A stretch of DNA of 64,000 bases. Source: Chryseolinea sp. H1M3-3. GTDB lineage: Bacteria > Bacteroidota > Bacteroidia > Cytophagales > Cyclobacteriaceae. A program made the position numbers and the translations under genes. Positions 1-64,000 of the stretch are shown piece by piece; position 1 is the first letter of the stretch; the number at the start of each line of letters is the position of its first letter. The stretch lies in assembly GCF_029360725.1 (NCBI RefSeq), contig NZ_JARKMY010000002.1, positions 806,001-870,000 of the forward strand. Direction: 5' to 3'. Below the pieces are notes generated by a model. That model worked only from the letters and a program-made list of their open reading frames with translations. It was not told the origin of the DNA and ran no database searches.

Positions 1-160
1 GAAAATCAGGTGCTGGAACTAGTTGTGGTTATCTAAACTTTCTGAAACTTCATCTGTTAATTTCATTAAGATTTCGCCGTTGCCGAACAAAGCCGTATCC
101 ATGTCTGTCTTTTGTTTGTGGAAACTGCTGCCCGAAAAACTGAAATAAACCTTTCAGGAA

Positions 161-178
161 ATATGACAAAACTCATAT
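161..178. promoter_or_regulatory. CRP/FNR-like palindrome before UspA 1
   Basis: ATATGA-CAAAAC-TCATAT, a perfect palindrome with 6-bp arms around the TGA-N6-TCA core (164-175). It ends about 75 bp before the GTG chosen for the first UspA gene. One of ten such cores in promoters of this island. The regulator is inferred; no Crp/Fnr gene is in the window. Confidence 0.5.
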
Positions 179-249
179 TTTGAGCTTACCAATATCATGC
201 TAACAGGAACACAAGAAATTTATTTTTGATAATCTTAAATCTAAAAGGC

Positions 250-1080
250 GTGACTAAGATCCTTGTTACAACAGACCTATCAGCTAACTCGAAGGCTGGA
301 ATGAAGTTCGCCATCCAATTGGCTTCTCAAAATAAATCATCTCTCATATTTTTTCATGTGATTGAATTGCAAAGGCCCACACGGTGGAACACTAGCCAGT
401 ATGAACAATTTGAGAGATCAGAGGTGGAAGCGGCCAAAGCCAAATTAACCCGCTTTGTAAAAGATGTTTATAAACAAATTGGAGTACGTCCGGGAAAATA
501 CGACTGTGTTGCGCAGGTGGGTTCACCGGTGGGTGAGCTAATCATTGCTTATGCAAAAAAAATCAAAGCTGACTTTATTTGCATTGGTACACAGGGCGCA
601 GGAAGGCTTCGAAGGATTTTTGGTACGCATACTTCTTCAGTCTTAACACATTCGCCGATTCCGGTTTTTGCAGTTCCTAAAAATTATCGCAAAGCATCCA
701 TTTCTCACTTGCTGTACTCCACAGACTTGAATAATCTGAGAACGGAATTAAAAACTATAAAAAAGTTTGCGGGAACGATAAAAGCCAAAATTTCCGTTTT
801 GCACTATGACTATCTTTATCAGGTAAATGAAACCCAGGATAAGTTGAAAAAGATCGCGCGGGCTCATGAGTCGCCAGGTATTAAATTCTATTTTCAGAAA
901 TTGAATATTGAAGATACCCTTGACGAACATTTGAAAAAAGCAGCAAGTCGCTTCAAACCCTCCGTCGTAGTACTTTTTACAAATCAAAATCGTGACTGGT
1001 ACGAACGATTATTCCTGTCAAGCAAGTCAGCTGAGGTTTCATTTGATACAACTAAACCTTTGCTGATTTTTCCTAAGTAG
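250..1080 (+). CDS. Tandem-domain universal stress protein (UspA 1)
   Basis: Cytoplasmic universal stress protein of 276 residues made of two Usp domains. The N-terminal half has the family opening KILVTTDLS and an ATP-loop-like GTQGAGRLRRIFG segment followed by the usual hydrophobic strand SPIPVFAVP; the C-terminal half is more divergent and has no clear G-x2-G loop. The reading frame is open from a TTG at 226, but the family normally starts just before the first beta strand, so the GTG at 250 is preferred. It is one of three Usp genes in the first 23 kb and has a CRP/FNR-like palindrome upstream, suggesting starvation or low-oxygen control. Its ligand and partner are unknown. Confidence 0.9.
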   Translation: MTKILVTTDLSANSKAGMKFAIQLASQNKSSLIFFHVIELQRPTRWNTSQYEQFERSEVEAAKAKLTRFVKDVYKQIGVRPGKYDCVAQVGSPVGELIIAYAKKIKADFICIGTQGAGRLRRIFGTHTSSVLTHSPIPVFAVPKNYRKASISHLLYSTDLNNLRTELKTIKKFAGTIKAKISVLHYDYLYQVNETQDKLKKIARAHESPGIKFYFQKLNIEDTLDEHLKKAASRFKPSVVVLFTNQNRDWYERLFLSSKSAEVSFDTTKPLLIFPK

Positions 1081-1199
1081 CGATAATATCCTTTTGTAGG
1101 TGACTTTCGGCGGTAAAGTACGGTCCGGTTGTAATGGTACGGCACCTGCGCGTCTATGATGATAAAAACGTGTGATACTGACTAAAAAAAACCAGAAAC

Positions 1200-1211
1200 T
1201 GATAAACGTCA
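1200..1211. promoter_or_regulatory. CRP/FNR-like site before histidine kinase
   Basis: TGATAAACGTCA matches TGA-N6-TCA and ends 70 bp before the start of the histidine kinase gene. A similar half-matching sequence lies about 40 bp further upstream. Confidence 0.4.
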
Positions 1212-1280
1212 TTGAATGAGAATATCGATCGGCTGTATTTTTAACGGTATGCAAAGCAATAACCAGCGCTGACTTAGTAA

Positions 1281-3008
1281 ATGTTCTCCTTCAAACTTAT
1301 TATTGGCTTTCTGTTTGGTCTTCTAATAACCGCAGTGTCGATATTGGGAGTAGTTGCTTTTAAAAATAGCAGGGAATACCGCCAATCTTCTATTAAAGTC
1401 TTAAATACTTGCGCATCTATAGATGAAATGCAAAAACTCTACTCCTTATCCAAAGACCTGCAGTTGGAAAGCAATGCATTCTTCTTCATGAAGGATACAT
1501 CCGCTGCTGAATTTTACAATGGGGCAAAAAAAGGTCTTTCGGATATTACTTCTATCCGTTTGATGCTTCATGATAGTGATCCACAGCGCGCACGAATGGA
1601 TTCGCTTGAGATGGTTCTCGGTCAACTTATATCCTTTTCCGATTCTTTTCTTCTCATTAGTCAAAAGCGAAATTTGGATATTCAGAGAAGCATCGAGTCG
1701 AAACTGCGAGGCAATAAATTTTATCGGGAAAAAATCAGAGGCCTGGTAACACATGTAATTGGAGAGGAGGAACGACAGCTGTTCAAAGAACAACAGGAGA
1801 ACGAACAAAACGTTGCTGCTTTTGAACGAACGTTTATGCAATTATTGGCAACTATTGGAGTTTTATTGGCCACAACCTTCTTTTCAATCCGTTATAATTT
1901 CAACAAGCGAATACGTGTACAGCATGAATTAAGAAACGCAAAAGATTTATTTGGAAAATTATTCTATGAAAGCCCTATTGGACTTGTCATTACTCGGCAG
2001 CATGATGGTATTATTGTGGATTGCAACCAGGCGTATGCTGACTTGGTACAATATACACGAGAGGAGCTGAAAGGAAAATCTGCAATTCAGTTAAAAATTT
2101 TAAACTATGACGATCCAAAAAATGATTTGGCTTTACACTCCATCTTGCCAGGCAAAGTAAAAGATGTTGAGGTGTGGTTGAAACCCAAACACAGTGACCC
2201 GATTTGGGCATCAATTTCTGTTCAAGCCATTCAAGTCCAAGAACAACCGTGTTTGTTGAATGCAATTTCGGATTTAACTGCACACAAGCGGGCGGAAGAT
2301 GAAATCAGGAAAGCACTTGACGCCCAGACGGAATTAAATAAGATGAAGTCGGACTTTGTCACGTTAGCATCCCATGAATTCAGAACCCCGCTTACCACAA
2401 TTCAATCTTCCAGTTTTATTTTAGGGAAGTATGCGTCTGATGAATTTAAGGAAAAAGTTGGAAGGCAACTGTCCAGAATCAAATCCGCGATTAACAGCAT
2501 GACGTTAATGTTGGACGAATTTTTATCCCTTTCAAAAATTGAAGAAGGCGAAATTGAACTCCAGCCCAACCTTTTGAATGTACGGGAATATATAAGCAAC
2601 GCTTGTGATCATTTAAAAAACTTTACCAAACCCGGGCAAAACATAATCTTTGACCATGAAGGGGAGGATAATTATCATATTGACAAGTCGTTGTTAGGAA
2701 ATATTATGGACAACCTTGTTTCGAATGCTATCAAATATTCCCCGGAGAATTCAAACATCTATGTAAAAGCCCATGTTAACAACTCTATTCACCTTACCGT
2801 AAAAGATGATGGCATTGGGATACCTTTACAAGATCAAAAACATCTGTTCGAACGATTTTTCCGTGCCTCGAATGCTGGGAATGTTCAAGGTACTGGGCTA
2901 GGGTTGCACATCCTTAAACGTTACGTTGAGCTGGCAAATGGTTCGGTTGAAGTGCAAAGTGAGGTAGGTAAGGGTACTGAGATCAAAGTTACCTTAGAAA
3001 ATCATTAA
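1281..3008 (+). CDS. Membrane PAS-domain sensor histidine kinase
   Basis: A 575-residue sensor kinase. A first membrane segment (about 5-27) and a second (about 187-206) enclose a helical extracytoplasmic domain of about 155 residues resembling CHASE3/four-helix sensors. A PAS domain follows (about 222-335), then HisKA with the phospho-acceptor His365 in ASHEFRTPLT, then the ATPase domain with N box DNLVSNAIKYS, G1 DDGIGIP, F box FERFF and G2 GTGLGLHI. All catalytic motifs are intact. No response regulator is adjacent; the nearest one in the window is the NarL-type gene at 26185-26826, so pairing is unknown. The CRP/FNR-like site upstream places it with the stress genes. Its signal cannot be read from the sequence. 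Confidence 0.93.
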   Translation: MFSFKLIIGFLFGLLITAVSILGVVAFKNSREYRQSSIKVLNTCASIDEMQKLYSLSKDLQLESNAFFFMKDTSAAEFYNGAKKGLSDITSIRLMLHDSDPQRARMDSLEMVLGQLISFSDSFLLISQKRNLDIQRSIESKLRGNKFYREKIRGLVTHVIGEEERQLFKEQQENEQNVAAFERTFMQLLATIGVLLATTFFSIRYNFNKRIRVQHELRNAKDLFGKLFYESPIGLVITRQHDGIIVDCNQAYADLVQYTREELKGKSAIQLKILNYDDPKNDLALHSILPGKVKDVEVWLKPKHSDPIWASISVQAIQVQEQPCLLNAISDLTAHKRAEDEIRKALDAQTELNKMKSDFVTLASHEFRTPLTTIQSSSFILGKYASDEFKEKVGRQLSRIKSAINSMTLMLDEFLSLSKIEEGEIELQPNLLNVREYISNACDHLKNFTKPGQNIIFDHEGEDNYHIDKSLLGNIMDNLVSNAIKYSPENSNIYVKAHVNNSIHLTVKDDGIGIPLQDQKHLFERFFRASNAGNVQGTGLGLHILKRYVELANGSVEVQSEVGKGTEIKVTLENH

Positions 3009-3024
3009 ACCTGGGGTAAAATTT

Positions 3025-4734
3025 TTAAGAAAAGGATTTCGGGTAATTTGTTAATACTACAAATTGCTCGGGTTTTAATTTCAGTTTGATGAAGTGGCGG
3101 CTTCCATCTTCGTTTTTTAAAACATGTATCTTTCCCGTTGCGCCGTAACAATATCGAAATACACTACCTTCCGGATTCAAATGCCGGTCGACACAAATGT
3201 ATTCTTCATCTTCTTCTATGGTAGAGTCATTGTAGACAATTAACATTTCCTCGTCATATAGAATCCTAGAAAAAGCCAATAGACAATCCTCGTAAACAGG
3301 TAAGTGAAAGGTTTTGCCGTCCTGTGAAAAATCGCGCATATACATGCGCCCAAATTTCAGAACTTCACTTTTTTGTCGAAGTGATGCAAGGTTTGCAATT
3401 TCCTTATAGATGGTATTGTCCTTATTTAACACGTTAGATTTTTTGTCATCCAGACTGAACATGGATTCCCGGATATTCCATTCGCCTTCGCCACTTCCCA
3501 TCAACCCTTGCTCGGTGCCGTAGTAAATGCAGGGCGTCCCAAGCGCACAAAGCAAAAAACCGATGCCTGCAATGATCTGTTTTTCTGTTGCCTCATTTCC
3601 AAACCGTCTTTTAAATGTTTGCCCCACCTGATCATGATTATCTATGAAGGTTACCAGAAACTCGCCAAACTCACCACGCGACAACGCGCTTCTTCGCAGG
3701 GCTTCGTAACGGTTTATTAGTTTTTCAGGTGTAGATTTTCCGAGAATTACATTCGAAAGAACATGATAAAGCGGGAAGTCAAGTACAGAATCCAGGCCAT
3801 AATAAATTGCCGTATCTTCGACGATGATTGAAGTCTTTGGACCAATGTAATTATTATACATTTCCTCCGGACCCACGAGCTCGCCAAAGAGAAAAAAATT
3901 TCTCTTTCCTAATTTGTGAGCGTATTCCCGAATGTGTGAACAAAATTGACTGATGGTTTTCTCACCCATGTGTTTCACAGCGTCCAATCGAAATCCATCG
4001 ATATCTGTTTCGCGTATCCAGTAGCAATGAATCTTTGTTAATATTTCTTGCACATACAAAGCCTCCGGCGAGTCATCATTTTTAAATGCTTTCAGGTTTT
4101 CGAAATCTCCTTCGCGTGTTTCAGGATAGCTATCGAAATTTCTGATTTGCCCTTTTCTCCAATACAAATCCGGATTGCGTAATTCTACGGGCACAGGTTT
4201 ATCTTCGTAACGCCATTTTCCAAATGGAAATACAGCGCCGTTATAATAGTAATATGGATAGTCATGTGGATAAGCCCAATTGTCACCGGAGTGATGCAAG
4301 CTTACATCCAGGAAAACCCGCATGTCTAAAGCATGTGCCCTGTCAACCAAATCGACAAAATCTTTTAGCGTTCCAAATCTTTTATCGATTTGTGTAAAAT
4401 CTTGTACGGCGTAACCATGATATGCGTTTGCGTTATTTTCAAATACAGGGCTCAGCCACATGGATGTGCAGCCAAGGTCGCGTATGTAGTCCAGGTGCTT
4501 CGTTATTCCACGAAGGGTCCCTCCACAAGTGTGCTTCAATTGTTCTTCCGTCCCAAAGCCTTTTGTTTTACCCGCAGACGGTAACGGGCTTCGTTCGTAG
4601 TCATCATGGAATCGATCAACCATAAGAAAATAGATAAATTCTTCCCGCCATTCGCGTTGACAATTTCTCCAATAGATTTTTCCGGGCTTTGGTGAGAGAT
4701 CAAGGTCGTTAATGGAAATGCCTTTTTTGGTCAT
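3025..4734 (-). CDS. Cytoplasmic GH13 alpha-amylase family enzyme
   Basis: A 569-residue glycoside hydrolase family 13 protein. The conserved regions are visible: DVSLHHSG (region I), GFRLDAVKH with the nucleophile Asp251, FLFGELVG with acid/base Glu285, and FIDNHDQ with the transition-state Asp368. There is no signal peptide, so it probably acts on internal alpha-glucan such as glycogen or maltodextrin. It converges with the histidine kinase gene (16-bp gap) and its promoter faces the 100-residue protein/ftsH pair; two CRP/FNR-like sites sit in that divergent region. Exact specificity (amylase, cyclomaltodextrinase or glucosyltransferase) cannot be settled from motifs alone. Confidence 0.88.
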   Translation of the reverse strand: MTKKGISINDLDLSPKPGKIYWRNCQREWREEFIYFLMVDRFHDDYERSPLPSAGKTKGFGTEEQLKHTCGGTLRGITKHLDYIRDLGCTSMWLSPVFENNANAYHGYAVQDFTQIDKRFGTLKDFVDLVDRAHALDMRVFLDVSLHHSGDNWAYPHDYPYYYYNGAVFPFGKWRYEDKPVPVELRNPDLYWRKGQIRNFDSYPETREGDFENLKAFKNDDSPEALYVQEILTKIHCYWIRETDIDGFRLDAVKHMGEKTISQFCSHIREYAHKLGKRNFFLFGELVGPEEMYNNYIGPKTSIIVEDTAIYYGLDSVLDFPLYHVLSNVILGKSTPEKLINRYEALRRSALSRGEFGEFLVTFIDNHDQVGQTFKRRFGNEATEKQIIAGIGFLLCALGTPCIYYGTEQGLMGSGEGEWNIRESMFSLDDKKSNVLNKDNTIYKEIANLASLRQKSEVLKFGRMYMRDFSQDGKTFHLPVYEDCLLAFSRILYDEEMLIVYNDSTIEEDEEYICVDRHLNPEGSVFRYCYGATGKIHVLKNEDGSRHFIKLKLKPEQFVVLTNYPKSFS

Positions 4735-4842
4735 ATTGTAAGTTACGCTTTACTGGATAGTAAACTTATCGTGCGTTTCAAGGTATTGCGAAGTTGAATT
4801 TTATTTTTCATTAATACCGAAATAACTTCAATAAGATTCTGA

Positions 4843-4854
4843 TGACTTTTATCA
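4843..4854. promoter_or_regulatory. CRP/FNR-like site, divergent promoter (left)
   Basis: TGACTTTTATCA matches TGA-N6-TCA, about 109 bp upstream of the GH13 start on the minus strand. Confidence 0.4.
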
Positions 4855-4878
4855 GCAGCATTTGTTAAATCTCAGAGG

Positions 4879-4890
4879 TGATTTAAATCA
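4879..4890. promoter_or_regulatory. CRP/FNR-like site, divergent promoter (right)
   Basis: TGATTTAAATCA is a perfect palindrome of FNR type (TGAT-N4-ATCA) 75 bp upstream of the small gene at 4965. With the site 36 bp to the left it could serve both divergent units. Confidence 0.5.
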
Positions 4891-4964
4891 GTTTTTTGTC
4901 ATGAAAACATCATAGGGATAGTTGGATCGTCCCGCCATCTTCATTGTAGTAAATAATTGAAATT

Positions 4965-5267
4965 ATGGTGAATTACAAATCAGTTCTGGAGGCAATAGAA
5001 GATCTCCAGCGGAGGGGCTATACGATCGACTTTAATATTGGGTTTGATGGAATCCAATCTCATCAGTCGCCATTTTCTCTTTCGCCGGATAAATTTTTGA
5101 TTACTGAAGTTTATCGATTTGAAGGAGCTACGAATCCTGATGATCAAGCGGTTGTTTATGCTATCGAATCCAAGGATGGAATTAAAGGAGTGATGGTGGA
5201 CGGATACGGTATTTCATCGGACCCCGCCAATGAACAATTGATCAGAGACCTCGAGATCAGGCATTAG
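4965..5267 (+). CDS. Small conserved protein (about 100 residues)
   Basis: A 100-residue soluble acidic protein with the pattern LxxRGYTIDFNI, DKFLITEVYRFEGATNPDDQ and KGVMVDGYG. From memory, Bacteroidota databases carry similar short proteins mislabelled phosphoribosylpyrophosphate synthetase; nothing in the sequence supports that reaction, since there is no PRPP-binding loop. It lies 50 bp before ftsH in the same direction and has a CRP/FNR-like site 75 bp upstream, so it probably leads a stress operon with ftsH. Function unknown. Confidence 0.75.
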   Translation: MVNYKSVLEAIEDLQRRGYTIDFNIGFDGIQSHQSPFSLSPDKFLITEVYRFEGATNPDDQAVVYAIESKDGIKGVMVDGYGISSDPANEQLIRDLEIRH

Positions 5268-5317
5268 CTAACAATCCTATCGACTTAAAAGCACTCGTCA
5301 ATTTAAAATTTATCAAA

Positions 5318-7255
5318 GTGGATAAGAAAAGCAACGACACAAGGCCGAAATGGAAGCTGCCGAAAGTAAATATTCCATTGGTTATTTTTTTGGTGTTTGT
5401 ATTGGTACTCATCTTTCTTCCTAATTTTTTTTCATCACCAGGGGAAATCACATGGTATCAATTTCAAAAAGACATGCTTAAAAGAAAAGCGGTGGATCGT
5501 ATTGTCGTGATAAACAGAGAAACTGCTGAAGTGTACATCAAAAAAGAATTTAGTAAGGATTCAGCTTTTGCCGATGCTTTAAGGTCGCCCATCATCGGAG
5601 GCTTGAACCCCGGACCTCACTTTACCTTTAACATTGGTTCGGTAGAGTCTTTTGAACATAAATTAGAATTAGCCCAACAAGATGTTGAGGCTGATCAGCG
5701 TATTCCTGTTAGTTATCAGGATAAAGGCTCGATCTCTGATTTTCTTCCTTGGGTGATTCCGGCAGTGCTCGTATTCTTTATGTTCAGACTTTTATTTCGT
5801 GGTCAGGGCGATGGCGCCGGCGGATCTTCCATTTTTAACTTTGGTAGATCGACTGCGAGGTTATTGGAAAACGACAAAAAAAGTCAAGTAACCTTCGATG
5901 ACGTTGCTGGATTAGAGGAAGCAAAAGTGGAAGTGAAAGAAATCGTGGATTTTCTGAAGGACCCCAAAAGATATACGAAACTCGGTGCAAAAATTCCCAA
6001 AGGTGTGATTATTGTGGGTCCTCCGGGTACAGGAAAAACACTTCTTGCAAAAGCAGTTGCCGGTGAAGCGAAAGTTCCTTTTTTTTCTTTGTCTGGTTCT
6101 GAATTTGTGGAAATGTTTGTTGGCGTTGGCGCATCGCGGGTACGCGATCTTTTTAAACAAGCAAAAGAAAAGGCACCATGTATTGTATTCATTGATGAGA
6201 TCGATGCAGTTGGTCGCTCACGTGGAAAGAATGCATTGTACACCGGTGCGAACGATGAACGTGAGAGTACATTAAATCAATTACTCACTGAAATGGATGG
6301 GTTTGGGACAAATACTGGTGTGATCGTTTTAGCAGCTACGAATCGGGCGGATATTCTTGATCCGGCATTATTGCGGCCGGGAAGGTTTGATCGGCATATT
6401 TATCTCGAGCTTCCGAATATGGTTGAACGAAGAGCAATTTTTGTGGTACACCTTAAGCCGCTCGTGCTGGAAGAAAATGTGGATGTGGATTTTCTAGCGT
6501 CACAAACACCCGGATTTTCAGGCGCTGATATTGCTAATATTTGCAATGAAGCCGCCCTTATTGCTGCCCGAAAGAAAAAAGAGAAAGTTGAAAGGGAGGA
6601 TTTCCTTGAAGCGATCGACAGAATTGTTGCAGGTCTTGAAAAAAAGAGCAAAATCATATCCCCGGAAGAAAAGAAAATCATAGCGTATCACGAAGCAGGC
6701 CATGCCATTGTTAGTTGGCTGCTGAAATACATTGATCCACTATTAAAGGTATCGATTATACCACGAGGCAAATCGCTTGGCGCCGCATGGTATTTGCCTG
6801 AAGAACGCCAGATCCGAACAGTTACACAGCTTACCCAACGTATAACCGCCGCGTTGGCTGGACGAGCGGCCGAAGAAATTACATTTAACGAAGTGTCCTC
6901 GGGTGCGGTCGACGACCTGGAGAAAGTGACCAAAGAAGCGTATACTATGGTAGCGTACTTTGGCTTTAATAAGAAAATCGGAAATATCAGTTTTTATGAT
7001 TCTACCGGTAGAAACGATAATGCTTTGCAAAAACCTTATAGTGAAGAAACCGCAAAACTTATTGACGAAGAAGTGAGAAAACTTGTAGAGGCTTGCTATC
7101 AGCAGGCAAAAACTATTCTCATCGAGCACAAGGATGAGTTGATTGATATCGCGGAGCTCCTGCTAAAAAGGGAGATTATTTATAAAGATGAAATTGAGAA
7201 GGTGTTAGGAAAACGTGGTGTCACGGTACCTCCTAAACTTGTTGCTACCAAATGA
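5318..7255 (+). CDS. ftsH: ATP-dependent zinc metalloprotease FtsH
   Basis: Membrane-anchored AAA+ protease of 645 residues that unfolds and degrades membrane and short-lived cytosolic proteins. Visible parts are a membrane segment (about 19-37), a short periplasmic domain, a second membrane segment (about 143-160), Walker A GPPGTGKT at 234-241, Walker B IVFIDEID, the second region of homology [20 protein letters not shown], and the zinc site HEAGH (His458, Glu459, His462). The start is GTG, at the residue where the basic N-terminal stretch begins. The position inside a stress island suggests a second, stress-specific FtsH in addition to a housekeeping copy elsewhere, which is an inference. 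Confidence 0.96.
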
Positions 7256-7264
7256 AGTTGTTTT

Positions 7265-8593
7265 ATGCAAACCCAACAATCTACAATACACCCTACACAA
7301 AGGGTTGCCGATTTTCTGCGTCCGCACATCTTTCCGCTGCAGACTGCCATTGATATCGATACCATACTTGACCGTATCGGAGATGCAAAGATCGTAATGC
7401 TGGGCGAAGCCTCTCACGGCTCTCACGAATATTATACCTGGCGGTCCACCATCTCACAACGACTAATCCATGAAAAGGGATTTAATTTCATTGCAGTGGA
7501 AGGTGACTGGCCTGATTGCTTTAAGCTTAATCGATATGCAAAAAATTATCCGGAGTCAGGGACCAGCGCCTATGATGTGTTGCATTCGTTCAACCGATGG
7601 CCTACCTGGATGTGGGCCAATTGGGAAACTGTTGCACTGGCGGAATGGTTGTATGATCATAACAAGTCATTGCCTGTCAATAAAAAAGCGGGTTTCTACG
7701 GATTGGATGTATACAGCTTATGGGAATCGATGGAGGCGATTATTAACTACCTGAAGAAAGCGGACCCGGCTGCGCTGGCCGTTGCAGAAAGAGCTTTTCA
7801 GTGTTTTCAACCCTATAGACGCGATGAGGGAACAGGATATGCCTATGCTTCCTTGTTGGTTCCCGAACCGTGTACCCAGGAGGTTGTTGCGTTACTTTCC
7901 GAGGTTCGGAAAAAATCGCCTCAAAATAATTCTGACTATGAAAATGTTTTTAGCACCGAACAAAATGCGCACATCGCTTTAAATGCTGAAAAGTATTACC
8001 GCGCCATGTTGCACGGTGGTGCCGAGACATGGAACATTCGTGATTCCCACATGATGGAGACATTGGAAAAGCTGTTACATTTTCATGGTAAAAAATCCAA
8101 AGCAATTGTATGGGCACACAATACCCACATCGGTGATGCCCGGGCTACAGATATGCAAATAAGCGGTATGCATAACCTGGGAGAACTTGCGCGAAAGAAA
8201 TTTGGAAACAGCAATGTCTTCTTAATGGGTTTTGGTTCTTATCAGGGAAGTGTTATCGCGGCATCGCGTTGGGGCGAAGAACCTCAGCACATGCATGTGC
8301 CTCCCGCTGTGACGAATAGTTGGGAAGATATATTGCATCATACCGACATACAAAATGGCTTTTTGTTCTTGAATGATTTTGCCGATAAAAAGATCCTGGA
8401 TCAAGCGATAGGCCACCGGGCAATTGGCGTCGTATATCAACCGGACTCAGAAAGATTTGGAAATTATGTTCCCAGCGTTTTGCCTTACCGGTATGATGCA
8501 TTTGTATTTTTTGAACATACTAAAGCATTGCACGCGTTGCATGTTCAACCGGACGGAAACCAAATGCCAGAAACTTATCCCTTTGGCGTGTAG
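7265..8593 (+). CDS. Erythromycin-esterase-family protein
   Basis: A 442-residue member of the erythromycin esterase (EreA/EreB-like) family. Characteristic segments are MLGEASHGSHEYYTWR near residue 45 with the Glu and His used in the family active site, IAVEGDWPDC, and WAHNTHIGDARATDM. It begins 9 bp after ftsH and is probably co-transcribed. Most chromosomal members are not proven to hydrolyse macrolides and are often found near phosphoribosyltransferase and stress genes, as here, so a resistance role should not be assumed. No signal peptide. Confidence 0.88.
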   Translation: MQTQQSTIHPTQRVADFLRPHIFPLQTAIDIDTILDRIGDAKIVMLGEASHGSHEYYTWRSTISQRLIHEKGFNFIAVEGDWPDCFKLNRYAKNYPESGTSAYDVLHSFNRWPTWMWANWETVALAEWLYDHNKSLPVNKKAGFYGLDVYSLWESMEAIINYLKKADPAALAVAERAFQCFQPYRRDEGTGYAYASLLVPEPCTQEVVALLSEVRKKSPQNNSDYENVFSTEQNAHIALNAEKYYRAMLHGGAETWNIRDSHMMETLEKLLHFHGKKSKAIVWAHNTHIGDARATDMQISGMHNLGELARKKFGNSNVFLMGFGSYQGSVIAASRWGEEPQHMHVPPAVTNSWEDILHHTDIQNGFLFLNDFADKKILDQAIGHRAIGVVYQPDSERFGNYVPSVLPYRYDAFVFFEHTKALHALHVQPDGNQMPETYPFGV

Positions 8594-8672
8594 CGTCTGA
8601 AACTATTCTCTCACTGAATAGGACTAAGGCCTTTGAGTTATGTTGAAGGTCAACCGAAGATAAAAATCAGAT

Positions 8673-8684
8673 TGACAAAATTCA
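8673..8684. promoter_or_regulatory. CRP/FNR-like site before ytxH-PEBP pair
   Basis: TGACAAAATTCA matches TGA-N6-TCA and ends 75 bp before the YtxH-domain gene. A near match, AGATAAAAATCA, lies at 8658-8669. Confidence 0.4.
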
Positions 8685-8759
8685 CTTTGTATTTATGATT
8701 GTTATCATAGTTTTATCAAATGGACGAAAGTAAATTGATTCACAAACAAAATTAAACAT

Positions 8760-9008
8760 ATGCGTTCAGGAAAATTATTTTTAGGCGTTTTGGCTGGACT
8801 AGCCGCAGGCGCCGTATTGGGAGTATTATTTGCTCCGGAAAAGGGTTCGAATACCAGAAAACGTATTTCCAGAAAGACTGAAGACTTGATGGATTCAGTG
8901 AATGAGAAGATTGAGGAAAAGTTTGAAGAAGTAATGGATACCGTGACTGGGAAGTTAAAGAAAGTCAAAAAGGAAGGTTCATCAGCTAAGGCCGAAATAA
9001 TCGACTAA
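8760..9008 (+). CDS. YtxH-domain small membrane protein
   Basis: An 82-residue protein with one glycine/alanine-rich membrane helix (about 7-27), the family hallmark FAPEKGSNTRKRI just after it, and a charged amphipathic tail likely to form a coiled coil. YtxH proteins are general-stress proteins in other bacteria (established for Bacillus ytxH in the SigB regulon). It is followed after 9 bp by the PEBP gene. Confidence 0.88.
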   Translation: MRSGKLFLGVLAGLAAGAVLGVLFAPEKGSNTRKRISRKTEDLMDSVNEKIEEKFEEVMDTVTGKLKKVKKEGSSAKAEIID

Positions 9009-9017
9009 TCATTGCTT

Positions 9018-9488
9018 ATGCCCTCATCCGTTCAAATTGAGCGCAAGGCATTAAATATTGTTAGTGCCGCTTTTAAATCCGGCGGAACAATACCAGCACG
9101 ATATACTTGCGATGGAGAAGATATTAATCCTCCATTGCAAATAGAAAACATCCCTTCCGATGCTAAAAGTCTCGTGCTCATCGTCGATGACCCGGATGCT
9201 CCGAATGGTACTTGGCTGCACTGGCTCGTCTGGAATATACCAGTTGTTGAAAACATTAATGAGGATGAAACGCCAGGTGATCAGGGTATGAACGACTTTG
9301 GAAGAATTGCTTACGGTGGTCCTTGCCCGCCGTTGGGAACCCACCGTTATTTTTTTAAGGTATATGCTTTAGATGATTTGATTGACCTTCCGGAGGGTTC
9401 GTCCAGAAGTGAGGTGGAAGATGCGATGGGCGATCATATATTAGCGTATGGTGAAACCGTTGGTGTGTACAAGCGGTCGCATCGGTAG
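9018..9488 (+). CDS. YbhB/YbcL family (PEBP-like) protein
   Basis: A phosphatidylethanolamine-binding-protein-like protein of about 156 residues. It shows the PEBP signatures ARYTCDGEDINPPL, LIVDDPDAPNGTWLHWLVWN and YGGPCPPLGTHRYFFKVYALD in the right order and spacing. The frame is open from a TTG at 9012, but the ATG at 9018 is the better start. No signal peptide, so cytoplasmic like E. coli YbhB. Ligand and role are unknown for most bacterial members. Operon with ytxH. Confidence 0.92.
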   Translation: MPSSVQIERKALNIVSAAFKSGGTIPARYTCDGEDINPPLQIENIPSDAKSLVLIVDDPDAPNGTWLHWLVWNIPVVENINEDETPGDQGMNDFGRIAYGGPCPPLGTHRYFFKVYALDDLIDLPEGSSRSEVEDAMGDHILAYGETVGVYKRSHR

Positions 9489-9783
9489 CGGTCAGAGGAA
9501 TTCACATCCTTTGGTAACGTCCGGTAAAGACTGCTGTTCCTGTATGCGGATCTTTGACGTATGAAGTCAAATGATCAGGTAGCCAATCCGTCACCTTTTT
9601 ATCAATAAACAAAATTAAAACGTGAATGAACTTGCGTTGAAGTATCTATCTGCAGTAAAGATTTGAAAAGACATTTCGTGGAACACCGTTGTATGACAAA
9701 TATCAGGACATCGTCCATCCATTAATCATAGGCATGGGCCCTTCTTTTTAACAGTTTGCAGCAACTAATCAGCATTAACCTAA
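9489..9783. other. Intergenic stretch with CRP/FNR-like site
   Basis: About 295 bp without a convincing gene. A minus-strand frame around 9500-9640 gives about 45 residues ending in KDPHTGTAVFTGRYQRM that look somewhat protein-like and could be the end of a decayed gene, but nothing was recognised. The regulatory core is at 9694-9705. Confidence 0.35.
9694..9705. promoter_or_regulatory. CRP/FNR-like site before GT4-GH57 operon
   Basis: TGACAAATATCA matches TGA-N6-TCA and ends 78 bp before the GTG start of the glycosyltransferase. Confidence 0.4.
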
Positions 9784-11118
9784 GTGGATAGAAAGACGGT
9801 CTTGATGTTTGGATGGGAATTTCCGCCGCATATTTCCGGCGGACTAGGAACGGCGTGTTATGGCCTTACGAAATCCCTGATGGAGGAAAATATCCGCGTG
9901 CTGTTTGTAGTCCCACATGCCTATGGAGACGAAAAGTTTGAGATGATCAGCGCATCTAAAATATTAGTCGGAGCAACTGAAGAAGAAGTGATAATTCCGG
10001 GGACTATCCATACCGCTGAACAGGAATCAGTAGAGATAAAAGTAGCGTCTACGTTAGTGCCGTACACAAATGTTGAGTCGTGGCATGAAACGAAATCTAT
10101 CACGAAGTGGACTTACGAATATCTAACTGAAGACACCACCGAAAAGAAGATTGTCGGGGGAAAACGTTATGCATTCACAGGGTCGTATGGTCCATCTTTA
10201 ATGGAGGAAGTTGTGTCCTACGCAGAAGTAGCATCCGTTATAGCGCAACAATATTCCTTTGATTTAATCCATGCGCACGATTGGCTTACCTATAGAGCAG
10301 GGATTGAAGCAAAGAAGGTTTCCGGAAAACCCCTGATCATTCATGTACATGCTACTGAATACGACAGAGCGGGAGAAAAAAATATTAATCCGGAGGTATT
10401 TGAAATAGAACGCGAGGGAATGGAGGAGGCCGACCTGATCATAGCGGTCAGCCATCTAACGAAAGATATTGTCGTTTCGCGATACAACATCCCTGAAGAC
10501 AAGGTAAGGGTTGTTCACAATGGAATTACTCCCGATGAAATTATAAATACGTTAGACTTACCGAAGATTGGTGACCACATCGTAACATTCTTAGGAAGAA
10601 TCACCTATCAGAAAGGGCCACAATATTTTATTGAAGCTGCACGCATCGTCCTGGATTATTTTCCCGAAACGCATTTTATCATGGCAGGATCCGGAGATCT
10701 TTTGCCAGCCATGATGGAACGGGTGGCGCAGTTAAAAATGTCGTCACGATTTCATTTTACCGGCTTCTTGAAAGCTGATCAAATACATCGTGTATGGTCG
10801 GTTAGTGATCTCTATGTTATGCCGTCTGTCTCAGAGCCTTTTGGAATTACCCCACTGGAGGCCATTCAATCAGGGGTGCCTGTTATTGTTTCCAATCAAT
10901 CCGGCGTCGCAGAAGTAATGGAGCACGCTATAAAAATAGATTTTTGGGATATCGACGCGATGGCCAGCGCGATGCTCAACGTCTTAAAGTACAAAAAACT
11001 TTCAAGCTTACTTCAGATCAACAGCAAAAGGGAGCTTGAATCACTTACCTGGACTCAAGCTTCAAAAAAAATTAAAGACCTCTATCATGAACTCACAGCC
11101 ATCATCCAGCCAAACTAA
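9784..11118 (+). CDS. Glycosyltransferase family 4, glycogen-synthase-like
   Basis: A 444-residue GT-B fold retaining glycosyltransferase. The N-terminal FGWEFPPHISGGLGTACYGL carries the glycine-rich nucleotide-sugar loop typical of starch/glycogen synthase-like enzymes, and the C-terminal half carries GRITYQKG and EPFGITPLEAIQSGVPVIVS with the E-x7-E pair. The 3' end overlaps the next gene (GH57 alpha-glucan enzyme) by 32 bp, so they are translationally coupled. This pairing suggests synthesis or remodelling of an intracellular alpha-glucan. GTG start assigned because the conserved first strand begins only a few residues later. Confidence 0.9.
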   Translation: MDRKTVLMFGWEFPPHISGGLGTACYGLTKSLMEENIRVLFVVPHAYGDEKFEMISASKILVGATEEEVIIPGTIHTAEQESVEIKVASTLVPYTNVESWHETKSITKWTYEYLTEDTTEKKIVGGKRYAFTGSYGPSLMEEVVSYAEVASVIAQQYSFDLIHAHDWLTYRAGIEAKKVSGKPLIIHVHATEYDRAGEKNINPEVFEIEREGMEEADLIIAVSHLTKDIVVSRYNIPEDKVRVVHNGITPDEIINTLDLPKIGDHIVTFLGRITYQKGPQYFIEAARIVLDYFPETHFIMAGSGDLLPAMMERVAQLKMSSRFHFTGFLKADQIHRVWSVSDLYVMPSVSEPFGITPLEAIQSGVPVIVSNQSGVAEVMEHAIKIDFWDIDAMASAMLNVLKYKKLSSLLQINSKRELESLTWTQASKKIKDLYHELTAIIQPN

Positions 11119-12373
11119 ATACCTGAATGTATATTTCCAGGTTCATCAACCGAAACGCCTCAAAAAATTTCAATTTTTTGATATCGGATCCAACGCTTCA
11201 TACTTTGATGATGCCTTGAATGAAAACATATTAAAAAGAATCGCGCAAAATTGTTATCTGCCCGCGAATAAAATGCTTCTTAAGCTTATCAAAAAACATC
11301 AGCAAATAAGAATCACATTTTCCATTTCCGGGGTAGCGCTGGACCAACTGTCGGCCTATGCTCCCGAAGTCTTGGAGAGCTTTCGAGCCCTTGCGGCTAC
11401 GGGCGCTGTAGAATTCTTAGGCGAGACTTATTATCATTCGTTGTCATTTATGGTAGATAAAACTGAATTTGTTACACAGGTAAAACAGCATCAAAAAAAA
11501 GTTAGTGAGCTTTTTGGTGTCAAGCCCCAAATTTTCAGAAACACGGAATTGATTTATTCAAATGGTATTGGTGAAGTTGTGCATGAATTGGGTTTTAAAG
11601 GAATGTACCTGGATGGTGTGGAGAGTTTATTGAAAGGAAAAACACCGAATGCATTATATAAACACCCTGCTGCAGATCTAATCCTTTTTCCACGCAATTA
11701 TGCTTTAAGTGACGATATCGCTTTTCGTTATTCAGATACGAATTGGTGTGAATATCCTTTAACGCCGAACAAATATGTCTCTTGGCTGAAAGGTATTCCC
11801 GCCGATCAGAATTTCATCGGACTGGGTTTGGATTATGAAACTTTTGGTGAACACAAAAAAGCTGATTGCGGAATTTTTGAATTTATGCAGAACGTTTTGT
11901 CCAACCTGGCCAATGATAAAAAGTTTCAATTTGTAACGCCATCAGAAGCGATTAAGCTGTTGGAACCAGTCGATGTTGTTTCAACAAGTAAACTGATTTC
12001 CTGGGCAGATCAGGAACGTGATCTTTCCGCCTGGTTAGGTGGGGACTTGCAGGCTGACGCGTTTGATACGTTAACGAAACTGCATAGCAAAATTTTAGGC
12101 ACTGGTAATGCGAAACTTATAGCTGACTATCGCTACTTGCAGACTAGCGACCATTTTTACTATATGTGCACAAAAAAGGATAATGATGGCAATGTGCATC
12201 AGTATTTTAGCCCCTATGGTTCTCCTTACGAAGCCTTTATGAATTACATGAATGTATTGGGAGACCTTGAGCTCAAAGTCAAGAATGAAATGGAAAAACA
12301 AGCGCGAAGTCACTGGTATCAATTCGTGAAGCGTGAAACACCCGGCGTGAACACATCAATTGCTGCTAAATAA
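11087..12373 (+). CDS. Glycoside hydrolase family 57 alpha-glucan enzyme
   Basis: A GH57 protein of 428 residues. Family motifs in order are YFQVHQP (motif 1), the ISGVALDQL region, GETYYHSL, FRNTELIYS containing the likely catalytic Glu, and GLDYETFGEH containing the likely catalytic Asp. A longer frame begins with TTG at 11036, but the ATG at 11087 places the HQP motif at the usual distance from the N terminus. It overlaps the GT4 gene. GH57 includes amylases, 4-alpha-glucanotransferases and branching enzymes; the length fits a short amylase-type member. Cytoplasmic, no signal peptide. Confidence 0.9.
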   Translation: MNSQPSSSQTKYLNVYFQVHQPKRLKKFQFFDIGSNASYFDDALNENILKRIAQNCYLPANKMLLKLIKKHQQIRITFSISGVALDQLSAYAPEVLESFRALAATGAVEFLGETYYHSLSFMVDKTEFVTQVKQHQKKVSELFGVKPQIFRNTELIYSNGIGEVVHELGFKGMYLDGVESLLKGKTPNALYKHPAADLILFPRNYALSDDIAFRYSDTNWCEYPLTPNKYVSWLKGIPADQNFIGLGLDYETFGEHKKADCGIFEFMQNVLSNLANDKKFQFVTPSEAIKLLEPVDVVSTSKLISWADQERDLSAWLGGDLQADAFDTLTKLHSKILGTGNAKLIADYRYLQTSDHFYYMCTKKDNDGNVHQYFSPYGSPYEAFMNYMNVLGDLELKVKNEMEKQARSHWYQFVKRETPGVNTSIAAK

Positions 12374-12705
12374 TGTTTCTGTTGAGGTACAGCGGTGCGG
12401 AGAAAATCCCGCCCGCTTATTCTCCGCCCGCTTACAGCATATACGGAAAGGTAGACAAAGTGATAGTCAATTGCCGCAAACTCTTGAATATACCTGGCTG
12501 TTTTTTGAGTCAGTTTTCTCTGCACCAAGCCTCATTGATGACCTTTTAAAAAATGACTTAAGGGTATGCCAGTTCCAAGCTGAATTTATGATAAGAATCA
12601 GTTGGGCATAAAATAAATGTCACTGTTAAACTCACTTTTCATTGACAAATTTGATCTTAACGATACGGAATTTTTAATCGAGTCAGAAAACATAATACTA
12701 CTGTC
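12374..12705. other. Intergenic stretch, possible hairpin and promoter
   Basis: No gene is supported. An inverted repeat GCGGAGAA (12397-12404) / TTCTCCGC (12420-12427) follows the GH57 stop and might end that transcript, although no T-run follows. The UspA 2 promoter with its regulatory core is at the right. Confidence 0.4.
12589..12600. promoter_or_regulatory. CRP/FNR-like site before UspA 2
   Basis: TGATAAGAATCA, an FNR-type TGAT-N4-ATCA core, ends 105 bp before the second UspA gene. Confidence 0.5.
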
Positions 12706-13587
12706 ATGAAAACCATTTTAGTACCTACCGATTTTTCCGCTTATTCCACGAATGCCTTATTTACGGCTGTGGCAATAGTAAAACCAGCTGGTGGAGAGAT
12801 AATTTTGCAGCACAACATTCCGACCCTGCTTACCCGTTGGGAGGCTTTATCGGAGACAGAAAAGATGAAACACCCCGAAGTTATCATAAGCACAAATGAA
12901 GCATTGGTAAAACTTCAAGACCTGTCGGGAAGTGGTCTATTTAAAGACATCCCTGTGAAAAAAGTTATTACGTATGGTGTGACAAGCGATGAAATTATTC
13001 GACAATCGAAACAGGAAAATGTAGATGTTATTGTAATGGGGTCCCACGGAAATACCGCCGCCGGTAAAGACTTTATTGCCTCAACTACACAAAGAGTAAT
13101 CCGTGAATCTTCGCGCCCTGTATTAGCGGTTAAAAAAGAAAAGCGCGATGTGAAGTGGAACAAGGTTGTACTTCCTGATACTTTTGACTTTGACATCAGC
13201 AAACCCTTCGGAAAGGTAAGAAAGATCGTTCAGGCATTGGGGTCCACGATTCAATTGCTTTATATCAACACGCCGGATAACTTTAAAAACACCGAAGAGA
13301 TTCACCTACGGATGAAGGCGTTTGAAATGCGGTATCCTGAGTTAAAATTTGAAAGAGCGATCTATGACCATCCTGACGTTGAAAAAGGAATTTTACAATT
13401 TCTCGAAATAGAAAAACCTGAGTATGTTGCGATGATCACCTATGACCATAAAAATCATCCCAAATGTTTTGTTAGCGTTACCGAAACGGTTGTTTACCAT
13501 GCCCATATACCTGTGTTAGCCGTTTCTGTAAATTCTGCTGCTGTCGAAGATAAGACTGAAAAGGATTTGGCAAGTAGTACAATGTGA
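12706..13587 (+). CDS. Tandem-domain universal stress protein (UspA 2)
   Basis: A 293-residue protein with two Usp domains. The first begins KTILVPTDFSAYS and ends with VIVMGSHGNTAAGKDF followed by STTQRVIRESSRPVLAV, which matches the ATP-binding G-x2-G-x9-G(S/T) loop in outline. The second (from about residue 150) is divergent, with VAMITYDHKNHPKCF in place of the loop. Stand-alone transcription unit with a CRP/FNR-like site in its promoter; convergent with the Gre-like gene. Confidence 0.92.
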   Translation: MKTILVPTDFSAYSTNALFTAVAIVKPAGGEIILQHNIPTLLTRWEALSETEKMKHPEVIISTNEALVKLQDLSGSGLFKDIPVKKVITYGVTSDEIIRQSKQENVDVIVMGSHGNTAAGKDFIASTTQRVIRESSRPVLAVKKEKRDVKWNKVVLPDTFDFDISKPFGKVRKIVQALGSTIQLLYINTPDNFKNTEEIHLRMKAFEMRYPELKFERAIYDHPDVEKGILQFLEIEKPEYVAMITYDHKNHPKCFVSVTETVVYHAHIPVLAVSVNSAAVEDKTEKDLASSTM

Positions 13588-14004
13588 TCTTCCGAGCAGG
13601 GTAGGTATAAGCAATGTGTAGGTGGACTATTTTTAATTTAACCTTTTTCAGTATGATAGAAAGAACAACAAAACTTTTGTTGCCGCCATGATAGAATGCT
13701 GGGTGCGGCACGCCCAACATATCGGGATGGAAAGGAGTGCAGGAATCTGGCACCAATCCCTTACGCTGGTACATCAGGACTGAATGGCCGTCATCATCAA
13801 CGCAGGACTTTCAGGCCTGCGTTAAAAAGTAAGAAGCGGCATCAAGCCCCGGAAAGGGCGAAATAAAACGTATGAGATATCAAATGTGTCTACTCTAAAA
13901 CAATTCAATGTTGAATATCATCATTTCAGACATAATAGTATGCGTGATATGAACCTGCGGATGACTTGGAGCCTGCATATTATCTTTCTGCAGAAGGTGA
14001 TTAT
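13588..14004. other. Non-coding stretch with hairpin
   Basis: About 417 bp between convergent genes. The plus strand contains short broken frames (from 13652 and 13688) that may be gene debris but were not recognised. A perfect hairpin AACGCAGG (13799-13806) / CCTGCGTT (13816-13823) with a 9-nt loop lies here and could stop transcription from either side, though it lacks a T-run. Confidence 0.4.
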
Positions 14005-14490
14005 TTAAAAGAGGTCTACGATATTGTACACCTCATCTTTAAAAGAAAAACTTTCTCCTTTTTTCTTTCCTTCCATAGCCTGGTAAATGGGTGCTTGAGT
14101 AGAAAGGCCAAAGATGGTGAGGCCATCAACTTTAAAACGTTCTATACTCACAGAGACAAAGAAAATATCCTTATCAGTTACTACAACACTACCGAGTTGA
14201 ACCGTATTGTGGATATTGCCAATAGTTGGAGCCATGTCATATAATATTTTCATTTCCTCATTGGCAAACGTAAGTTGCTCGGCAATCGAATTTGAATTTT
14301 GTACTAACGCCGTATTAAACTCTTGTTGGGAGAGGTCGATCTCCTCTTCATTAACAACAGTCTCACTGGATAACATATCTTTAATACTTCGTCTGAAATC
14401 GTCAATAACGGTCTGATGTTTTTTGATGCCATCGTCTAGAATTTTCTTTTTAAGTTCCACATGGCTTGCGGTAAGAATGTTGATCGACAT
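14005..14490 (-). CDS. GreA/GreB-like transcription elongation factor family protein
   Basis: A 161-residue protein whose C-terminal half (about 95-161) fits the GreA/GreB C-terminal FKBP-like domain: VQLGSVVVTD, then LSTQAPIYQAMEGKKKGESF and a final YNIVDL strand. The N-terminal half (1-90) is helical and carries acidic residues (SSETVVNEEEIDLS) where Gre factors have the coiled-coil tip that enters the RNA polymerase secondary channel. Gre-like relatives such as Rnk modulate RNA polymerase rather than cleave RNA, so the precise activity is open. Divergent from prs across a region with a striking inverted repeat. Confidence 0.72.
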   Translation of the reverse strand: MSINILTASHVELKKKILDDGIKKHQTVIDDFRRSIKDMLSSETVVNEEEIDLSQQEFNTALVQNSNSIAEQLTFANEEMKILYDMAPTIGNIHNTVQLGSVVVTDKDIFFVSVSIERFKVDGLTIFGLSTQAPIYQAMEGKKKGESFSFKDEVYNIVDLF

Positions 14491-14590
14491 AGTAGTAAGT
14501 TTTAGTCGTTAAAGTTTATCCGAGGTGGGAAATATATTCTTTCAGTTGGATAATGCATATCGAATATGGTCGACCATCGTAAATTTTGAA

Positions 14591-14626
14591 ATAACAAAAA
14601 TCACTCTTAACAATGATTTTTGTTAT
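14591..14626. promoter_or_regulatory. Perfect 13-bp inverted repeat between gre-like gene and prs
   Basis: ATAACAAAAATCA (14591-14603) and its exact reverse complement TGATTTTTGTTAT (14614-14626) are separated by 10 nt. Each arm differs by one base from the TGA-N6-TCA core seen in the other island promoters. It lies 44 bp before the chosen prs ATG and about 100 bp before the gre-like start. Could be an operator or a 5' UTR hairpin. Confidence 0.5.
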
Positions 14627-14669
14627 CCCTGATGACCCCTTCATACATTACTTTTCGAACAGGAAGAAT

Positions 14670-15647
14670 ATGCGAATATTTGCACTTCATACCAGTCAGG
14701 ATTTTGCTGAGAAAGTGGCAGACTTTCTTGACCGGTCGCTTGATTCCCTCGAGGAAAGAAATTTTGAAGATGGCGAGCATAAGATCCGTCCATTAGTAAG
14801 CGTACGCGATGAAGATGTATATGTCGTTCATGCCCTTTATGCCGATGAACGGGAAAGTGTGAATGATAAACTATGCAAGCTGTTATTCTTCATTGCCACC
14901 TTAAAAGACGCCGGTGCAAAACGAGTCACGGCAGTTGTTCCATACTTGTGTTACGCCAGGAAAGACCGGCGAACCAAAGCGAGAGACCCGGTGACCTCAC
15001 GGTATGTTGCAACGCTGTTTGAAGCTGTCCGCGTAGACACCATAGTCACGATAGAAGTGCACAATCTTCAGGCTTATCAGAATGCATTTCATTGCCAGTC
15101 CGAAAATCTTGTAGCATATCAGCTTTTTGTAAGTTATTTTCTGAGTGTCTTGCAAAAGGATGAGCAGGTTGTGGTAATGTCGCCTGACATCGGCGGTGTA
15201 AAACGTGCAGAGCAATTTAGGGACAGATTGGCAAAAGGATTGGCAGCGGATGTTGACATGGCATTTATGGAAAAAATCCGCAGTAAAGGGATCGTGAGCG
15301 GGGAGACCGTTGTGGGAAATGTAAACAGGAAGACCGTTATAATTATTGACGATTTGATCAACAGCGGCAGTACGATTGCGAGGGCAGCAGCTGCATGTGG
15401 AAAACTTGGTGCGTTAAAAGTTTATGCCGTGGCCACTCATGGAGTATTCAATAAGAAAGCAAAGGAGGCACTTCGAGAAAAATCTTTGACAAGCATCATC
15501 GTTACGAATACCGTAAATACAGCTACGCTGGACGAAACATTTTTTAAAAATAAGTTGGTTGTTTTAGATGTTTCGCCACTGTTTGCTGAGACTATCCGGA
15601 GATTGAATTCCGGAGGCTCGATTGTTTCTTTGATGGATATCGAATGA
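14670..15647 (+). CDS. prs: Ribose-phosphate pyrophosphokinase (PRPP synthase)
   Basis: A 325-residue PRPP synthetase that makes phosphoribosyl pyrophosphate from ribose 5-phosphate and ATP. Visible are the N-terminal FEDGEHKIRPL, the loop PYLCYARKDRRTKARDP, and the PRPP-binding loop VIIIDDLINSGSTIARAA. The usual DLHxxQxQGFF segment is altered to EVHNLQAYQNAF, so this is a divergent, probably accessory paralogue. A longer frame starts at 14613 inside the inverted repeat, but MRIFALHTS at 14670 with AGGA 6-9 nt upstream fits the family. It leads a likely operon with the COG2187 gene (3-bp gap) and a small gene. Confidence 0.9.
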   Translation: MRIFALHTSQDFAEKVADFLDRSLDSLEERNFEDGEHKIRPLVSVRDEDVYVVHALYADERESVNDKLCKLLFFIATLKDAGAKRVTAVVPYLCYARKDRRTKARDPVTSRYVATLFEAVRVDTIVTIEVHNLQAYQNAFHCQSENLVAYQLFVSYFLSVLQKDEQVVVMSPDIGGVKRAEQFRDRLAKGLAADVDMAFMEKIRSKGIVSGETVVGNVNRKTVIIIDDLINSGSTIARAAAACGKLGALKVYAVATHGVFNKKAKEALREKSLTSIIVTNTVNTATLDETFFKNKLVVLDVSPLFAETIRRLNSGGSIVSLMDIE

Positions 15648-15650
15648 CTT

Positions 15651-16691
15651 ATGTTGAATGAAATGTCGACTGTATCCGATAGTACGTATTCATTGCAGGA
15701 TAAAGTAGATTTTCTGAGTAACCCGAAAATCTACCCGGCTACAACGGTAGAAGTACTGGAAACCCATATGTCGTATATTTTCTTTGCGGATCAGTTTGTT
15801 TATAAGCTGAAGAAGCCCGTGCTATATGATTTTTTAGATTTCAGGTCTAAGGCCTCCCGTTACTTTTTTTGCATGGAAGAATTGCGAATAAACCAGCCGT
15901 TGGCATCAGATACATATCTTGATGTGGTACCACTGACTTTTTCTGATCACGGCTTTTCATTGGATGGTAAAGGAGACATGATCGATTGGCTGGTGAAAAT
16001 GAAGCGACTTCCCAAAGAATACATGCTTGATAAAGCGATAGAGCGGGGACTGGCCTCCAATGATCGGGTAGAAGATGCCGCTGAAATGCTGGTTGGTTTT
16101 TATATGACATCTGCAGCGAATAGAATCAGCGCTCATCATTTCAGACAACAATTTATTCGGGAGATCGAATTGAATAGTGTCGAACTGCTGCGCAAGGAAT
16201 TTAATTTAGAGAAGTCCGCTGTGGTAAGGATACCAACAGACCTTCTTCATTTTGTTTTCAACTATGCAAATTACTTTGACGAACGGGTTTCTCGCTCACG
16301 AATTGTCGACGGTCATGGTGATTTGAGGCCTGAACACATCTGCCTCGCCCCAAAACCTGTAATCATCGACAGGATTGAGTTCAACACAAATCTTCGGGTA
16401 TTGGATGTTGCAGAAGAACTTTCGTTCCTCGCATTAGAATGTGAGATTTTAAATTCACCCGCCGTGGGACAAATATTTCTAAAGGTCTATGAAACGAAAA
16501 GTTATGACAAGATCCCGAAGGAGCTGATTAATTTCTATAAAGCGAAACGGGCATTTCTCCGGGCGAAACTTTCAATTCACCATTTACTCGAAAAAAGATA
16601 CCAAACTGAAAAACAAAAGTGGATAAACCGCTGTAATAATTATCTCGCCGCAGCGCGCGTTTATTGTGACCGACTTCCAAAAAAATCTTAA
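15651..16691 (+). CDS. COG2187 aminoglycoside-phosphotransferase-like protein
   Basis: A 346-residue protein of the kinase-like family COG2187. Diagnostic segments are ETHMSYIFFADQFVYKLKKP near the N terminus, VDGHGDLRPEHICL (catalytic-loop-like HGDL) and IIDRIEFNTNLRVLDVAEEL (metal-binding-loop-like). In many bacteria this domain is fused to a C-terminal P-loop kinase (COG0645); here the protein stops after the first domain and no P-loop is present. Mycobacterium tuberculosis Rv2004c, a DosR-regulated gene, has the fused form. Substrate unknown. Starts 3 bp after prs. Confidence 0.8.
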   Translation: MLNEMSTVSDSTYSLQDKVDFLSNPKIYPATTVEVLETHMSYIFFADQFVYKLKKPVLYDFLDFRSKASRYFFCMEELRINQPLASDTYLDVVPLTFSDHGFSLDGKGDMIDWLVKMKRLPKEYMLDKAIERGLASNDRVEDAAEMLVGFYMTSAANRISAHHFRQQFIREIELNSVELLRKEFNLEKSAVVRIPTDLLHFVFNYANYFDERVSRSRIVDGHGDLRPEHICLAPKPVIIDRIEFNTNLRVLDVAEELSFLALECEILNSPAVGQIFLKVYETKSYDKIPKELINFYKAKRAFLRAKLSIHHLLEKRYQTEKQKWINRCNNYLAAARVYCDRLPKKS

Positions 16692-16720
16692 TGAATTTTT
16701 AAACTAAAAACAACAGTCCT

Positions 16721-16978
16721 ATGAGCCGAGTAACACAAGCCATTCCGTATAAGATAAACGACTACATCCGGGAGCGTTTCCAGGAAGATTTTTTATTTGA
16801 ATTGAAAAAAGTTATTCAGGTAAAAGAACACCCTCAATATGAAATCGAGGTATCAAAAGATGATTATATCTATAAGCTAAGCTTTAATGATGATGGTGAT
16901 CTTGTCAATGAGGAAGTGGAACCGGCGTTTTCTCAAGACGAACATGATGGGCTTGGTTTTGGAGATGTGCCAGATTGA
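16721..16978 (+). CDS. Small acidic protein, PepSY-like pattern
   Basis: An 85-residue soluble protein. The central segment YEIEVSKDDYIYKLSFNDDGDLVNEEVEPAF resembles the strand pair of PepSY-type domains, but no firm family was recognised. It follows the COG2187 gene by 29 bp in the same direction and ends about 50 bp before the convergent phosphoribosyltransferase gene. Confidence 0.65.
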   Translation: MSRVTQAIPYKINDYIRERFQEDFLFELKKVIQVKEHPQYEIEVSKDDYIYKLSFNDDGDLVNEEVEPAFSQDEHDGLGFGDVPD

Positions 16979-17027
16979 TTAATTAAAAAATACGCTGTTC
17001 GTGTGGGTATTTGTAATCTGGTACCAT

Positions 17028-17687
17028 TTAGGAGTGGGATTGAAATTTCTTCTCATGAAATTCTTTTTCCCACTTGCTCATGAATGCTAAAGCTTCTTCA
17101 TCTGTTAAGTTATCAAAATCTTCATATCCCTGAGACACTGCGCTGTAAAATGATGGCTTCTCCAGTATAATCACCTCATCGACCATCTCCGTTAAAATGG
17201 ATTCCATGCGTTCGCCTGCGATCGGCGCTGCAACGATGATCTTGGCGGCTTTCATTTTTTTGCATAGGGATATCGTGGCAAATAAAGTGGCGCCCGTTGC
17301 GATACCATCGTCGGTAATAATAACAATTCTTCCTTCCATTTTGGGCATCGGTTTTCCCTGTCTTAACTTTTGTACACGGCGCTTGATTTCTTGCTTCTGT
17401 TCTTTGAGCACCCGCTGCACCTCTGCTGTCGAAATATATTGATCTGGGGCGTCGGCAATGTAAAGACTGCCATCTTCAGCGACTGCACCGAAGGCGGCTT
17501 CAGGATTAAATGGGTATCCTAATTTCCTGGTGACGACCAGCGACATTTCTGAATTTAAATGTTTTGCAACATAGTACGCTGTTTCAACGCCACCACGGGG
17601 GATGCCAATGACAATAACATTCTGATCGCGATATTTTTCCAATGCGCGTCCTAATTGTTCTCCAGCATCTTTTCTGTCTCTAAACAT
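17028..17687 (-). CDS. Phosphoribosyltransferase-domain protein
   Basis: A 219-residue type I phosphoribosyltransferase. The PRPP loop is RIVIITDDGIATGATLFATI and the N-terminal substrate region is VIGIPRGGVETAYYVAKHL. The frame can be extended to 17777, but the ATG giving MFRDRKDAGEQLG lies 13 bp after the capA-like stop, matches family starts and avoids a long overlap. Last gene of a four-gene operon (hydrolase, DUF892, CapA-like, this). The base acted on is unknown; close relatives near dormancy genes (Rv0571c type) are uncharacterised. Confidence 0.88.
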   Translation of the reverse strand: MFRDRKDAGEQLGRALEKYRDQNVIVIGIPRGGVETAYYVAKHLNSEMSLVVTRKLGYPFNPEAAFGAVAEDGSLYIADAPDQYISTAEVQRVLKEQKQEIKRRVQKLRQGKPMPKMEGRIVIITDDGIATGATLFATISLCKKMKAAKIIVAAPIAGERMESILTEMVDEVIILEKPSFYSAVSQGYEDFDNLTDEEALAFMSKWEKEFHEKKFQSHS

Positions 17688-17700
17688 GATGGTGATAAAT

Positions 17701-18696
17701 TTAAACCCTGTTCGTTTGATTTGTTTGTTGCAACTTATGATGAATGCTAACCACGCCGTCGTCCATTTCGGTGCCAAAATCCGCAGTCAAATTTTTCAGC
17801 CTGTTTATTACCCACTGATAGTCGTCATTGCGTGCCCGGTTAACCTGGTACTGAAATATTCTTGCCGGAACACATCTGAGTTTATGTACACCAAGGTTGT
17901 CAACATGCAAAATGAAATAGGCAGAAAGATCGTTTCGAAGATCCGGATCAACAGCATAGTCATCTACAAAATCCCCTGTATCGTACAAAACCAGATTGCC
18001 GTGATAACATTCAATTCCTTGCAATATATGGGCGCTATGACCATGGACAACATGTGCGCCATGATCTATCATGTCATGGGCAAATTGTATGAAATGCGGA
18101 TATGGTTGCTCCTGCATGTTCGGGCCCCAATGGATGGATACTATTACAATGTCTGTCTGTCCTCGAAGCCGTTTTATTTCATCAAGTATTTTTTCCCTTT
18201 CATCTTCTATTGTCAGGTCAACGTAATTCGTTCCGGGCCCGGAATCGGCCTTCCAACCTGGCTCATTATCGGTAGCACCCATGACGCCGATACGGATATT
18301 ATTTTTTTCAATGACAACAGATCGAGTAGCGTCATCATAATTTTCTCCTGCGCCTACATGTTTGATATTCGCTTTGTCTAATATCCGAATTGTTTCTGTA
18401 AGGCCTGCTGCGGAATAGTCGAGAATGTGATTGTTAGCAAGGTTAGCAACGGTGACATTGGCATTCAGCAGTGATTCTACTTTGGCAGGCGTTGATTTGA
18501 AATTAAAGGTCTTTGCAACTTTTTGCTGGCTGTGTGTAAGTGTTGTTTCCAGGTTAATGATGTTGATATCGGTCTGTTGCATCAGGGATAGCATGTTCCC
18601 CCAAGGATAATTATAGCCTCTTTTAGCGATCACGGAGTCTAAAGTCCTTCCCAACATTACATCGCCTGTTAGCCCTATCGTTATTACGTTACTCAT
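17701..18696 (-). CDS. CapA-family metallophosphatase-like protein
   Basis: A 331-residue protein of the CapA/PgsA family (PGA_cap). Metallophosphatase-type motifs are GLTGDVMLGR, INLETTLT, LANNHILDYS, SIHWGPNMQEQPYP and VVHGHSAHILQG. Unlike capsule-synthesis CapA it has no membrane anchor or signal peptide, so it is probably cytoplasmic and not linked to poly-gamma-glutamate; no capB or capC lies nearby. Its ATG overlaps the stop of the DUF892 gene by 4 bp, showing translational coupling. Confidence 0.86.
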   Translation of the reverse strand: MSNVITIGLTGDVMLGRTLDSVIAKRGYNYPWGNMLSLMQQTDINIINLETTLTHSQQKVAKTFNFKSTPAKVESLLNANVTVANLANNHILDYSAAGLTETIRILDKANIKHVGAGENYDDATRSVVIEKNNIRIGVMGATDNEPGWKADSGPGTNYVDLTIEDEREKILDEIKRLRGQTDIVIVSIHWGPNMQEQPYPHFIQFAHDMIDHGAHVVHGHSAHILQGIECYHGNLVLYDTGDFVDDYAVDPDLRNDLSAYFILHVDNLGVHKLRCVPARIFQYQVNRARNDDYQWVINRLKNLTADFGTEMDDGVVSIHHKLQQTNQTNRV

Positions 18697-19184
18697 TCTA
18701 TAAATTCTTCTGTCCGTATAACAGGATTACAGCAAGCTTCCAATGTCTCTAGTCTTTGACCAATATCTTTTTCGCGCTGGAGTGATCTTCTCAAGATCGT
18801 CGCCACGATCTCATACTTAAGTTGTACCGCATAAATAATCGCTGTTTGATATGCATTGATCAGGTGGCTGGAAACCACACGGTTAAGCTTGATTGGAATC
18901 TGTTGCGATAATTCGGGATTGATAGACTGATGTTTTAAGGCTGTCCTCACGACTTCATTACTGCCCCCCTCAGGTTTTTCGTTCAATACAGCGAAGATAC
19001 CTTCCAATCTTTGAAGCTGTTTTTTCTTCTCCTTAATTTCTTCATCGATAAAATCTTTTACGTTTGGAGAATGGATGAGAGCCCTAAGTTCCGGTAGGCT
19101 GTTATAAAACATCAGTTCAGCGTCGTATAACGATCGTAACGCCTTTATCAACGAGACACGTAAAATAGTATTTGATTCTTTCAT
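18693..19184 (-). CDS. DUF892 (YciE-type ferritin-like) protein
   Basis: A 163-residue all-helical protein of the DUF892/YciE family, ferritin-like. The pattern LYDAELMFYNSLPELRALI followed by EEIKEKKKQLQRLEGIFAVLNEKP is typical of the first helices. The open frame extends to 19268 over the end of the hydrolase gene, but MKESNTILRV at 19184 is the sensible start, leaving a 22-bp gap. YciE proteins are stress- or stationary-phase-induced in enterobacteria; the metal site is poorly conserved here. Confidence 0.8.
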   Translation of the reverse strand: MKESNTILRVSLIKALRSLYDAELMFYNSLPELRALIHSPNVKDFIDEEIKEKKKQLQRLEGIFAVLNEKPEGGSNEVVRTALKHQSINPELSQQIPIKLNRVVSSHLINAYQTAIIYAVQLKYEIVATILRRSLQREKDIGQRLETLEACCNPVIRTEEFIE

Positions 19185-19206
19185 AACCAGCGGGTCAATT
19201 TTACCC

Positions 19207-19896
19207 TTAGGGTGTTTTCTTTTTCGAGGGTGCAGACCCCGTAGACCGACTTTCGGGCGCAGGTTCACGAATCAAATATTTTGTAAACCAATCTCCGGAT
19301 AATTGCGCAACCTGTTCCAATGTTCCGGGCTCTTCAAACAGGTGAGTAGCACCTTTGATTATCTCAAGCTTTTTTGGGCCTGCTAATTTTTCCAAGGCGC
19401 TTCTGTTCAAATCAAGCACAACCTGGTCATCTTCTCCTACGATAAAAAGGGTTGGCGCCTCGACCAGGTAAAGTTGATCTTTTGCCAGATCGGGTCGTCC
19501 ACCTCTTGATACTACGGCACTGATTTTGGATTCAAGAATAGCAGCAGCGGTAATAGCTGACGCCGCACCCGTGCTTGCTCCGAAGTATCCAATTGTTAGT
19601 TTCTGAAGTCCGGGCAATTTCATTAACCATTGCGTAACGCTCACCAACCGTTGCGCTAGTAACTCGATATTAAAACGCATGCTGTACACCTCATCTTCTT
19701 CTTTTGTCAACAGATCAAATAAGAAAGTGCCAAGTTCCCTCCGCTGCAGGTGTTGTGCTACGAAGTTATTTCGAGGACTAAATCGGCTGCTCCCACTTCC
19801 ATGGGAAAAGATAACCAGACCCGAAGCATTCTCGGGCAATGTTAATTCACCTTCCAGGGTAATATTATCTACCTCAATTTTTAAGATTTTCTTCAT
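19207..19896 (-). CDS. Dienelactone-hydrolase-like alpha/beta hydrolase
   Basis: A 229-residue alpha/beta hydrolase. The oxyanion region is VIFSHGSGSSRFSPRN, the nucleophile elbow is GYFGASTGAAS (Ser), the acid is in VGEDDQVV and the catalytic His in GATHLFEEPG. No signal peptide. First gene of the operon hydrolase-DUF892-CapA-phosphoribosyltransferase. From memory, Rv0571c of M. tuberculosis combines a phosphoribosyltransferase and a hydrolase of this type in one protein, so the association here is probably functional. Substrate unknown. Confidence 0.87.
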   Translation of the reverse strand: MKKILKIEVDNITLEGELTLPENASGLVIFSHGSGSSRFSPRNNFVAQHLQRRELGTFLFDLLTKEEDEVYSMRFNIELLAQRLVSVTQWLMKLPGLQKLTIGYFGASTGAASAITAAAILESKISAVVSRGGRPDLAKDQLYLVEAPTLFIVGEDDQVVLDLNRSALEKLAGPKKLEIIKGATHLFEEPGTLEQVAQLSGDWFTKYLIREPAPESRSTGSAPSKKKTP

Positions 19897-19948
19897 ACAA
19901 CAAATCGTTTTATGGCTAATGAGGACTATACTTATAACACAACATACG

Positions 19949-19960
19949 TGATCCGGTTCA
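19949..19960. promoter_or_regulatory. CRP-like palindrome before hydrolase operon
   Basis: CGTGA-TCCGGT-TCACG (19947-19962), a perfect 5-bp-arm palindrome close to the classical CRP form GTGA-N6-TCAC, about 53 bp upstream of the hydrolase start on the minus strand. Confidence 0.55.
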
Positions 19961-20081
19961 CGATATGAAAGTATTTCGGTTCAGGTTGCGTTCCTATGAC
20001 AAATGCACAACGTGGAATCTGATCTACATCATTGATTAGGTTACCCAGGTAGCGTTTTTTTGATTGACCTTTTTCCTTGAT

Positions 20082-20496
20082 ATGACAGAAAGAAATAATC
20101 AACTGGCCCTCATTCTACATGATGTAGCGTCCATGTACCGGTTCTTGGGAGGTCAAAACCCGTTTCGCGCGATGGCCTACCAAAATGCTTCTCGACAATA
20201 AAAGGCTTGTCTGATGATATGACAGTATATTTGAAAAGAAGATTGAAGCGGTGAAAACGGGAACCGCTTTAGAGATTAATGCGCAATGTGATCGGATGGA
20301 TATGAACGACGAGTTTGCTATGCTCGCCCAGAAGAGCGGCGCAAAAATCGTGATCAGTACCGACAGTCATAAATACAGCGACTTTTTTTGTATGCAGCTG
20401 GGAATAGACATTGCAAGACGAGCGTGGTGTACTTCAAAAAATATTCTGAATACTCGATCATGGAACGACATGAAACAAGCGCTTTCACGCAGATAA
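20082..20496 (+). pseudogene. polX: polX remnant (N-terminal stub joined to PHP-domain C terminus)
   Basis: Two pieces of a family X DNA polymerase with C-terminal PHP domain. From 20082 a 39-residue frame contains QNPFRAMAYQNASR, the first helix-hairpin region of PolX; after a one-base frameshift near 20195 the reading continues as TIKGLSDDMT. Then, from about 20217, a different frame gives YDSIFEKKIEAV and runs through KTGTALEIN, VISTDSHKYSDF and the end at 20496, which is the extreme C terminus of the PHP domain. An intact PolX has about 560 residues, so roughly 430 codons were lost by internal deletion. The gene cannot be functional. Confidence 0.85.
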
Positions 20497-20502
20497 ATTT
20501 TT

Positions 20503-20550
20503 CCTTCCATTGTAACGACACTTGAATAAGCCGTCGGTTACAATGGAAGG
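20503..20550. terminator. Strong stem-loop between polX remnant and BON gene
   Basis: A perfect 14-bp inverted repeat, CCTTCCATTGTAAC (20503-20516) and GTTACAATGGAAGG (20537-20550), with a 20-nt loop. It sits between convergent units, 11 bp after the BON stop on the minus strand, with AT-rich flanks on both sides. Probably a bidirectional terminator. Confidence 0.65.
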
Positions 20551-20560
20551 GTTTAATATT

Positions 20561-21235
20561 TTACACGAATATTCCTGCGTCGATTTCGATCTGGTTATTA
20601 ACAGCCAAAACACCGGGAGAGGACCACGCTACTCTTTCTGCCTCTTTGCGTTCTGCCCAGGATTTTACCTTTCCTTTTAAAGTAATTTCACTTCCGGAAG
20701 TTTCCAATTCTATGGCGCCAGAGTCAATCGTTGCGTTCCTGTGAAAGGCTTCGGTGATTCTTTTTTTAATGTCCTTTGAATCGATAATGGTTGGCTTCAC
20801 ATGAATATTATTGGTCACTCCTTTTACGCCAAGTAAATCCTCCACACTATTTTGGGCAGCAATTTTTTGGTATTCCCACTCCACCTCTCCATCAAGGTCT
20901 ACCCAACCATTGTCTACTTTGACTTCAATCTTGTCCTCATTAATGGCGCTGTTCCACCGCAAGGCATTATTGATCGCTTCCGCAATTTGGGTGTCTGTCT
21001 TCATACCAAAGGCGGGTATCTTCACTTCAATATCAGATGCTACAACTTTAACACCTTGTACCCGTTGTGCGGCATGTTCTGCTGCAAGTTTCTTCCCGTA
21101 GTTATCCACGGTTCCGGTGAGCGTCACAACACCATCTTTTACGGAGACACCGATTTCGGGAAAAACATCTCGTAATTGCGAATCCCATTTGATTTCCGCC
21201 ATCACGTCTTTTTGAATTTCATCGTTCGTTTTCAT
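20561..21235 (-). CDS. Triple BON-domain protein
   Basis: A 224-residue protein with three BON repeats: about 3-73, 79-150 and 152-220, each with the VKDGVVTLTGTVDNYGKK-type strand-turn-strand, then helix. BON domains bind phospholipid or act as periplasmic/outer-membrane stress modules in OsmY. Here there is no signal peptide, so it is predicted to be cytoplasmic. It belongs by position to the stress island, followed at the 3' end by a strong stem-loop. Confidence 0.9.
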   Translation of the reverse strand: MKTNDEIQKDVMAEIKWDSQLRDVFPEIGVSVKDGVVTLTGTVDNYGKKLAAEHAAQRVQGVKVVASDIEVKIPAFGMKTDTQIAEAINNALRWNSAINEDKIEVKVDNGWVDLDGEVEWEYQKIAAQNSVEDLLGVKGVTNNIHVKPTIIDSKDIKKRITEAFHRNATIDSGAIELETSGSEITLKGKVKSWAERKEAERVAWSSPGVLAVNNQIEIDAGIFV

Positions 21236-21279
21236 AAAGGGTCGTTTTAAACTTTTATTTATTGATATTAAATGAATGC

Positions 21280-21792
21280 CTATTGGGTCGATAGTAAATT
21301 ATTAACACGGTTAATGATCTCGGCTGAATTTATGGACACGTCAGAAAGCTTTGAAGCTGATGTAATCGCATCAATGCCTTCGATTTTATAGTTGCCATCA
21401 CCCGAAGTGGTGAGCACGATGAGTTTTTTTTTATCCTTAGTTCGATCAACAAAGCTCTTGACTTCCCTTGGAGGTTTTGAATATTCCCAGGTATGAATAA
21501 TGATCAGGGCGGTCCACGTGTCTTCGTTTATTGAAGGCAAATCTGTAATATCAATTACCTTGATGTACATCTGTTTTGATTTAAATTCCCTGATCAGTTC
21601 ATGTACAACCGAGTCCTTGAAATCACTTCCTTGCGTTGCGATAAGTATATGTTGTGGGTGGGAAGGATTGTTTACTTCGAAGGCAGCAGCAACATTCATC
21701 GAGTAAGTCTGCCGGTACCACAATGCAAACAAGAAGAACACGACCACAACGCTTCCAATAACCCAAGCAATAATTTTTATCCATCGTTTCAT
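21280..21792 (-). CDS. Membrane-anchored flavodoxin-like hypothetical protein
   Basis: A 170-residue protein with one N-terminal membrane helix (about 7-26) and a soluble alpha/beta domain. The pattern HILIATQGSDFKDSVVHELIREF, ALIIIHTWEYSKPP, and KLIVLTTSGDGNY resembles the beta strands and loops of flavodoxin-like folds, but a flavin-binding site is not evident. It precedes the BON gene in the same direction (44-bp gap), so they may be co-transcribed. Function unknown. Confidence 0.72.
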   Translation of the reverse strand: MKRWIKIIAWVIGSVVVVFFLFALWYRQTYSMNVAAAFEVNNPSHPQHILIATQGSDFKDSVVHELIREFKSKQMYIKVIDITDLPSINEDTWTALIIIHTWEYSKPPREVKSFVDRTKDKKKLIVLTTSGDGNYKIEGIDAITSASKLSDVSINSAEIINRVNNLLSTQ

Positions 21793-21981
21793 GTGTGTAA
21801 ATATTTAATGTTACCTGTTTAAGTTTTTTGTAAAATTCACTGGCGCATAACAGCAAGCGGAAATGATATTTCCAGGCTAAGCTATAGGTAAACAGCGCGC
21901 AAGTCGATGATAATTGTTACCTCATGGGCTGATTTGTTGGTTGTTTTTTGTTCCATAAAGTTTTTATGGAGAGTTAAAAAC

Positions 21982-21993
21982 TGATAAAAATCA
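21982..21993. promoter_or_regulatory. CRP/FNR-like site before UspA 3
   Basis: TGATAAAAATCA is a perfect FNR-type core about 142 bp before the third UspA gene, in a 343-bp gene-free stretch. Confidence 0.5.
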
Positions 21994-22066
21994 TTGGTCC
22001 CGCCTGTCGGCTATCATAGTCGCATCAGTAAGATTTTTTTGATCTTTATTTATCTGAAGAGTTGCT

Positions 22067-22090
22067 TACGTTCGATGTTCATCGAACGTA
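22067..22090. promoter_or_regulatory. 24-bp near-continuous palindrome in UspA 3 leader
   Basis: TACGTTCGATG (22067-22077), TT, then CATCGAACGTA (22080-22090): 11-bp arms with only 2 nt between them, ending 45 bp before the UspA 3 ATG. The tiny loop argues against an ordinary terminator hairpin; an operator for a dimeric repressor is more likely. Nothing else is visible in the 21793-22135 gap. Confidence 0.55.
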
Positions 22091-22135
22091 GCGAGGTTGC
22101 ACACAAAAATCTAAACACAGCGAGGGCTGACGAAC

Positions 22136-23023
22136 ATGAAAAAAATATTAGTCCCCACGGATTTTTCGCCTTGTGCGAACGCAGCGATGGAAGTTGCAAT
22201 ACGCATGGCACAAAAAGGTTCTGCTGAAATTTTCTTTTTGCATCTGTATTTTGATAACGAGATATCCAGTCACGTCCCTCATCAGAGATCGTCTCTACCA
22301 GATGGCCACCACCAAAATGCGGCACTTGGCAAAGCAAAAGATTCCCTCGATAAAATGGTAAGCAAAGCCGAGGTGTTGGGCATTTGTGCTGAACCAATTT
22401 TGATTTTTGCTAAAGGACAGGAGCGGATCGAAGATTACCTGATCGCATATCATATCGACTTTGTGGTGATGGGATCTCATGGTGTCAGCGGTATTAAAGA
22501 GACTTTTCTGGGTTCTAACACGCAACGGTTTGTTCGGCGATCGCCGGTGCCTGTGCTGGTCATCAAGGAGGACCAAAGGGATTTTGATATTAAAAAAATT
22601 GTTTATATGTCTTCTTTTGAAGAAGATTCAGTCAAGTCGTTTCAGGAGGTGATCGAAGCCTCGCGATTGTGGAATGCTGAAATCTATTTATTGTATGTTA
22701 ATACGCCCTATCATTTCAGGGAAACACATGAGAGCATGGTTGATATTGGTCGTTTCATGCATCAGTTTCCAAGGATATCCTATACTCCGGTAATATTTAA
22801 TGCACTCGACGAAGAACGGGGTCTCACAGAATTCTGCAAACAGAGTAAAATCGATTTGATTGTTCTTACTACGCATGGCAAAAGGGGGTTCTATCGACTC
22901 CTGGCACATGGTGTAGCAGAAAGTATTATAAATCATCAGAGTAAACCGGTGTTGGTTATCAATACAAATGAAAAACTGACACAGGAACGTGCGCTCATTG
23001 AAGAGGCATTCACCAATGAATGA
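22136..23023 (+). CDS. Tandem-domain universal stress protein (UspA 3)
   Basis: A 295-residue protein with two complete Usp domains. The first starts KKILVPTDFSPCA and has the ATP loop GSHGVSGIKETFLGSNTQ; the second has VLTTHGKRGFYRLLAHGVAESI, also loop-like. Of the three Usp genes in the window this one keeps both loops best. It has both a CRP/FNR-like site and a separate long palindrome upstream, suggesting two inputs. Convergent with the ribonucleotide reductase gene. Confidence 0.94.
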   Translation: MKKILVPTDFSPCANAAMEVAIRMAQKGSAEIFFLHLYFDNEISSHVPHQRSSLPDGHHQNAALGKAKDSLDKMVSKAEVLGICAEPILIFAKGQERIEDYLIAYHIDFVVMGSHGVSGIKETFLGSNTQRFVRRSPVPVLVIKEDQRDFDIKKIVYMSSFEEDSVKSFQEVIEASRLWNAEIYLLYVNTPYHFRETHESMVDIGRFMHQFPRISYTPVIFNALDEERGLTEFCKQSKIDLIVLTTHGKRGFYRLLAHGVAESIINHQSKPVLVINTNEKLTQERALIEEAFTNE

Positions 23024-23072
23024 TTTTTGTTCGGGCGATGCCCAGATAAAACTTAACCCGGAAGGTCGACCC

Positions 23073-24845
23073 TCATTCAATACAAACCTTGCAAGATTTT
23101 ACGTCGCTTATAATACCCTGTTTCAATACTTGCCTTTCCCGGGAATTGTATCGAAAGATTGTTATTCCTTTAAGTTTACTTCGCCACGCTTGTTGGTAAA
23201 TGTGATCGATATCCGACGGGGTCGCATGTTGCGGAAGATTAATGGTCTTTGAAACAGCATTATCCGTATATTTTTGAAACGCTTCCTGATGTTTCAAATG
23301 CCAAAAGGGATGTATCTCAAGGGCTGTTTTGAAAATGTTCTTTACCGACTGAGGGAGTGAACTAACCTTTTCCAAAGTACCTGTTTGCTCAATATGATTA
23401 AGAATATCTTGAGAAGCCATTTGGTGTTTCTTCAAATATTGAAGCAATGGTTTATTTATTTCTTTCAATGTCTCATTGTGAAGCACATGTTGTCTTTCGT
23501 ACGATAACGCAAAGAAGGGTTCAATTGACGACGATGTATCAGCTAAGATGGATATCGTACCGGTAGGAGCGATGCTTGTACGTGTAGCATTTCGTATCGG
23601 TGTGGCAGGGTAGTAAATGCTTTTTTTCCAATTCCTGAATGAGCCGCGTTCCTTTGCCAGCGAAGCTGATGCATCAAAACTTTTTTCGGCAATGAACTTC
23701 ATGACACGTTCGGCCAGGTGAATGGCTTCATCCGATTCATAGGGTATTTCGAGTCTGGCTAATGTTTCTGACCATCCCATAAGTCCCAGCCCAATCTTTC
23801 GGTTGCCCTGAACAGTCTTTTTAATTTGAGGTGATAAATAGCGGTTGACTTCAATAACGTTATCCAAAAAACGAACTGAAATATGGACCGTTTCTTCCAG
23901 TCTCCTCCAGTTTATCAAAGTCTCTTTGTCAGGATCTACAAACTGGGAAAGATTGATAGATCCCAGGTTGCAGGATTCATAGGGCAATAACGGAACTTCC
24001 CCACAAGGATTGGTTGCTTCTATTCTTTTAACGTGCGGGATAGGATTCGACTCATTAATTGTATCTAAAAATAACAACCCTGGATCTCCGCTTTTCCACG
24101 CATTGTGGACAATTAGATCCCAAAGGTATTTTGCTTTAATTGTTTTTGTGGTGACATGAGAATTGGGATGAATCAGCGACCAATGGTCATCCCGTTGCAA
24201 GGCCATCATGAAGGCATCCGAAATGCCGATTGAGATATTAAAATTCCTTAGATTTCCTTCTATACTTTTGCAGGTGATGAATTCTTCAATATCGGGATGA
24301 TCGATATTCAGAATCCCCATATTGGCCCCTCTTCGTTTTCCGCCTTGTTTAACGTGTTCCGTGGAGATATCGAATATCTTCATAAATGAAACCGGTCCTG
24401 ATGCTGCTCCTTGTGCGTGATAAAGAATATCATTTTTGGGTCTGAGGTGTGAAAAGTTAAACCCGGTGCCACCGCCACTTTGTTGGATGAGTGCCGCTAA
24501 CTTGAGCGTAGAAAATATATCTTCAAGATGGTCTTCCAGCGGAAGAACAAAGCAGGCGCTAAGCTGGCCGGCTGCCGTGCCTGCATTCATTAGCGTGGGT
24601 GAATTTGGTAAAAACAATAATTGATTGATGATGTCGAAGAATTTCTTTTCCCAAATGTATTGTTGTGATTCGCCTCCCCAATTGAGTTCCGCTTCCGCTA
24701 CTGATGTTGCTACGCGCTTTATCAGTTCAGTTGGCGTTTCACAGATTTCACCCTTTTCATTTTTTTGGAGATAGCGACTTTCTAATACCCTGATGGCATT
24801 GTCAGAAAATTCAATGCTGGATAATTTATTCCGGTTCACAGGCAT
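23073..24845 (-). CDS. nrdJ: Adenosylcobalamin-dependent (class II) ribonucleotide reductase
   Basis: Reduces ribonucleotides using coenzyme B12, independently of oxygen. The 590-residue protein contains SPTLMNAG, the disulfide Cys in GQLSACFVLPLEDHLEDI, GGGTGFNFSHLRP, the active-site NPCGEVPLLPYESCNLGSINL, and APTGTISILADTSSSIEP. The C terminus ends with CKVC, a likely redox-relay pair. It is shorter than many NrdJ proteins. The frame extends to 24923, but the regulatory site at 24911-24922 and the normal N-terminal position of SSIEFSDNAIRVL support the ATG at 24845. Oxygen-independent dNTP supply fits an FNR-like, low-oxygen regulon. Confidence 0.92.
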   Translation of the reverse strand: MPVNRNKLSSIEFSDNAIRVLESRYLQKNEKGEICETPTELIKRVATSVAEAELNWGGESQQYIWEKKFFDIINQLLFLPNSPTLMNAGTAAGQLSACFVLPLEDHLEDIFSTLKLAALIQQSGGGTGFNFSHLRPKNDILYHAQGAASGPVSFMKIFDISTEHVKQGGKRRGANMGILNIDHPDIEEFITCKSIEGNLRNFNISIGISDAFMMALQRDDHWSLIHPNSHVTTKTIKAKYLWDLIVHNAWKSGDPGLLFLDTINESNPIPHVKRIEATNPCGEVPLLPYESCNLGSINLSQFVDPDKETLINWRRLEETVHISVRFLDNVIEVNRYLSPQIKKTVQGNRKIGLGLMGWSETLARLEIPYESDEAIHLAERVMKFIAEKSFDASASLAKERGSFRNWKKSIYYPATPIRNATRTSIAPTGTISILADTSSSIEPFFALSYERQHVLHNETLKEINKPLLQYLKKHQMASQDILNHIEQTGTLEKVSSLPQSVKNIFKTALEIHPFWHLKHQEAFQKYTDNAVSKTINLPQHATPSDIDHIYQQAWRSKLKGITIFRYNSRERQVLKQGIISDVKSCKVCIE

Positions 24846-24910
24846 GAAGGTGATGATGCAAGCAGGGAATTTTGCGTGACAGGAAAAATGATAATTGTTT
24901 TTTTTATGTA

Positions 24911-24922
24911 TGACGGTTCTCA
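24911..24922. promoter_or_regulatory. CRP/FNR-like site between nrdJ and methyltransferase
   Basis: TGACGGTTCTCA matches TGA-N6-TCA, 66 bp from the nrdJ start and 53 bp from the methyltransferase start, so it could control both divergent genes. Confidence 0.45.
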
Positions 24923-24974
24923 TTGATGGATTGAGGTGAATTTGATTCCTTCATGTATCGATAAAAAAAAACTT

Positions 24975-25628
24975 ATGAAAAAGCATTTACCTTTTGATGA
25001 CCATGTGGCTGAATACGAAGATTGGTACGACCAGTATCCTTGGGTTTTTAAATCGGAAGTTGAAGCGTTGCGTGAAATGTTACCGGTTGGTGAAAAGTTG
25101 AACGGAATAGAAATTGGAACAGGAACAGGTCGATTTTCAGAAGCCCTTGGAATAAAGGAAGGCATTGAACCTTCCGAAAATATGCGCGCGCTAGCGATCA
25201 AACGTGGAATAGAGATAATGAATGCTGTTGCAGAGCGCCTGCCCTATGGAGATCATCGTTTCGATTTTGTGTTGATGAATTTTTGTATCAGTTATTTTGA
25301 TGATCTGCATTTGGCATTCAAAGAGGCTCATCGTGTTACAAAAAGCAATGGTGTTTTGGTAGTAGGCTTTATCGATAAAAATAGCATTATAGGTCGGTAC
25401 TATGATGAACATAAACCGGAAAGTACTTTCTATAAGCAAGCCAATTTTTATGAAGTGGAGAAAGTTTTGGATGAACTGAGCAAGGCACGATTCAAACACA
25501 GTGCTGTTTGTCAAACACTTTTTAATCCTTTGGAGGAAATAAAAGAATTACAGCCGGCCAAACCTGGATATGGAGAAGGTTCATTTGTAGTGATCAAAGC
25601 TATGAAACAACCAGAGCGGAACGAATAA
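24975..25628 (+). CDS. SAM-dependent class I methyltransferase
   Basis: A 217-residue Methyltransf_11-type enzyme. The SAM-binding motif I is GIEIGTGTGRFSEALG, motif II region is VAERLPYGDHRFDFVLM and the motif III region LHLAFKEAHRVTKSNGVLVVGFID. The ATG at 24975 is chosen over an upstream ATG at 24936 because AFDDHVAEYEDWYD-type N termini are normal for the family. Followed after 11 bp by a DUF302 gene. Substrate unknown; members near DUF302 proteins occur in metal or arsenic contexts, but no metal-resistance gene lies here. Confidence 0.86.
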   Translation: MKKHLPFDDHVAEYEDWYDQYPWVFKSEVEALREMLPVGEKLNGIEIGTGTGRFSEALGIKEGIEPSENMRALAIKRGIEIMNAVAERLPYGDHRFDFVLMNFCISYFDDLHLAFKEAHRVTKSNGVLVVGFIDKNSIIGRYYDEHKPESTFYKQANFYEVEKVLDELSKARFKHSAVCQTLFNPLEEIKELQPAKPGYGEGSFVVIKAMKQPERNE

Positions 25629-25639
25629 ATTTTGATTTT

Positions 25640-26077
25640 ATGACACGCGTTTTTAAGAAAACGATTATTAAATCTGCACTTGAAAGTCTGATTATCCAAT
25701 TAAAAGAGGAGCTTGCGAAGGAAGGTTTCACCATAACAGCAGTAACAGATTTTCAGCAGGAATTTCAGGACCGGTTAGGTACCCATTTCAAGAAGTATAA
25801 AATATTGTCGGTTCATGTTCCTTACCTTTCTCAACAAATGTTGTCTTTCGAGCCTTTGGAAGGTGTGGTGCTACCCTGCAGTATTACAATGATAGAGACG
25901 CATCCTGGGGAAGTCGAGATTATTCCGGTAAATGTTACGGAATTGATTTCACATGACATGCAAGATTCATCGTTGCAAAATCTGGCGGTTGAAGTGAGCA
26001 AAAGACTGGAAAGAGCAATTGGTAATTTGGAACGAGAACCAACAGGTACGCCTGACCTCTTTACGTCGTGGGGTTAA
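25640..26077 (+). CDS. DUF302 domain protein
   Basis: A 145-residue protein with a DUF302-like fold: LKEELAKEGFTITAVTDF, then YKILSVHVPYLSQQMLSFEP and GVVLPCSITMIE, where the LPC cysteine is typical of the family. The first 15 residues are basic and there is no signal peptide. Probably co-transcribed with the methyltransferase. Function of the family is unknown. Confidence 0.78.
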   Translation: MTRVFKKTIIKSALESLIIQLKEELAKEGFTITAVTDFQQEFQDRLGTHFKKYKILSVHVPYLSQQMLSFEPLEGVVLPCSITMIETHPGEVEIIPVNVTELISHDMQDSSLQNLAVEVSKRLERAIGNLEREPTGTPDLFTSWG

Positions 26078-26184
26078 GTATTAGATGTTAAGGGCTGCCG
26101 ATGTAAACGTGACATTCCCGTCTTCTAAAAGTTGTTCTTTCTGCTAGTGCTTTTAAAAGAAATCAGAAACGACCCATTTTACGA

Positions 26185-26826
26185 TTAAGGAAAATTATAA
26201 ACCGTTGCAAGGTCTTTCAGCTCCAAAAGGTTCTTAATGGTTAGTTTGTCAAATACCCTGGCTTTGTGCGTTGCCACTGTGGTAGGTTGAATTTTTAATT
26301 TGTTGGAGATGTCTGAAACGGTATGTCCATTTAATAGCAATGCAGCAATTTCAAATTCGCGTGTAGAGAGCATTGAAAATGGATTGGACGGCTTATCCTG
26401 GTAAACGTCGTCCACCAGAACTTTTACCAATTCATCGCTGACGTATCGTTTATTGCTCAGAACAAGGTTAATTGCCTTTTGTAATTCGTCTAATGGTGCT
26501 TCCTTCGATAAAATTCCTTTTACACCAGCTTTCAAAAATCTTTTCCCGTAGATCGATTCCGAACACATGGAAAAGATCAACACAGGTGTCTCTGGAAACT
26601 TATTTACAACATATTCGATCTGTTTAAAATGAATGGTGTTGATGGACTGCACATCCATAATGACAAGCCGGTATACATGATCATTAAGCTTATTGTGCAT
26701 GTGATCGCCATTGGGCGTCTCATGGATTTCTGTGCGTGGAAATAGATCACTGAGGAGAACTTTGAGCCCAGTTCTTACCACAACGTTATCATCTACTAAT
26801 AAAAATTTTCCACCCTGTTCTTCCAT
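26185..26826 (-). CDS. NarL/FixJ-type response regulator
   Basis: A 213-residue response regulator. The receiver domain has the acidic pair VDDN, phospho-acceptor Asp58 in LVIMDVQS, and the conserved Lys in ILSKEAPLDEL. The LuxR-type HTH (about 150-205) is MLSTREFEIAALLLNGHTVSDIS followed by TTVATHKARVFDKL. No histidine kinase is adjacent; the PAS kinase at 1281-3008 is the only one in the window. Its own upstream region carries repeated TTCTACA motifs, which may be binding sites. Confidence 0.9.
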   Translation of the reverse strand: MEEQGGKFLLVDDNVVVRTGLKVLLSDLFPRTEIHETPNGDHMHNKLNDHVYRLVIMDVQSINTIHFKQIEYVVNKFPETPVLIFSMCSESIYGKRFLKAGVKGILSKEAPLDELQKAINLVLSNKRYVSDELVKVLVDDVYQDKPSNPFSMLSTREFEIAALLLNGHTVSDISNKLKIQPTTVATHKARVFDKLTIKNLLELKDLATVYNFP

Positions 26827-27259
26827 TTCTCAAACATAAAAGGGTTGTAGAAATAAATTTGTCATCCGAACTCTACAACTGAATAGAGTTTCTTCTACAG
26901 TAATCCACACCTCGCTAAAGGTTTGATGTGTTGGTATGGTTTCTACAATGAATTGGGGTGGTATGCCTAATTATAGTGCAAATCCGGTACCTAAAACTAT
27001 GAGTATCCTCAAGATATACAAAAAGAACTGATAGTTTCGGAATTTGTCCGATAATGAAGTACGTAGGTATCAAGGGGAAATGTGCTGCCAGCGGCTATTA
27101 GTCCTTGAGGTGAGAAGAATCTTGACGCGCATACAAATATTTACACCAATTTTTAACACTTCAAAGTGGTAATTATCGATGCGTAGCAACGGTATGGCTG
27201 GCGTCAAAATAATCTTCCTGGCAGTGCTGTACCAGGAAGATTACTGGAGGGTACTTGAT
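26827..27259. other. Gene-free stretch with repeated TCTACA motifs
   Basis: About 430 bp without a gene. Directly upstream of the response regulator are GTTGTAGA (26844-26851) and its reverse complement TCTACAAC (26872-26879), and further TTCTACA copies near 26892 and 26941. These may be an autoregulatory site. The remainder shows nothing recognisable. Confidence 0.4.
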
Positions 27260-28306
27260 CTAGGATGCCCAGTTCACTTGGATGTGTAAGTGGTTGTCAT
27301 TATCCGGAAATACGATTCCGAGCTGAGGCACCAATACGCGGAGATCCGGATCCTTTAAAAGAGAGGGACTGACCGATGAGAATTTCTTTAAGTTGGTTTT
27401 GCCGAAGAATTCGCCTTGCAGTGGTAAACCAAAGCCAAGGCTTTTTTTGTATTGCGATGGAAGTGATAAAAGATAGCGCAATATATTGGCAACCATTTTT
27501 ACAGAACCGGGCGTTTCAAAGTTGCCGCCTTTATAATTAATGTCGATACACCGCCCGGCACAGTGTCCGGTACACGAACCGTTAGATGGATCGCGGATAA
27601 AACTACCGATGATGATGTCACTGAAGTTTTCGGCCTTTGCATTTTGCATGATGTGGTAGATGACAGGCAAGGCCGCAACAATTTTAGAATTTGGATTTAC
27701 ACTCTTTACCTGCTGTCCATTGGCAATACTGATAAGCTGATTTTTGGAATCAAAGTTTGTTCCGAGAAGCCCGCTGGTCATTGCATCTACGATTTTGGTT
27801 GCGTGCCAGGCATTGTATTCAAAAATATTGGTGAGGGGTGGAACCGTGGAAGTCCCTCCAGGGATGACAGGAACAGTCGGATATGGAACGTAGGATTTTT
27901 TTTCGAGTAAAGGTTGCATCTTTCCCCACGTTTGTGGCCCAATAATGCCGTCGCAGTCTGCTTCGGAAAAACCCTGACTTCGTTGCCATTCGGACACGGC
28001 CTGAGCAAAAGCTTCCGGCCCCAGGCTCACATTCTTCATTCCCGAAAATGGCAAGAGCAGGTCGTTGATTTTGTCATATTGACTATTCCAACCTAACTGG
28101 CTTCCATAATAGTAATTAAGTCTTACAGCGTTTGACCAGTCCTTGACAAGGTCTTCAAATTCCCATTCTTCAACTTCCAGGAAGTTGTCCCATTCGCCTT
28201 CAAACATGGTTTCGGGATTCGTTGCAGACATTTTTCGCAGTTCTATATCCGAAAGTATTTCGTCTTCCAGCATAATCTCAGGAGTTGTATCATTCAGTGC
28301 TCTCAT
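27260..28306 (-). CDS. M15-type peptidase with peptidoglycan-binding module
   Basis: A 348-residue protein. Residues 1-50 are an acidic leader rich in Glu. Residues about 50-135 form a peptidoglycan-binding module (WQRSQGFSEADCDGIIGPQTW). The C-terminal domain (about 165-348) fits peptidase M15/VanY: SCTGHCAGRCID supplies the zinc ligands His248 and Asp255, and NHLHIQV near the end supplies His339/His341. This would cleave peptide crosslinks or D-Ala-D-Ala ends of peptidoglycan. No signal peptide, so export would need a non-Sec route or cell lysis. Last gene of the cluster, 12 bp after the amidase/muramidase gene, with which it shares the binding module at about 50% identity. Confidence 0.82.
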   Translation of the reverse strand: MRALNDTTPEIMLEDEILSDIELRKMSATNPETMFEGEWDNFLEVEEWEFEDLVKDWSNAVRLNYYYGSQLGWNSQYDKINDLLLPFSGMKNVSLGPEAFAQAVSEWQRSQGFSEADCDGIIGPQTWGKMQPLLEKKSYVPYPTVPVIPGGTSTVPPLTNIFEYNAWHATKIVDAMTSGLLGTNFDSKNQLISIANGQQVKSVNPNSKIVAALPVIYHIMQNAKAENFSDIIIGSFIRDPSNGSCTGHCAGRCIDINYKGGNFETPGSVKMVANILRYLLSLPSQYKKSLGFGLPLQGEFFGKTNLKKFSSVSPSLLKDPDLRVLVPQLGIVFPDNDNHLHIQVNWAS

Positions 28307-28318
28307 GATAGCGTGATT

Positions 28319-30748
28319 TTATTTTTTACCTAGAAAAGTTTTATCAAACACGCGACCTACTTTTTCCAACTCGTATTTGATAGTCGATTGTTTTTGTTCA
28401 TCGCTCTTATAGGTTTTCTTGCTATAGTAAGCAGTGGTTGCGCTTTTTAATAATTCCAACAGCAGATGGGCAAATTTTTGATAGTCATTTATACCCTGTG
28501 CTGCTGATTTTTGAATAGCACTCTTCAAAGCCACATGCAGGATAGCTGGTCGTGAATTAAACGATTCATAGATGAACGCCCACAAGGTTGGATAATGATC
28601 ATTAAAACGATTAAGATATCCGTTCAGATCATTACGTTTTCGAATGGCATTCATGTGTTCGCGGCCGATTTTGATTTGCATGATGATAACATCATCCTCG
28701 AGACCAGCGGCAAAGAACCGTTTGCCCCATTCCAATGATCTTAAATCGTTTTGATGGGCAGCATTCTTGATGGCGATCGTGCTTTTGCCATCGCTCCACG
28801 TATATTTTCGGACGGGCTCTAACTCGATACCGTGCTTTCTAAAGGCTTGCGGTACTTTTTTGATTAATTCAACAAGCTCGTTCGACCGAAGTGTAAATTG
28901 GATAAAGCCCATGCTCATGCCCATGTTATCGTAAGAATTGATGGCGCCAATCAAACCACCTGATTCCGGTTGCGACACCAACGCAAACACATCAATTTCA
29001 TTGTCGGTAATGTCGAGCTTTTTATCTTTTCTTAACGCATGAAGTTTATCCCGTAGCGACCCACCGCCATAAGCAGCCCAGCCACCATTTTTCTTCTGCG
29101 CAAATCGAATTTGTTTTCCATTGATTAATTCAAACTTTGAGTCAGAAGTGCCGGAAGGTGGCGCGGAAGCGATCTTTAATGTTTTCCGCATAACGGCCCA
29201 CGTACCCGGTCCAATGACGCCATCCACATTATTTCCGGTAAATCCATTCTTGCTTTGCCATTGGAATACTGCTTCGGCAAACGCTTCCTCGCCAAGACTT
29301 ACATTCGACATGCCTGAATAGGGAAGCAACATGTCGTTAATGCGTTCTGCATATTTATGCCAGCCCAGTTTTTCACCGTAATGCCTGTTTTGTCTCACTG
29401 CCTCAGACCAATCTCTTACCAATTCCTCCGTTTCATAAGATGAGACCGCGTCTGCTTCATCTTCAGGCTCCTGCAGCGTTTCCATCTCCCATTCGTTCTC
29501 AGGTTCAAGGGTGTTCGATTCGTGGTCATGAAATTCCTGTTCACATTCAAAGCACTCATGATCTTCTGTTTCGTCGGTCATCTCGCGTGTAACCGGTGCG
29601 TTATTCCTGTTTCCCCAGGTCTTCCATTCCGGCAATATAGGTTTGCCAGTTCCGCATTTAAACTGGGGGCCACCATCGGTTAATCCCAATTTATCAACAG
29701 CCCACTGTCCTACGTTGTACCAAATATCTGGTCCCGGATCATTTTCTCTTGAATCTGAGCTTTGCCGGTGTGCAAGAATATGCGTCGTTCCCAATACGGT
29801 TTTTAGATAGCTTGTGAGAAACTTCCCCGATTCAAATTGTGCCTGCGTTGGCCGGTCTTTGTCAGGTACTTTTGCTTCTTTATTAATCCACCATCCGCCC
29901 TTGATGTTCGGAAAATTGCCCTCGAACTCTACGGCTACACTTCCCGGGCTCACACAGTTGCCATGCCATATCATCCTTGAAAACGCATGGAGTTGAATGA
30001 TTCTGCCGTCGAACATAATGCAGAAATGCGCACCTGTGGCAAGATAGCTTTCAGGATTGCTGTAACCCTTTGATTTCGGATTCCACCTTTTGAATGCCAT
30101 TTGATGCAGGACAAACGCATATACTTTTCTGGGATCACGATAGCTGTTCAAAATGTGCTGTGGTTTGTTGTTCACCGCTTTTTTTGTCCAGTCGTCAATT
30201 TTTGTTTTTGCTGCGCTGATGATATCAGACGTGGCAGTTTCCAAGACGCTGCCTTTGGTGCGAAGTAATGCGTCAGCTTCAAGTAAACAACGTTCCGTTA
30301 CCGAATCAATTTGTTGCGTGACTTTTAAATTGTTTTTTGTTTGAAAATCACCAAGTGCTTTTTTCGTTGCCGGGTCTAATACATTATTATCCGTCAAATT
30401 TAGTCCCAGCACGCGGTTCAAAACCACTTTAGCCCAACTGGTTCTGCCTTCTGATTTTTTAGCTTTCGGCGCGTTAGCAACTTTTGCCTGGTGTTCAATC
30501 TCCTGGGCGATTTCATATTCTGAGATTGCATGAGATGTTTCCGCAGAAAAGGAAAGCTCATCTGCTTGCTCACTTTCATCCATGTCAAACTGATCTATGA
30601 TTTCAGTATGTGTTTCCTGGGTTTCAAAAATATCAGGAACATGTTGTTCAATCGAAAACGGTCCGTTCGATTCAAATTCATCCAGGGTTTCAAATTGATC
30701 TAACGTAAGTGTATCCACCCCGTTGTATTTCGTGGAAGTATTTGTCAT
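28319..30748 (-). CDS. Double-headed peptidoglycan hydrolase (amidase + lysozyme-like)
   Basis: An 809-residue multidomain protein. Order: acidic leader (1-90, with EFESNGPF); a first peptidoglycan-binding-like domain (about 100-160); an N-acetylmuramoyl-L-alanine amidase (Amidase_2/PGRP-like, about 205-345) with putative zinc ligands His215, His327 and Asp337 in ENDPGPD; an acidic His/Cys-rich linker (about 385-445); a second binding module (442-525, WQSKNGFTGNNVDGVIGPGTW); and a lysozyme-like domain (about 575-800) with Glu595 in SQPESGG and SYDNMGMSMGFIQFT. It can therefore cut both the stem peptide bond and probably the glycan. The ATG at 30748 is chosen over a frame start at 30799. No signal peptide. 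Confidence 0.82.
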   Translation of the reverse strand: MTNTSTKYNGVDTLTLDQFETLDEFESNGPFSIEQHVPDIFETQETHTEIIDQFDMDESEQADELSFSAETSHAISEYEIAQEIEHQAKVANAPKAKKSEGRTSWAKVVLNRVLGLNLTDNNVLDPATKKALGDFQTKNNLKVTQQIDSVTERCLLEADALLRTKGSVLETATSDIISAAKTKIDDWTKKAVNNKPQHILNSYRDPRKVYAFVLHQMAFKRWNPKSKGYSNPESYLATGAHFCIMFDGRIIQLHAFSRMIWHGNCVSPGSVAVEFEGNFPNIKGGWWINKEAKVPDKDRPTQAQFESGKFLTSYLKTVLGTTHILAHRQSSDSRENDPGPDIWYNVGQWAVDKLGLTDGGPQFKCGTGKPILPEWKTWGNRNNAPVTREMTDETEDHECFECEQEFHDHESNTLEPENEWEMETLQEPEDEADAVSSYETEELVRDWSEAVRQNRHYGEKLGWHKYAERINDMLLPYSGMSNVSLGEEAFAEAVFQWQSKNGFTGNNVDGVIGPGTWAVMRKTLKIASAPPSGTSDSKFELINGKQIRFAQKKNGGWAAYGGGSLRDKLHALRKDKKLDITDNEIDVFALVSQPESGGLIGAINSYDNMGMSMGFIQFTLRSNELVELIKKVPQAFRKHGIELEPVRKYTWSDGKSTIAIKNAAHQNDLRSLEWGKRFFAAGLEDDVIIMQIKIGREHMNAIRKRNDLNGYLNRFNDHYPTLWAFIYESFNSRPAILHVALKSAIQKSAAQGINDYQKFAHLLLELLKSATTAYYSKKTYKSDEQKQSTIKYELEKVGRVFDKTFLGKK

Positions 30749-30870
30749 GTTGTTGTGTTTATGTTGAAAGGAGGAGAACGTTGGCTGTATCAAAGTCAAA
30801 CCATGGTGAGTACCACCATTGCATTGTCAAAAGATTGCCGCCACCAGAACGCTTGCTCCTAGCTACTTTA

Positions 30871-32142
30871 TTAATTCAACGCTACCTTTTGCTTTAAGCT
30901 TGCACCGTTGCTGGCAGGTTGCACCTTTACGGTCCCCATTACATTGGCTTCCGGATTTTTGATCTTATGTCCTGTAGCTTTTTCCCAGTTATTGATTACA
31001 GTCAGGAACGCATTCATGAAGTTTCCTTCGATCGAAAGCGGCGTGGGCACTGGCGGATTTAAACTCGACAACATTCTTCCTACCCACGCTGAGTCATCCA
31101 AAAGACCAGTGGTTTCAATGGCAAGTAAAATGGTGGCCGCTGATCCTGCCATTTCGAAAAGCGATTGACATTTGCGATGTGCTTGAATCCCAACTTTGTT
31201 TCCGATTTTTATTAGTCTTTCACCGATGGTACTGGATTGGCAGCTGAGATAATTTACAACCGGAGAGTCATAAGAAATAATAAAGCTGAACCAGCTTGTC
31301 ATCAGCACGGAAGAATATTCCTCGCGTGAAAGATTTAAATGTGCATAAGTATTATTTGCCGTATCGCCCCGCCGGGCCGCCATCATTTCCTGCAATTGTT
31401 GTGCATACTCAACAAGGATGTTAGTATCTGAAGTATTGGCGCCGGATGTATTTCTGGCGTTGATGTATCCTTGCCAGATTTCACTGAGATATCTTTCGAA
31501 AAGTACAATGAATTGCTGATTAGATGATTTGGAACGAACATACGCCAGCGAATCGCTTTGTGAAGCGGCATCACCAAAGGCGAGATCCATTCCGAACATA
31601 CGCTGGTAGGCATTTCTTCTGCTTGCATCCGCGCTGGGACGGATTAAACTTCGAAGGTTGGAAACCTTCGAGGTATCACTTTTGAAGAATAAACGTTCAG
31701 AATTATGGATCCAATTGTAGGTAGACAGACCGTTAGAAATGCCTAGCTCTTCATCATTCATATAACGTTCGATGACGCGTTCGAAGATTTGGAGGATCCT
31801 GGTGTTTTCAAGAAGATATGCGTACATAAGGTGATAGGTACTGCTATCCACGAAGGAACTATACTGATCGGTAGGACTGGCTACAGGGAATTCGTAGATG
31901 TCTTGCGCATCGACGTCATACCAATGACGAATGATAGCCGTCTCAATGAAAGCCGGATCTTCTACCGTGCAAAAATTAAGTTTGTCAAATACCTGGTACG
32001 TCCAGATAGGGGCGGGGCTGGTAGGATTAGTGAGCACTGCGGTTGGTGCGGAGGGAACAGCTACATAGTCGCTTTGAATAGGCCGGTTTCCGGTAAGGGA
32101 GCGGTTATATGCCGCAAATATGACATTGTCAAGGATATCCAT
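30871..32142 (-). CDS. Unrecognised 423-residue cluster protein
   Basis: A soluble, mostly helical 423-residue protein with no family that I recognise. The N-terminal part is Pro/Thr-rich (TAVLTNPTSPAPIWTYQ), the middle has DPAFIETAIIRHWYD and several Tyr-rich helices, and the C-terminal end becomes basic and Asn/Gly-rich. No signal peptide, membrane helix or catalytic motif is visible. It starts 20 bp after the coiled-coil gene and is followed by a 122-bp gap before the hydrolase start, so it is inside the cluster. Could be a structural, adaptor or immunity component. Confidence 0.7.
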   Translation of the reverse strand: MDILDNVIFAAYNRSLTGNRPIQSDYVAVPSAPTAVLTNPTSPAPIWTYQVFDKLNFCTVEDPAFIETAIIRHWYDVDAQDIYEFPVASPTDQYSSFVDSSTYHLMYAYLLENTRILQIFERVIERYMNDEELGISNGLSTYNWIHNSERLFFKSDTSKVSNLRSLIRPSADASRRNAYQRMFGMDLAFGDAASQSDSLAYVRSKSSNQQFIVLFERYLSEIWQGYINARNTSGANTSDTNILVEYAQQLQEMMAARRGDTANNTYAHLNLSREEYSSVLMTSWFSFIISYDSPVVNYLSCQSSTIGERLIKIGNKVGIQAHRKCQSLFEMAGSAATILLAIETTGLLDDSAWVGRMLSSLNPPVPTPLSIEGNFMNAFLTVINNWEKATGHKIKNPEANVMGTVKVQPASNGASLKQKVALN

Positions 32143-32162
32143 AGTAGTATATGTTTATAATA

Positions 32163-32570
32163 TTAAATTTGGACGGTTTGAGGTTGCAGTGGTTGTTGTT
32201 GTTTAGCCTGACCGTTAGGTTTACCGACTAGCCGCTTCTTAATGATTTCATCGTAGGATAGACGCCTCCTGGCAATGTATTTTGTGGTATCGTCGTTCTT
32301 TGCACGAATTTCCACCCCTCGTCCTCCACCGATAATCGCGATTGCTTTTCGGTCCTGTTCCGTTTGTAGATCAGGGTTGCAAGGATCGCAGGCGCGCAAT
32401 TGGTTTAAAATAATTTGCAGTAGTCTCTCCAATTGGTTTACGCGGCCGCACATATTGTCAACGTCAAATTCGCCTTTGGAAAATTTGTATTCGATCGCAT
32501 CCTGGAATCTTTTTATTTCACTTTCCAGCGCTGCTTTTTTTCCTTTTAATTCATCAACATTGGTAGGCAT
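32163..32570 (-). CDS. Small coiled-coil cluster protein
   Basis: A 135-residue protein. Residues 5-60 are heptad-like (LKGKKAALESEIKRFQDAIE) and probably coiled coil; CDPCNP follows; the tail is Gln/Pro-rich (GQAKQQQPLQPQ). No known family. It lies between the zincin (41-bp gap) and the 423-residue protein (20-bp gap) and is probably co-expressed. A chaperone or adaptor role is possible but not shown. Confidence 0.68.
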   Translation of the reverse strand: MPTNVDELKGKKAALESEIKRFQDAIEYKFSKGEFDVDNMCGRVNQLERLLQIILNQLRACDPCNPDLQTEQDRKAIAIIGGGRGVEIRAKNDDTTKYIARRRLSYDEIIKKRLVGKPNGQAKQQQPLQPQTVQI

Positions 32571-32611
32571 ATTTTTTTAAATTTAGTTTCTGTTATTGTT
32601 TTATTATTGAA

Positions 32612-33868
32612 TCAGTTCATGTCCACAGAGAACCCGAGTTTGGTCATCCAGTCTTCCTGTTGTTTGTAAAGCGCTGTTAAATCACCTTTGCCTGTTCCGA
32701 TTTTATACCCGTTGAGCGCCAGCAACCGGATACATTCATTCCAGATCCAGGCGTGCGAAGTATAAAGAGACTGGCCTGCCAGGTATTCTAATTTTTCTAA
32801 TGCCTGGGGACTAGCCTTGTTGGGCGGGACAAGTTGCGAGAGCGCTTGATTGCCGAAGCAATGAAAGGGTGACTTAAGAATTAATTGCACAGCATCAGGG
32901 AGTGCATCGACACACAACTTGATCAAGCCAACAGATGAAAAGTTGACAAGATTTACATCGTAGTCGTTCTTAAACGATTCTTCAAGATCATTCCAGGGGC
33001 CGGCGCCATAAAATTGCCGGCACATTTCAATGTTCAGCAGCACCCTTAAGTAAGCAATGGGATGTGGATCATGCTGGTGGTAAGCAAAGACTGCCTGGGG
33101 TGTTCCGCTGACAACATCGTGTAAAGCTGCTACCGCTGCGAATCCTGTGTGAACAAAGGCAAAGGCATCTGCAGCAATTTCGCTCGACCATCCGGAAAAT
33201 GCTGCGCCAACAATCTTGGAGTGGTTTGTCAGTTTGTTCCCCAATGCAACGGAGAGTTCTTCATTCCAATTGAGGATGTGCGCAACCTGATGCCCCGTTT
33301 CGTGTATGATGGCCGTTGGACGAAATAAATTATGTTGCGTAATTTTTACAGCTGCCACATGACTAATGTTTCCATCCCATAACCTAAGACCTGCTTTAAG
33401 AATGGAGGCGCCGACGCCTTTGTCGATATACGTTAATACGGGCGGCGTATCTTTTCCAAGTGGTCGTAACAGGTCTTGCATGCTCTTGGCACACAGTATA
33501 TCACACGCCCTGAGCAGCGCAGAAACATTGGGTGTTGTCCGTGAATTGATCGCGACAGTGTAAAAATGTATCGTCTCTTCCGTTTTCAGGTATCTGTCGC
33601 GCAATTGAATCAATCCGCGTTTGATGTGTCGGAGTGCGTTGCCATCCTGTGAATTCTCTAATTGCTTCTGCAGGTTTTTTGCGAGTGCGACAACTTCGCC
33701 GATGCTTTGCTGCAAAGATTCTTTTAGCTGTGTTCCAATTTTGTGATCGATACCCTGCCAGGCATATCCCGACGCGAGATGGTCCAGTGACGATAGCCGT
33801 GTAGCGGCCTGGAGCCAATGGTTTACCTGGCGCAATAACGACGTATGATGTGAAGCAATGACTTCCAT
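32612..33868 (-). CDS. Zincin-like metalloprotease (HETGH)
   Basis: About 418 residues. The helical N-terminal part (about 1-150) has no recognised family. The catalytic centre is AIIHETGHQVAHI, an HExxH zinc motif, with a candidate third ligand about 37 residues downstream in SSEIAADAFAF, the spacing of gluzincins. An in-frame TTG at 33886 would overlap the upstream gene by 8 bp; the ATG at 33868 leaves a 10-bp gap and is preferred. No signal peptide. The family is not one I can name. Target could be a cluster protein (maturation) or a foreign cell component. Confidence 0.75.
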   Translation of the reverse strand: MEVIASHHTSLLRQVNHWLQAATRLSSLDHLASGYAWQGIDHKIGTQLKESLQQSIGEVVALAKNLQKQLENSQDGNALRHIKRGLIQLRDRYLKTEETIHFYTVAINSRTTPNVSALLRACDILCAKSMQDLLRPLGKDTPPVLTYIDKGVGASILKAGLRLWDGNISHVAAVKITQHNLFRPTAIIHETGHQVAHILNWNEELSVALGNKLTNHSKIVGAAFSGWSSEIAADAFAFVHTGFAAVAALHDVVSGTPQAVFAYHQHDPHPIAYLRVLLNIEMCRQFYGAGPWNDLEESFKNDYDVNLVNFSSVGLIKLCVDALPDAVQLILKSPFHCFGNQALSQLVPPNKASPQALEKLEYLAGQSLYTSHAWIWNECIRLLALNGYKIGTGKGDLTALYKQQEDWMTKLGFSVDMN

Positions 33869-33878
33869 AATTTTTTCG

Positions 33879-36440
33879 TCAGTCAAATTTCTTGTCGGCT
33901 ACAATTTTTATTTCCGGCGATGGAATATTTGGAAGCGTGAGTTCCGAAATATTTCCAAGCGGATTTTTATTTCGGATGGCATTAATAACAGTTCTTATGG
34001 CTGTCATCCCTTGAATATTTGACCAGCTAATTTTTATGGTCACACCGTCTTGAGGTTGTGCTTGCGCTTCTTTAAATTCTGCGGCGCGGCCCTTGAAGAA
34101 ATTGGCGACTGCCTGGTAGGCATGCTCCGATATTTTTTCAACGAGCTGCTCGATTAGTTTGGTGAGCATTTCTTTGCTGCCTCCCAAAACAATTCCGCCA
34201 GCGGTTTTTGCCAGCGAGGCCAACGCTGATTCCTGTTCATGATCGCCGATGTGTTCAAGATAAAGTTCTGGAATAGCTTCATGAATGATCTTGACCTTGT
34301 TAGATACATTTTTAGAAAGCATACCGTTTAATACATTCTTAATCGCATGCCGGATAGAGATAGCGGCTCCGAGGAAATCGTTCTTATTGATTTTTTCTAC
34401 GACAGATTTTGCATCCTCTTCGCTGAAGTAGTAGCTGAAACTGATTTCCGACTTTACGAAATTAATCACACCTTGAATGTCGCCCGATTGACTGGGCTTC
34501 GGTGCACGCATCTTGCCGGGCTTACCAGCTTTGGTTGCGCCACGATTAACAGCAGGAATTCTTAAACGGGCGCCGCTGATTTCAAGGTAATAAAAGCGTT
34601 GGCCTACGCCAGTGCGATGGCGCTTAGCGTTCGATTTTTGTGAGATATCTTTTCCAAGTGCAGGTTCTTTCAACAGAATAGCGGCAGCCTGTTTCGTGAG
34701 TGGATGGAGTTGTACCCAGGCAAAGGGTTGCTGTGCATTGAAGCCTGGTATGTTTTCGAATTTGCTAATCTTACTAAGTTTGGTGCCCGGGATGGTTTCG
34801 AACAGATGAACCTTTGCCTGAATTGGTTTTGAAGGATCTAACGAAAGTTTGTCTTTCAGAAAATTGGCAAGAGGTAAGTCTCTGAAAGATTTTATCGCTT
34901 GTGCACTTTGTGGATCAATGGTGATATTAAAAACTTTAGTAAATTTTTTGTACATGTGCTTCGGGCCTTTTCGTGGCTTCAGCACCCAGACCCCAGGTTG
35001 TATGGAGGGACGAAGTTGTTCTTTAATGTATTGCGGAGGGAAATTATTAGCGGCAGCTGTTTCAAACGCTTCTAATAGTTGTAGCGTGAGTGCTTCCTGA
35101 TCTTGAATGGTGGCTTCATTCAGTTCTGCGATATGTTGCACCGTTTCCTGGATCACATTTGCGATTGCCTCATATCCAATATCGCTTTTATTGGTTTCGT
35201 TAACCTCAAACCCAATGGCACTCATGCCCACGTCAATAATGCTTGCTGCCAATGGTTTCGCTACGTTCTCGGGTACGTACTTCCCGACAAGTTTTGCAAG
35301 CAAGCCAGCGAGGAAGTTGATTACTTTTTGCCTGCCAATAACAGAAATAGCCACCTTGATAACGGGTTGAAGTGCAAGGATGGCTGCAGGCAGAAAACGT
35401 TCAATGGCGGGTGCGGGACTTTCTCCTGGTGGAAGACTTTTAAGCTCATTTATAAATTGCTGGCGGGCGGACTCTAACGAGGGGGGTGTGATTCCTCCAG
35501 CTTCATACGCGAGTTCACGTTCGATGACTTCATCTGAAAATTCATACTCCGATACAATGGAATTGCCTTCCACTTCATCAGCAGTAAAAAGAAGCTGGGC
35601 CACGGTGGTGTCGAATTCTGTTTGAATGCCATCTATTTCACCAGATGAAAACAGTTCTGTGGATTCTGGTGCAGCCGGGGCCTCGAGTTTTAAGAATTTC
35701 TTTGCCAGCGTTTGGGCATGGGGTTGTAAATTTTTTGGCAGTTTGCCGATGGCGAATTTCAATACTTTATCCAGCAGCGGTTTGATGAGCCCTTTGATCT
35801 TATTAAGAATGATATTAACCGGTAATATTTTCCCGACAGCATTAATACCTTTCTTTGCCAGATCTACACCCTTCTTGACGACCGATTTTACTTTATTGAT
35901 GATCTTTCCAAAAAATTGTTCCTGTGCTGGTGAAAAGTTGTTGTCGCTAAATTCAAGCTCACTGAAAAAAGTTTCGATTTCTTTTTCATTATAGTCGGAA
36001 AGGTTGTTGCCAGAAAAGTGTTGCGCAACTTTGTCGATCATCGTTTCGGTTTCCATTAACAATGGCGTGATGAATTCACGAGCCTGTTGTGTTGCAAAGG
36101 GTACATAGTGATCGCCCATCGCCGCTTCATTAGAGATTTTGGGAAGCCATCTGTCTTCCATCTCGGATGCAAGCTCATACAGGCTATCAGAAAATTCAGC
36201 GTCGTTTAGCTCTCCAAGAAATTGAACAAATTCTTCTGCCACCTGTGTTACGACAGCGCTGTTACCTGCAACTTCGTAAGTTCTTGTAAAGGGACTTTCC
36301 AGTTCGTGGAGAAAATTACTGTAAGCTACTTCAGCCGGCTCATTTGAGCGGGTTGCTTCTTTTAACGTTGATATATCTGCAAAGGGCGTTTCAAACATGG
36401 CAAGTTCAGAACTCATGCCGTTTCCTGCATAACTGTTCAT
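33879..36440 (-). CDS. Large cluster protein with E-S/T-P-F leader and amphipathic region
   Basis: An 853-residue protein of unknown family. The N terminus carries two copies of a short motif, FETPFA (16-21) and LESPFT (47-52). Residues about 177-251 are Lys-rich, amphipathic and proline-punctuated (FFGKIINKVKSVVKKGVDL), and about 350-410 are hydrophobic with Gly/Ala (FLAGLLAKLVGKYV), both features of membrane-active proteins. The rest is mixed alpha/beta with a basic segment near 600-650. The open frame reaches 36701, but the ATG at 36440 gives a normal acidic leader. It heads the cluster. Cargo carrier, pore-former or structural role are all possible. Confidence 0.72.
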   Translation of the reverse strand: MNSYAGNGMSSELAMFETPFADISTLKEATRSNEPAEVAYSNFLHELESPFTRTYEVAGNSAVVTQVAEEFVQFLGELNDAEFSDSLYELASEMEDRWLPKISNEAAMGDHYVPFATQQAREFITPLLMETETMIDKVAQHFSGNNLSDYNEKEIETFFSELEFSDNNFSPAQEQFFGKIINKVKSVVKKGVDLAKKGINAVGKILPVNIILNKIKGLIKPLLDKVLKFAIGKLPKNLQPHAQTLAKKFLKLEAPAAPESTELFSSGEIDGIQTEFDTTVAQLLFTADEVEGNSIVSEYEFSDEVIERELAYEAGGITPPSLESARQQFINELKSLPPGESPAPAIERFLPAAILALQPVIKVAISVIGRQKVINFLAGLLAKLVGKYVPENVAKPLAASIIDVGMSAIGFEVNETNKSDIGYEAIANVIQETVQHIAELNEATIQDQEALTLQLLEAFETAAANNFPPQYIKEQLRPSIQPGVWVLKPRKGPKHMYKKFTKVFNITIDPQSAQAIKSFRDLPLANFLKDKLSLDPSKPIQAKVHLFETIPGTKLSKISKFENIPGFNAQQPFAWVQLHPLTKQAAAILLKEPALGKDISQKSNAKRHRTGVGQRFYYLEISGARLRIPAVNRGATKAGKPGKMRAPKPSQSGDIQGVINFVKSEISFSYYFSEEDAKSVVEKINKNDFLGAAISIRHAIKNVLNGMLSKNVSNKVKIIHEAIPELYLEHIGDHEQESALASLAKTAGGIVLGGSKEMLTKLIEQLVEKISEHAYQAVANFFKGRAAEFKEAQAQPQDGVTIKISWSNIQGMTAIRTVINAIRNKNPLGNISELTLPNIPSPEIKIVADKKFD

Positions 36441-36553
36441 ATCGTATTGTTTTATGGTTTGATGATACGAATGTACACTTGCGTGCCACGTTATGGCTAT
36501 CCCCCTTAAGGGTGAATTCGTATACCAAAAATCATGGAGTAAACGCGCAATTG

Positions 36554-36573
36554 CCCCGAGCCTCAGCTCGGGG
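36554..36573. terminator. GC-rich hairpin between LuxR gene and cluster
   Basis: CCCCGAG (36554-36560) and CTCGGGG (36567-36573) with a 6-nt loop, in the 193-bp gap between the LuxR-type gene stop and the cluster start. No T-run follows on the minus strand, so it may attenuate rather than end transcription. The palindrome CCCTTAAGGG lies at 36503-36512. Confidence 0.4.
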
Positions 36574-36633
36574 TTGAAATAATGTAAAAGGGTTTTTGTG
36601 CCTGATCTCGGGGAAAAATTAAAGGCATCTTGG

Positions 36634-37089
36634 CTAACCGGCCTCCTTCTCAAAAAAAGTCTGATGGTAATGATTAATAAGCGCTGCTGTATTCTTTGCA
36701 CCTGTTTTTAACAAGATGTTTTTGCGATGTGACTTTACGGTTTCATAGCAGACAAATAATTTTTCTGCTATTTCGTTGTTCGTGAAACCTTGCATGATGA
36801 GCCCAAGCACTTCGATTTCGCGGAGGCTAAGTTTTTGATTTTTAATTTCGCAATGATTGTTGAGTTTCTTCTTCAAAAGAAAGACGGCTTCATCTACGTC
36901 TCTCACTTCCATATTAATCTTAACTTCAAAGGAGTCACCGCAGTGTCTTGCAACACTTAGTAAATCTTGTATTTTAATGATCAATTGCTTTTCACTTTCG
37001 GCAGTCCACTTCTCCGCTTCAAAGAATTTGAGCTCCGCGCAAGTTTCTGCGCGCTCGGACAATATTTGCACACAAAGTTTGGTAGACAT
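36634..37089 (-). CDS. LuxR-type HTH regulator
   Basis: A 151-residue regulator. The C-terminal HTH (about 90-150) is LSLREIEVLGLIMQGFTNNEIAEKL then YETVKSHRKNILLKTGA. The N-terminal 85 residues lack receiver-domain Asp/Lys residues and are mostly helical, so it is not a standard response regulator. The ATG at 37089 (MSTKLCVQIL) is preferred over an open frame reaching 37167. It is just upstream of the peptidoglycan-hydrolase cluster in the same direction and is the likely local regulator. Confidence 0.82.
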   Translation of the reverse strand: MSTKLCVQILSERAETCAELKFFEAEKWTAESEKQLIIKIQDLLSVARHCGDSFEVKINMEVRDVDEAVFLLKKKLNNHCEIKNQKLSLREIEVLGLIMQGFTNNEIAEKLFVCYETVKSHRKNILLKTGAKNTAALINHYHQTFFEKEAG

Positions 37090-37407
37090 AACTGACACCG
37101 AGGCGAATGATTCACCAAATAGAAATACCATTGAAAAGTGCGCTAGCGAACAGAGCGACCTGATCAATGGACTCGCGATACGAATGTAGATTTGCGATTA
37201 AAGTTTAACAATCCCAGCTTTCTGGTATTATTAAAGATGCTTTAACTAGATAAGATTTTGTAAAACCTTGTCCCTGGACCTAAATCTCTCTGATAAAAGT
37301 TAACAGGTTAATTGTAGAGCGGTATAAAAAGAAATATTTATCGCATAAGAAATTCAAATTATCCAACTTGAATTTTTAACTAAACGTTTTTTTTACGCAA
37401 TTTCTTT

Positions 37408-38022
37408 CTACGTGGCCGATGCATATTTGTCATTGAGGATAAAAAGCAGGTTGCTTTTAACATTTCCCCATTCATGCTGTATGATGCTGAATACAACGGT
37501 GTCGCGTACAGTTCCATTCGAACTCATCCGATGACTTCGGAGAATACCGTCTTGTTGTGCACCCAATCTTGCAATTGCCCGACGCGATTGCTCATTGAAA
37601 CGATGTGTCCTGAATTCAACTGCGATACAATTTAGATTTTCAAAGGCATGTTGCAGGAGCAGTAATTTGCATTCTGTGTTTATCGGAGAGCGTTGTACAC
37701 TTTTTGAATACCAGGTTGTGCCGATCTCAAGTCGCCGAACATCTTTTTCGATATTCATAAAGCGCGTGGATCCCACGATTCGATTGGTACTGTTTTGTAT
37801 AACAACAAAAGGCAATGATACGCGATCCTCTTTTTCCTGTAAGGCTTTTCTTATCCACGCCTCCATTCCTTCGGGCGTTGGAATAAAAGTATACCACAGC
37901 TTCCACAGTTCACCATCTGTTGCAGCTTCTTGCAGTCCTTCAAGGTGTGTCAAATCCATGGGCAATAGTCGCACATGGTTTCCGGTGAGTGTTATTGAAT
38001 CAGGTGGATAACTGTAGGTCAT
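37408..38022 (-). CDS. GNAT-family acetyltransferase (RimJ/RimL-like)
   Basis: A 204-residue Acetyltransf_3-type GNAT protein. It has the N-terminal GNHVRLLPMDLTHLEGL, the strand PFVVIQNSTNRIVGSTRFMNI, LEIGTTWYSKSVQRSPINTECK at the acetyl-CoA-binding position, and CIAVEFRTHRFNEQSRRAIARLGAQQDG, the usual C-terminal signature. Probably acetylates a protein N terminus or small molecule; substrate unknown. Single-gene unit. Confidence 0.88.
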   Translation of the reverse strand: MTYSYPPDSITLTGNHVRLLPMDLTHLEGLQEAATDGELWKLWYTFIPTPEGMEAWIRKALQEKEDRVSLPFVVIQNSTNRIVGSTRFMNIEKDVRRLEIGTTWYSKSVQRSPINTECKLLLLQHAFENLNCIAVEFRTHRFNEQSRRAIARLGAQQDGILRSHRMSSNGTVRDTVVFSIIQHEWGNVKSNLLFILNDKYASAT

Positions 38023-38332
38023 GGCTGTTATTTGTTTTCGCGCAAAAGATAATGGTTTGCAACAAGGGATAAAAATTTAACCGTCCGCTGCTGCTTATTA
38101 CCGATTCAAACATGTGTTCGGTGTGTTTGGGAATTTCAAAGTTAAACATCATACTTTGTCGAGGTAAATCACAAATAATTCGGGCAGTAAAGAACCATAG
38201 ACCAGGTACGAATTATCGCAGGACCAAATGGACTCTTATGGATGTCTTCCGGCGATAATCAGAAAACTATGATACGTTCGAATAATTGAAAGGTATCTGC
38301 CCATATCACTTAGCAACGTTTTAAACTTAGAA
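38023..38332. other. Divergent intergenic stretch
   Basis: About 310 bp between the acetyltransferase and the hexosaminidase gene. It presumably holds both promoters. No gene, palindrome or repeat was noticed. Confidence 0.4.
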
Positions 38333-40267
38333 ATGATGAATACAAAATTGAAGTCTGGTCGGGGTAAACAATTCTTTGCAATTTGTTGCCTACTGTTGTC
38401 CATTAATTACTTTCCGGCAGCAGCGCAGGATTTGTCGCTCATCCCAATGCCTGTAAGCGTGCAAAAGGGTAACGGTAGTTTTGAACTTTCCAATAGCACG
38501 GTGATCACCGTTCCCGCGCAGCAGCCGGAAATTCAGAAAGTTGCCAGCTATTTAGTTGCTAAAATTAAACCTGCGACTGGCCTCACATTAAAGGTAGCTT
38601 CTGGGTCATTCAGTTCGACAATTGAGTTTGTGATCAATTCAAAAACTGACACCCAACTAGGGAAGGAAGGGTACTTGCTGGAAGTCACGTCCGATAAAAT
38701 CAAGATTTCCGCGAATGCGCCTTCGGGATTATTTTATGGTGTGCAAACCTTCCTGCAGTTACTACCAAAAGAAATTGAGAGCAATAAGTTGCAATCGGCG
38801 GTGGCCTGGAAAGCACCTGCTGTCACGATAAAGGATTATCCGCGTTTCGCATGGCGAGGGATCATGCTTGATGTAAGCCGCCATTTCTTTTCGAAGGAAT
38901 ACGTGAAAGAATATATTGAGCAGCTCGGCCGGTATAAATTTAACCGCCTGCACCTCCACTTAACGGATGACAATGGATGGAGAGTGGAAATAAAGAGTTT
39001 GCCCAGGTTAACGGAAGTAGGTGCCTGGCGCGTACCACGCACCGGAACATTTGGAAGCAACGAACCGGCTAAGCCTGGAGAGAAACCCACGTATGGTGGA
39101 TTTTATACCCACGAAGATATTAAGGAATTGGTACAATTTGCGAAGGATCGATACATAGAAATTATTCCGGAGATTGATGTGCCCGGACATAGCATGGCTG
39201 CGATTGCAGCATATCCCGAGCTTAGCGTAACGAAGGATGCATCAATTAAAGTAAATCCGGGTACAAAGTTCTCTACGTGGTTTGGTGGAGGGAAATTTGA
39301 GATGCATATCGACAACACACTTAATCCTACCGATGAAAAGGTGTATCAATTTTTGGATAAGGTGTTTACCGAAGTCGCCGCCTTGTTTCCTTATGAATAT
39401 ATTCACATGGGTGGTGACGAATGCTATAAAGGATACTGGGAGAGGGATCCTGCTGTTCAGGCGTTCATGAAGAAAAACAAACTGAAGAATGGAGAAGAAC
39501 TCCAGAGTTATTTTACCAAGAGAGTCGCAAAAATCATTGCCAGTAAAAAGAAAAAAATGATTGGCTGGGATGAGATTCTTGAAGGTGGAATTGCGCCTGG
39601 TGCAGCCGTTATGAGCTGGCGCGGAACCGAAGGCGGGATTGAGGCATCGCACTTAAAGCACCCGGTGGTGATGAGCCCTGCAACCGAGTATTACCTGGAT
39701 ATGATGCAGGGTGACCCGTCCATTGAGCCACCCGTCTACAGTACGGCACGACTAAAAGATACTTATATGTTGAATTTACTTCCTGAAGGAATTGACTCGG
39801 CATATGTATTAGGAGGACAAGGTAATTTGTGGACAGAACAAATCCCGACGGAGGCGCACGCTGAGTACATGACTTATCCCCGCGCTTTTGCAATATCCGA
39901 GACGGTGTGGTCGCCGAAAAACAAAAAAGAGTGGAATGGTTTTGTTTCCCGTGTAGAAGATCATTTAGGACGATTTGATGAAGCACAGATTAATTATGCG
40001 CCGAGCATTTATGATCCAATCATTGACGTTAAAAAGAATTCAAATGGTCAGCTTACTATTGATTTAAGCTCAGAAGTACAAAACGTAGATATTTTTTATA
40101 CCGTCGATAATTCCATACCCAATCAATATTATCCTAAATATGACGGCACAATTACTTTTCCCGAGGGTGCTGATATGTTACGCGTGATAACCTATAGAAA
40201 TAACAAACCGATGGGCCGGTTGATTTCTCTTAAAGCGGAGGATTTGGAAAAGCGCGTGAAGAAATAG
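38333..40267 (+). CDS. Secreted beta-N-acetylhexosaminidase (GH20)
   Basis: A 644-residue GH20 enzyme that removes terminal N-acetylhexosamine from chitin, peptidoglycan-derived or glycoprotein sugars. A Sec signal peptide (about 1-32, ending PAAAQ) is followed by the GH20b N-terminal domain (about 35-160) and the catalytic barrel (about 165-510) with FAWRGIMLDVSRHFF, HLHLTDDNGWR, and the catalytic Asp362-Glu363 in MGGDECYKGYW. The C-terminal part (about 545-640) looks like a chitobiase C-terminal/FN3-like domain. Ended by a good intrinsic terminator at 40349-40384. Confidence 0.95.
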   Translation: MMNTKLKSGRGKQFFAICCLLLSINYFPAAAQDLSLIPMPVSVQKGNGSFELSNSTVITVPAQQPEIQKVASYLVAKIKPATGLTLKVASGSFSSTIEFVINSKTDTQLGKEGYLLEVTSDKIKISANAPSGLFYGVQTFLQLLPKEIESNKLQSAVAWKAPAVTIKDYPRFAWRGIMLDVSRHFFSKEYVKEYIEQLGRYKFNRLHLHLTDDNGWRVEIKSLPRLTEVGAWRVPRTGTFGSNEPAKPGEKPTYGGFYTHEDIKELVQFAKDRYIEIIPEIDVPGHSMAAIAAYPELSVTKDASIKVNPGTKFSTWFGGGKFEMHIDNTLNPTDEKVYQFLDKVFTEVAALFPYEYIHMGGDECYKGYWERDPAVQAFMKKNKLKNGEELQSYFTKRVAKIIASKKKKMIGWDEILEGGIAPGAAVMSWRGTEGGIEASHLKHPVVMSPATEYYLDMMQGDPSIEPPVYSTARLKDTYMLNLLPEGIDSAYVLGGQGNLWTEQIPTEAHAEYMTYPRAFAISETVWSPKNKKEWNGFVSRVEDHLGRFDEAQINYAPSIYDPIIDVKKNSNGQLTIDLSSEVQNVDIFYTVDNSIPNQYYPKYDGTITFPEGADMLRVITYRNNKPMGRLISLKAEDLEKRVKK

Positions 40268-40348
40268 GAGGGCAGCTACCTTAAAATTCCAACAGTAGAA
40301 ATCTAAGGTGTTGAAGGTAATGATGAAGAATAAAAATTGAAAATAAAT

Positions 40349-40384
40349 AATAGCGCAGGTTGAGTTCTGCGCTATTGTTTTTTT
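40349..40384 (+). terminator. Intrinsic terminator after GH20 gene
   Basis: AATAGCGCAG (40349-40358) and CTGCGCTATT (40367-40376) form a perfect 10-bp stem with an 8-nt loop, followed by GTTTTTTT. A textbook rho-independent terminator about 80 bp after the hexosaminidase stop. Confidence 0.9.
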
Positions 40385-40529
40385 ATCAACAGTATCCTTA
40401 AGAAAGTTTTTAAAAGTTATACGTACCGGGAAAATCCCCGGTTCAGATGTACAACAGTGTAGTAAGTGGCAATACATTGAGGGCCATCAACGGTCGCCAT
40501 TGTAGTGATGGCATTGTACAACGCAGCAG

Positions 40530-41012
40530 CTATTTGCTCGACCGTTTTCTAATATATCCATAAAAGGAGATAGATTGTCTATCCATCGAAGTTACCCGCA
40601 ATGAGGCAGATCCGTCAGCAAAAATGGATAGGTTGGCCTGTGTAGGTGGCGAGGCGTCATTTGTCTTTATAAAAATATCCCAGCCCTTTTTCTTACGATC
40701 CTTTATCGTATATGTAAAATCTGTCGATGTAAACTTAATTCCAGCGCTACTTGGGTTCATGGGTGCTTGATAGGCACGACCGTAGTAAGGTAAATCACTT
40801 TCAACGGTATCTTTCGAAACATAGAACGTATAGCCGGGAGAAAGATATATAGATCTTCCGCGCATAGGATTGGCCGACTCCGCGACAAATTCAAAATGTT
40901 GCGCGTCAACGAGCGCTTTAACATCCGGACTTTCTGGTGCTTTTTTCGCGCCCTGAGCGTTACAGATAACCGTCACAAAAACGAATGGCAGAAAATATAT
41001 TAAATGTTTCAT
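40530..41012 (-). CDS. DUF4251 secreted protein
   Basis: A 160-residue exported protein with a signal peptide (MKHLIYFLPFVFVTVICNAQ) and a DUF4251 domain: LVDAQHFEFVAESANPMRGR, LPYYGRAYQAPMNP, KGWDIFIKTND and a closing SFYGYI strand. The family is Bacteroidota-specific and of unknown function. The frame extends to 41048 but the ATG at 41012 precedes a normal signal peptide. Confidence 0.85.
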   Translation of the reverse strand: MKHLIYFLPFVFVTVICNAQGAKKAPESPDVKALVDAQHFEFVAESANPMRGRSIYLSPGYTFYVSKDTVESDLPYYGRAYQAPMNPSSAGIKFTSTDFTYTIKDRKKKGWDIFIKTNDASPPTQANLSIFADGSASLRVTSMDRQSISFYGYIRKRSSK

Positions 41013-41236
41013 AAGAGGTTCGATTTTTAATATCCATTGTAGAAACAAAAATCAAGCAAGAAAAATTTAAGCAAACGCGCATAACACTCTGAGAGAGAGG
41101 GCGTGTGTTTCAGTGCATTACTATGATGCAATTCGCATAATTAAATGCTACCATTAAAGCTAATATAATTAGTTTATTATCATCTTTAATAACTAAAAAT
41201 ATTGGTTTATCTTTAGGGGCTCCAAAGAACAACACC

Positions 41237-41416
41237 ATGAAAGTACCCGTAAAAGAACCCATCGAAGAAATATTGATCAACCTATACTGGATAGATCAAT
41301 ACAGCCGCGGCAGTAAATCCTTTGAAACACTCCAAGAATTTCGCGAGTTTTTATATGACAACAAAGAACTCGCTAAGGCCTTGGGATATGTTGAAAAAGA
41401 AAAATTAAAAAACTAA
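41237..41416 (+). CDS. Small 59-residue protein next to REP array
   Basis: An ATG-started frame of 59 residues (MKVPVKEPIEEILINLYWID...) with a plausible charged helical composition and no frame disruption. It ends about 10 bp before the repeat array. No family recognised. Composition and codon use look like a real gene more than chance, but no RBS is obvious. Confidence 0.5.
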   Translation: MKVPVKEPIEEILINLYWIDQYSRGSKSFETLQEFREFLYDNKELAKALGYVEKEKLKN

Positions 41417-41424
41417 TGGTCTAT

Positions 41425-42460
41425 AGTTTGTCGGAGACCTTTTCCCCCTCAGACTTATCGGGTGGAAATAAAAAATTGTTTCCAGATCCTGCGCACACCT
41501 TTCGCCATCAGAGTCACCGGTCTCCGGGACTCTGAGGACTACAATCTTTCAGTCGCAGAAAAGACCAGCATGAATTAACCATCGAGCGTAAAATAAAAAA
41601 TTGTTTCCAGCTACCGCACACACCTTTCCCCCTCAGAGTCACCAGTCTCCGGGACTCTGAGAACTACTATCTCTCGGTTGCAGAAAAGACCAGCATGTAT
41701 TAACTATCGGGTGTAAAATAAAATTGTTTCCCAGATACCGCGCACGCCCTTTCCCCCCTCAGAGTGACCGGTCTCCGGGACTCTGAGGACTACAATCTCT
41801 CAGTCGCAGAAAAGACCAGCATGAATTAAGCATCGGGCGTAAAATAAAAAATTGTTTCCAGCTACCGCACACACCTTTCCCCCCTCAGAGTCACCGGCCT
41901 CCGGGACTCTGAGGACTACAATCTCTCGGTTGCATAAAAGACCAGCATGAATTAATTATTGAGTGAAATATAAAAATTGTTTCCAGCTACCGCGCATACC
42001 TTTCCCCCCTCAGAGTGGCCGGTCTCCGGGACTCTGAGGACTACAATCTCTCGGTTGCAGGAAAGACCAGCATGAATCAACTTATCGGGTGGAAATAAAA
42101 AATTGTTTCCAGATCATGCGCACACCTTTCCCCCCTCAGAGTCACCGGTCTCCGGGACTCTGAGGACTACAATCGCTCAGTTGCCGAAAAGACCACCATG
42201 AATTACCCATCGAGTGTAAAATAAAAATTGTTTCCAGCTATCGCGCACACCTTTCCCCCCTCAGAGTCACCGGCCTCCGGGACTCTGAGGACTACGATCT
42301 CTCGGTTTGCAGAAAAGACCAGCATGAATCAACTTATCGGGTGGAAATAAAAAATTGTTTCCAGATCCTGCGCACACCTTTCCCCCCTCAGCGTCACCGG
42401 TCTCCGGGACTCTGAGGACTACACTCGCTCAGTTGCAGAAAAGACCAGCATGAATTAGCT
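41425..42460. repeat. Eight-unit tandem array, period about 125 bp
   Basis: Eight head-to-tail copies. Each has TTGTTTCCAG, a pyrimidine-rich CCTTTCCCCCCTCAGAGT stretch, the palindrome CTCAGAGTC...GACTCTGAG around ACCGGTCTCC, then GGACTAC and AAAGACCAGCATGAATTA. CTCCGGGACTCTGAG cores lie near 41523, 41647, 41772, 41899, 42024, 42150, 42275 and 42401. Units alternate between two subtypes (GGGTGGAAAT...AGATCCTGCG and GAGTGTAAAA...AGCTACCGCG), suggesting growth by dimer duplication. A partial unit starts the array. Confidence 0.9.
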
Positions 42461-42482
42461 TACAGAAAAAATAAAACCCGTT

Positions 42483-43046
42483 GTGCTACACGCTTTACAT
42501 ACCCAAATTCAGGAGGTATACTTTTGTACCGTCACCTGTTACAAATGGCTTCCACTCATTGAAGAATCCCAAACGTATTCATCGGTATACCGATGGTTTC
42601 ACCACTTGAAAAATGATGGATGTCACGTAGTAGGCTATGTTATTATGCCCAACCATTTTCACGTCCTTTTATTTCTCTCGCATACGGGCACATCCTTAAA
42701 TACATTAGTCGGCACTGGTAAAAGATTCATGGCTTATGATATTGTAGGAGGCTTGAAAAAGCAAGGAAAAGAAAATTTATTGGAAGAACTCCGATCTGGT
42801 GTTCAGAAGAAAGAATTGGCAAAAGGCAAAATCCACCAGGTTTTCAGATTATCATTTGATGCACGTGAATGTCACGATGAGAAAATGATAGAACAGAAGT
42901 TGGAGTATATCCACCATAATCCCGTGAATGGGAAGTGGAATCTTGTTGAAGATTTTACGCGCTATGAACATTCAAGTGCAGGTTTCTATGAACTGGGTAC
43001 CCGTGGAAATTTTGATGTTGTGCATTATAAGGAGCTGAACAAGTAG
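42483..43046 (+). CDS. REP-associated tyrosine transposase (RAYT, Y1 HUH)
   Basis: A 187-residue IS200-like transposase. The HUH metal motif is MPNHFHVLL (His58, His60) and the catalytic tyrosine is Tyr142 in KLEYIHHNPVNG, the standard RAYT arrangement. It should nick and rejoin single-stranded DNA at REP palindromes. GTG start at 42483, about 20 bp after the last array unit. The 3' part of the gene is duplicated downstream. The reading frame is intact, so the protein is probably active. Confidence 0.9.
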   Translation: MLHALHTQIQEVYFCTVTCYKWLPLIEESQTYSSVYRWFHHLKNDGCHVVGYVIMPNHFHVLLFLSHTGTSLNTLVGTGKRFMAYDIVGGLKKQGKENLLEELRSGVQKKELAKGKIHQVFRLSFDARECHDEKMIEQKLEYIHHNPVNGKWNLVEDFTRYEHSSAGFYELGTRGNFDVVHYKELNK

Positions 43047-43335
43047 GGTTAACGTTGGACCTTAGCGTCACGGAAGTCCTCAGAGTCCCGGAGACCGGTG
43101 ACTCTGAGGGGGAAGGAAGTTGGAGTATATCCACCATAATCCCGTGAAAGGGAAGTGGAATCTTGTTGAAGATTTTACGCGCTATGAACATTCAAGTGCA
43201 GGTTTCTATGAACTGGGTAACCGTGGAAATTTTAATGTTGTGCATTATAAGGAGCTGAACAAGTAGGGTTAACGTTGGACCTTAGCGTCACGGAAGTCCT
43301 CAGAGTCCCGGAGACCGGTGACTCTGAGGGGGGAC
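42896..43335 (+). repeat. Direct duplication of the RAYT 3' end, 220-bp period
   Basis: Copy 1 (42896-43115) covers the last 50 codons of the RAYT gene, the stop and an inverted REP palindrome; copy 2 (43116-about 43335) repeats it with a few substitutions (for example GTGAAAGGG for GTGAATGGG), including the catalytic-Tyr segment and the stop codon, but has no start. Confidence 0.9.
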
Positions 43336-43592
43336 GTAAACAAGTAGGCTTAACGTTGGCAGTCCTCAGCGTTTCGGAAACTGGTGCCGCGGAGGGGAAA
43401 GATGTTGGCATATATCCACTATAATTTCATGAAAGGAACAGAGATTGGAATATAGCCACCACAATCCAGTGGAAGGATTTGAAATAAATAGAGTTAACGT
43501 TGGACTTTTGCGTCACAGAAGTCCTCAGAGTCCCGGAGACCGGTGACTCTGAGGGGGAAGGAGACCGGTGACGCTAAGGGGGAACAAAAAAA
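43336..43592 (+). repeat. Decayed further copies of the RAYT 3' end and REPs
   Basis: Shorter, diverged fragments such as GTTGGCATATATCCACTATA and GATTGGAATATAGCCACCAC, each again followed by a palindrome CCTCAGAGTCCCGGAGACCG-type sequence near 43525. They look like older rounds of the same duplication. Confidence 0.75.
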
Positions 43593-43618
43593 GCGTCCCG
43601 CAACTTCAGGCGGGACGC
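43593..43618 (-). terminator. Intrinsic terminator for minus-strand transcription
   Basis: GCGTCCCGC (43593-43601) and GCGGGACGC (43610-43618), 9-bp GC-rich stem with 8-nt loop; on the minus strand it is followed by TTTTTTTG. It would end transcripts entering from the right and fits a vanished leftward gene whose 3' fragment is at 43745-43885. Confidence 0.8.
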
Positions 43619-43744
43619 AAAGTCATATTGACTCATAGGTTGTTTTGAGTTAGTGGTGATACGTTATTTGTACTTTGTTTTCTTCATGCAGTTTTTGTTT
43701 AAAGTTTAATAATAATTACCAGTTTACATCGACAGCAGACGTGC

Positions 43745-43885
43745 TTACAACACCTGCTCAACAGTCGACTCTTTTCCTTGCCTATCGCGAGCAACAAGCA
43801 CAAGGCGTGATCCGCGTAATTGTGGATTAGCGGTGGTGGTGGTATACCGCCACTTGAGTTCGCTATTCGTTATTCGGTGTTCAAT
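43745..43885 (-). pseudogene. 3' fragment of a leftward gene
   Basis: A 46-residue open stretch reading into the stop at 43745 and containing LKWRYTTTTANPQLRGSRLV and LVARDRQGKES. It looks like the C terminus of a secreted protein; upstream the frame is broken by a stop and then by the 11-bp repeat. The source gene was not identified. The intrinsic terminator 130 bp downstream on the same strand supports a former gene. Confidence 0.5.
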
Positions 43886-43947
43886 TCATTTCAATACCTG
43901 ACTCAGAACAAGGAACTTAATCCCCCGTAGCCGGCGTGTGCCCAGAG

Positions 43948-44156
43948 AGTGCCTGGCGAGTGCCATGCGAAACGATGCCTGGCATGAAGGCTGCTATGAA
44001 CCACATCTATACAACATCTATACAGCATCTGAACACCATGCATCTCCATCGCATGCCGCATGCATGAACAATGCATCAACGATGATACATGGATGATACC
44101 TGAATGCATGTTTATCGCTAGGCACTCGGTAGGCACTCTATAGGCACTCGGAGGGA
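43948..44156. repeat. Degenerate 11-bp tandem repeat (about 19 units)
   Basis: Dividing the stretch in steps of 11 nt gives aligned units such as AGTGCCTGGCG, AGTGCCATGCG, ACATCTATACA (twice), GCATCTGAACA, GCATGCATGAA, CGATGATACAT, GGATGATACCT, ACTCGGTAGGC and ACTCTATAGGC. The left end carries GAGTGCC and the right end its complement GGCACTC, repeated. The period is not a multiple of three, so it is not coding. It lies downstream of the transglutaminase-like gene. Confidence 0.7.
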
Positions 44157-44253
44157 TGGGGCTACAAGCCGACACACAACACCCGCGCCAGTCAATGCGT
44201 TGTTGAAAGCGCGGAAGGCTTGCGTTAGATGGGGCCCCAATGCACAGGCGGGG

Positions 44254-45825
44254 CTAATTCTTATAGACGGTAGGCTTCATGTTTTCATCTTCCACGATCT
44301 CCAGTCTCGCCTTTATCTCGGAATGATTGGGAGCAACTTTGAGTCCTTCTAATAAGATTTCTTTTGCTTTCGTATACTGCTTCTTTCGGAAATGATAAGC
44401 CCCCGCTTCCGCGTACATGAGGCCGATCATCTGGTCGAGCAGCGGCATATTGGTCCAGTCGGATTTCATGGCCGATTCAGCCTTCTTCATGTAAGCATAC
44501 CCGTCGACTTCGGCATTTTGGGAAAACTTGGTGTATGACTCAAATACATAGGCGTAAATCAGTAGCGCCTTGTACGATTTGTTGTTCTGAAGAAATGGAT
44601 AAGCCTCAGCATAGCCTTCCACTTTGCTTGCCTTCTCATTATTCGGCGCACCATCAGCTGAAAGGACGACGCCTCGCAAAATTAATTCCTGCAGAGTGAT
44701 GTTCTTTGGATTAATCTCGAATGCGTGATTAGCAAATTCCAATGACCTTGTCCAGTCACCTTTTGTGGATTGCGTGTATGCCATCGCGTAGTAATAGTTA
44801 TAGGAGATATCTTTCACGACGGTCGTGTCGCGAATTTTTTCTTTGCAGATCGCGAAGGCGTTTACAACAAAAGCCTGATCATCGTTTTCGATTAGCCTTT
44901 TTTGAATGATGTCACCGAACATCGTGACGACTCTTTTTTTGTCGGCTATATCGCGACATGCGTTCGCATATTCGCTTATATACATGACGTCCCGCGGATT
45001 GTCAAACTTGCTGTTGGCCAAAGCCGTTCCAATGATATTCAATTGTAAAAACTGATGCTTGGCCGACGGAAATAATAAATTTGTCTTGACTATATGTTTG
45101 ACTGCATCTTGATGCCGATCATTATTGTGGTCAGTCAACGCAAAGTTCATGTATTGCAGAGCCGCTAACTGGGTCTCGTCAATGTTATCATTGTTATAAT
45201 AAAACTCGTTGAAAGCGTTCGATATACCTACATTGGAAACATGTTCCTGGGTAGTAAACTTAACCGCAATGAGCCCGTCAACGTAGGCTTTCTTTTGTTT
45301 TTCGTCGAAGACGAACAATCCCTTCGGATTCGTGGTCTCATATAAAATATTCTCACTGCCCGGGAATGCCACAAGATACACATGGGTAGGTTTTTCTTTA
45401 ATCGCATAAGGAACTCCATACCTTTTCAAAACGATGGAGTATAGCATACACGCGGTCACGCAATTATAGCGTCCGTTCTCAAAAACGTTTTTAAAGGACG
45501 TATGTTCTTCATATTGGCTCAGGAAGTAGTCATGTACTTCCTTGAAAATAACTTTTGCTTTTTGTTTGTTCGACTTTGTTGCGTTAACCTTGCTATCAAG
45601 AAAAGCATAGAATTTATTGAGCCTCGCGTTGTACTGCGCAGCATCGGCAGAGTCGGTGTTAATAACAGAAAACAGGGTGACTAAATCAGGATTATGCCGT
45701 TGGATAGCTTGAAGGATAATTTTTTCTTCGAATGGGGAGCGAAACACCAGGGTGTCGGTTTCAGCAAAGGTGGTGGATGACACCATAACGCTCAACAGGA
45801 AAAAAAAGCAAACTTTAGACAACAT
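44254..45825 (-). CDS. Secreted transglutaminase-like/TPR protein
   Basis: A 523-residue exported protein. A signal peptide (about 1-21, ending TTFAE) is followed by a transglutaminase-like core: Cys122 in GRYNCVTACML, His148 in KPTHVYLV and a third polar residue in YETTNPKGLF. The second half (about 210-520) is helical with TPR-like repeats, for example LEFANHAFEINPKN and KAKEILLEGLKVAPNHSEI. Such proteins often act as periplasmic or outer-membrane scaffolds or peptidases; whether the triad is active is unknown. Confidence 0.78.
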   Translation of the reverse strand: MLSKVCFFFLLSVMVSSTTFAETDTLVFRSPFEEKIILQAIQRHNPDLVTLFSVINTDSADAAQYNARLNKFYAFLDSKVNATKSNKQKAKVIFKEVHDYFLSQYEEHTSFKNVFENGRYNCVTACMLYSIVLKRYGVPYAIKEKPTHVYLVAFPGSENILYETTNPKGLFVFDEKQKKAYVDGLIAVKFTTQEHVSNVGISNAFNEFYYNNDNIDETQLAALQYMNFALTDHNNDRHQDAVKHIVKTNLLFPSAKHQFLQLNIIGTALANSKFDNPRDVMYISEYANACRDIADKKRVVTMFGDIIQKRLIENDDQAFVVNAFAICKEKIRDTTVVKDISYNYYYAMAYTQSTKGDWTRSLEFANHAFEINPKNITLQELILRGVVLSADGAPNNEKASKVEGYAEAYPFLQNNKSYKALLIYAYVFESYTKFSQNAEVDGYAYMKKAESAMKSDWTNMPLLDQMIGLMYAEAGAYHFRKKQYTKAKEILLEGLKVAPNHSEIKARLEIVEDENMKPTVYKN

Positions 45826-46072
45826 ACAGCAAAGGTAGAGTTTTCTTCATTTTATCAATATGGTCGGCTCCAACAACTTTATTTCGTACGGTTTCATACC
45901 GTGGTAACTGATGCTGGATCAAGACTAACTATACTCCGTAATTCATGATGGAAATCGGATTGTAATGACCTACGCCACCCCTTACACGAAAGTGATCCAC
46001 CTGAATACAACTATTCTCACATCTGGTAACCAAACCTGGCCTGGGCGCCAGGTTATGCTTATTTTCGCTGCC

Positions 46073-46213
46073 ATGCGAAGTATACTGATTTTGATTTTTA
46101 TTACACGCATGACTTTGTCAAATGCGCAAGTTGTAAATTCGCTTTCCAAAGACAAAACCGGACTTTACAGGCATACACTGGATTCCGTCATTAGCATTAT
46201 CAAAGAAAAATAA
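46073..46213 (+). CDS. Short secreted peptide or truncated gene
   Basis: A 46-residue frame beginning with a convincing signal peptide (MRSILILIFITRMTLSNAQ) and only about 27 residues after it. The frame is open from 45965, but the ATG at 46073 starts exactly at the signal peptide. Might be a truncated lipoprotein or secreted-protein gene, or a real small peptide. The stretch from 45826 to 46072 holds no other gene. Confidence 0.4.
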   Translation: MRSILILIFITRMTLSNAQVVNSLSKDKTGLYRHTLDSVISIIKEK

Positions 46214-46421
46214 AACACTTCGTGTCGTCTATAGTAGACGGTAGGTAATGCGTCAAAGTCTATTTACCTGACACGGTTCAAGAGGTTATTGTGAAGGAAG
46301 TGTTTTTGAATAACGTGTGTGCTTATTTAAATATATTCTTTTGAAATCAGATGTAAATGATAAAAATGATCTACGCTGTAAGAACTATTGATGCTAAATA
46401 TGTTATATCTAAAACAAACCA

Positions 46422-46931
46422 ATGACTGTTATGGAAACAATTAACTTCGGCAAAGAGTATCTAAGCGAAATTGAAGACGAAATTCCGGCGACAAGAAAAT
46501 GTTTGGAACGAATTCCTGAAAGCTTATACGACTGGAAGCCGCACGAAAAATCTATGAATATGGGATATCTTGCGCTGCTTGTTGCTGAAATTCCAAAGTG
46601 GGTAACCTTTACGATAGAAAAGTCGGAAATTGATTTGGCTACTTATCCGCAATTTAAGCCAGGCACGACTGCCAACTTGGTTAAACATTTTGATGAAAAT
46701 ATTGAAGGTGTCAGACGAGCCCTTCGCGGACTTTCAGATGAGGCCCTTACAGAAACTTTTTTCCTGAAGAATAATGGTCAGGTACTGTACAGCGCTCCCA
46801 AAAAAGAAAACATCAGGTCGTCGATCAATCATTGGGTTCACCATCGCGGACAACTAACGGTGTATATGCGGTTAAATAATATCGCCGTTCCATCTATCTA
46901 TGGTCCTTCTGCTGATGAGAAAGGTTTTTGA
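46422..46931 (+). CDS. DinB-family protein
   Basis: A 169-residue four-helix-bundle protein of the DinB superfamily. PESLYDWKPHEKSMNMGYLALLVAE near the N terminus and NHWVHHRGQLTVYMRLNNI near the C terminus carry the His residues of the metal site. Members may be thiol-dependent transferases or hydrolases; the substrate is unknown. A second ATG at 46431 is equally plausible. The near-palindrome TGATAAAAATGA at 46358-46369 is 52 bp upstream. Confidence 0.86.
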   Translation: MTVMETINFGKEYLSEIEDEIPATRKCLERIPESLYDWKPHEKSMNMGYLALLVAEIPKWVTFTIEKSEIDLATYPQFKPGTTANLVKHFDENIEGVRRALRGLSDEALTETFFLKNNGQVLYSAPKKENIRSSINHWVHHRGQLTVYMRLNNIAVPSIYGPSADEKGF

Positions 46932-47029
46932 TTTAACAGAACTTATATTTAAGCTTATGCTGGTCGGATAGAAACGCGTATTTTACAGTGGCAGCACAGT
47001 TGGCGCGGATTGTTTTATTTAGTTGAAAT

Positions 47030-48223
47030 CTAATCAGCATCATTTCCCAAACGCCTTACGGCCATGTAAGCCATTAATCCAGCGCTTACGGTTAGGGCAT
47101 TCTCATCAATGTTAAACGTCGGTGTGTGCAATGCTGACGTGATGCCTTGCGATGGATTTCCAACGCCACATAAATAGAAGCACGAATCTACAACTTGAGA
47201 ATAGTAAGCAAAATCTTCTGCGGCCATCCAGATGTCTTCATCTACGATATTTTCTGGTCCGAGATACTCAGCGGCATATTGCTTCACTTTCAGGGTAAGT
47301 TTCTCTTCGTTGATCAAAAATGGAAAACCACGCCTGATGGTGAATTCACAGGTGGCACCCATGCTGGATGCAATTCCCCTGGCCATTTCTGTCATTCGTT
47401 TGTGAGCTTCATTTCGCCAAGCTTCGTTCATCGCACGAAATGTTCCTTCCATATAAACTTCGTCTGGAATAACGTTAATGGCGCCATTCGCGATCACTTT
47501 TCCAAAGGATAATACTGTGGGGTCGCCGGGATGTGCCATGCGACTTACAACCTGTTGCAAAGCGATGACAATGTGAGAAGCGATGACCACCGGGTCTATC
47601 ACATGATGAGGTTCGGCACCATGGCCACCTTTGCCAATAACACGAACGATCAGGGCATCCATAGAGGCCATATGTTTGCCACTTCTGATACCAATCTTAC
47701 CAACCGTTAATCTTGGCATGGCATGCTGTCCTAATACTGCAGTAGGCCTGGGGTTGTCGAGGACGCCTTCTTTGATCATCAGGCTTGCACCACCGGGTAA
47801 AACCTCTTCACCCGGCTGAAAAAGCAATTTTATGGTTCCGCCAAATTGATCGCTGACCGCTTGAAGAATTTGTGCAGTCCCCAACAAAGAGGCGGTATGA
47901 AAATCGTGGCCGCATGCATGCATCACGCCAGGATGACGGGAAGCATATTCGACATTATTTTTTTCTTGAATGGGTAATGCATCAATGTCTGCTCGCAACG
48001 CTATGACTGCATCGGAATTACGTTTTCCGCGAATCATTGCCAGTATGCCGGTGCCTGCTACGGCTTTCCATGAAATTCCCAATGCATCCAGGCGTTGCTT
48101 GATGTATGCTGAGGTTTGATGTTCTTCATATGAAAGTTCCGGATAGGTATGAAGATGTCTTCGTATGCCGACTACGTCGGGATGAATTTCTTGTGACAAC
48201 GCTTTGATTTTTTCCGTTAGCAT
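47030..48223 (-). CDS. M20D amidohydrolase (N-acyl amino acid/hippurate hydrolase type)
   Basis: A 397-residue metallopeptidase-family enzyme. The family signatures are IRRHLHTYPELSYEE, VIALRADIDALPIQE, MHACGHDFHTASLL with metal ligands Cys and His, FQPGEEVLPGG and GQHAMPRLTVG. Cytoplasmic; likely releases an amino acid from an N-acyl or amide conjugate. Single gene, convergent with the DinB gene. Confidence 0.92.
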   Translation of the reverse strand: MLTEKIKALSQEIHPDVVGIRRHLHTYPELSYEEHQTSAYIKQRLDALGISWKAVAGTGILAMIRGKRNSDAVIALRADIDALPIQEKNNVEYASRHPGVMHACGHDFHTASLLGTAQILQAVSDQFGGTIKLLFQPGEEVLPGGASLMIKEGVLDNPRPTAVLGQHAMPRLTVGKIGIRSGKHMASMDALIVRVIGKGGHGAEPHHVIDPVVIASHIVIALQQVVSRMAHPGDPTVLSFGKVIANGAINVIPDEVYMEGTFRAMNEAWRNEAHKRMTEMARGIASSMGATCEFTIRRGFPFLINEEKLTLKVKQYAAEYLGPENIVDEDIWMAAEDFAYYSQVVDSCFYLCGVGNPSQGITSALHTPTFNIDENALTVSAGLMAYMAVRRLGNDAD

Positions 48224-48499
48224 GTCAGTATATTTGAATAGTAAAAGGCAATTCCGGATACCAGGTAAGTTCGTTCATTCTTCGATGGATCTTATCTATA
48301 AAATAAATACTCCGGTTTCGCTATTGTTCATACGCTTTTGTTTCAGGCTGTATCCAGCTTCAGACCAGGATACTATTATCAGCATCGATAATTATCTAGC
48401 CTACTGTTTTTGAATATATTTTCTATATCTTAAAATGTTTAAAGATACCCAGCGTGAATTTAGCGCCGGAAGTATCACCTGCTAACTTAATTATATTAG

Positions 48500-48523
48500 C
48501 GATAACATGTAACAATGTTATCG
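48500..48523. promoter_or_regulatory. Palindrome before MFS transporter
   Basis: CGATAACAT (48500-48508) and ATGTTATCG (48515-48523), 6-nt spacer, 54 bp before the transporter ATG. A second weaker pair, GCTAA/TTAGC, borders it at 48481-48500. Probably an operator. The rest of the 48224-48577 gap shows no gene. Confidence 0.5.
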
Positions 48524-48577
48524 TGTGCGTTGGAAACTTAGCAGCAAAAAAAGGAATTTATAACAGTCAATATAAAA

Positions 48578-49774
48578 ATGGAAGTCGAAAAGCTTAGTAA
48601 AAACCAGTTTCAGGTTGCCGCCACCGGATTCTTAAGTCTATTTTCCCTGGTTGGCATTATGTTTTACGGACTTCCTTTTTTCTATGATTTCTGGCTTACT
48701 GACTTTGGATGGACCAGGGCTCAGGTTACGTCCGGTAATGCCTTAGCGAAACTGATTATTGGTCCGTTGTTTGGATTTCTTGCAGGCTGGATCATTGACC
48801 GGTTTGGACCGCGACGTCTTATGCTTGCCGGGATTGTGATGGGCGGCGTTGCATTGATCGGGCTGAGCCGAATGACATCGCTCTGGCAGTTTTATGTTTT
48901 CTATCTCTTCAATGCGTTAGGATACATGTGCGGAGGTCCGTTGCCTAACCAGGTTTTGGTCTCCCGGTGGTTTAGCAAGTCGCGGGGTAAAGCGATGGGA
49001 ATTATTTATCTCGGTATTGGGATAGGGGGTATGTTGGTTCCTCAAATTGCCAGGGGACTTACATCAAGTTATGGCTGGCGCGATGCGCTGATGGTATTGG
49101 GTATTCTGATGATCGCCGTTGCATTTCCGATGGCCTGGTTCGTAAAAGAAAACCCAACAGAAGGAGCTTCTCAAGTCAAACAGGAAGAGCCAAAGATTCC
49201 ATTTGGTAATATTTTAAAAACCTGGCCATTCTATCTGCTGGTCATCGGCAGCATGTGTTCAATAGGGGCAGTTGCCGGGACATCGCAAAACATAAAGTTA
49301 TTTTTAAGCATCGATCTCAAATATTCGCAGGAGCTGGCTGCGAATGTCATGTCGATCGTTCTTGCATCCAGTATCGTTGGGCGTTTGCTGATGGGATGGC
49401 TAGCAGATAAAATTCAGAAGAAGTATGTCATGATTCTGATCTACTCTTTAGTTGCACTATCCATACCGTTGCTTTACTTTGCTACATCTCCGGGTATCAT
49501 CTATGTGTTTGCTTTTATTTTTGGGGTCGCATTAGGTGGCGATTACATGATCATTCCGCTAATGGCAGCAGAATTATTTGGCGTTAAAGTGATGGGACGG
49601 GTCATGGGCCTTGTCATCACGATTGATGGTATGGCGGAAGCGCTTGCGCCAATGCTTGCAGCATGGATTCGTGATGAGACTGGAAGTTATGCCAATGGAT
49701 TCGCTGCCCTGATCATTCTGGCGGTTGTTGGAACCATTGCTGTTGCCATGTTGCCAAGCAAAGCAAAAACATGA
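48578..49774 (+). CDS. MFS transporter (OFA-like)
   Basis: A 398-residue major facilitator with about 12 membrane helices. The loop 2-3 signature is GWIIDRFGPRRLMLAG and the matching loop 8-9 is MGWLADKIQKKYVM. The pattern resembles the oxalate/formate antiporter (OxlT/OFA) group of monocarboxylate carriers, but the substrate is not deducible. It overlaps the next gene by 4 bp, indicating an operon. Confidence 0.88.
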   Translation: MEVEKLSKNQFQVAATGFLSLFSLVGIMFYGLPFFYDFWLTDFGWTRAQVTSGNALAKLIIGPLFGFLAGWIIDRFGPRRLMLAGIVMGGVALIGLSRMTSLWQFYVFYLFNALGYMCGGPLPNQVLVSRWFSKSRGKAMGIIYLGIGIGGMLVPQIARGLTSSYGWRDALMVLGILMIAVAFPMAWFVKENPTEGASQVKQEEPKIPFGNILKTWPFYLLVIGSMCSIGAVAGTSQNIKLFLSIDLKYSQELAANVMSIVLASSIVGRLLMGWLADKIQKKYVMILIYSLVALSIPLLYFATSPGIIYVFAFIFGVALGGDYMIIPLMAAELFGVKVMGRVMGLVITIDGMAEALAPMLAAWIRDETGSYANGFAALIILAVVGTIAVAMLPSKAKT

Positions 49775-50619
49775 TCACTTTTCGTACGATGATTCCCGCG
49801 GACATTCCGGCTGGTCTTTCATTGTGCAGGCATGCGGGTTGGAACCAACTGGCGCGAGATTGGGAACTATTTCTCAAATTAAACCCAAACGGTTGTCGTG
49901 TTGGACTGGATATCGAGGGAAATGTTATTGGTACTGTAACGACACTCCCTTATCAAAATCATTTCACATGGATTGGCATGGTGCTCGTTGATCCGGATCG
50001 TCGCCGTGAAGGTATAGGTACCCAGTTGCTGATGGAGGCGCTTGCGTTAGCGAAACACGACGACACCGTAAAACTCGATGCTACGCCTGCGGGCAGGGAG
50101 GTCTATTTAAAACTGGATTTTGTTGACGAATACGCCATTACCAGAATGCGTTTAGCCAGATCGGTATACAATAACATAACAAAGTTTCCTGGCCGACCGA
50201 TAGAGATCTCTGATTTTCCAAAAATATTGAAACTGGATCGTGACGTGTTTGGTGCCGATCGACAACTTATTCTTGAGTCGTTATTTGAGGCTGCTCCACA
50301 ACTTGCTTTCTTGCTGGAAGAAGAAGGAAACCTTAAAGGATATTGTTTCGGACGACCGGGTTATAACTTCTATCACCTGGGGCCGGTCATTGCTTTTGAT
50401 TCACGCGATGCCTTCCGTCTTCTATCAACTGTTATGCAGCATAACAGTGGAAAAGAAATGATTATTGATGTGATACAGCATCATACGGAATTTATCAGAT
50501 TTGCTTCGTCATTGGGGTTTGTTGAACAGCGGCCGTTGATTCGAATGTATCGTGGGGCTAATGTTTATCCCGGTGATCCAAAAATGCAGTTTGCCATCCT
50601 TGGGCCCGAGTTTGGTTGA
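49771..50619 (+). CDS. Two-domain GNAT acetyltransferase
   Basis: A 282-residue protein. The first half is a GNAT domain with VLVDPDRRREGIGTQLLMEAL (acetyl-CoA loop R-x2-G-x-G/A) and ATPAGREVYLKLDF; the second half fits the Acetyltransf_18 domain (ILKLDRDVFGADRQLILESLFEAAPQLAFLLEE, GYCFGRPGYNFYHLGP). Translationally coupled to the MFS gene, so it may modify the transported compound. Confidence 0.88.
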   Translation: MITFRTMIPADIPAGLSLCRHAGWNQLARDWELFLKLNPNGCRVGLDIEGNVIGTVTTLPYQNHFTWIGMVLVDPDRRREGIGTQLLMEALALAKHDDTVKLDATPAGREVYLKLDFVDEYAITRMRLARSVYNNITKFPGRPIEISDFPKILKLDRDVFGADRQLILESLFEAAPQLAFLLEEEGNLKGYCFGRPGYNFYHLGPVIAFDSRDAFRLLSTVMQHNSGKEMIIDVIQHHTEFIRFASSLGFVEQRPLIRMYRGANVYPGDPKMQFAILGPEFG

Positions 50620-50703
50620 GGACTTTCTAGTGCAGCAACCGAATCGGCTTCTGTTTTTAAAATTACTAGAATTGACTAACTTAATTGTTCCGCAAGCAGG
50701 ACG

Positions 50704-52143
50704 ATGGCTATGCAAATTATCAAAAAAATAATCGCGGCGATTTTGTTGTTCGCCGCTGGTTTTACGGAAACTACAGCGCAAACTACTCAAACGTATAATG
50801 TTGACAGCCTGATTAACATCTTATCGGGCAAGCTCAATGACACCAGCAGGATTTGGGCCTTAAATAATCTGGGCAGAAATATCCAGAACTCAGATACTAC
50901 CTTAGTATTAGCAGAGCAAGCCATTAAATTGTCGCGTAAAATTTCTTTTAAGAAAGGGGAGGCAGAGGCCTACAACAATGTGGGATACTGGTTTAATCAA
51001 AGAGGCAATTACCCCAAAGCATTGGAGAGTTATTTACACGCAATTCAGCTCGCCGAAAGCTTTCAATACGACGCAGGACTGATGAGAAGCTACAACAGTA
51101 TAGCAACAGTCTACTTGTATCTCAAAAATTATAACACAGCGGTTGAATACTCCCGAAAAGCGCGACAATTATCCATGAAGTATAAAGATTTGAATCTACA
51201 GACATTATCAGCTTCATGGTTGAGTAAGGCATTTCTTGAATTAAACCGGACGGATTCGGCATTGAAATATGCACAGGAGAGTTATGAAATTGCGAGAACA
51301 TTAAATGAACCGTTGCCTTTATACTTCGCGACAGCACGATTGGGTGAAATTCATGCAAGCGAAGGAAATTACCCACTTGCGTTGGAATACTTACGACTGT
51401 CACTTAGAAATGGTAAGAGGGATGGAAGATATTTTCGAATTGCAGCGGCGCACCAACAATTAGCAGAAGTATTTAAGAAAATGGGCGAACTGGATTCCTG
51501 TTTGTCGCATGCTCAAAAAACTTTTGATATCTCGCAACGCGCAAATTTATCCGCCACCTTATTTAACTCTAGTTTACTGTTGTCGGAATTGTTTGAGGGA
51601 AAGCAGGACAAGGAAAGCCTGCGATATCATAAACTTGCACTTGCTGCACAGGATAGCCTCTTCAGCCAGGAAAAAAATCAACAAATACAAGCGCTTAGTT
51701 TTGGCGAAGCATTGCGGCAGCAAGAGATAGAATCATTAAAAATGATAGAGAAAACCGAAAGAAGAAATAATATTCAATACGGAGCGATTGCCTTAAGCCT
51801 GGTTTTGTTTTTAATCGTTTTTTTATTGCTAAGTCATAGTATTTTTGCCAGCCCTCAATTGATAAGATTTTTAGGTGTTCTTGCTTTACTGATTTTATTT
51901 GAATTCATAAATCTCTTGCTAGGTCCTTTTATTAGCGGCATCACCGATAACGTACCTTTTTTGATGCTAATTATCATGGTGTGCATTGCTGGCTTGTTAA
52001 TTCCCATTCATAGCAGGTTGGAAAATATTATTACGGGCAGATTGGTGGAAAAAAATAAAAGACTGAGACTCGCCGCAGCTAAAAAGATGATGGAATCGGT
52101 AGGGGTGGACCAACAGGAAAATCCGAAAATAGCAAAGCCTTAA
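50704..52143 (+). CDS. Exported TPR protein with C-terminal membrane helices
   Basis: A 479-residue protein. A signal peptide (about 1-25, ending TTA-Q) precedes roughly six TPR-like repeats (about 50-330: AEAYNNVGYWFNQRGNYPKA, GLMRSYNSIATVYLYLKNYN), a coiled coil, and three membrane helices (about 357-455). The layout matches Bacteroidota sensor proteins in which TPRs feed a C-terminal kinase, but no kinase domain is present; the tail is about 40 charged residues. Function unknown. Confidence 0.8.
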   Translation: MAMQIIKKIIAAILLFAAGFTETTAQTTQTYNVDSLINILSGKLNDTSRIWALNNLGRNIQNSDTTLVLAEQAIKLSRKISFKKGEAEAYNNVGYWFNQRGNYPKALESYLHAIQLAESFQYDAGLMRSYNSIATVYLYLKNYNTAVEYSRKARQLSMKYKDLNLQTLSASWLSKAFLELNRTDSALKYAQESYEIARTLNEPLPLYFATARLGEIHASEGNYPLALEYLRLSLRNGKRDGRYFRIAAAHQQLAEVFKKMGELDSCLSHAQKTFDISQRANLSATLFNSSLLLSELFEGKQDKESLRYHKLALAAQDSLFSQEKNQQIQALSFGEALRQQEIESLKMIEKTERRNNIQYGAIALSLVLFLIVFLLLSHSIFASPQLIRFLGVLALLILFEFINLLLGPFISGITDNVPFLMLIIMVCIAGLLIPIHSRLENIITGRLVEKNKRLRLAAAKKMMESVGVDQQENPKIAKP

Positions 52144-52242
52144 TTCTTGATGTAGTTTTGAAGGTTGACGAACGGAATGAAACATCCAGCGCGCGGTATT
52201 TTCTCGACATTCCGACAAAATCCACCTGACGTAAATCTTAAA

Positions 52243-52896
52243 TTATAACTCTACCCAAATCTTTTCTACAACCTGGTGGCTAAGCATGGTCTCTTTTTTT
52301 GCTTTTGTAACAATGGATAGGGAACCATCGAAAAGTTCTTTTTTCTTTACCGTGATGAGATCACCTATTTGCAATCCCTTAGCGTTCAGATGATCCAAAA
52401 AAGATTTTTCATCGTTGCTTACCGCGCTGATGCGTACGGAGGATCCTATAACAGCCTGACTCAATGGAATACTTTTTTGCGATATAATTTTGCCATTTAC
52501 ATCAGGAATAGGCTCGCCGTGGGGATCCGCCTTAGGATAACCTAATAACTCGTCGATTCTGTTATAAAACCTTTCTGAATTAACATGTTCCAGCTGCTCC
52601 GCAATTTCATGTACCTCTTCCCATCCTAACTTTAGAATTTTAACAAGAAAGAGCTCGGCAAGCCGATGTTTACGAATGATCGACAAAGCCTCTTTTTTTC
52701 CTTTTTCCGTAATTTTTATTCCCTGGTAGGGAGCATAGGATACCAGTTTCTTTACGGACAACTTTTTGATCATGCTCGTAACGGTGGGAAGCTTTACATT
52801 TAACTTCTTGGCCAATTCTGACACTGTCACCTCACCCGGCTCGAGCGAAAGGCTATAAATGGTCTTAATGTAATTTTCTTCTGTTAGGGACCCCAT
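52243..52896 (-). CDS. DtxR/MntR-family metal-dependent repressor
   Basis: A 217-residue regulator. The winged helix is EENYIKTIYSLSLEPGEVTVSELAKKLNVKLPTVTSMIKKL; the metal-binding/dimer region is HRLAELFLVKILKLGWEEVHEIAEQLEHV; an FeoA/SH3-like domain (about 145-217) follows. It should repress with Fe(II) or Mn(II). Divergent from the DUF1111-Rieske-porin operon across a 103-bp region containing a perfect DtxR-like palindrome. Confidence 0.93.
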   Translation of the reverse strand: MGSLTEENYIKTIYSLSLEPGEVTVSELAKKLNVKLPTVTSMIKKLSVKKLVSYAPYQGIKITEKGKKEALSIIRKHRLAELFLVKILKLGWEEVHEIAEQLEHVNSERFYNRIDELLGYPKADPHGEPIPDVNGKIISQKSIPLSQAVIGSSVRISAVSNDEKSFLDHLNAKGLQIGDLITVKKKELFDGSLSIVTKAKKETMLSHQVVEKIWVEL

Positions 52897-52948
52897 TCGT
52901 TCAAATTTCGTTCAAAATTAAGACATGTAAAAAGGAAATAGCTAAAAT

Positions 52949-52972
52949 AAATGTTAGATTAGTCTAACATTT
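52949..52972. promoter_or_regulatory. DtxR-like operator
   Basis: AAATGTTAGA (52949-52958), TTAG, TCTAACATTT (52963-52972): a perfect 10-bp-arm palindrome whose centre TTAGATTAGTCTAA is close to the DtxR box TTAGGTTAGCCTAA. It lies 27 bp before the DUF1111 ATG and 52 bp before the repressor ATG, so it can control both. Confidence 0.85.
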
Positions 52973-52999
52973 GTATTTTGCTCGTCGTATATTTGTGGT

Positions 53000-54196
53000 A
53001 TGAGACGTTTAATTTGTTTCTTAACTGTATTAGGGGTCACTGTCGGGATGTATTCCTGTGAGAATTTCGAACCCTCGGCACCTCCGGATGATAGGTTATT
53101 GGATGGCCCTGTAGATGGGTTGTCAGCAGCTGAAAATATTAGGTTTTTGAATGGGGATATCGCCTTTAACGACGAGGTCTTTGTTCCGAGCTCAGGATTG
53201 GGGCCCTTGTTTGTAGCGAACTCATGCGGCAGTTGTCATCCGGGCGATGGCAAAGGGCATCCCTTCACCACTTTGGTTCGGTTTGGTCAGCATGATGATA
53301 CCGGTAATCAATACAACCACCTGGGAGGTCCTCAATTACAGAACCGTGCAATCCCAGGGTACCAGCCTGAACAGCTTCCCGCTGGCGTCGGGTTTTCGAA
53401 ATTAACGCCCCCTGCCAACACCGGGCTGGGTTATATTGATGCTGTAAGCGATGCAGACATTTTATCTTGGGCGGATCCCAACGATGCGGATGGCGATGGC
53501 ATTAGCGGCGTTCCCAACTGGGTTGAAATGAAGGAGTATTTATTTGCAAGACCTGGCACGGTCGAGGTCAACGGTAGGTATATCGGCCGATTTGGTAAAA
53601 AAGGCGCCGCTTATGATTTACATCAGCAAACAGCCCAGGCCTATAACCAGGATATTGGCGTCACTTCGTCATACGAGGCATACGATACATACACCGGCGT
53701 TGAGACGGATCCGGAAATTTCCGATCAGACTATTCTCGACGTGGTCTTCTATCTGAAAACATTAAAGGCGCCGATACCCAGAGGATCTCATCAGGAAGAA
53801 ATTCTTGCGGGTAAATCGATTTTTATGGAAATAGGCTGCGCCAGGTGTCATCGACCTGAAATGAAAACCGGCGCATCATCGATTGCTGCATTATCGGAAA
53901 AAACGTTTTATCCCTATACAGATTTATTGTTGCATGATATGGGGCCCGGACTTGATGATGGGTATACAGAAGGCTCTGCCAAAACGAGCGAATGGAAGAC
54001 GCCGGCCCTTTGGGGATTAGGCTTATCAAAATTTTCACAAGGGGGCGGATATTTTTTACTGCACGACGGAAGAGCCCGAAGTATAGAAGAGGCAATTGTT
54101 TTACATGGTGGTGAGGGTGATAGCAGCCGTAAAAATTATGAGTCTTTGTCTCCGGACGAACAAACGAAACTTATCAAATTTTTAGAAAGTCTTTAA
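53000..54196 (+). CDS. DUF1111 dihaem cytochrome c peroxidase-like lipoprotein
   Basis: A 398-residue lipoprotein (Cys20 in the lipobox after MYSC). Two CxxCH haem sites, CGSCH (76-80) and CARCH (about 278-282), and the conserved YPYTDLLLHDMGPGLDDG place it in the DUF1111/dihaem thiol oxidoreductase-like family, related to MauG and cytochrome c peroxidase. Periplasmic or outer-membrane electron-transfer enzyme. First gene of the metal-regulated operon with Rieske and porin genes; a TAnnTTTG-type promoter element (52988-52995) is very close to the start codon. Confidence 0.9.
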   Translation: MRRLICFLTVLGVTVGMYSCENFEPSAPPDDRLLDGPVDGLSAAENIRFLNGDIAFNDEVFVPSSGLGPLFVANSCGSCHPGDGKGHPFTTLVRFGQHDDTGNQYNHLGGPQLQNRAIPGYQPEQLPAGVGFSKLTPPANTGLGYIDAVSDADILSWADPNDADGDGISGVPNWVEMKEYLFARPGTVEVNGRYIGRFGKKGAAYDLHQQTAQAYNQDIGVTSSYEAYDTYTGVETDPEISDQTILDVVFYLKTLKAPIPRGSHQEEILAGKSIFMEIGCARCHRPEMKTGASSIAALSEKTFYPYTDLLLHDMGPGLDDGYTEGSAKTSEWKTPALWGLGLSKFSQGGGYFLLHDGRARSIEEAIVLHGGEGDSSRKNYESLSPDEQTKLIKFLESL

Positions 54197-54201
54197 TCAC
54201 T

Positions 54202-54642
54202 ATGGATAGAAGGAAATTTACCAAGACATGCATAATGTGCTTAGCCAGTTCAGCAATAGTTCCTGTTATGTCCGCGTGTCAATCGACGTATTACGCAAAG
54301 GGCGTATTGGAACCCAATGGCATATCAGTGGCACGTTCCGAATTTACGTATCTCAAAAAAGACCAACCCGTACAACGCGACTACATCATCGTTAGAAACG
54401 ATTCCATGGAATTTCCAATATACCTGTATAGATTTTCTGATGAGGAGTATGCGGCCCTCCTGATGAAATGTACACACCAGGGCAACGAGCTGCAGGCTTC
54501 TGGTGATCATTTGCAGTGCTCCGCCCATGGCAGTGAATTCAGCAACAGGGGTACCGTTGAGCAAGGGCCTGCTGATAAGAACCTCCGAACTTTTAAAGTC
54601 AGTACAATAGGTGATAAAATCTTTATCGATCTCAGGGCATGA
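54202..54642 (+). CDS. Rieske [2Fe-2S] protein
   Basis: A 146-residue Rieske protein. The cluster ligands are CTHQG and CSAHG, the two Cys-x-His boxes. The N terminus begins MDRRKFTK, a twin-arginine-like start, with a lipobox-like MSACQ at about 23-27, so it is probably exported folded and lipidated. It follows the DUF1111 gene by 5 bp and overlaps the porin gene by 4 bp. Likely the electron partner of the DUF1111 protein. Confidence 0.92.
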   Translation: MDRRKFTKTCIMCLASSAIVPVMSACQSTYYAKGVLEPNGISVARSEFTYLKKDQPVQRDYIIVRNDSMEFPIYLYRFSDEEYAALLMKCTHQGNELQASGDHLQCSAHGSEFSNRGTVEQGPADKNLRTFKVSTIGDKIFIDLRA

Positions 54643-55871
54643 AAAATCTTATCTGCTGTTTTATTATATCAGGTCTCTTTTACTGCCACGATGTTTTAGC
54701 ACAGATCGACACAACCCTTTTAAGGAGAGCTGCACCGGATACCTCCCGGATGCAGTTAAACATGGATGCTGTTTATAACCGACCTTTTCTTTCCTTTGGC
54801 AAATTGCCCGTAGCGCTGGGAGGATATGTGGAAGCTAACTGGCAACACTTGGGTACCAACGGTGTGAGTGAGGGTCACCAGTTTCAAATGCGCAGGCTGA
54901 CCTTGTTTGTTGCATCGACAATTTATAGACGCATTAAATTTTTGTCGGAAATAGAATTTGAAGACGGCACAAAAGAAATCAACATTGAGTTTGCCTCCAT
55001 TGACATTGAGTTTCATCCGCTCTTTAATTTACGGGGTGGTGTTGTAATGAATCCCATTGGTGCATTTAATCAAAATCATGATGGTCCTAAATGGGAATTT
55101 GTGGACCGACCGGTTTCTGCAACGCAGATGCTACCTGCTACCTGGAGTAATGTTGGATTTGGTCTGTACGGCAAGTTATACCGGAAAGATTGGGTTTATG
55201 CCTATGAAGCATACCTGACGAATGGGTTTGACGACAAGATTATTTCAAATGGAGAAAACAAAACATTTCTTCCGGCCTCGAAGGCAAACCCTGATCGGTT
55301 TGAAGAAAGTTTTAACGGTGTGCCATTGATCACAGCGAAAACTGCGATACGATACAAAAAAGTAGGTGAGCTCGGAATATCTTATATGGGAGGTGTCTAC
55401 AATAAATTTAAAGAGGACGGGTTGGTGTTTGATAAAAAAAGAAGGCTGCATGTGTTTGCCGTCGACTTTAACACAACCGTACCGTTTACAAAGACCTGGA
55501 TTAATACGGAATGGGCGTGGGTTAATGTCGACATCCCCGAAACGTACAGTCAGCAATTTGGAAACAAACAACGGGGAGGTTTTGTCGATTTCGTACAACC
55601 CGTTATTAAAAAGGATATTCTTGGTTTCGAAAGGTCTATGATTAATGCAGTCTTTCGCGTAGAGTACGTCGATTGGAATAACGGTAAGTTTAATGAAACG
55701 GGAACAACCATCCGGGATGATTTCTTTTCTGTTGTTCCTGGCGTTAGTTGGAGACCTACGTCACAAACTGTTCTCCGGTTAAATTACCGGTATAACTGGC
55801 AGTCCGATATTTTTGGTAACCCCGCAGAAAAGACTGCAGGTTTCCAGTTCGGATTCTCGTCTTATTTTTAA
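54639..55871 (+). CDS. Outer-membrane porin O/P family
   Basis: A 410-residue outer-membrane beta-barrel with signal peptide (about 1-21, ending VLAQ) and the pattern of phosphate-selective porins O and P: GGYVEANWQHLG, FQMRRLTLFVASTIYRRIKF, GPKWEFVDRP and a C-terminal barrel ending in Phe (GFQFGFSSYF). Third gene of the DtxR-box operon, suggesting uptake of a metal or its chelate, although family specificity is not fixed. Confidence 0.88.
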   Translation: MKNLICCFIISGLFYCHDVLAQIDTTLLRRAAPDTSRMQLNMDAVYNRPFLSFGKLPVALGGYVEANWQHLGTNGVSEGHQFQMRRLTLFVASTIYRRIKFLSEIEFEDGTKEINIEFASIDIEFHPLFNLRGGVVMNPIGAFNQNHDGPKWEFVDRPVSATQMLPATWSNVGFGLYGKLYRKDWVYAYEAYLTNGFDDKIISNGENKTFLPASKANPDRFEESFNGVPLITAKTAIRYKKVGELGISYMGGVYNKFKEDGLVFDKKRRLHVFAVDFNTTVPFTKTWINTEWAWVNVDIPETYSQQFGNKQRGGFVDFVQPVIKKDILGFERSMINAVFRVEYVDWNNGKFNETGTTIRDDFFSVVPGVSWRPTSQTVLRLNYRYNWQSDIFGNPAEKTAGFQFGFSSYF

Positions 55872-56036
55872 ACAGCATTGGGCCAGGTCATTTTCCAGTA
55901 AACGGTTACCAAGATATTTCCCCAGCAGGATATTATCTTGCACCATACTGAAGTCTCTCAAAATGATCTAACGATATGGGTAGATACCAATTTCCGGTTT
56001 TCAAATATCTATTTAAGATCTCATTATCAGCGCCTC

Positions 56037-57173
56037 TTAGTGTTGTTTAGTTTTTCCTGGGACTTGCTGCCGAACCTTTTTAAGCGCTGTAACAATTTTC
56101 TTTTTAAGCTTGTTAGGTTCCTTTTTATTTTCTCCGATAAGCTCTCCAAATGGTTTTAGTGCGTCTACATTGTCAAAGATAATTTTTGCCATACCCATCA
56201 ACGGAATCGCCAACACCATTCCCGGGAGTCCCCAGATCAGTTCTCCTGCAATGAGTCCGAGAATGGTAAACAATGGATTGATATTCACTTCTGCACCGAC
56301 AACCAGTGGCTCAAGAATATAACTTTGGATAAATTGAACGGTGGCGTATGTGATCAGAATTCCAATAATCATATTCGTATCGCCCCCCTGACTAACGGCC
56401 ATCAATATGGTGAGCAACGTTCCCACTATATTTCCAACAAATGGAACAATCTCGAGAAGGCCGCACAGCACCGCGAAGAAGACAGCATTTTTGACGCCTA
56501 CAATTGTAAAACCGATGCCATACATGATCCATAGGCCAATGATCATTTGAGAAAGACCTGACAGATACTTTTGAGCGATTTGTTGAATGTTATGGATTAC
56601 TTTTTTTGCCCTGCCTTCTTCTTTATCCGGTACAATTCTGAGGATGAATCGTTCAAGATGTTCTCTGAAATACAACAGCAGAAAAATGTAGACGAGGACC
56701 AGCAGGCTGTTTGTTAACACTCCTCCAAGTCCGCCGATGAGTCCTGCAACGGGGCCCTGTTTTCCACCGCCGGACTTTTGTTGCTCTTTCAACATCTGTT
56801 CTTGCTTTTCTGGCGGTACACCTAGCTTCTCACTAATGAGTTGTTGAGCCTGCTGGTATTTTTCTGTGATTTGTTTTTCGAGTTTTGAAGTATCTTCTGC
56901 GAGGTCGGAAACTTGCCAGCTCAAGAAGGCTAATATCCCTGCGAAGATTCCCACCAGCAGGAGAATGGAAAGGATCGTAGCTACCGCTTTGTTCACCCCT
57001 TTTTTCTGCAATCCATTACAGATGGGTAATAGAAGCATCGATAAGATTGCTGCAAAGGCGAGTGGTACTAAAAATGGTTTTCCGAATTTTAGAATGATAA
57101 CACCGAGTACAATGATAAGAAGGAGTGCTGCGGTCTTAAAGAGTTTTCGTTCCTGCATAATATTGCTGTTCAC
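56037..57173 (-). CDS. AI-2E family permease
   Basis: A 378-residue AI-2E-family membrane protein (COG0628) with paired N-terminal helices, a charged linker rich in Gln/Lys (about 100-135), and four further C-terminal helices ending VLAIPLMGMAKIIFDNVDALKP. Members export small solutes or act as Na+/H+ antiporters; the AI-2 label is historical. A near match to the island box, CGATAAAAATCA, is at 57355-57366 upstream. An ATG at 57158 is an alternative start. Confidence 0.9.
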   Translation of the reverse strand: MNSNIMQERKLFKTAALLLIIVLGVIILKFGKPFLVPLAFAAILSMLLLPICNGLQKKGVNKAVATILSILLLVGIFAGILAFLSWQVSDLAEDTSKLEKQITEKYQQAQQLISEKLGVPPEKQEQMLKEQQKSGGGKQGPVAGLIGGLGGVLTNSLLVLVYIFLLLYFREHLERFILRIVPDKEEGRAKKVIHNIQQIAQKYLSGLSQMIIGLWIMYGIGFTIVGVKNAVFFAVLCGLLEIVPFVGNIVGTLLTILMAVSQGGDTNMIIGILITYATVQFIQSYILEPLVVGAEVNINPLFTILGLIAGELIWGLPGMVLAIPLMGMAKIIFDNVDALKPFGELIGENKKEPNKLKKKIVTALKKVRQQVPGKTKQH

Positions 57174-57377
57174 GCAATGATTTACTTAGAGATGAAACAT
57201 TCAGAACCCTTTAAAGTTTGGTTAATGTAGAATTTGGTTGATGGTTGACCTTGCCTGATATTGATTGGATAACTTACAGGTGGACGTGACGTGCCCTAAA
57301 CGACGAAGGTAAATCGTTTAACAATAGCTTCAGTTAATTCATTCTGGAATCGAACGATAAAAATCAGAGAGGAGGAG

Positions 57378-57992
57378 CTAAGATGTTTTCAACAACCCAT
57401 CGGTCAATTTTTTCCACTGTATTTTCGAAAAGCTTGCAACACCAGCAGCACCTACAACGGCGTCACGAATTTTATCCGACGTACGTTCCGCAGATGTGTT
57501 CGGTTTTGTATTTCTGTCGTGTATGGATGCCGTGATGGTGTTCCCGTTTCGTTCAACAACAAATGAACTTGTGGACTGATCCGAATAAAAGTGAGCCACA
57601 TCGTTTTCATTACTTTGCGGATTGTCGGTAGGACGGACACGAAATGCAAACCGGTCACCATTCGGAGTGTTATCATTTTCAACGTCTTCCACCTGCACCC
57701 AATCATAACCTTCGCCACTTTTAGTCCCAGGACCCGGTATATCTATTTTGAAATAATCTCCCTTCTGAACATCTCGTTGCACCTCAGTTCCCTGGGGATC
57801 TACCAACTGAAAAACAGCAGACAAATTTCCAGCATACGATTTCCATTCGTTCACATTTTGCAGCCGGCTTTTAACGGTTTTAAAAAAAGCTTTCGCATCT
57901 TCCTCACTCGGTAAATCAACAGTGCTTTCAGCATCAATTGCTTTTCCCGTATGTTGATCAGGGACAATGTCGGAGGGCTTTTTTTCTTTCAT
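57378..57992 (-). CDS. Conserved hypothetical protein (204 residues)
   Basis: A soluble 204-residue protein. The N-terminal half has SEEDAKAFFKTVKSRLQNVNEWKSYA, the middle FQLVDPQGTEVQRDVQKGDYFKIDIPGPG reads as a beta-rich domain, and the C-terminal end has an Ala/Gly helix (DAVVGAAGVASFSKIQW). No signal peptide or known family. Single gene. Confidence 0.72.
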   Translation of the reverse strand: MKEKKPSDIVPDQHTGKAIDAESTVDLPSEEDAKAFFKTVKSRLQNVNEWKSYAGNLSAVFQLVDPQGTEVQRDVQKGDYFKIDIPGPGTKSGEGYDWVQVEDVENDNTPNGDRFAFRVRPTDNPQSNENDVAHFYSDQSTSSFVVERNGNTITASIHDRNTKPNTSAERTSDKIRDAVVGAAGVASFSKIQWKKLTDGLLKTS

Positions 57993-58580
57993 AACCGTCT
58001 CATTTTAAAAATTCGTTGAAGGCATTTGATACAAACTCAACCATTGTGCACTAATCGCGTGCCATTTGACGTCGCGACAATGATGCAGTAGATTATTGGT
58101 TGTGAATGAGATTGTCTAGAGTACGTCAGATCGTCGCTTCTAAAAAAACTCAAAAAAGGCTCATCAGAAAAACATTCGCGCAGTTAGAAGATCTTCACTC
58201 ACATACTTATCAAGTCCAATGAATGAACATAAGATTGCTCATTTCATTAAAACCTTCAGCCAAGAAACTTAATCATAGGAAAGGCACACGATGTTAATTT
58301 GCCTGGTCAATGCTTGCGTTGTATCATCATCGTGCAGCATCAAATTATCAGCTGGCGAAGCAGCGTTTTAGAAAGATCTAGAAGCAAATCGCGTAAGGCG
58401 TTTGGTCACCAGGGAAATGATGTTTTAAGCACAATATTTTCCACAGTTATTGATTTATTTCTACACTTAGGCGATAACGAAGGTCGCCGTTTACCTTGAC
58501 AACATAACGTTTATGGCTTGCCCACGAACGAAGGCACGATATTGTCTTCATTGTTCGCAACTGAAATCTGACGATAACTC
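57993..58580. other. Gene-free stretch before trehalose-synthase-like gene
   Basis: About 590 bp. A short frame at 58299-58499 is open but has no supporting features; it may be debris. No clear promoter box or palindrome was found. Confidence 0.35.
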
Positions 58581-60215
58581 ATGAGTAAATATTGGTACAA
58601 AAATGCTGTAATATATTCGTTGCATGTCGAGAGTTTTATGGATGCCGATGGCGATGGCATCGGGGATTTTAAAGGACTCACGCGATCACTTGATTATTTG
58701 GCCGGGCTCGGTGTTTCATGTGTTTGGTTGTTGCCTTTTTTTCCATCACCCAATAGAGATCATGGCTATGATATCTCTGATTACTTAAACGTCGATCAGA
58801 AATTTGGAACGTTAGGGCACTTTGTAGAATTTGTAGACGCTGCCGAAGAATATGGAATTCGTGTTATCATCGACCTTGTATTAAATCACACCTCGGTGGA
58901 TCATCCGTGGTTTCAGGAAGCGAGGAAAAACAAAAACTCAAAGTATTACAACTATTATATATGGTTGGATGAAAAGCCAGCCAATTCACATGAGGATATC
59001 ATCTTTGCCCACCATCAGGATGGTAATTGGGAATACGATGAAGTGGCTGGCCAATATTTTTATCATACATTTTATCAGCACCAACCCGATCTGAATATTA
59101 CAAACCCGGATGTGCAGGAAGAGATACGGTATATTCTTCAATTTTGGTTAAAACTCGGTATTTCCGGATTTCGCATGGATGCCGTGCCTCACATGCTCCG
59201 AAACAAAGGCAAATCAAAATTTAAAGGAGACCCTTTTAAGTTTCTGCGGGACCTTCGCAGTTTTATCCAAGATCAACGGAACGACGCCATACTTCTGGCG
59301 GAGGTTGACACTGAACCCGAGAAGTACGAAGATTTCTTTGGGCAGGGCGACCAGGTGCAGATGTTGTTTAATTTCTATTTAAATAATTATATATACCTGG
59401 CACTTGCGAGAAAATCGGGTAAGCCTATTGCAAAAGCGCTGAAAGATATTCCTCAAACTTCTATTAAGGAACAAATGGGGACTTTTATCCGAAATCATGA
59501 CGAACTGGACCTGGAACGCTTAACCAAGAAGGAGCGCGAAGAGGTATTCAAAGCTTTTGCGCCCGAACCAAATATGCAAATTTACGGTCGGGGTATACGT
59601 CGTCGTCTCGCCCCTATGCTGGGCAATAACAGGGCATGGATTGAACTGACTTACAGTCTATTATTTTCTTTGCCGGGTACTCCCGTATTAAGATATGGTG
59701 ATGAAATTGGAATGGGAGATGATCTTTCCCTGGAGGAGCGAAATAGTGTACGCACCACCATGCAATGGTCCATGGAAAACCATGGAGGTTTTTCCGCTTC
59801 TAAAAAACAAGACATCCCGTTGCCGGCTATTAAAGACGGTAAAAATGGATACAAAAAAATCAATGTGCATGATCAAATGCGAAATCCTAAGTCATTGCTA
59901 AATTGGATGGAGCGGGCTATCAGTGTCAGAAAAGAATGCAGGGAATTTGGGTGGGGCGATTATGAACTGATTAAAACAAATAACGACAGGGTGTTGGCCC
60001 ACTTTTGTCATTGGCAAAATGGTCACACCCTTGCCGTTCATAATTTTAACAACAAAGCGTGTGAGGTGAAATTACGCTTGACAAAAGACCAGGCGGATCA
60101 CCTCATCGAATGTTTTGCCGATCGGCGTTATACACCATTCGATGTCTCAACGAGGATACTGAAACTTGGACCTTTCGGATATCGGTGGTTTAGAAGGAGT
60201 TCATTATTCTTATAA
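58581..60215 (+). CDS. GH13 trehalose-synthase-like enzyme
   Basis: A 544-residue GH13 protein. Motifs are IDLVLNHTS (region I), GFRMDAVPHML with nucleophile Asp200, LAEVDTEP with acid/base Glu241, and IRNHDELDLERL with Asp307; the NHDEL signature and the opening WYKNAVIYSLHVESF(M)D are typical of trehalose synthase (maltose alpha-D-glucosyltransferase, GH13_16). It would interconvert maltose and trehalose in the cytoplasm. No fused maltokinase. Followed after 3 bp by a VKOR-like gene, so it belongs to a three-gene operon. Confidence 0.85.
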   Translation: MSKYWYKNAVIYSLHVESFMDADGDGIGDFKGLTRSLDYLAGLGVSCVWLLPFFPSPNRDHGYDISDYLNVDQKFGTLGHFVEFVDAAEEYGIRVIIDLVLNHTSVDHPWFQEARKNKNSKYYNYYIWLDEKPANSHEDIIFAHHQDGNWEYDEVAGQYFYHTFYQHQPDLNITNPDVQEEIRYILQFWLKLGISGFRMDAVPHMLRNKGKSKFKGDPFKFLRDLRSFIQDQRNDAILLAEVDTEPEKYEDFFGQGDQVQMLFNFYLNNYIYLALARKSGKPIAKALKDIPQTSIKEQMGTFIRNHDELDLERLTKKEREEVFKAFAPEPNMQIYGRGIRRRLAPMLGNNRAWIELTYSLLFSLPGTPVLRYGDEIGMGDDLSLEERNSVRTTMQWSMENHGGFSASKKQDIPLPAIKDGKNGYKKINVHDQMRNPKSLLNWMERAISVRKECREFGWGDYELIKTNNDRVLAHFCHWQNGHTLAVHNFNNKACEVKLRLTKDQADHLIECFADRRYTPFDVSTRILKLGPFGYRWFRRSSLFL

Positions 60216-60218
60216 AAC

Positions 60219-60782
60219 ATGGCAACATCCGCGCTTTACATTCCACCTGAATGGGATTATAATCCTTCTGCATGGTCACAACGTTGGCCACTCATCCTCA
60301 TTGCGTTGGTTGGCTTTCAAATCGCATTGTACCTGGGGTTTTATCAACTGGGTATTGTGGCTGAAGTGTGGGACCCATTTTTCGGAAAAGGAAGTGAGAA
60401 AGTTTTGAACTCAGCAGTTTCAAAGGCGTTGCCGGTGCCCGATGCTATACTGGGTGCATTTAGCTATTTGTTAGATGCGGTTACAGGTGTCGTTGGAGGT
60501 ACCAAACGATGGAAGACAAAACCATGGATTGTTGTGCTGTTTGGACTTGCAACGGGGCCGCTAGGCTTAACAAGCGTTTTGTTGGTAATATTGCAACCTG
60601 TTCTGGTCGGCGCATGGTGCACGCTATGCCTCGTGACTGCCGTGATTTCCATTGTTATGATTAGTCCGGCCATGGACGAATTATTGGCGAGCCTCCAGTA
60701 TTTAAAGCGCGCGAAGCGGGAAGGACACTCGTGGTGGGATGCATTTTGGGGTAAGACTTCCGTACATACTAAAGTGCAATAG
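60219..60782 (+). CDS. VKOR-like membrane protein
   Basis: A 187-residue integral membrane protein with about four helices. The last helix pair contains VGAWCTLCLVTAV, the CxxC redox motif of vitamin K epoxide reductase homologues, but the second cysteine pair of full VKOR is absent. The N-terminal part starts ALYIPPEWDYNPSAWSQRWP. Lies between the trehalose-synthase-like and the SPW-SDR genes with gaps of 3 and 2 bp. Function uncertain. Confidence 0.75.
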   Translation: MATSALYIPPEWDYNPSAWSQRWPLILIALVGFQIALYLGFYQLGIVAEVWDPFFGKGSEKVLNSAVSKALPVPDAILGAFSYLLDAVTGVVGGTKRWKTKPWIVVLFGLATGPLGLTSVLLVILQPVLVGAWCTLCLVTAVISIVMISPAMDELLASLQYLKRAKREGHSWWDAFWGKTSVHTKVQ

Positions 60783-60784
60783 CT

Positions 60785-62122
60785 ATGTGGGCAGCGGTTA
60801 TTAGCGTTTTAATTGGTTTGTGGATGATGGCTGCGCCTGAATACTATGCATTTGGCCACATCGAAGGGAAGAATTTTTTTATCGTCGGGCCTTTGGTGGT
60901 AACTGCCGCTGTTATTGCAATTTGGGAAGTTAACCGGTCTGCTCGATACTTTAATTTTGTAGCCGGTATATGGATGATGATCTCACCATTGTTACTGCCG
61001 TATGAAACGCAATTGGGCATTACAGGAAGTGTAGTTTCCGGCGTACTACTTATTATCTTGTCGTTAATTAAAGGAAAAATTACCCGTAGATATGGCGGTG
61101 GATGGGAGCCATTGTTCAAAGAAGATTATTCTTTTTTCAAGGACAAAGTGGTGGTTATTACCGGTGCAACGGGTGGGGTAGGGCGTGTTGCGGCATGGCA
61201 TTTTGCAAAGGTGGGAGCGCGGGTTGTTCTCATTGCTCGTGACAAAGAGCAATTGGAAAACACGGCCAAAGAAGTTGAAGTTTACGGTGGCCTGGCGATG
61301 GCTATTCCGATCGACGTAGCAGATGCTCAAAAACTCGAAGAAGCCGTTGAGCGTATAGAGCATGAGTGGGGCCCCATCGAGGTATGGGTCAACAACGCGA
61401 TGAACAGTGTGTTTGCTCCATTCAAGGAGATTACCCCCAAGGAATTTGCGAGGGTGACAGAAGTGACTTACCTGGGAACGGTGTATGGCACCATGGCTGT
61501 GCTTAACAGAATGTTATCGCGTAATAGAGGTTCAATTGTTTTCGTCGGCTCAGCATTGGCCTATCGAGGTATTCCATTACAGTCTGCTTACTGTGGCGCA
61601 AAGCATGGCATTCAGGGATTTTATGATTCATTGAGAACGGAATTGATGCACGAGAAGTCAAACGTAAAAACTTGTATGGTCCAGCTTCCTGCCATGAATA
61701 CAACACAGTTCGGATGGGTACTAAATAAATTGCCGAATAAAACCAGACCGATGGGAAAAGTCTATCAGCCAGAGGTAGCGGCGCGGGCGATTTTGTTTGC
61801 AGCACTTCATAATCGAAGGGAAGTGCTGGTTGGTTTCCCTACCTACAAAGCTATTGTTGGAAATAAAATCGCACCCTGGTACGCCGATTGGGTTTTAGCA
61901 CGGCAAGGGTTTAAAGGTCAACAAACCGATGTACCAGTAGATCAGGATAGAAAAGATAATTTGTGGAAACCTGTAGGAGAAGATCGCGGTGCTTACGGCG
62001 CGTTTGAAGATATCGCGACCGGCAAAAGTTTTACGCTATGGATTTCAATGCATCGCAATTGGGTACGGGCTGCCGTTTTTATTGCCGTGGTCGTTATACT
62101 CACGCTGTTATATTTTTATTAA
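60785..62122 (+). CDS. SPW-repeat/short-chain dehydrogenase fusion protein
   Basis: A 445-residue membrane protein. The N terminus (about 1-100) has four short helices with IGLWMMAAPEYYAF and IWMMISPLLLP, an SPW-repeat-type domain. A short-chain dehydrogenase domain follows (about 118-370) with TGATGGVGR (NAD(P) loop), WVNNAMNS and the catalytic SAYCGAKHG (Tyr-x3-Lys). A single C-terminal helix (about 425-445) ends the protein. The SDR thus sits on the cytoplasmic face of the membrane. Substrate unknown. Confidence 0.85.
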   Translation: MWAAVISVLIGLWMMAAPEYYAFGHIEGKNFFIVGPLVVTAAVIAIWEVNRSARYFNFVAGIWMMISPLLLPYETQLGITGSVVSGVLLIILSLIKGKITRRYGGGWEPLFKEDYSFFKDKVVVITGATGGVGRVAAWHFAKVGARVVLIARDKEQLENTAKEVEVYGGLAMAIPIDVADAQKLEEAVERIEHEWGPIEVWVNNAMNSVFAPFKEITPKEFARVTEVTYLGTVYGTMAVLNRMLSRNRGSIVFVGSALAYRGIPLQSAYCGAKHGIQGFYDSLRTELMHEKSNVKTCMVQLPAMNTTQFGWVLNKLPNKTRPMGKVYQPEVAARAILFAALHNRREVLVGFPTYKAIVGNKIAPWYADWVLARQGFKGQQTDVPVDQDRKDNLWKPVGEDRGAYGAFEDIATGKSFTLWISMHRNWVRAAVFIAVVVILTLLYFY

Positions 62123-62270
62123 TGGGTTACCGTCTAAGCCCCTGCTGCAGGAGGGTTATGGATGCTACACAGATGGGTTGTTTCGTCGATGGAACTGCTG
62201 GCATATTTCCCTCATCATTTATGCTACATCACGGGTCGAAACAATCGTTTCATTTTGTCCTCACAGCCAC

Positions 62271-63599
62271 TCACCTCAAGGGATCGTTATCATTTATTTT
62301 TCCAGCCTGAAATAAGTCCTCGACACTGCGCTTATTCCTGCGTCGTTTATGATTCAGTACGTTAGAACTTTCCATGTCGCCACGGTCAGGGTACACGATT
62401 GGTACTGTTAAACATACACTTTGCATGGGTAGCACATCCTGCCAATCAATGATCAGTTGTTTATAAGCTTTGCCCACCGCCCGAATGTTTCGGTTTAGAT
62501 CGTATAGGCCTAGCGTGTTTACATTTCCATTATTTTCCCGAAGGGCAGAATCCCAATCCACCTGGTCGGTAAGCGAATACCAGGTAAATCCTAAGATGGG
62601 CATCCCGTCGTTCCGGACCCGCATGACATTCGCCCATTGCTTCCAAAGCCAGTTAGCAGCGGCATCGCCTGAGGGTCCTTCCTGCATATTCGTTTCTGTG
62701 TGCATAATGGGTAGCCTATAACGGTCATAATATTGAGATGTGATGGTATGATATCCAAAGATCTCCCCCGATGCACGGGTGCTCCCATCCTCAGCAACAC
62801 GATGCTCGTTGGTCATGTAGTAATCATTGCCCATGATGCAATGACGCTTTAAATTGTTGGAAGTGAAGAAATGATATTCCTCACGTGTCATCCCATTATC
62901 CATGAGATACTCATACATCTCTGATTCCACTCTTTTTCCATAGTTGAGATCCAGGGATAAAAACCTTCTGGCATTCATCAACTCCGCCGGTTTGATCGCC
63001 TTAGGATTTTCTGCGTGGAAATATTCCGAAGACTCGCTTTGAATAAATATCGCGTTCGGCCGAACTTTCAAGATTTCCTGCATCGCCAGTACATTTGCCT
63101 TCACAATATGTTTCAATGCCGTTACAAAGGAGAGATCGGTGGTGAGTTGCTCGTTCCACCATCCATAGTAGGCAGAAAAAATCGCGCAGATATACATCTC
63201 GTTGACGGGTGTATACAGCTGGACCCAGGGAAACCTGTTGGCGAATGCCGCTGCATACCCGGCAAAAAGCCTGGGAAAATCTGGATTTTGAAAATTTCCG
63301 ATCCAATCGGGAACACCGAAATGACATAAGTCTACAATGGGAACTATCTTTCGTTTACGAAGATCCTGAAAGGTTTCGTCGGCGAAACTCCAGTCATATT
63401 TATTTTCACCTAAAAAGGTTCGGTGGATAGGTGGACCGTAACGCAAAAATCGGATTCCCAGCTCTTGTACCAGCTCAAAATCTTTTTGCCAATATTTGTA
63501 ATGGCCACACTTTTCAAATTCGTCCATTCTTACCCGGCCATTGTTGATCGTTGGAATGCTGTTTTCTATTCCAGTCGCAAATAAAAATCGATACGGCAT
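62271..63599 (-). CDS. GH1-like glycoside hydrolase
   Basis: A 442-residue protein with a (beta/alpha)8 barrel. YTPVNEMYI corresponds to the acid/base TxNE motif and IMHTETNM to the nucleophile (I/V)TENG of family GH1, with conserved LCHFGVPDWIG and WYSLTDQVDWDSAL. The C-terminal 60 residues are basic and extra. No signal peptide. A divergent beta-glucosidase-type enzyme; exact activity open. Confidence 0.8.
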   Translation of the reverse strand: MPYRFLFATGIENSIPTINNGRVRMDEFEKCGHYKYWQKDFELVQELGIRFLRYGPPIHRTFLGENKYDWSFADETFQDLRKRKIVPIVDLCHFGVPDWIGNFQNPDFPRLFAGYAAAFANRFPWVQLYTPVNEMYICAIFSAYYGWWNEQLTTDLSFVTALKHIVKANVLAMQEILKVRPNAIFIQSESSEYFHAENPKAIKPAELMNARRFLSLDLNYGKRVESEMYEYLMDNGMTREEYHFFTSNNLKRHCIMGNDYYMTNEHRVAEDGSTRASGEIFGYHTITSQYYDRYRLPIMHTETNMQEGPSGDAAANWLWKQWANVMRVRNDGMPILGFTWYSLTDQVDWDSALRENNGNVNTLGLYDLNRNIRAVGKAYKQLIIDWQDVLPMQSVCLTVPIVYPDRGDMESSNVLNHKRRRNKRSVEDLFQAGKINDNDPLR

Positions 63600-63635
63600 A
63601 AGGATTTTAATTATGTGAAAAGAAATTTTTTATTG

Positions 63636-64000
63636 TCAGGATGGCTGTTGTTCAAGGGAAGAAGCATTGATTGTATCAAATGCTTGCTTAAGGATGTTAT
63701 ACGGCCGGTAACCTACAATGATGATCCCTTTATTAGATGCGGGATTTTGGAAGGTTAGCGTAGGGAACCGTCCTATGGAGTGGAACTTTGTTTTTTGTAA
63801 ATCATTTCTGAATGCTTCTTTTCCATTTCCCTGATCCCAGTCCTTTTGAAAAGTTGAAAAGTTAAACAACTCGGATTCTAATGTTTTTGCAACAGACAAA
63901 AGTATCTCGGGTTTCGAAATATTCTGGCCGTCTTCCATCAGCGCCTTTCGAATTAGCTGTAAATATTTTTCTGCTGCTGCTTGCGACTGTAGCCCTACCG
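63636..64000 (-). CDS. DsbA-family (FrnE/COG3531-like) protein, partial
   Basis: The C-terminal part (about 120 residues) of a thioredoxin-fold DsbA-family protein running off the right edge. FRNDLQKTKFHSIGRFPTLTFQ and GIIIVGYRPYNILKQAF are the cis-Pro region and final strand typical of DsbA/FrnE dithiol-disulfide isomerase-like proteins. The frame stays open to the last base; the active-site CxxC would lie beyond the window. The 36 bp between it and the GH1-like gene suggest co-transcription. Confidence 0.72.
   Translation of the reverse strand, partial: VGLQSQAAAEKYLQLIRKALMEDGQNISKPEILLSVAKTLESELFNFSTFQKDWDQGNGKEAFRNDLQKTKFHSIGRFPTLTFQNPASNKGIIIVGYRPYNILKQAFDTINASSLEQQPS

Follow-up and report, generated by a model that had tools for sequence, protein, structure and literature searches.

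The effector modules of the T6SS place amidase, lysozyme-like, nuclease and lipase effectors beside adaptors. Three other described systems also come close to the locus analyzed here. The eCIS toxin loci with DUF4157/eCIS_core combine an HExxH metallopeptidase-like part with varied toxins, acting in peptidoglycan hydrolysis or as endonuclease, deaminase or peptidase (PMC8213781, PMC11297309). The TANFOR toxins of Bacteroidetes are large polypeptides, about 87% of which bear Sec signals, and a T9SS route has been proposed for them (PMC7073777). Finally, the signal-less 'broken-hairpin' toxins carry a short hairpin at the C terminus of the toxin itself (PMC12419801, the lipocone paper). Here, we analyzed a gene cassette that apparently represents an undescribed kind of conserved operon with a three-protein core.

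The cassette lies in a stretch of 64,000 nucleotides, hereafter the window. As the sequence-only reading had it, six closely packed minus-strand ORFs follow a LuxR-type HTH regulator gene on the same strand (36634..37089; GerE match, E = 2.7e-16; likely start, the ATG at 37089). Gene A (33879..36440, minus strand) encodes a protein of 853 aa with a disordered N terminus containing ETPF and ESPF, followed by a helical region. Gene B (32612..33886, minus strand) encodes a zincin-like protein of 424 aa with the motifs HETGH ... SEIAAD ... DPHP. It is followed by gene C (32163..32570, minus strand), encoding a small, fast-changing, coiled-coil-like protein of 135 aa, and by gene D (30871..32142, minus strand), encoding an all-helical protein of 423 aa; neither A nor D could be assigned to a family. 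The two remaining genes, which we call cargo, are an amidase gene (cargo 1, 28319..30799, minus strand) and cargo 2 (27260..28306, minus strand). The regulator and A are separated by 193 bp, A and B overlap by 8 bp, and the next gaps measure 41 bp (B to C), 20 bp (C to D), 71 bp (D to cargo 1, or 122 bp if the amidase starts at the ATG at 30748) and 12 bp (cargo 1 to cargo 2). The HETGH motif and the protein sizes given earlier (853 and 423 aa) were likewise correct. The Bacteroidota-type promoter pattern occurred twice in the window versus 4.6 times expected and nowhere inside the cassette, and promoter- and terminator-like sites were at about chance level. Among the relatives described below, a LuxR-type homologue immediately precedes A in L005, L008 and L010, is separated from it by one divergent gene in L004, and was not found near A in L006, L007 and L009.

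The claim that none of the six genes encodes a Sec signal agrees with a hydropathy comparison, used in place of a SignalP run: the N-terminal 10-residue maximum ranged from -0.15 to 1.51 in the six proteins versus 2.70 to 3.86 in four control proteins that have a signal or a TM segment. The hydropathy scan found no hydrophobic segment at the N terminus of either cargo, and the T9SS C-terminal-domain models of NCBIfam did not match them.

Searches of A, B and D against Pfam, NCBIfam, PADLOC and PDB sequences returned nothing significant. A is 40 to 61% identical to its seven type I relatives; its structure model is helical, with a pLDDT of 52.6, too poor for structure search. Amphipathic helices can be read from its sequence. 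The A-like proteins have repetitive acidic N termini and, in 31/39, a conserved C-terminal tail. Those of type II end in GxWxRxGxxIIIx, which could be a broken hairpin. D is 34 to 63% identical to its seven type I relatives, and its model is all-alpha (pLDDT 64.5, pTM 0.70), with no Foldseek match at E<=0.001. In B, residues H195, E196, H199, W233, E236, D240, H275, P276 and R281 are invariant among 12 diverse homologues, and HExxH is thus accompanied by the downstream metal-ligand candidates E236, D240 and H275, making B a candidate zincin-like metallopeptidase. The sequence-only reading had counted the HETGH protein among the enzymes able to cut a cell wall or proteins. As B is one of the constant core proteins, a role in processing within the system is more likely for this presumed protease than wall cutting.

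To our knowledge, A and D have no eCIS counterpart. The locus nevertheless resembles the eCIS loci in having an HExxH core component with varied toxins, hydrophilic N termini without Sec signal and, in L020, an eCIS_core (DUF4157) protein above cutoff as cargo. It differs in that the window genome has no sheath or tube match and that Pfam did not assign DUF4157 to B; no eCIS_core protein was found among the window proteins. Like the TANFOR toxins (PMC7073777), it comprises Bacteroidota proteins whose C-terminal toxin domains vary, with AHH and peptidoglycan-directed types among them, but its cargo lacks a signal and lies behind a separate three-protein core. A separate operon core, rather than a hairpin on the toxin, also sets it apart from the broken-hairpin toxins. 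The T6SS modules have similar effector types beside adaptors and differ by the absence of a VipB match in 18/18 carriers. A known defense system was rejected as well, as PADLOC matched 0/10 proteins.

We compared 37 loci from Bacteroidota and from large plasmids of Paraburkholderia, Rhizobium and Ensifer. A, or an acidic/A-like protein, was encoded directly before B in 36 of them, HExxH of B was kept in 36, and D or a D-like protein followed B in 34, although three of the D-like calls rest on weak profile evidence. The co-occurrence test put forward in the sequence-only reading was thus positive: homologues keep order and spacing, and the scatter that would have refuted the reading was not seen. 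This recurrence in relatives indicates that the arrangement is more than chance. The loci consist of a conserved core (A, B and D) with variable downstream genes rather than a loose kit. The cassette is sporadic, occurring in 24/390 genomes of the order and 7/395 of the phylum, and in a genome of the same genus (G310) the syntenic right flank is present with no cassette beside it. Culturable species among the carriers include Niastella yeongjuensis DSM 17621 and Dyadobacter fermentans. A protein search with A alone recovered only the window in the phylum (1/296) and one relative in the family (2/196 including the window), so that a B profile was needed to find further relatives. Similarly, plasmid records gave no match to A, while B matched 5/72,556 records, all of 1.46 to 2.78 Mb, four of which were retrieved.

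The variable part consists of the cargo genes. Cargo 1 harbors a PG-binding domain (PG_binding_1, 6.2e-8), an N-acetylmuramoyl-L-alanine amidase domain (Amidase_2, 1.8e-11), a cassette-specific PG-binding-like domain of 109 aa (29156..29482, minus strand) and a C terminus that looks lysozyme-like by eye. The amidase call is therefore confirmed by Pfam; the lysozyme-like call has no counterpart in the Pfam and PDB sequence searches, which gave nothing relevant for this region. Cargo 2 combines an acidic N terminus, a 52% identical copy of the cassette-specific domain and a C-terminal M15/LAS-like domain assigned by motif only. The M15 peptidase proposed for it matched no curated M15 profile in Pfam and no PDB sequence. 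An HxxGRxxD...HxH-like motif is seen by eye in this protein. It has a weak PG_binding_1 match (0.016), and its residues 22-344 are 54% identical to residues 1266-1592, the end of a 1593-aa cargo of L006.

In the relatives, the cargo place is taken by amidase, transglycosylase, glucosaminidase, L,D-transpeptidase, phospholipase D, subtilase, AHH nuclease, deaminase-like and eCIS_core genes; the Pfam matches above cutoff were Amidase_2, PLDc_2, Peptidase_S8, YkuD_2, SLT, OmpA, Glucosaminidase, DUF2272, eCIS_core and AHH nuclease. Wall enzymes are thus present, as the label 'peptidoglycan-targeting' implied, but they form the part that is exchanged, their place being taken elsewhere by nuclease, phospholipase, protease or deaminase-like genes, so that the label is too narrow. 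The motif [ST]PF occurs in the first 120 aa of 16/18 A and window-type cargo proteins versus 7/62 other ORFs. In a search of 18 genomes, the cassette-specific domain was found in 6/11 carriers and 0/7 noncarriers, and all 11 matches lay inside cassette loci. Different enzyme domains are hence encoded behind one core, together with an N-terminal motif and a cassette-specific domain, as in polymorphic-toxin systems. We infer that the core is the trafficking part of a polymorphic-toxin-like system and that the cargo is exported.

The conserved order in distant bacteria, together with the changing wall-cutting, nuclease and phospholipase genes, suggests an unstudied form of antibacterial protein deployment. 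We give about even chances to the cassette being an accessory operon for effector deployment, most likely of antibacterial nature, whose A-B-D core handles the signal-less proteins encoded directly behind it. In such an operon, A, with its disordered or acidic N terminus and amphipathic or glycine-rich helices, would act at membranes or pack the cargo; B would cut A and/or the cargo at or near the common N-terminal segment; and C and D, apparently swapped jointly, would form a specificity or adaptor module. Under the control of LuxR, the cargo would then exit through a core-specific route or upon programmed lysis and attack neighboring bacteria at their wall, nucleic acid or lipids. A bolder proposal, possible but doubtful, is that A-B-D is a new protein-deployment machine consisting of a membrane-active or particle-forming A, with B as its maturation protease and D as a helical adaptor. 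It would externalize effectors without a known secretion system, be common to Bacteroidota and large rhizobial and paraburkholderial plasmids, and carry exchangeable toxins and, in the window type, an exchangeable C-D specificity module.

Some observations do not fit easily with an effector operon. The two proteins lacking [ST]PF are the window's own cargos, the amidase having only GPF by eye, and two of the nine type I loci (L009 and L072) have no recognized cargo adjoining the core. Unlike a freely polymorphic arsenal, the type II downstream set is fairly constant (deaminase-like, aminotransferase-like, M20 and amidohydrolase), with HPE...CxxC deaminase-like proteins behind 13/22 type II cores. 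Homology between types is weak for A (type I to III, E = 8e-4; to II, 0.01; reversed decoys, 0.008 and 0.04) and for D, where types I and III merged matched type II at E = 6e-4 (decoy, 0.22) and type I alone at 0.024, or 0.11 after adding L072. Lastly, the sequence type of C in L010 does not track that of its D.

Signal-less wall hydrolases could also serve programmed self-lysis or remodeling of the producer's own wall, in which LuxR-controlled cytoplasmic hydrolases open the cell and A is holin-like. This would be consistent with the regulators adjoining several loci (partly by eye) and with the amphipathic helices of A and its single, borderline hydrophobic segment around residue 350, whose 19-residue hydropathy mean of 1.99 exceeds the customary threshold of 1.6. 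We consider it fairly unlikely, however, because that mean is below those of two TM controls (2.66 and 2.91), because an AHH nuclease, a phospholipase D or a subtilase occupies the cargo place elsewhere, and because the cassette is sporadic and absent from the same-genus genome. No PHROG holin match was obtained. That the locus is left over from the lysis module of a prophage or gene-transfer agent is highly improbable: both cargos have endolysin PHROG matches, mainly in their PG-binding parts, and A has a single, tape-measure match (E = 0.0074), but the latter is a weak match stretched across 700 residues, no phage structural gene was recognized by eye in the neighboring ORF lists, and 50,697 phage records contained no relative of B, nor was any of 39 candidate IMG/VR stretches confirmed. 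A phage lysis cassette was rejected on the last two results.

Alternatively, the cargo might belong to a known secretion machine elsewhere (T9SS, T4SS, T1SS or eCIS), for which A, B and D would serve as adaptors or chaperones. The eCIS_core cargo of L020 and the eCIS tube genes in 2/13 carriers (G425 and G585) point in this direction. We nevertheless regard it as distinctly unlikely, since the tube match is absent from the other 11 carriers and the window genome matched neither Phage_sheath_1 nor Phage_T4_gp19, for which control searches matched 3/14 and 0/14 genomes, respectively. In G425 and G585, the tube genes lie away from the cassette, and an eCIS origin was rejected. The T6SS sheath VipB/TssC was found in 0/18 carriers while the control search matched E. 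coli, and a T6SS effector cluster was rejected on this result; the window cargos, with neither an N-terminal hydrophobic segment nor a T9SS C-terminal domain, were rejected as T9SS substrates. Another alternative is a pathway of biosynthesis or protein maturation: B would convert acidic A into a ribosomal peptide or a surface polymer, with the hydrolases as bystanders. This would agree with the metabolic-looking type II enzymes (M20 peptidase, amidohydrolase and aminotransferase-like) and with the acidic repeats and conserved tail of the A-like proteins. It is improbable, since window-type and type III loci have hydrolases instead, and the cargo shares [ST]PF with A and carries a domain found only in cassettes.

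No description of the operon was found in titles and abstracts from the open PMC full-text library (subscription papers and preprints being outside its scope), and the designation 'undescribed' stands as far as family, structure and literature searches reach. If the effector-operon reading is true, hypothetical proteins adjoining wall hydrolases and nucleases would mark dedicated antibacterial deployment operons. It would then be clear how such environmental bacteria bring wall hydrolases that lack a signal to their targets, and further effectors could be sought by way of the cassette-specific domain and the N-terminal motif. Even without export, a zincin-like protein that keeps two partners across phyla would be an unstudied biochemical system.

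Gene C is a conceivable candidate for an immunity gene. No immunity family was among the Pfam matches of the scanned proteins, which took in few small genes. A gene of 103-149 aa occupies the C position in 9/9 type I loci, and its sequence types partly track those of D, L010 being the exception. C and D seem to be exchanged together: between the two Dyadobacter loci L006 and L010, A and B are 76% and 81% identical but D only 45%, and the D of L006 is 65% identical to that of L004.

The cassette lies in a 6.88-Mb genome (G000), where a gene for a LuxR-type HTH protein is followed downstream by six minus-strand genes: A (33879-36440, 853 aa), B (32612-33886, 424 aa, with an HETGH motif), C (32163-32570, 135 aa), D (30871-32142, 423 aa), an amidase as cargo 1 (28319-30799) and an M15-like protein as cargo 2 (27260-28306). 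The spacer between the LuxR gene and A measures 193 bp, and the gaps that follow, from A to the M15-like gene, are -8, 41, 20, 71 and 12 bp. The mechanical ORF list starts A at 36701, overlapping the regulator gene; since the starts of its relatives agree with the ATG at 36440, we adopted the latter. In Pfam, the amidase matched Amidase_2 and PG_binding_1 over cut-off, A, B and D had no match, and C reached DUF1192 only below threshold. Searches with A to D against NCBIfam (E ≤ 0.1) and PADLOC (E ≤ 0.01) gave nothing, those against PHROGs a single weak match (A to tape-measure, E = 0.0074), and PDB profile searches with A, B and D no relevant match. By hydropathy, none of the six proteins has an N-terminal hydrophobic segment comparable to the controls. 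The highest 19-residue means were 1.99 in A (near residue 350) and 1.67 in B, against 2.66 and 2.91 in two TM controls. Both stretches exceed the customary cut-off of 1.6, though they are below these controls, so A may have a membrane role.

A single scan with B of a genome collection of 84,980 species yielded six relatives. The B profile matched 7 of 395 genomes of the phylum, and its wider version (A4) the same 7; A4 matched 24 of 390 genomes of the order, and a plasmid search with B found five large plasmids. By B identity, the nearest cassettes are those of Paraflavitalea (72%), Niastella (69%) and Dyadobacter (67-68%), from which the window genome would probably be Chitinophagaceae-like within the Bacteroidota. 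We read the neighborhoods of 37 loci, each in a different genome or record (the window, L004-L010, L019-L027 and L056-L075), leaving out L018, a duplicate of L009, and the fifth plasmid. The gene immediately preceding B on the same strand encoded A in 9 loci, a protein recognized as A-like by its profile match in 23 and an acidic protein not covered by the profiles in 4, in total 36 of the 37. Following B, we found D behind C (9), a protein D-like by profile (22) or one D-like by profile-profile comparison only (3), in total 34 of 37. D is missing in L071, at a contig end, and in L025; both neighbors are missing in L075, a marginal B match (E = 3.6e-10) that lacks HExxH and sits on a contig of 3.2 kb. 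The preceding gene lay at most 60 bp from B in 33/37 loci and the following gene in 34/35, overlaps above about 30 bp being an effect of the longest-ORF starts used.

The loci fall into three types, with L025 and L075 outside all of them. Type I, which includes the window (9 loci), has an A of about 850 aa, C, and a D of about 420 aa. Type II (23 loci) has an acidic A-like protein with a glycine-rich region, often starting MHNIDRT, and a D-like protein of 546 to 886 aa; type III comprises L019, L073 and L074. A C-terminal tail, GxWxRxGxxIIIx, was present in 31 of 39 A-like proteins and in none of 537 other selected ORFs. Its bearers belong to type II loci (L020-L024, L026, L027 and L056-L070), where most A-like proteins have it, and it is possibly a sorting or hairpin element. 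Homology of B across types is clear. B is zincin-like: H195, E196, H199, W233, E236, D240, H275, P276 and R281 (HExxH...ExxxD...HP) are invariant in 12 homologues, the most distant of which is 17% identical to the window protein. That every ligand candidate was kept as the rest of the sequence diverged speaks for a metal site that would be active. A and D are probably homologous across types as well, short of proof, judging from E values set against decoys: 7e-7 over 107 columns for A of type III versus II (decoy, 4e-4 over 8), 8e-4 over 53 columns for A of type I versus III (0.0077), 6e-4 over 250 columns for D of types I and III versus II (reversed decoy, 0.22), 0.005 for D of type III versus II (0.59) and 0.11 for D of type I alone versus II.

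Behind this core, the cargo varies. The Pfam scan covered part of the downstream genes, namely 8 cargo proteins of window-type loci (L007 not among them) plus 17 from type II and type III loci. Over cut-off were YkuD_2 and SLT (L005), PG_binding_1 and SH3_3 (L006), PLDc_2, Amidase_2 and Peptidase_S8 (L008), OmpA with PG_binding_1 in a second cargo (L010), eCIS_core (L020), PG_binding_1 (L022), Aminotran_1_2, barely (L023), Glucosaminidase, DUF2272 and PG_binding_1 (L027), OmpA (L073), Amidase_2 with an AHH nuclease in the adjoining gene (L074) and, further downstream in L021, Peptidase_M20 and Amidohydro_2. Below cut-off were Amidase_2 in the divergent L004 cargo (24.3 versus 26), M15_4 in L006 and L010, a phospholipase-C match in L020 and APOBEC-like matches in L021, L065 and L066. 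The L019 and L069 cargo and a 335-aa protein of L021 had no Pfam match. L009 and L072 have A-B-C-D without recognized adjoining cargo, and their effectors may be encoded elsewhere. Of 22 type II cores, 13 have a protein with a deaminase-like HPE...CxxC motif encoded no more than 9 kb downstream; among 492 selected ORFs of at least 150 aa across all loci, 12 carry the motif, and 11 of the 12 belong to this group of proteins. Many type II loci (L021, L023 and several of L058-L070) also share a recurring set of enzyme genes in the roughly 9 kb behind B, comprising an aminotransferase-like protein, the HPE..CxxC deaminase-like protein, an M20 peptidase and a small amidohydrolase (by Pfam in L021 and L023, by eye elsewhere). 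This set looks metabolic and is not accounted for by a simple toxin reading.

Three observations connect core and cargo. In type I loci, 16 of the 18 proteins that are A or cargo carry an [ST]PF motif in the first 120 residues, the two without it being both window cargo proteins, compared with 7 of 62 other ORFs (at least 200 aa, same loci, minus B and D); the Fisher p value of 1.1e-9 is indicative only, since the relatives are not independent. Furthermore, a 109-aa PG-binding-like domain (29156-29482) was found in 6 of 11 carriers, with all 11 matches within cassette cargo of type I loci and the type III locus L073, and in none of the 7 genomes that served as non-carriers (G310, G384, G451 and G470 classed so by lack of A alone; G249, G574 and G072 by lack of B). 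This domain was absent from G558, the counterpart of L009, and from G898, the genome of L072. Outside the cassette, the window genome gave no match to the amidase at E ≤ 0.001.

Within the genus, G310 keeps orthologues of the cassette's right-hand neighbors (37408, 38333, 40530 and 46422) in order and at 57-79% identity. At the expected place of LuxR and cassette it has other genes, over all of the 13 kb that we read, and no counterpart of the left flank was found in it. G425 has a cassette, and its B is only 51% identical, below Paraflavitalea, Niastella and Dyadobacter. Between the Dyadobacter loci L006 and L010, identity is 76% for A, 81% for B and only 45% for D, whereas D of L006 is 65% identical to that of G425. 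C partly follows the same grouping (z scores of 11.2 for window-L005, 5.7 for L004-L006, 8.2 for L004-L007 and 1.6 for L006-L010). From these comparisons, C-D appears to have been exchanged as a unit, with the A-B backbone on one side of it and the cargo on the other, except in L010, whose C resembles that of the window only at z 1.2 although D is 62% identical.

We infer that, under LuxR control, the operon would yield core and cargo together. Cargo without a Sec signal would be recognized via its N terminus (disordered, acidic or [ST]PF-bearing), a feature common to A; B would process A and/or cargo, C-D would be the source of specificity, and the assembly would deliver cargo outside or into neighbors. 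The spread of targets over wall, nucleic acid, lipid and protein, the patchy distribution and the module exchange are what conflict systems typically show; turnover of the cell's own wall alone would account for them only with difficulty. Release by lysis of the producer fits nearly as well as export.

PMC8213781 and PMC11297309 describe eCIS toxin loci in which an HExxH protein (DUF4157) is paired with varied toxins; unlike these, the window genome has neither a sheath nor a tube match. Two carriers have a Phage_T4_gp19 tube gene pair away from the cassette (G425, C1:6445427-6446344; G585, C17:85488-86336), and these pairs are probably eCIS. TANFOR toxins (PMC7073777) are large and mostly Sec-dependent, and the signal-less broken-hairpin toxins (PMC12419801) offer the nearest notion of an unknown exit route. 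Among the titles and abstracts returned by full-text searches of the open PMC library, none describes such an operon. A conserved core with variable effectors is a known plan; the core found here falls outside every family tested.

A second regulator gene on the same strand (26185-26826, minus), encoding a response regulator with a receiver and a LuxR HTH, lies 433 bp past the last cargo gene and may belong to the cassette. By eye, positions 226-25000 of the window contain genes for universal-stress-like proteins (226, 12706 and 22136) and BON-domain-like, FtsH-like and ribonucleotide-reductase-like genes, which suggests a stress or low-oxygen gene island adjoining the cassette.
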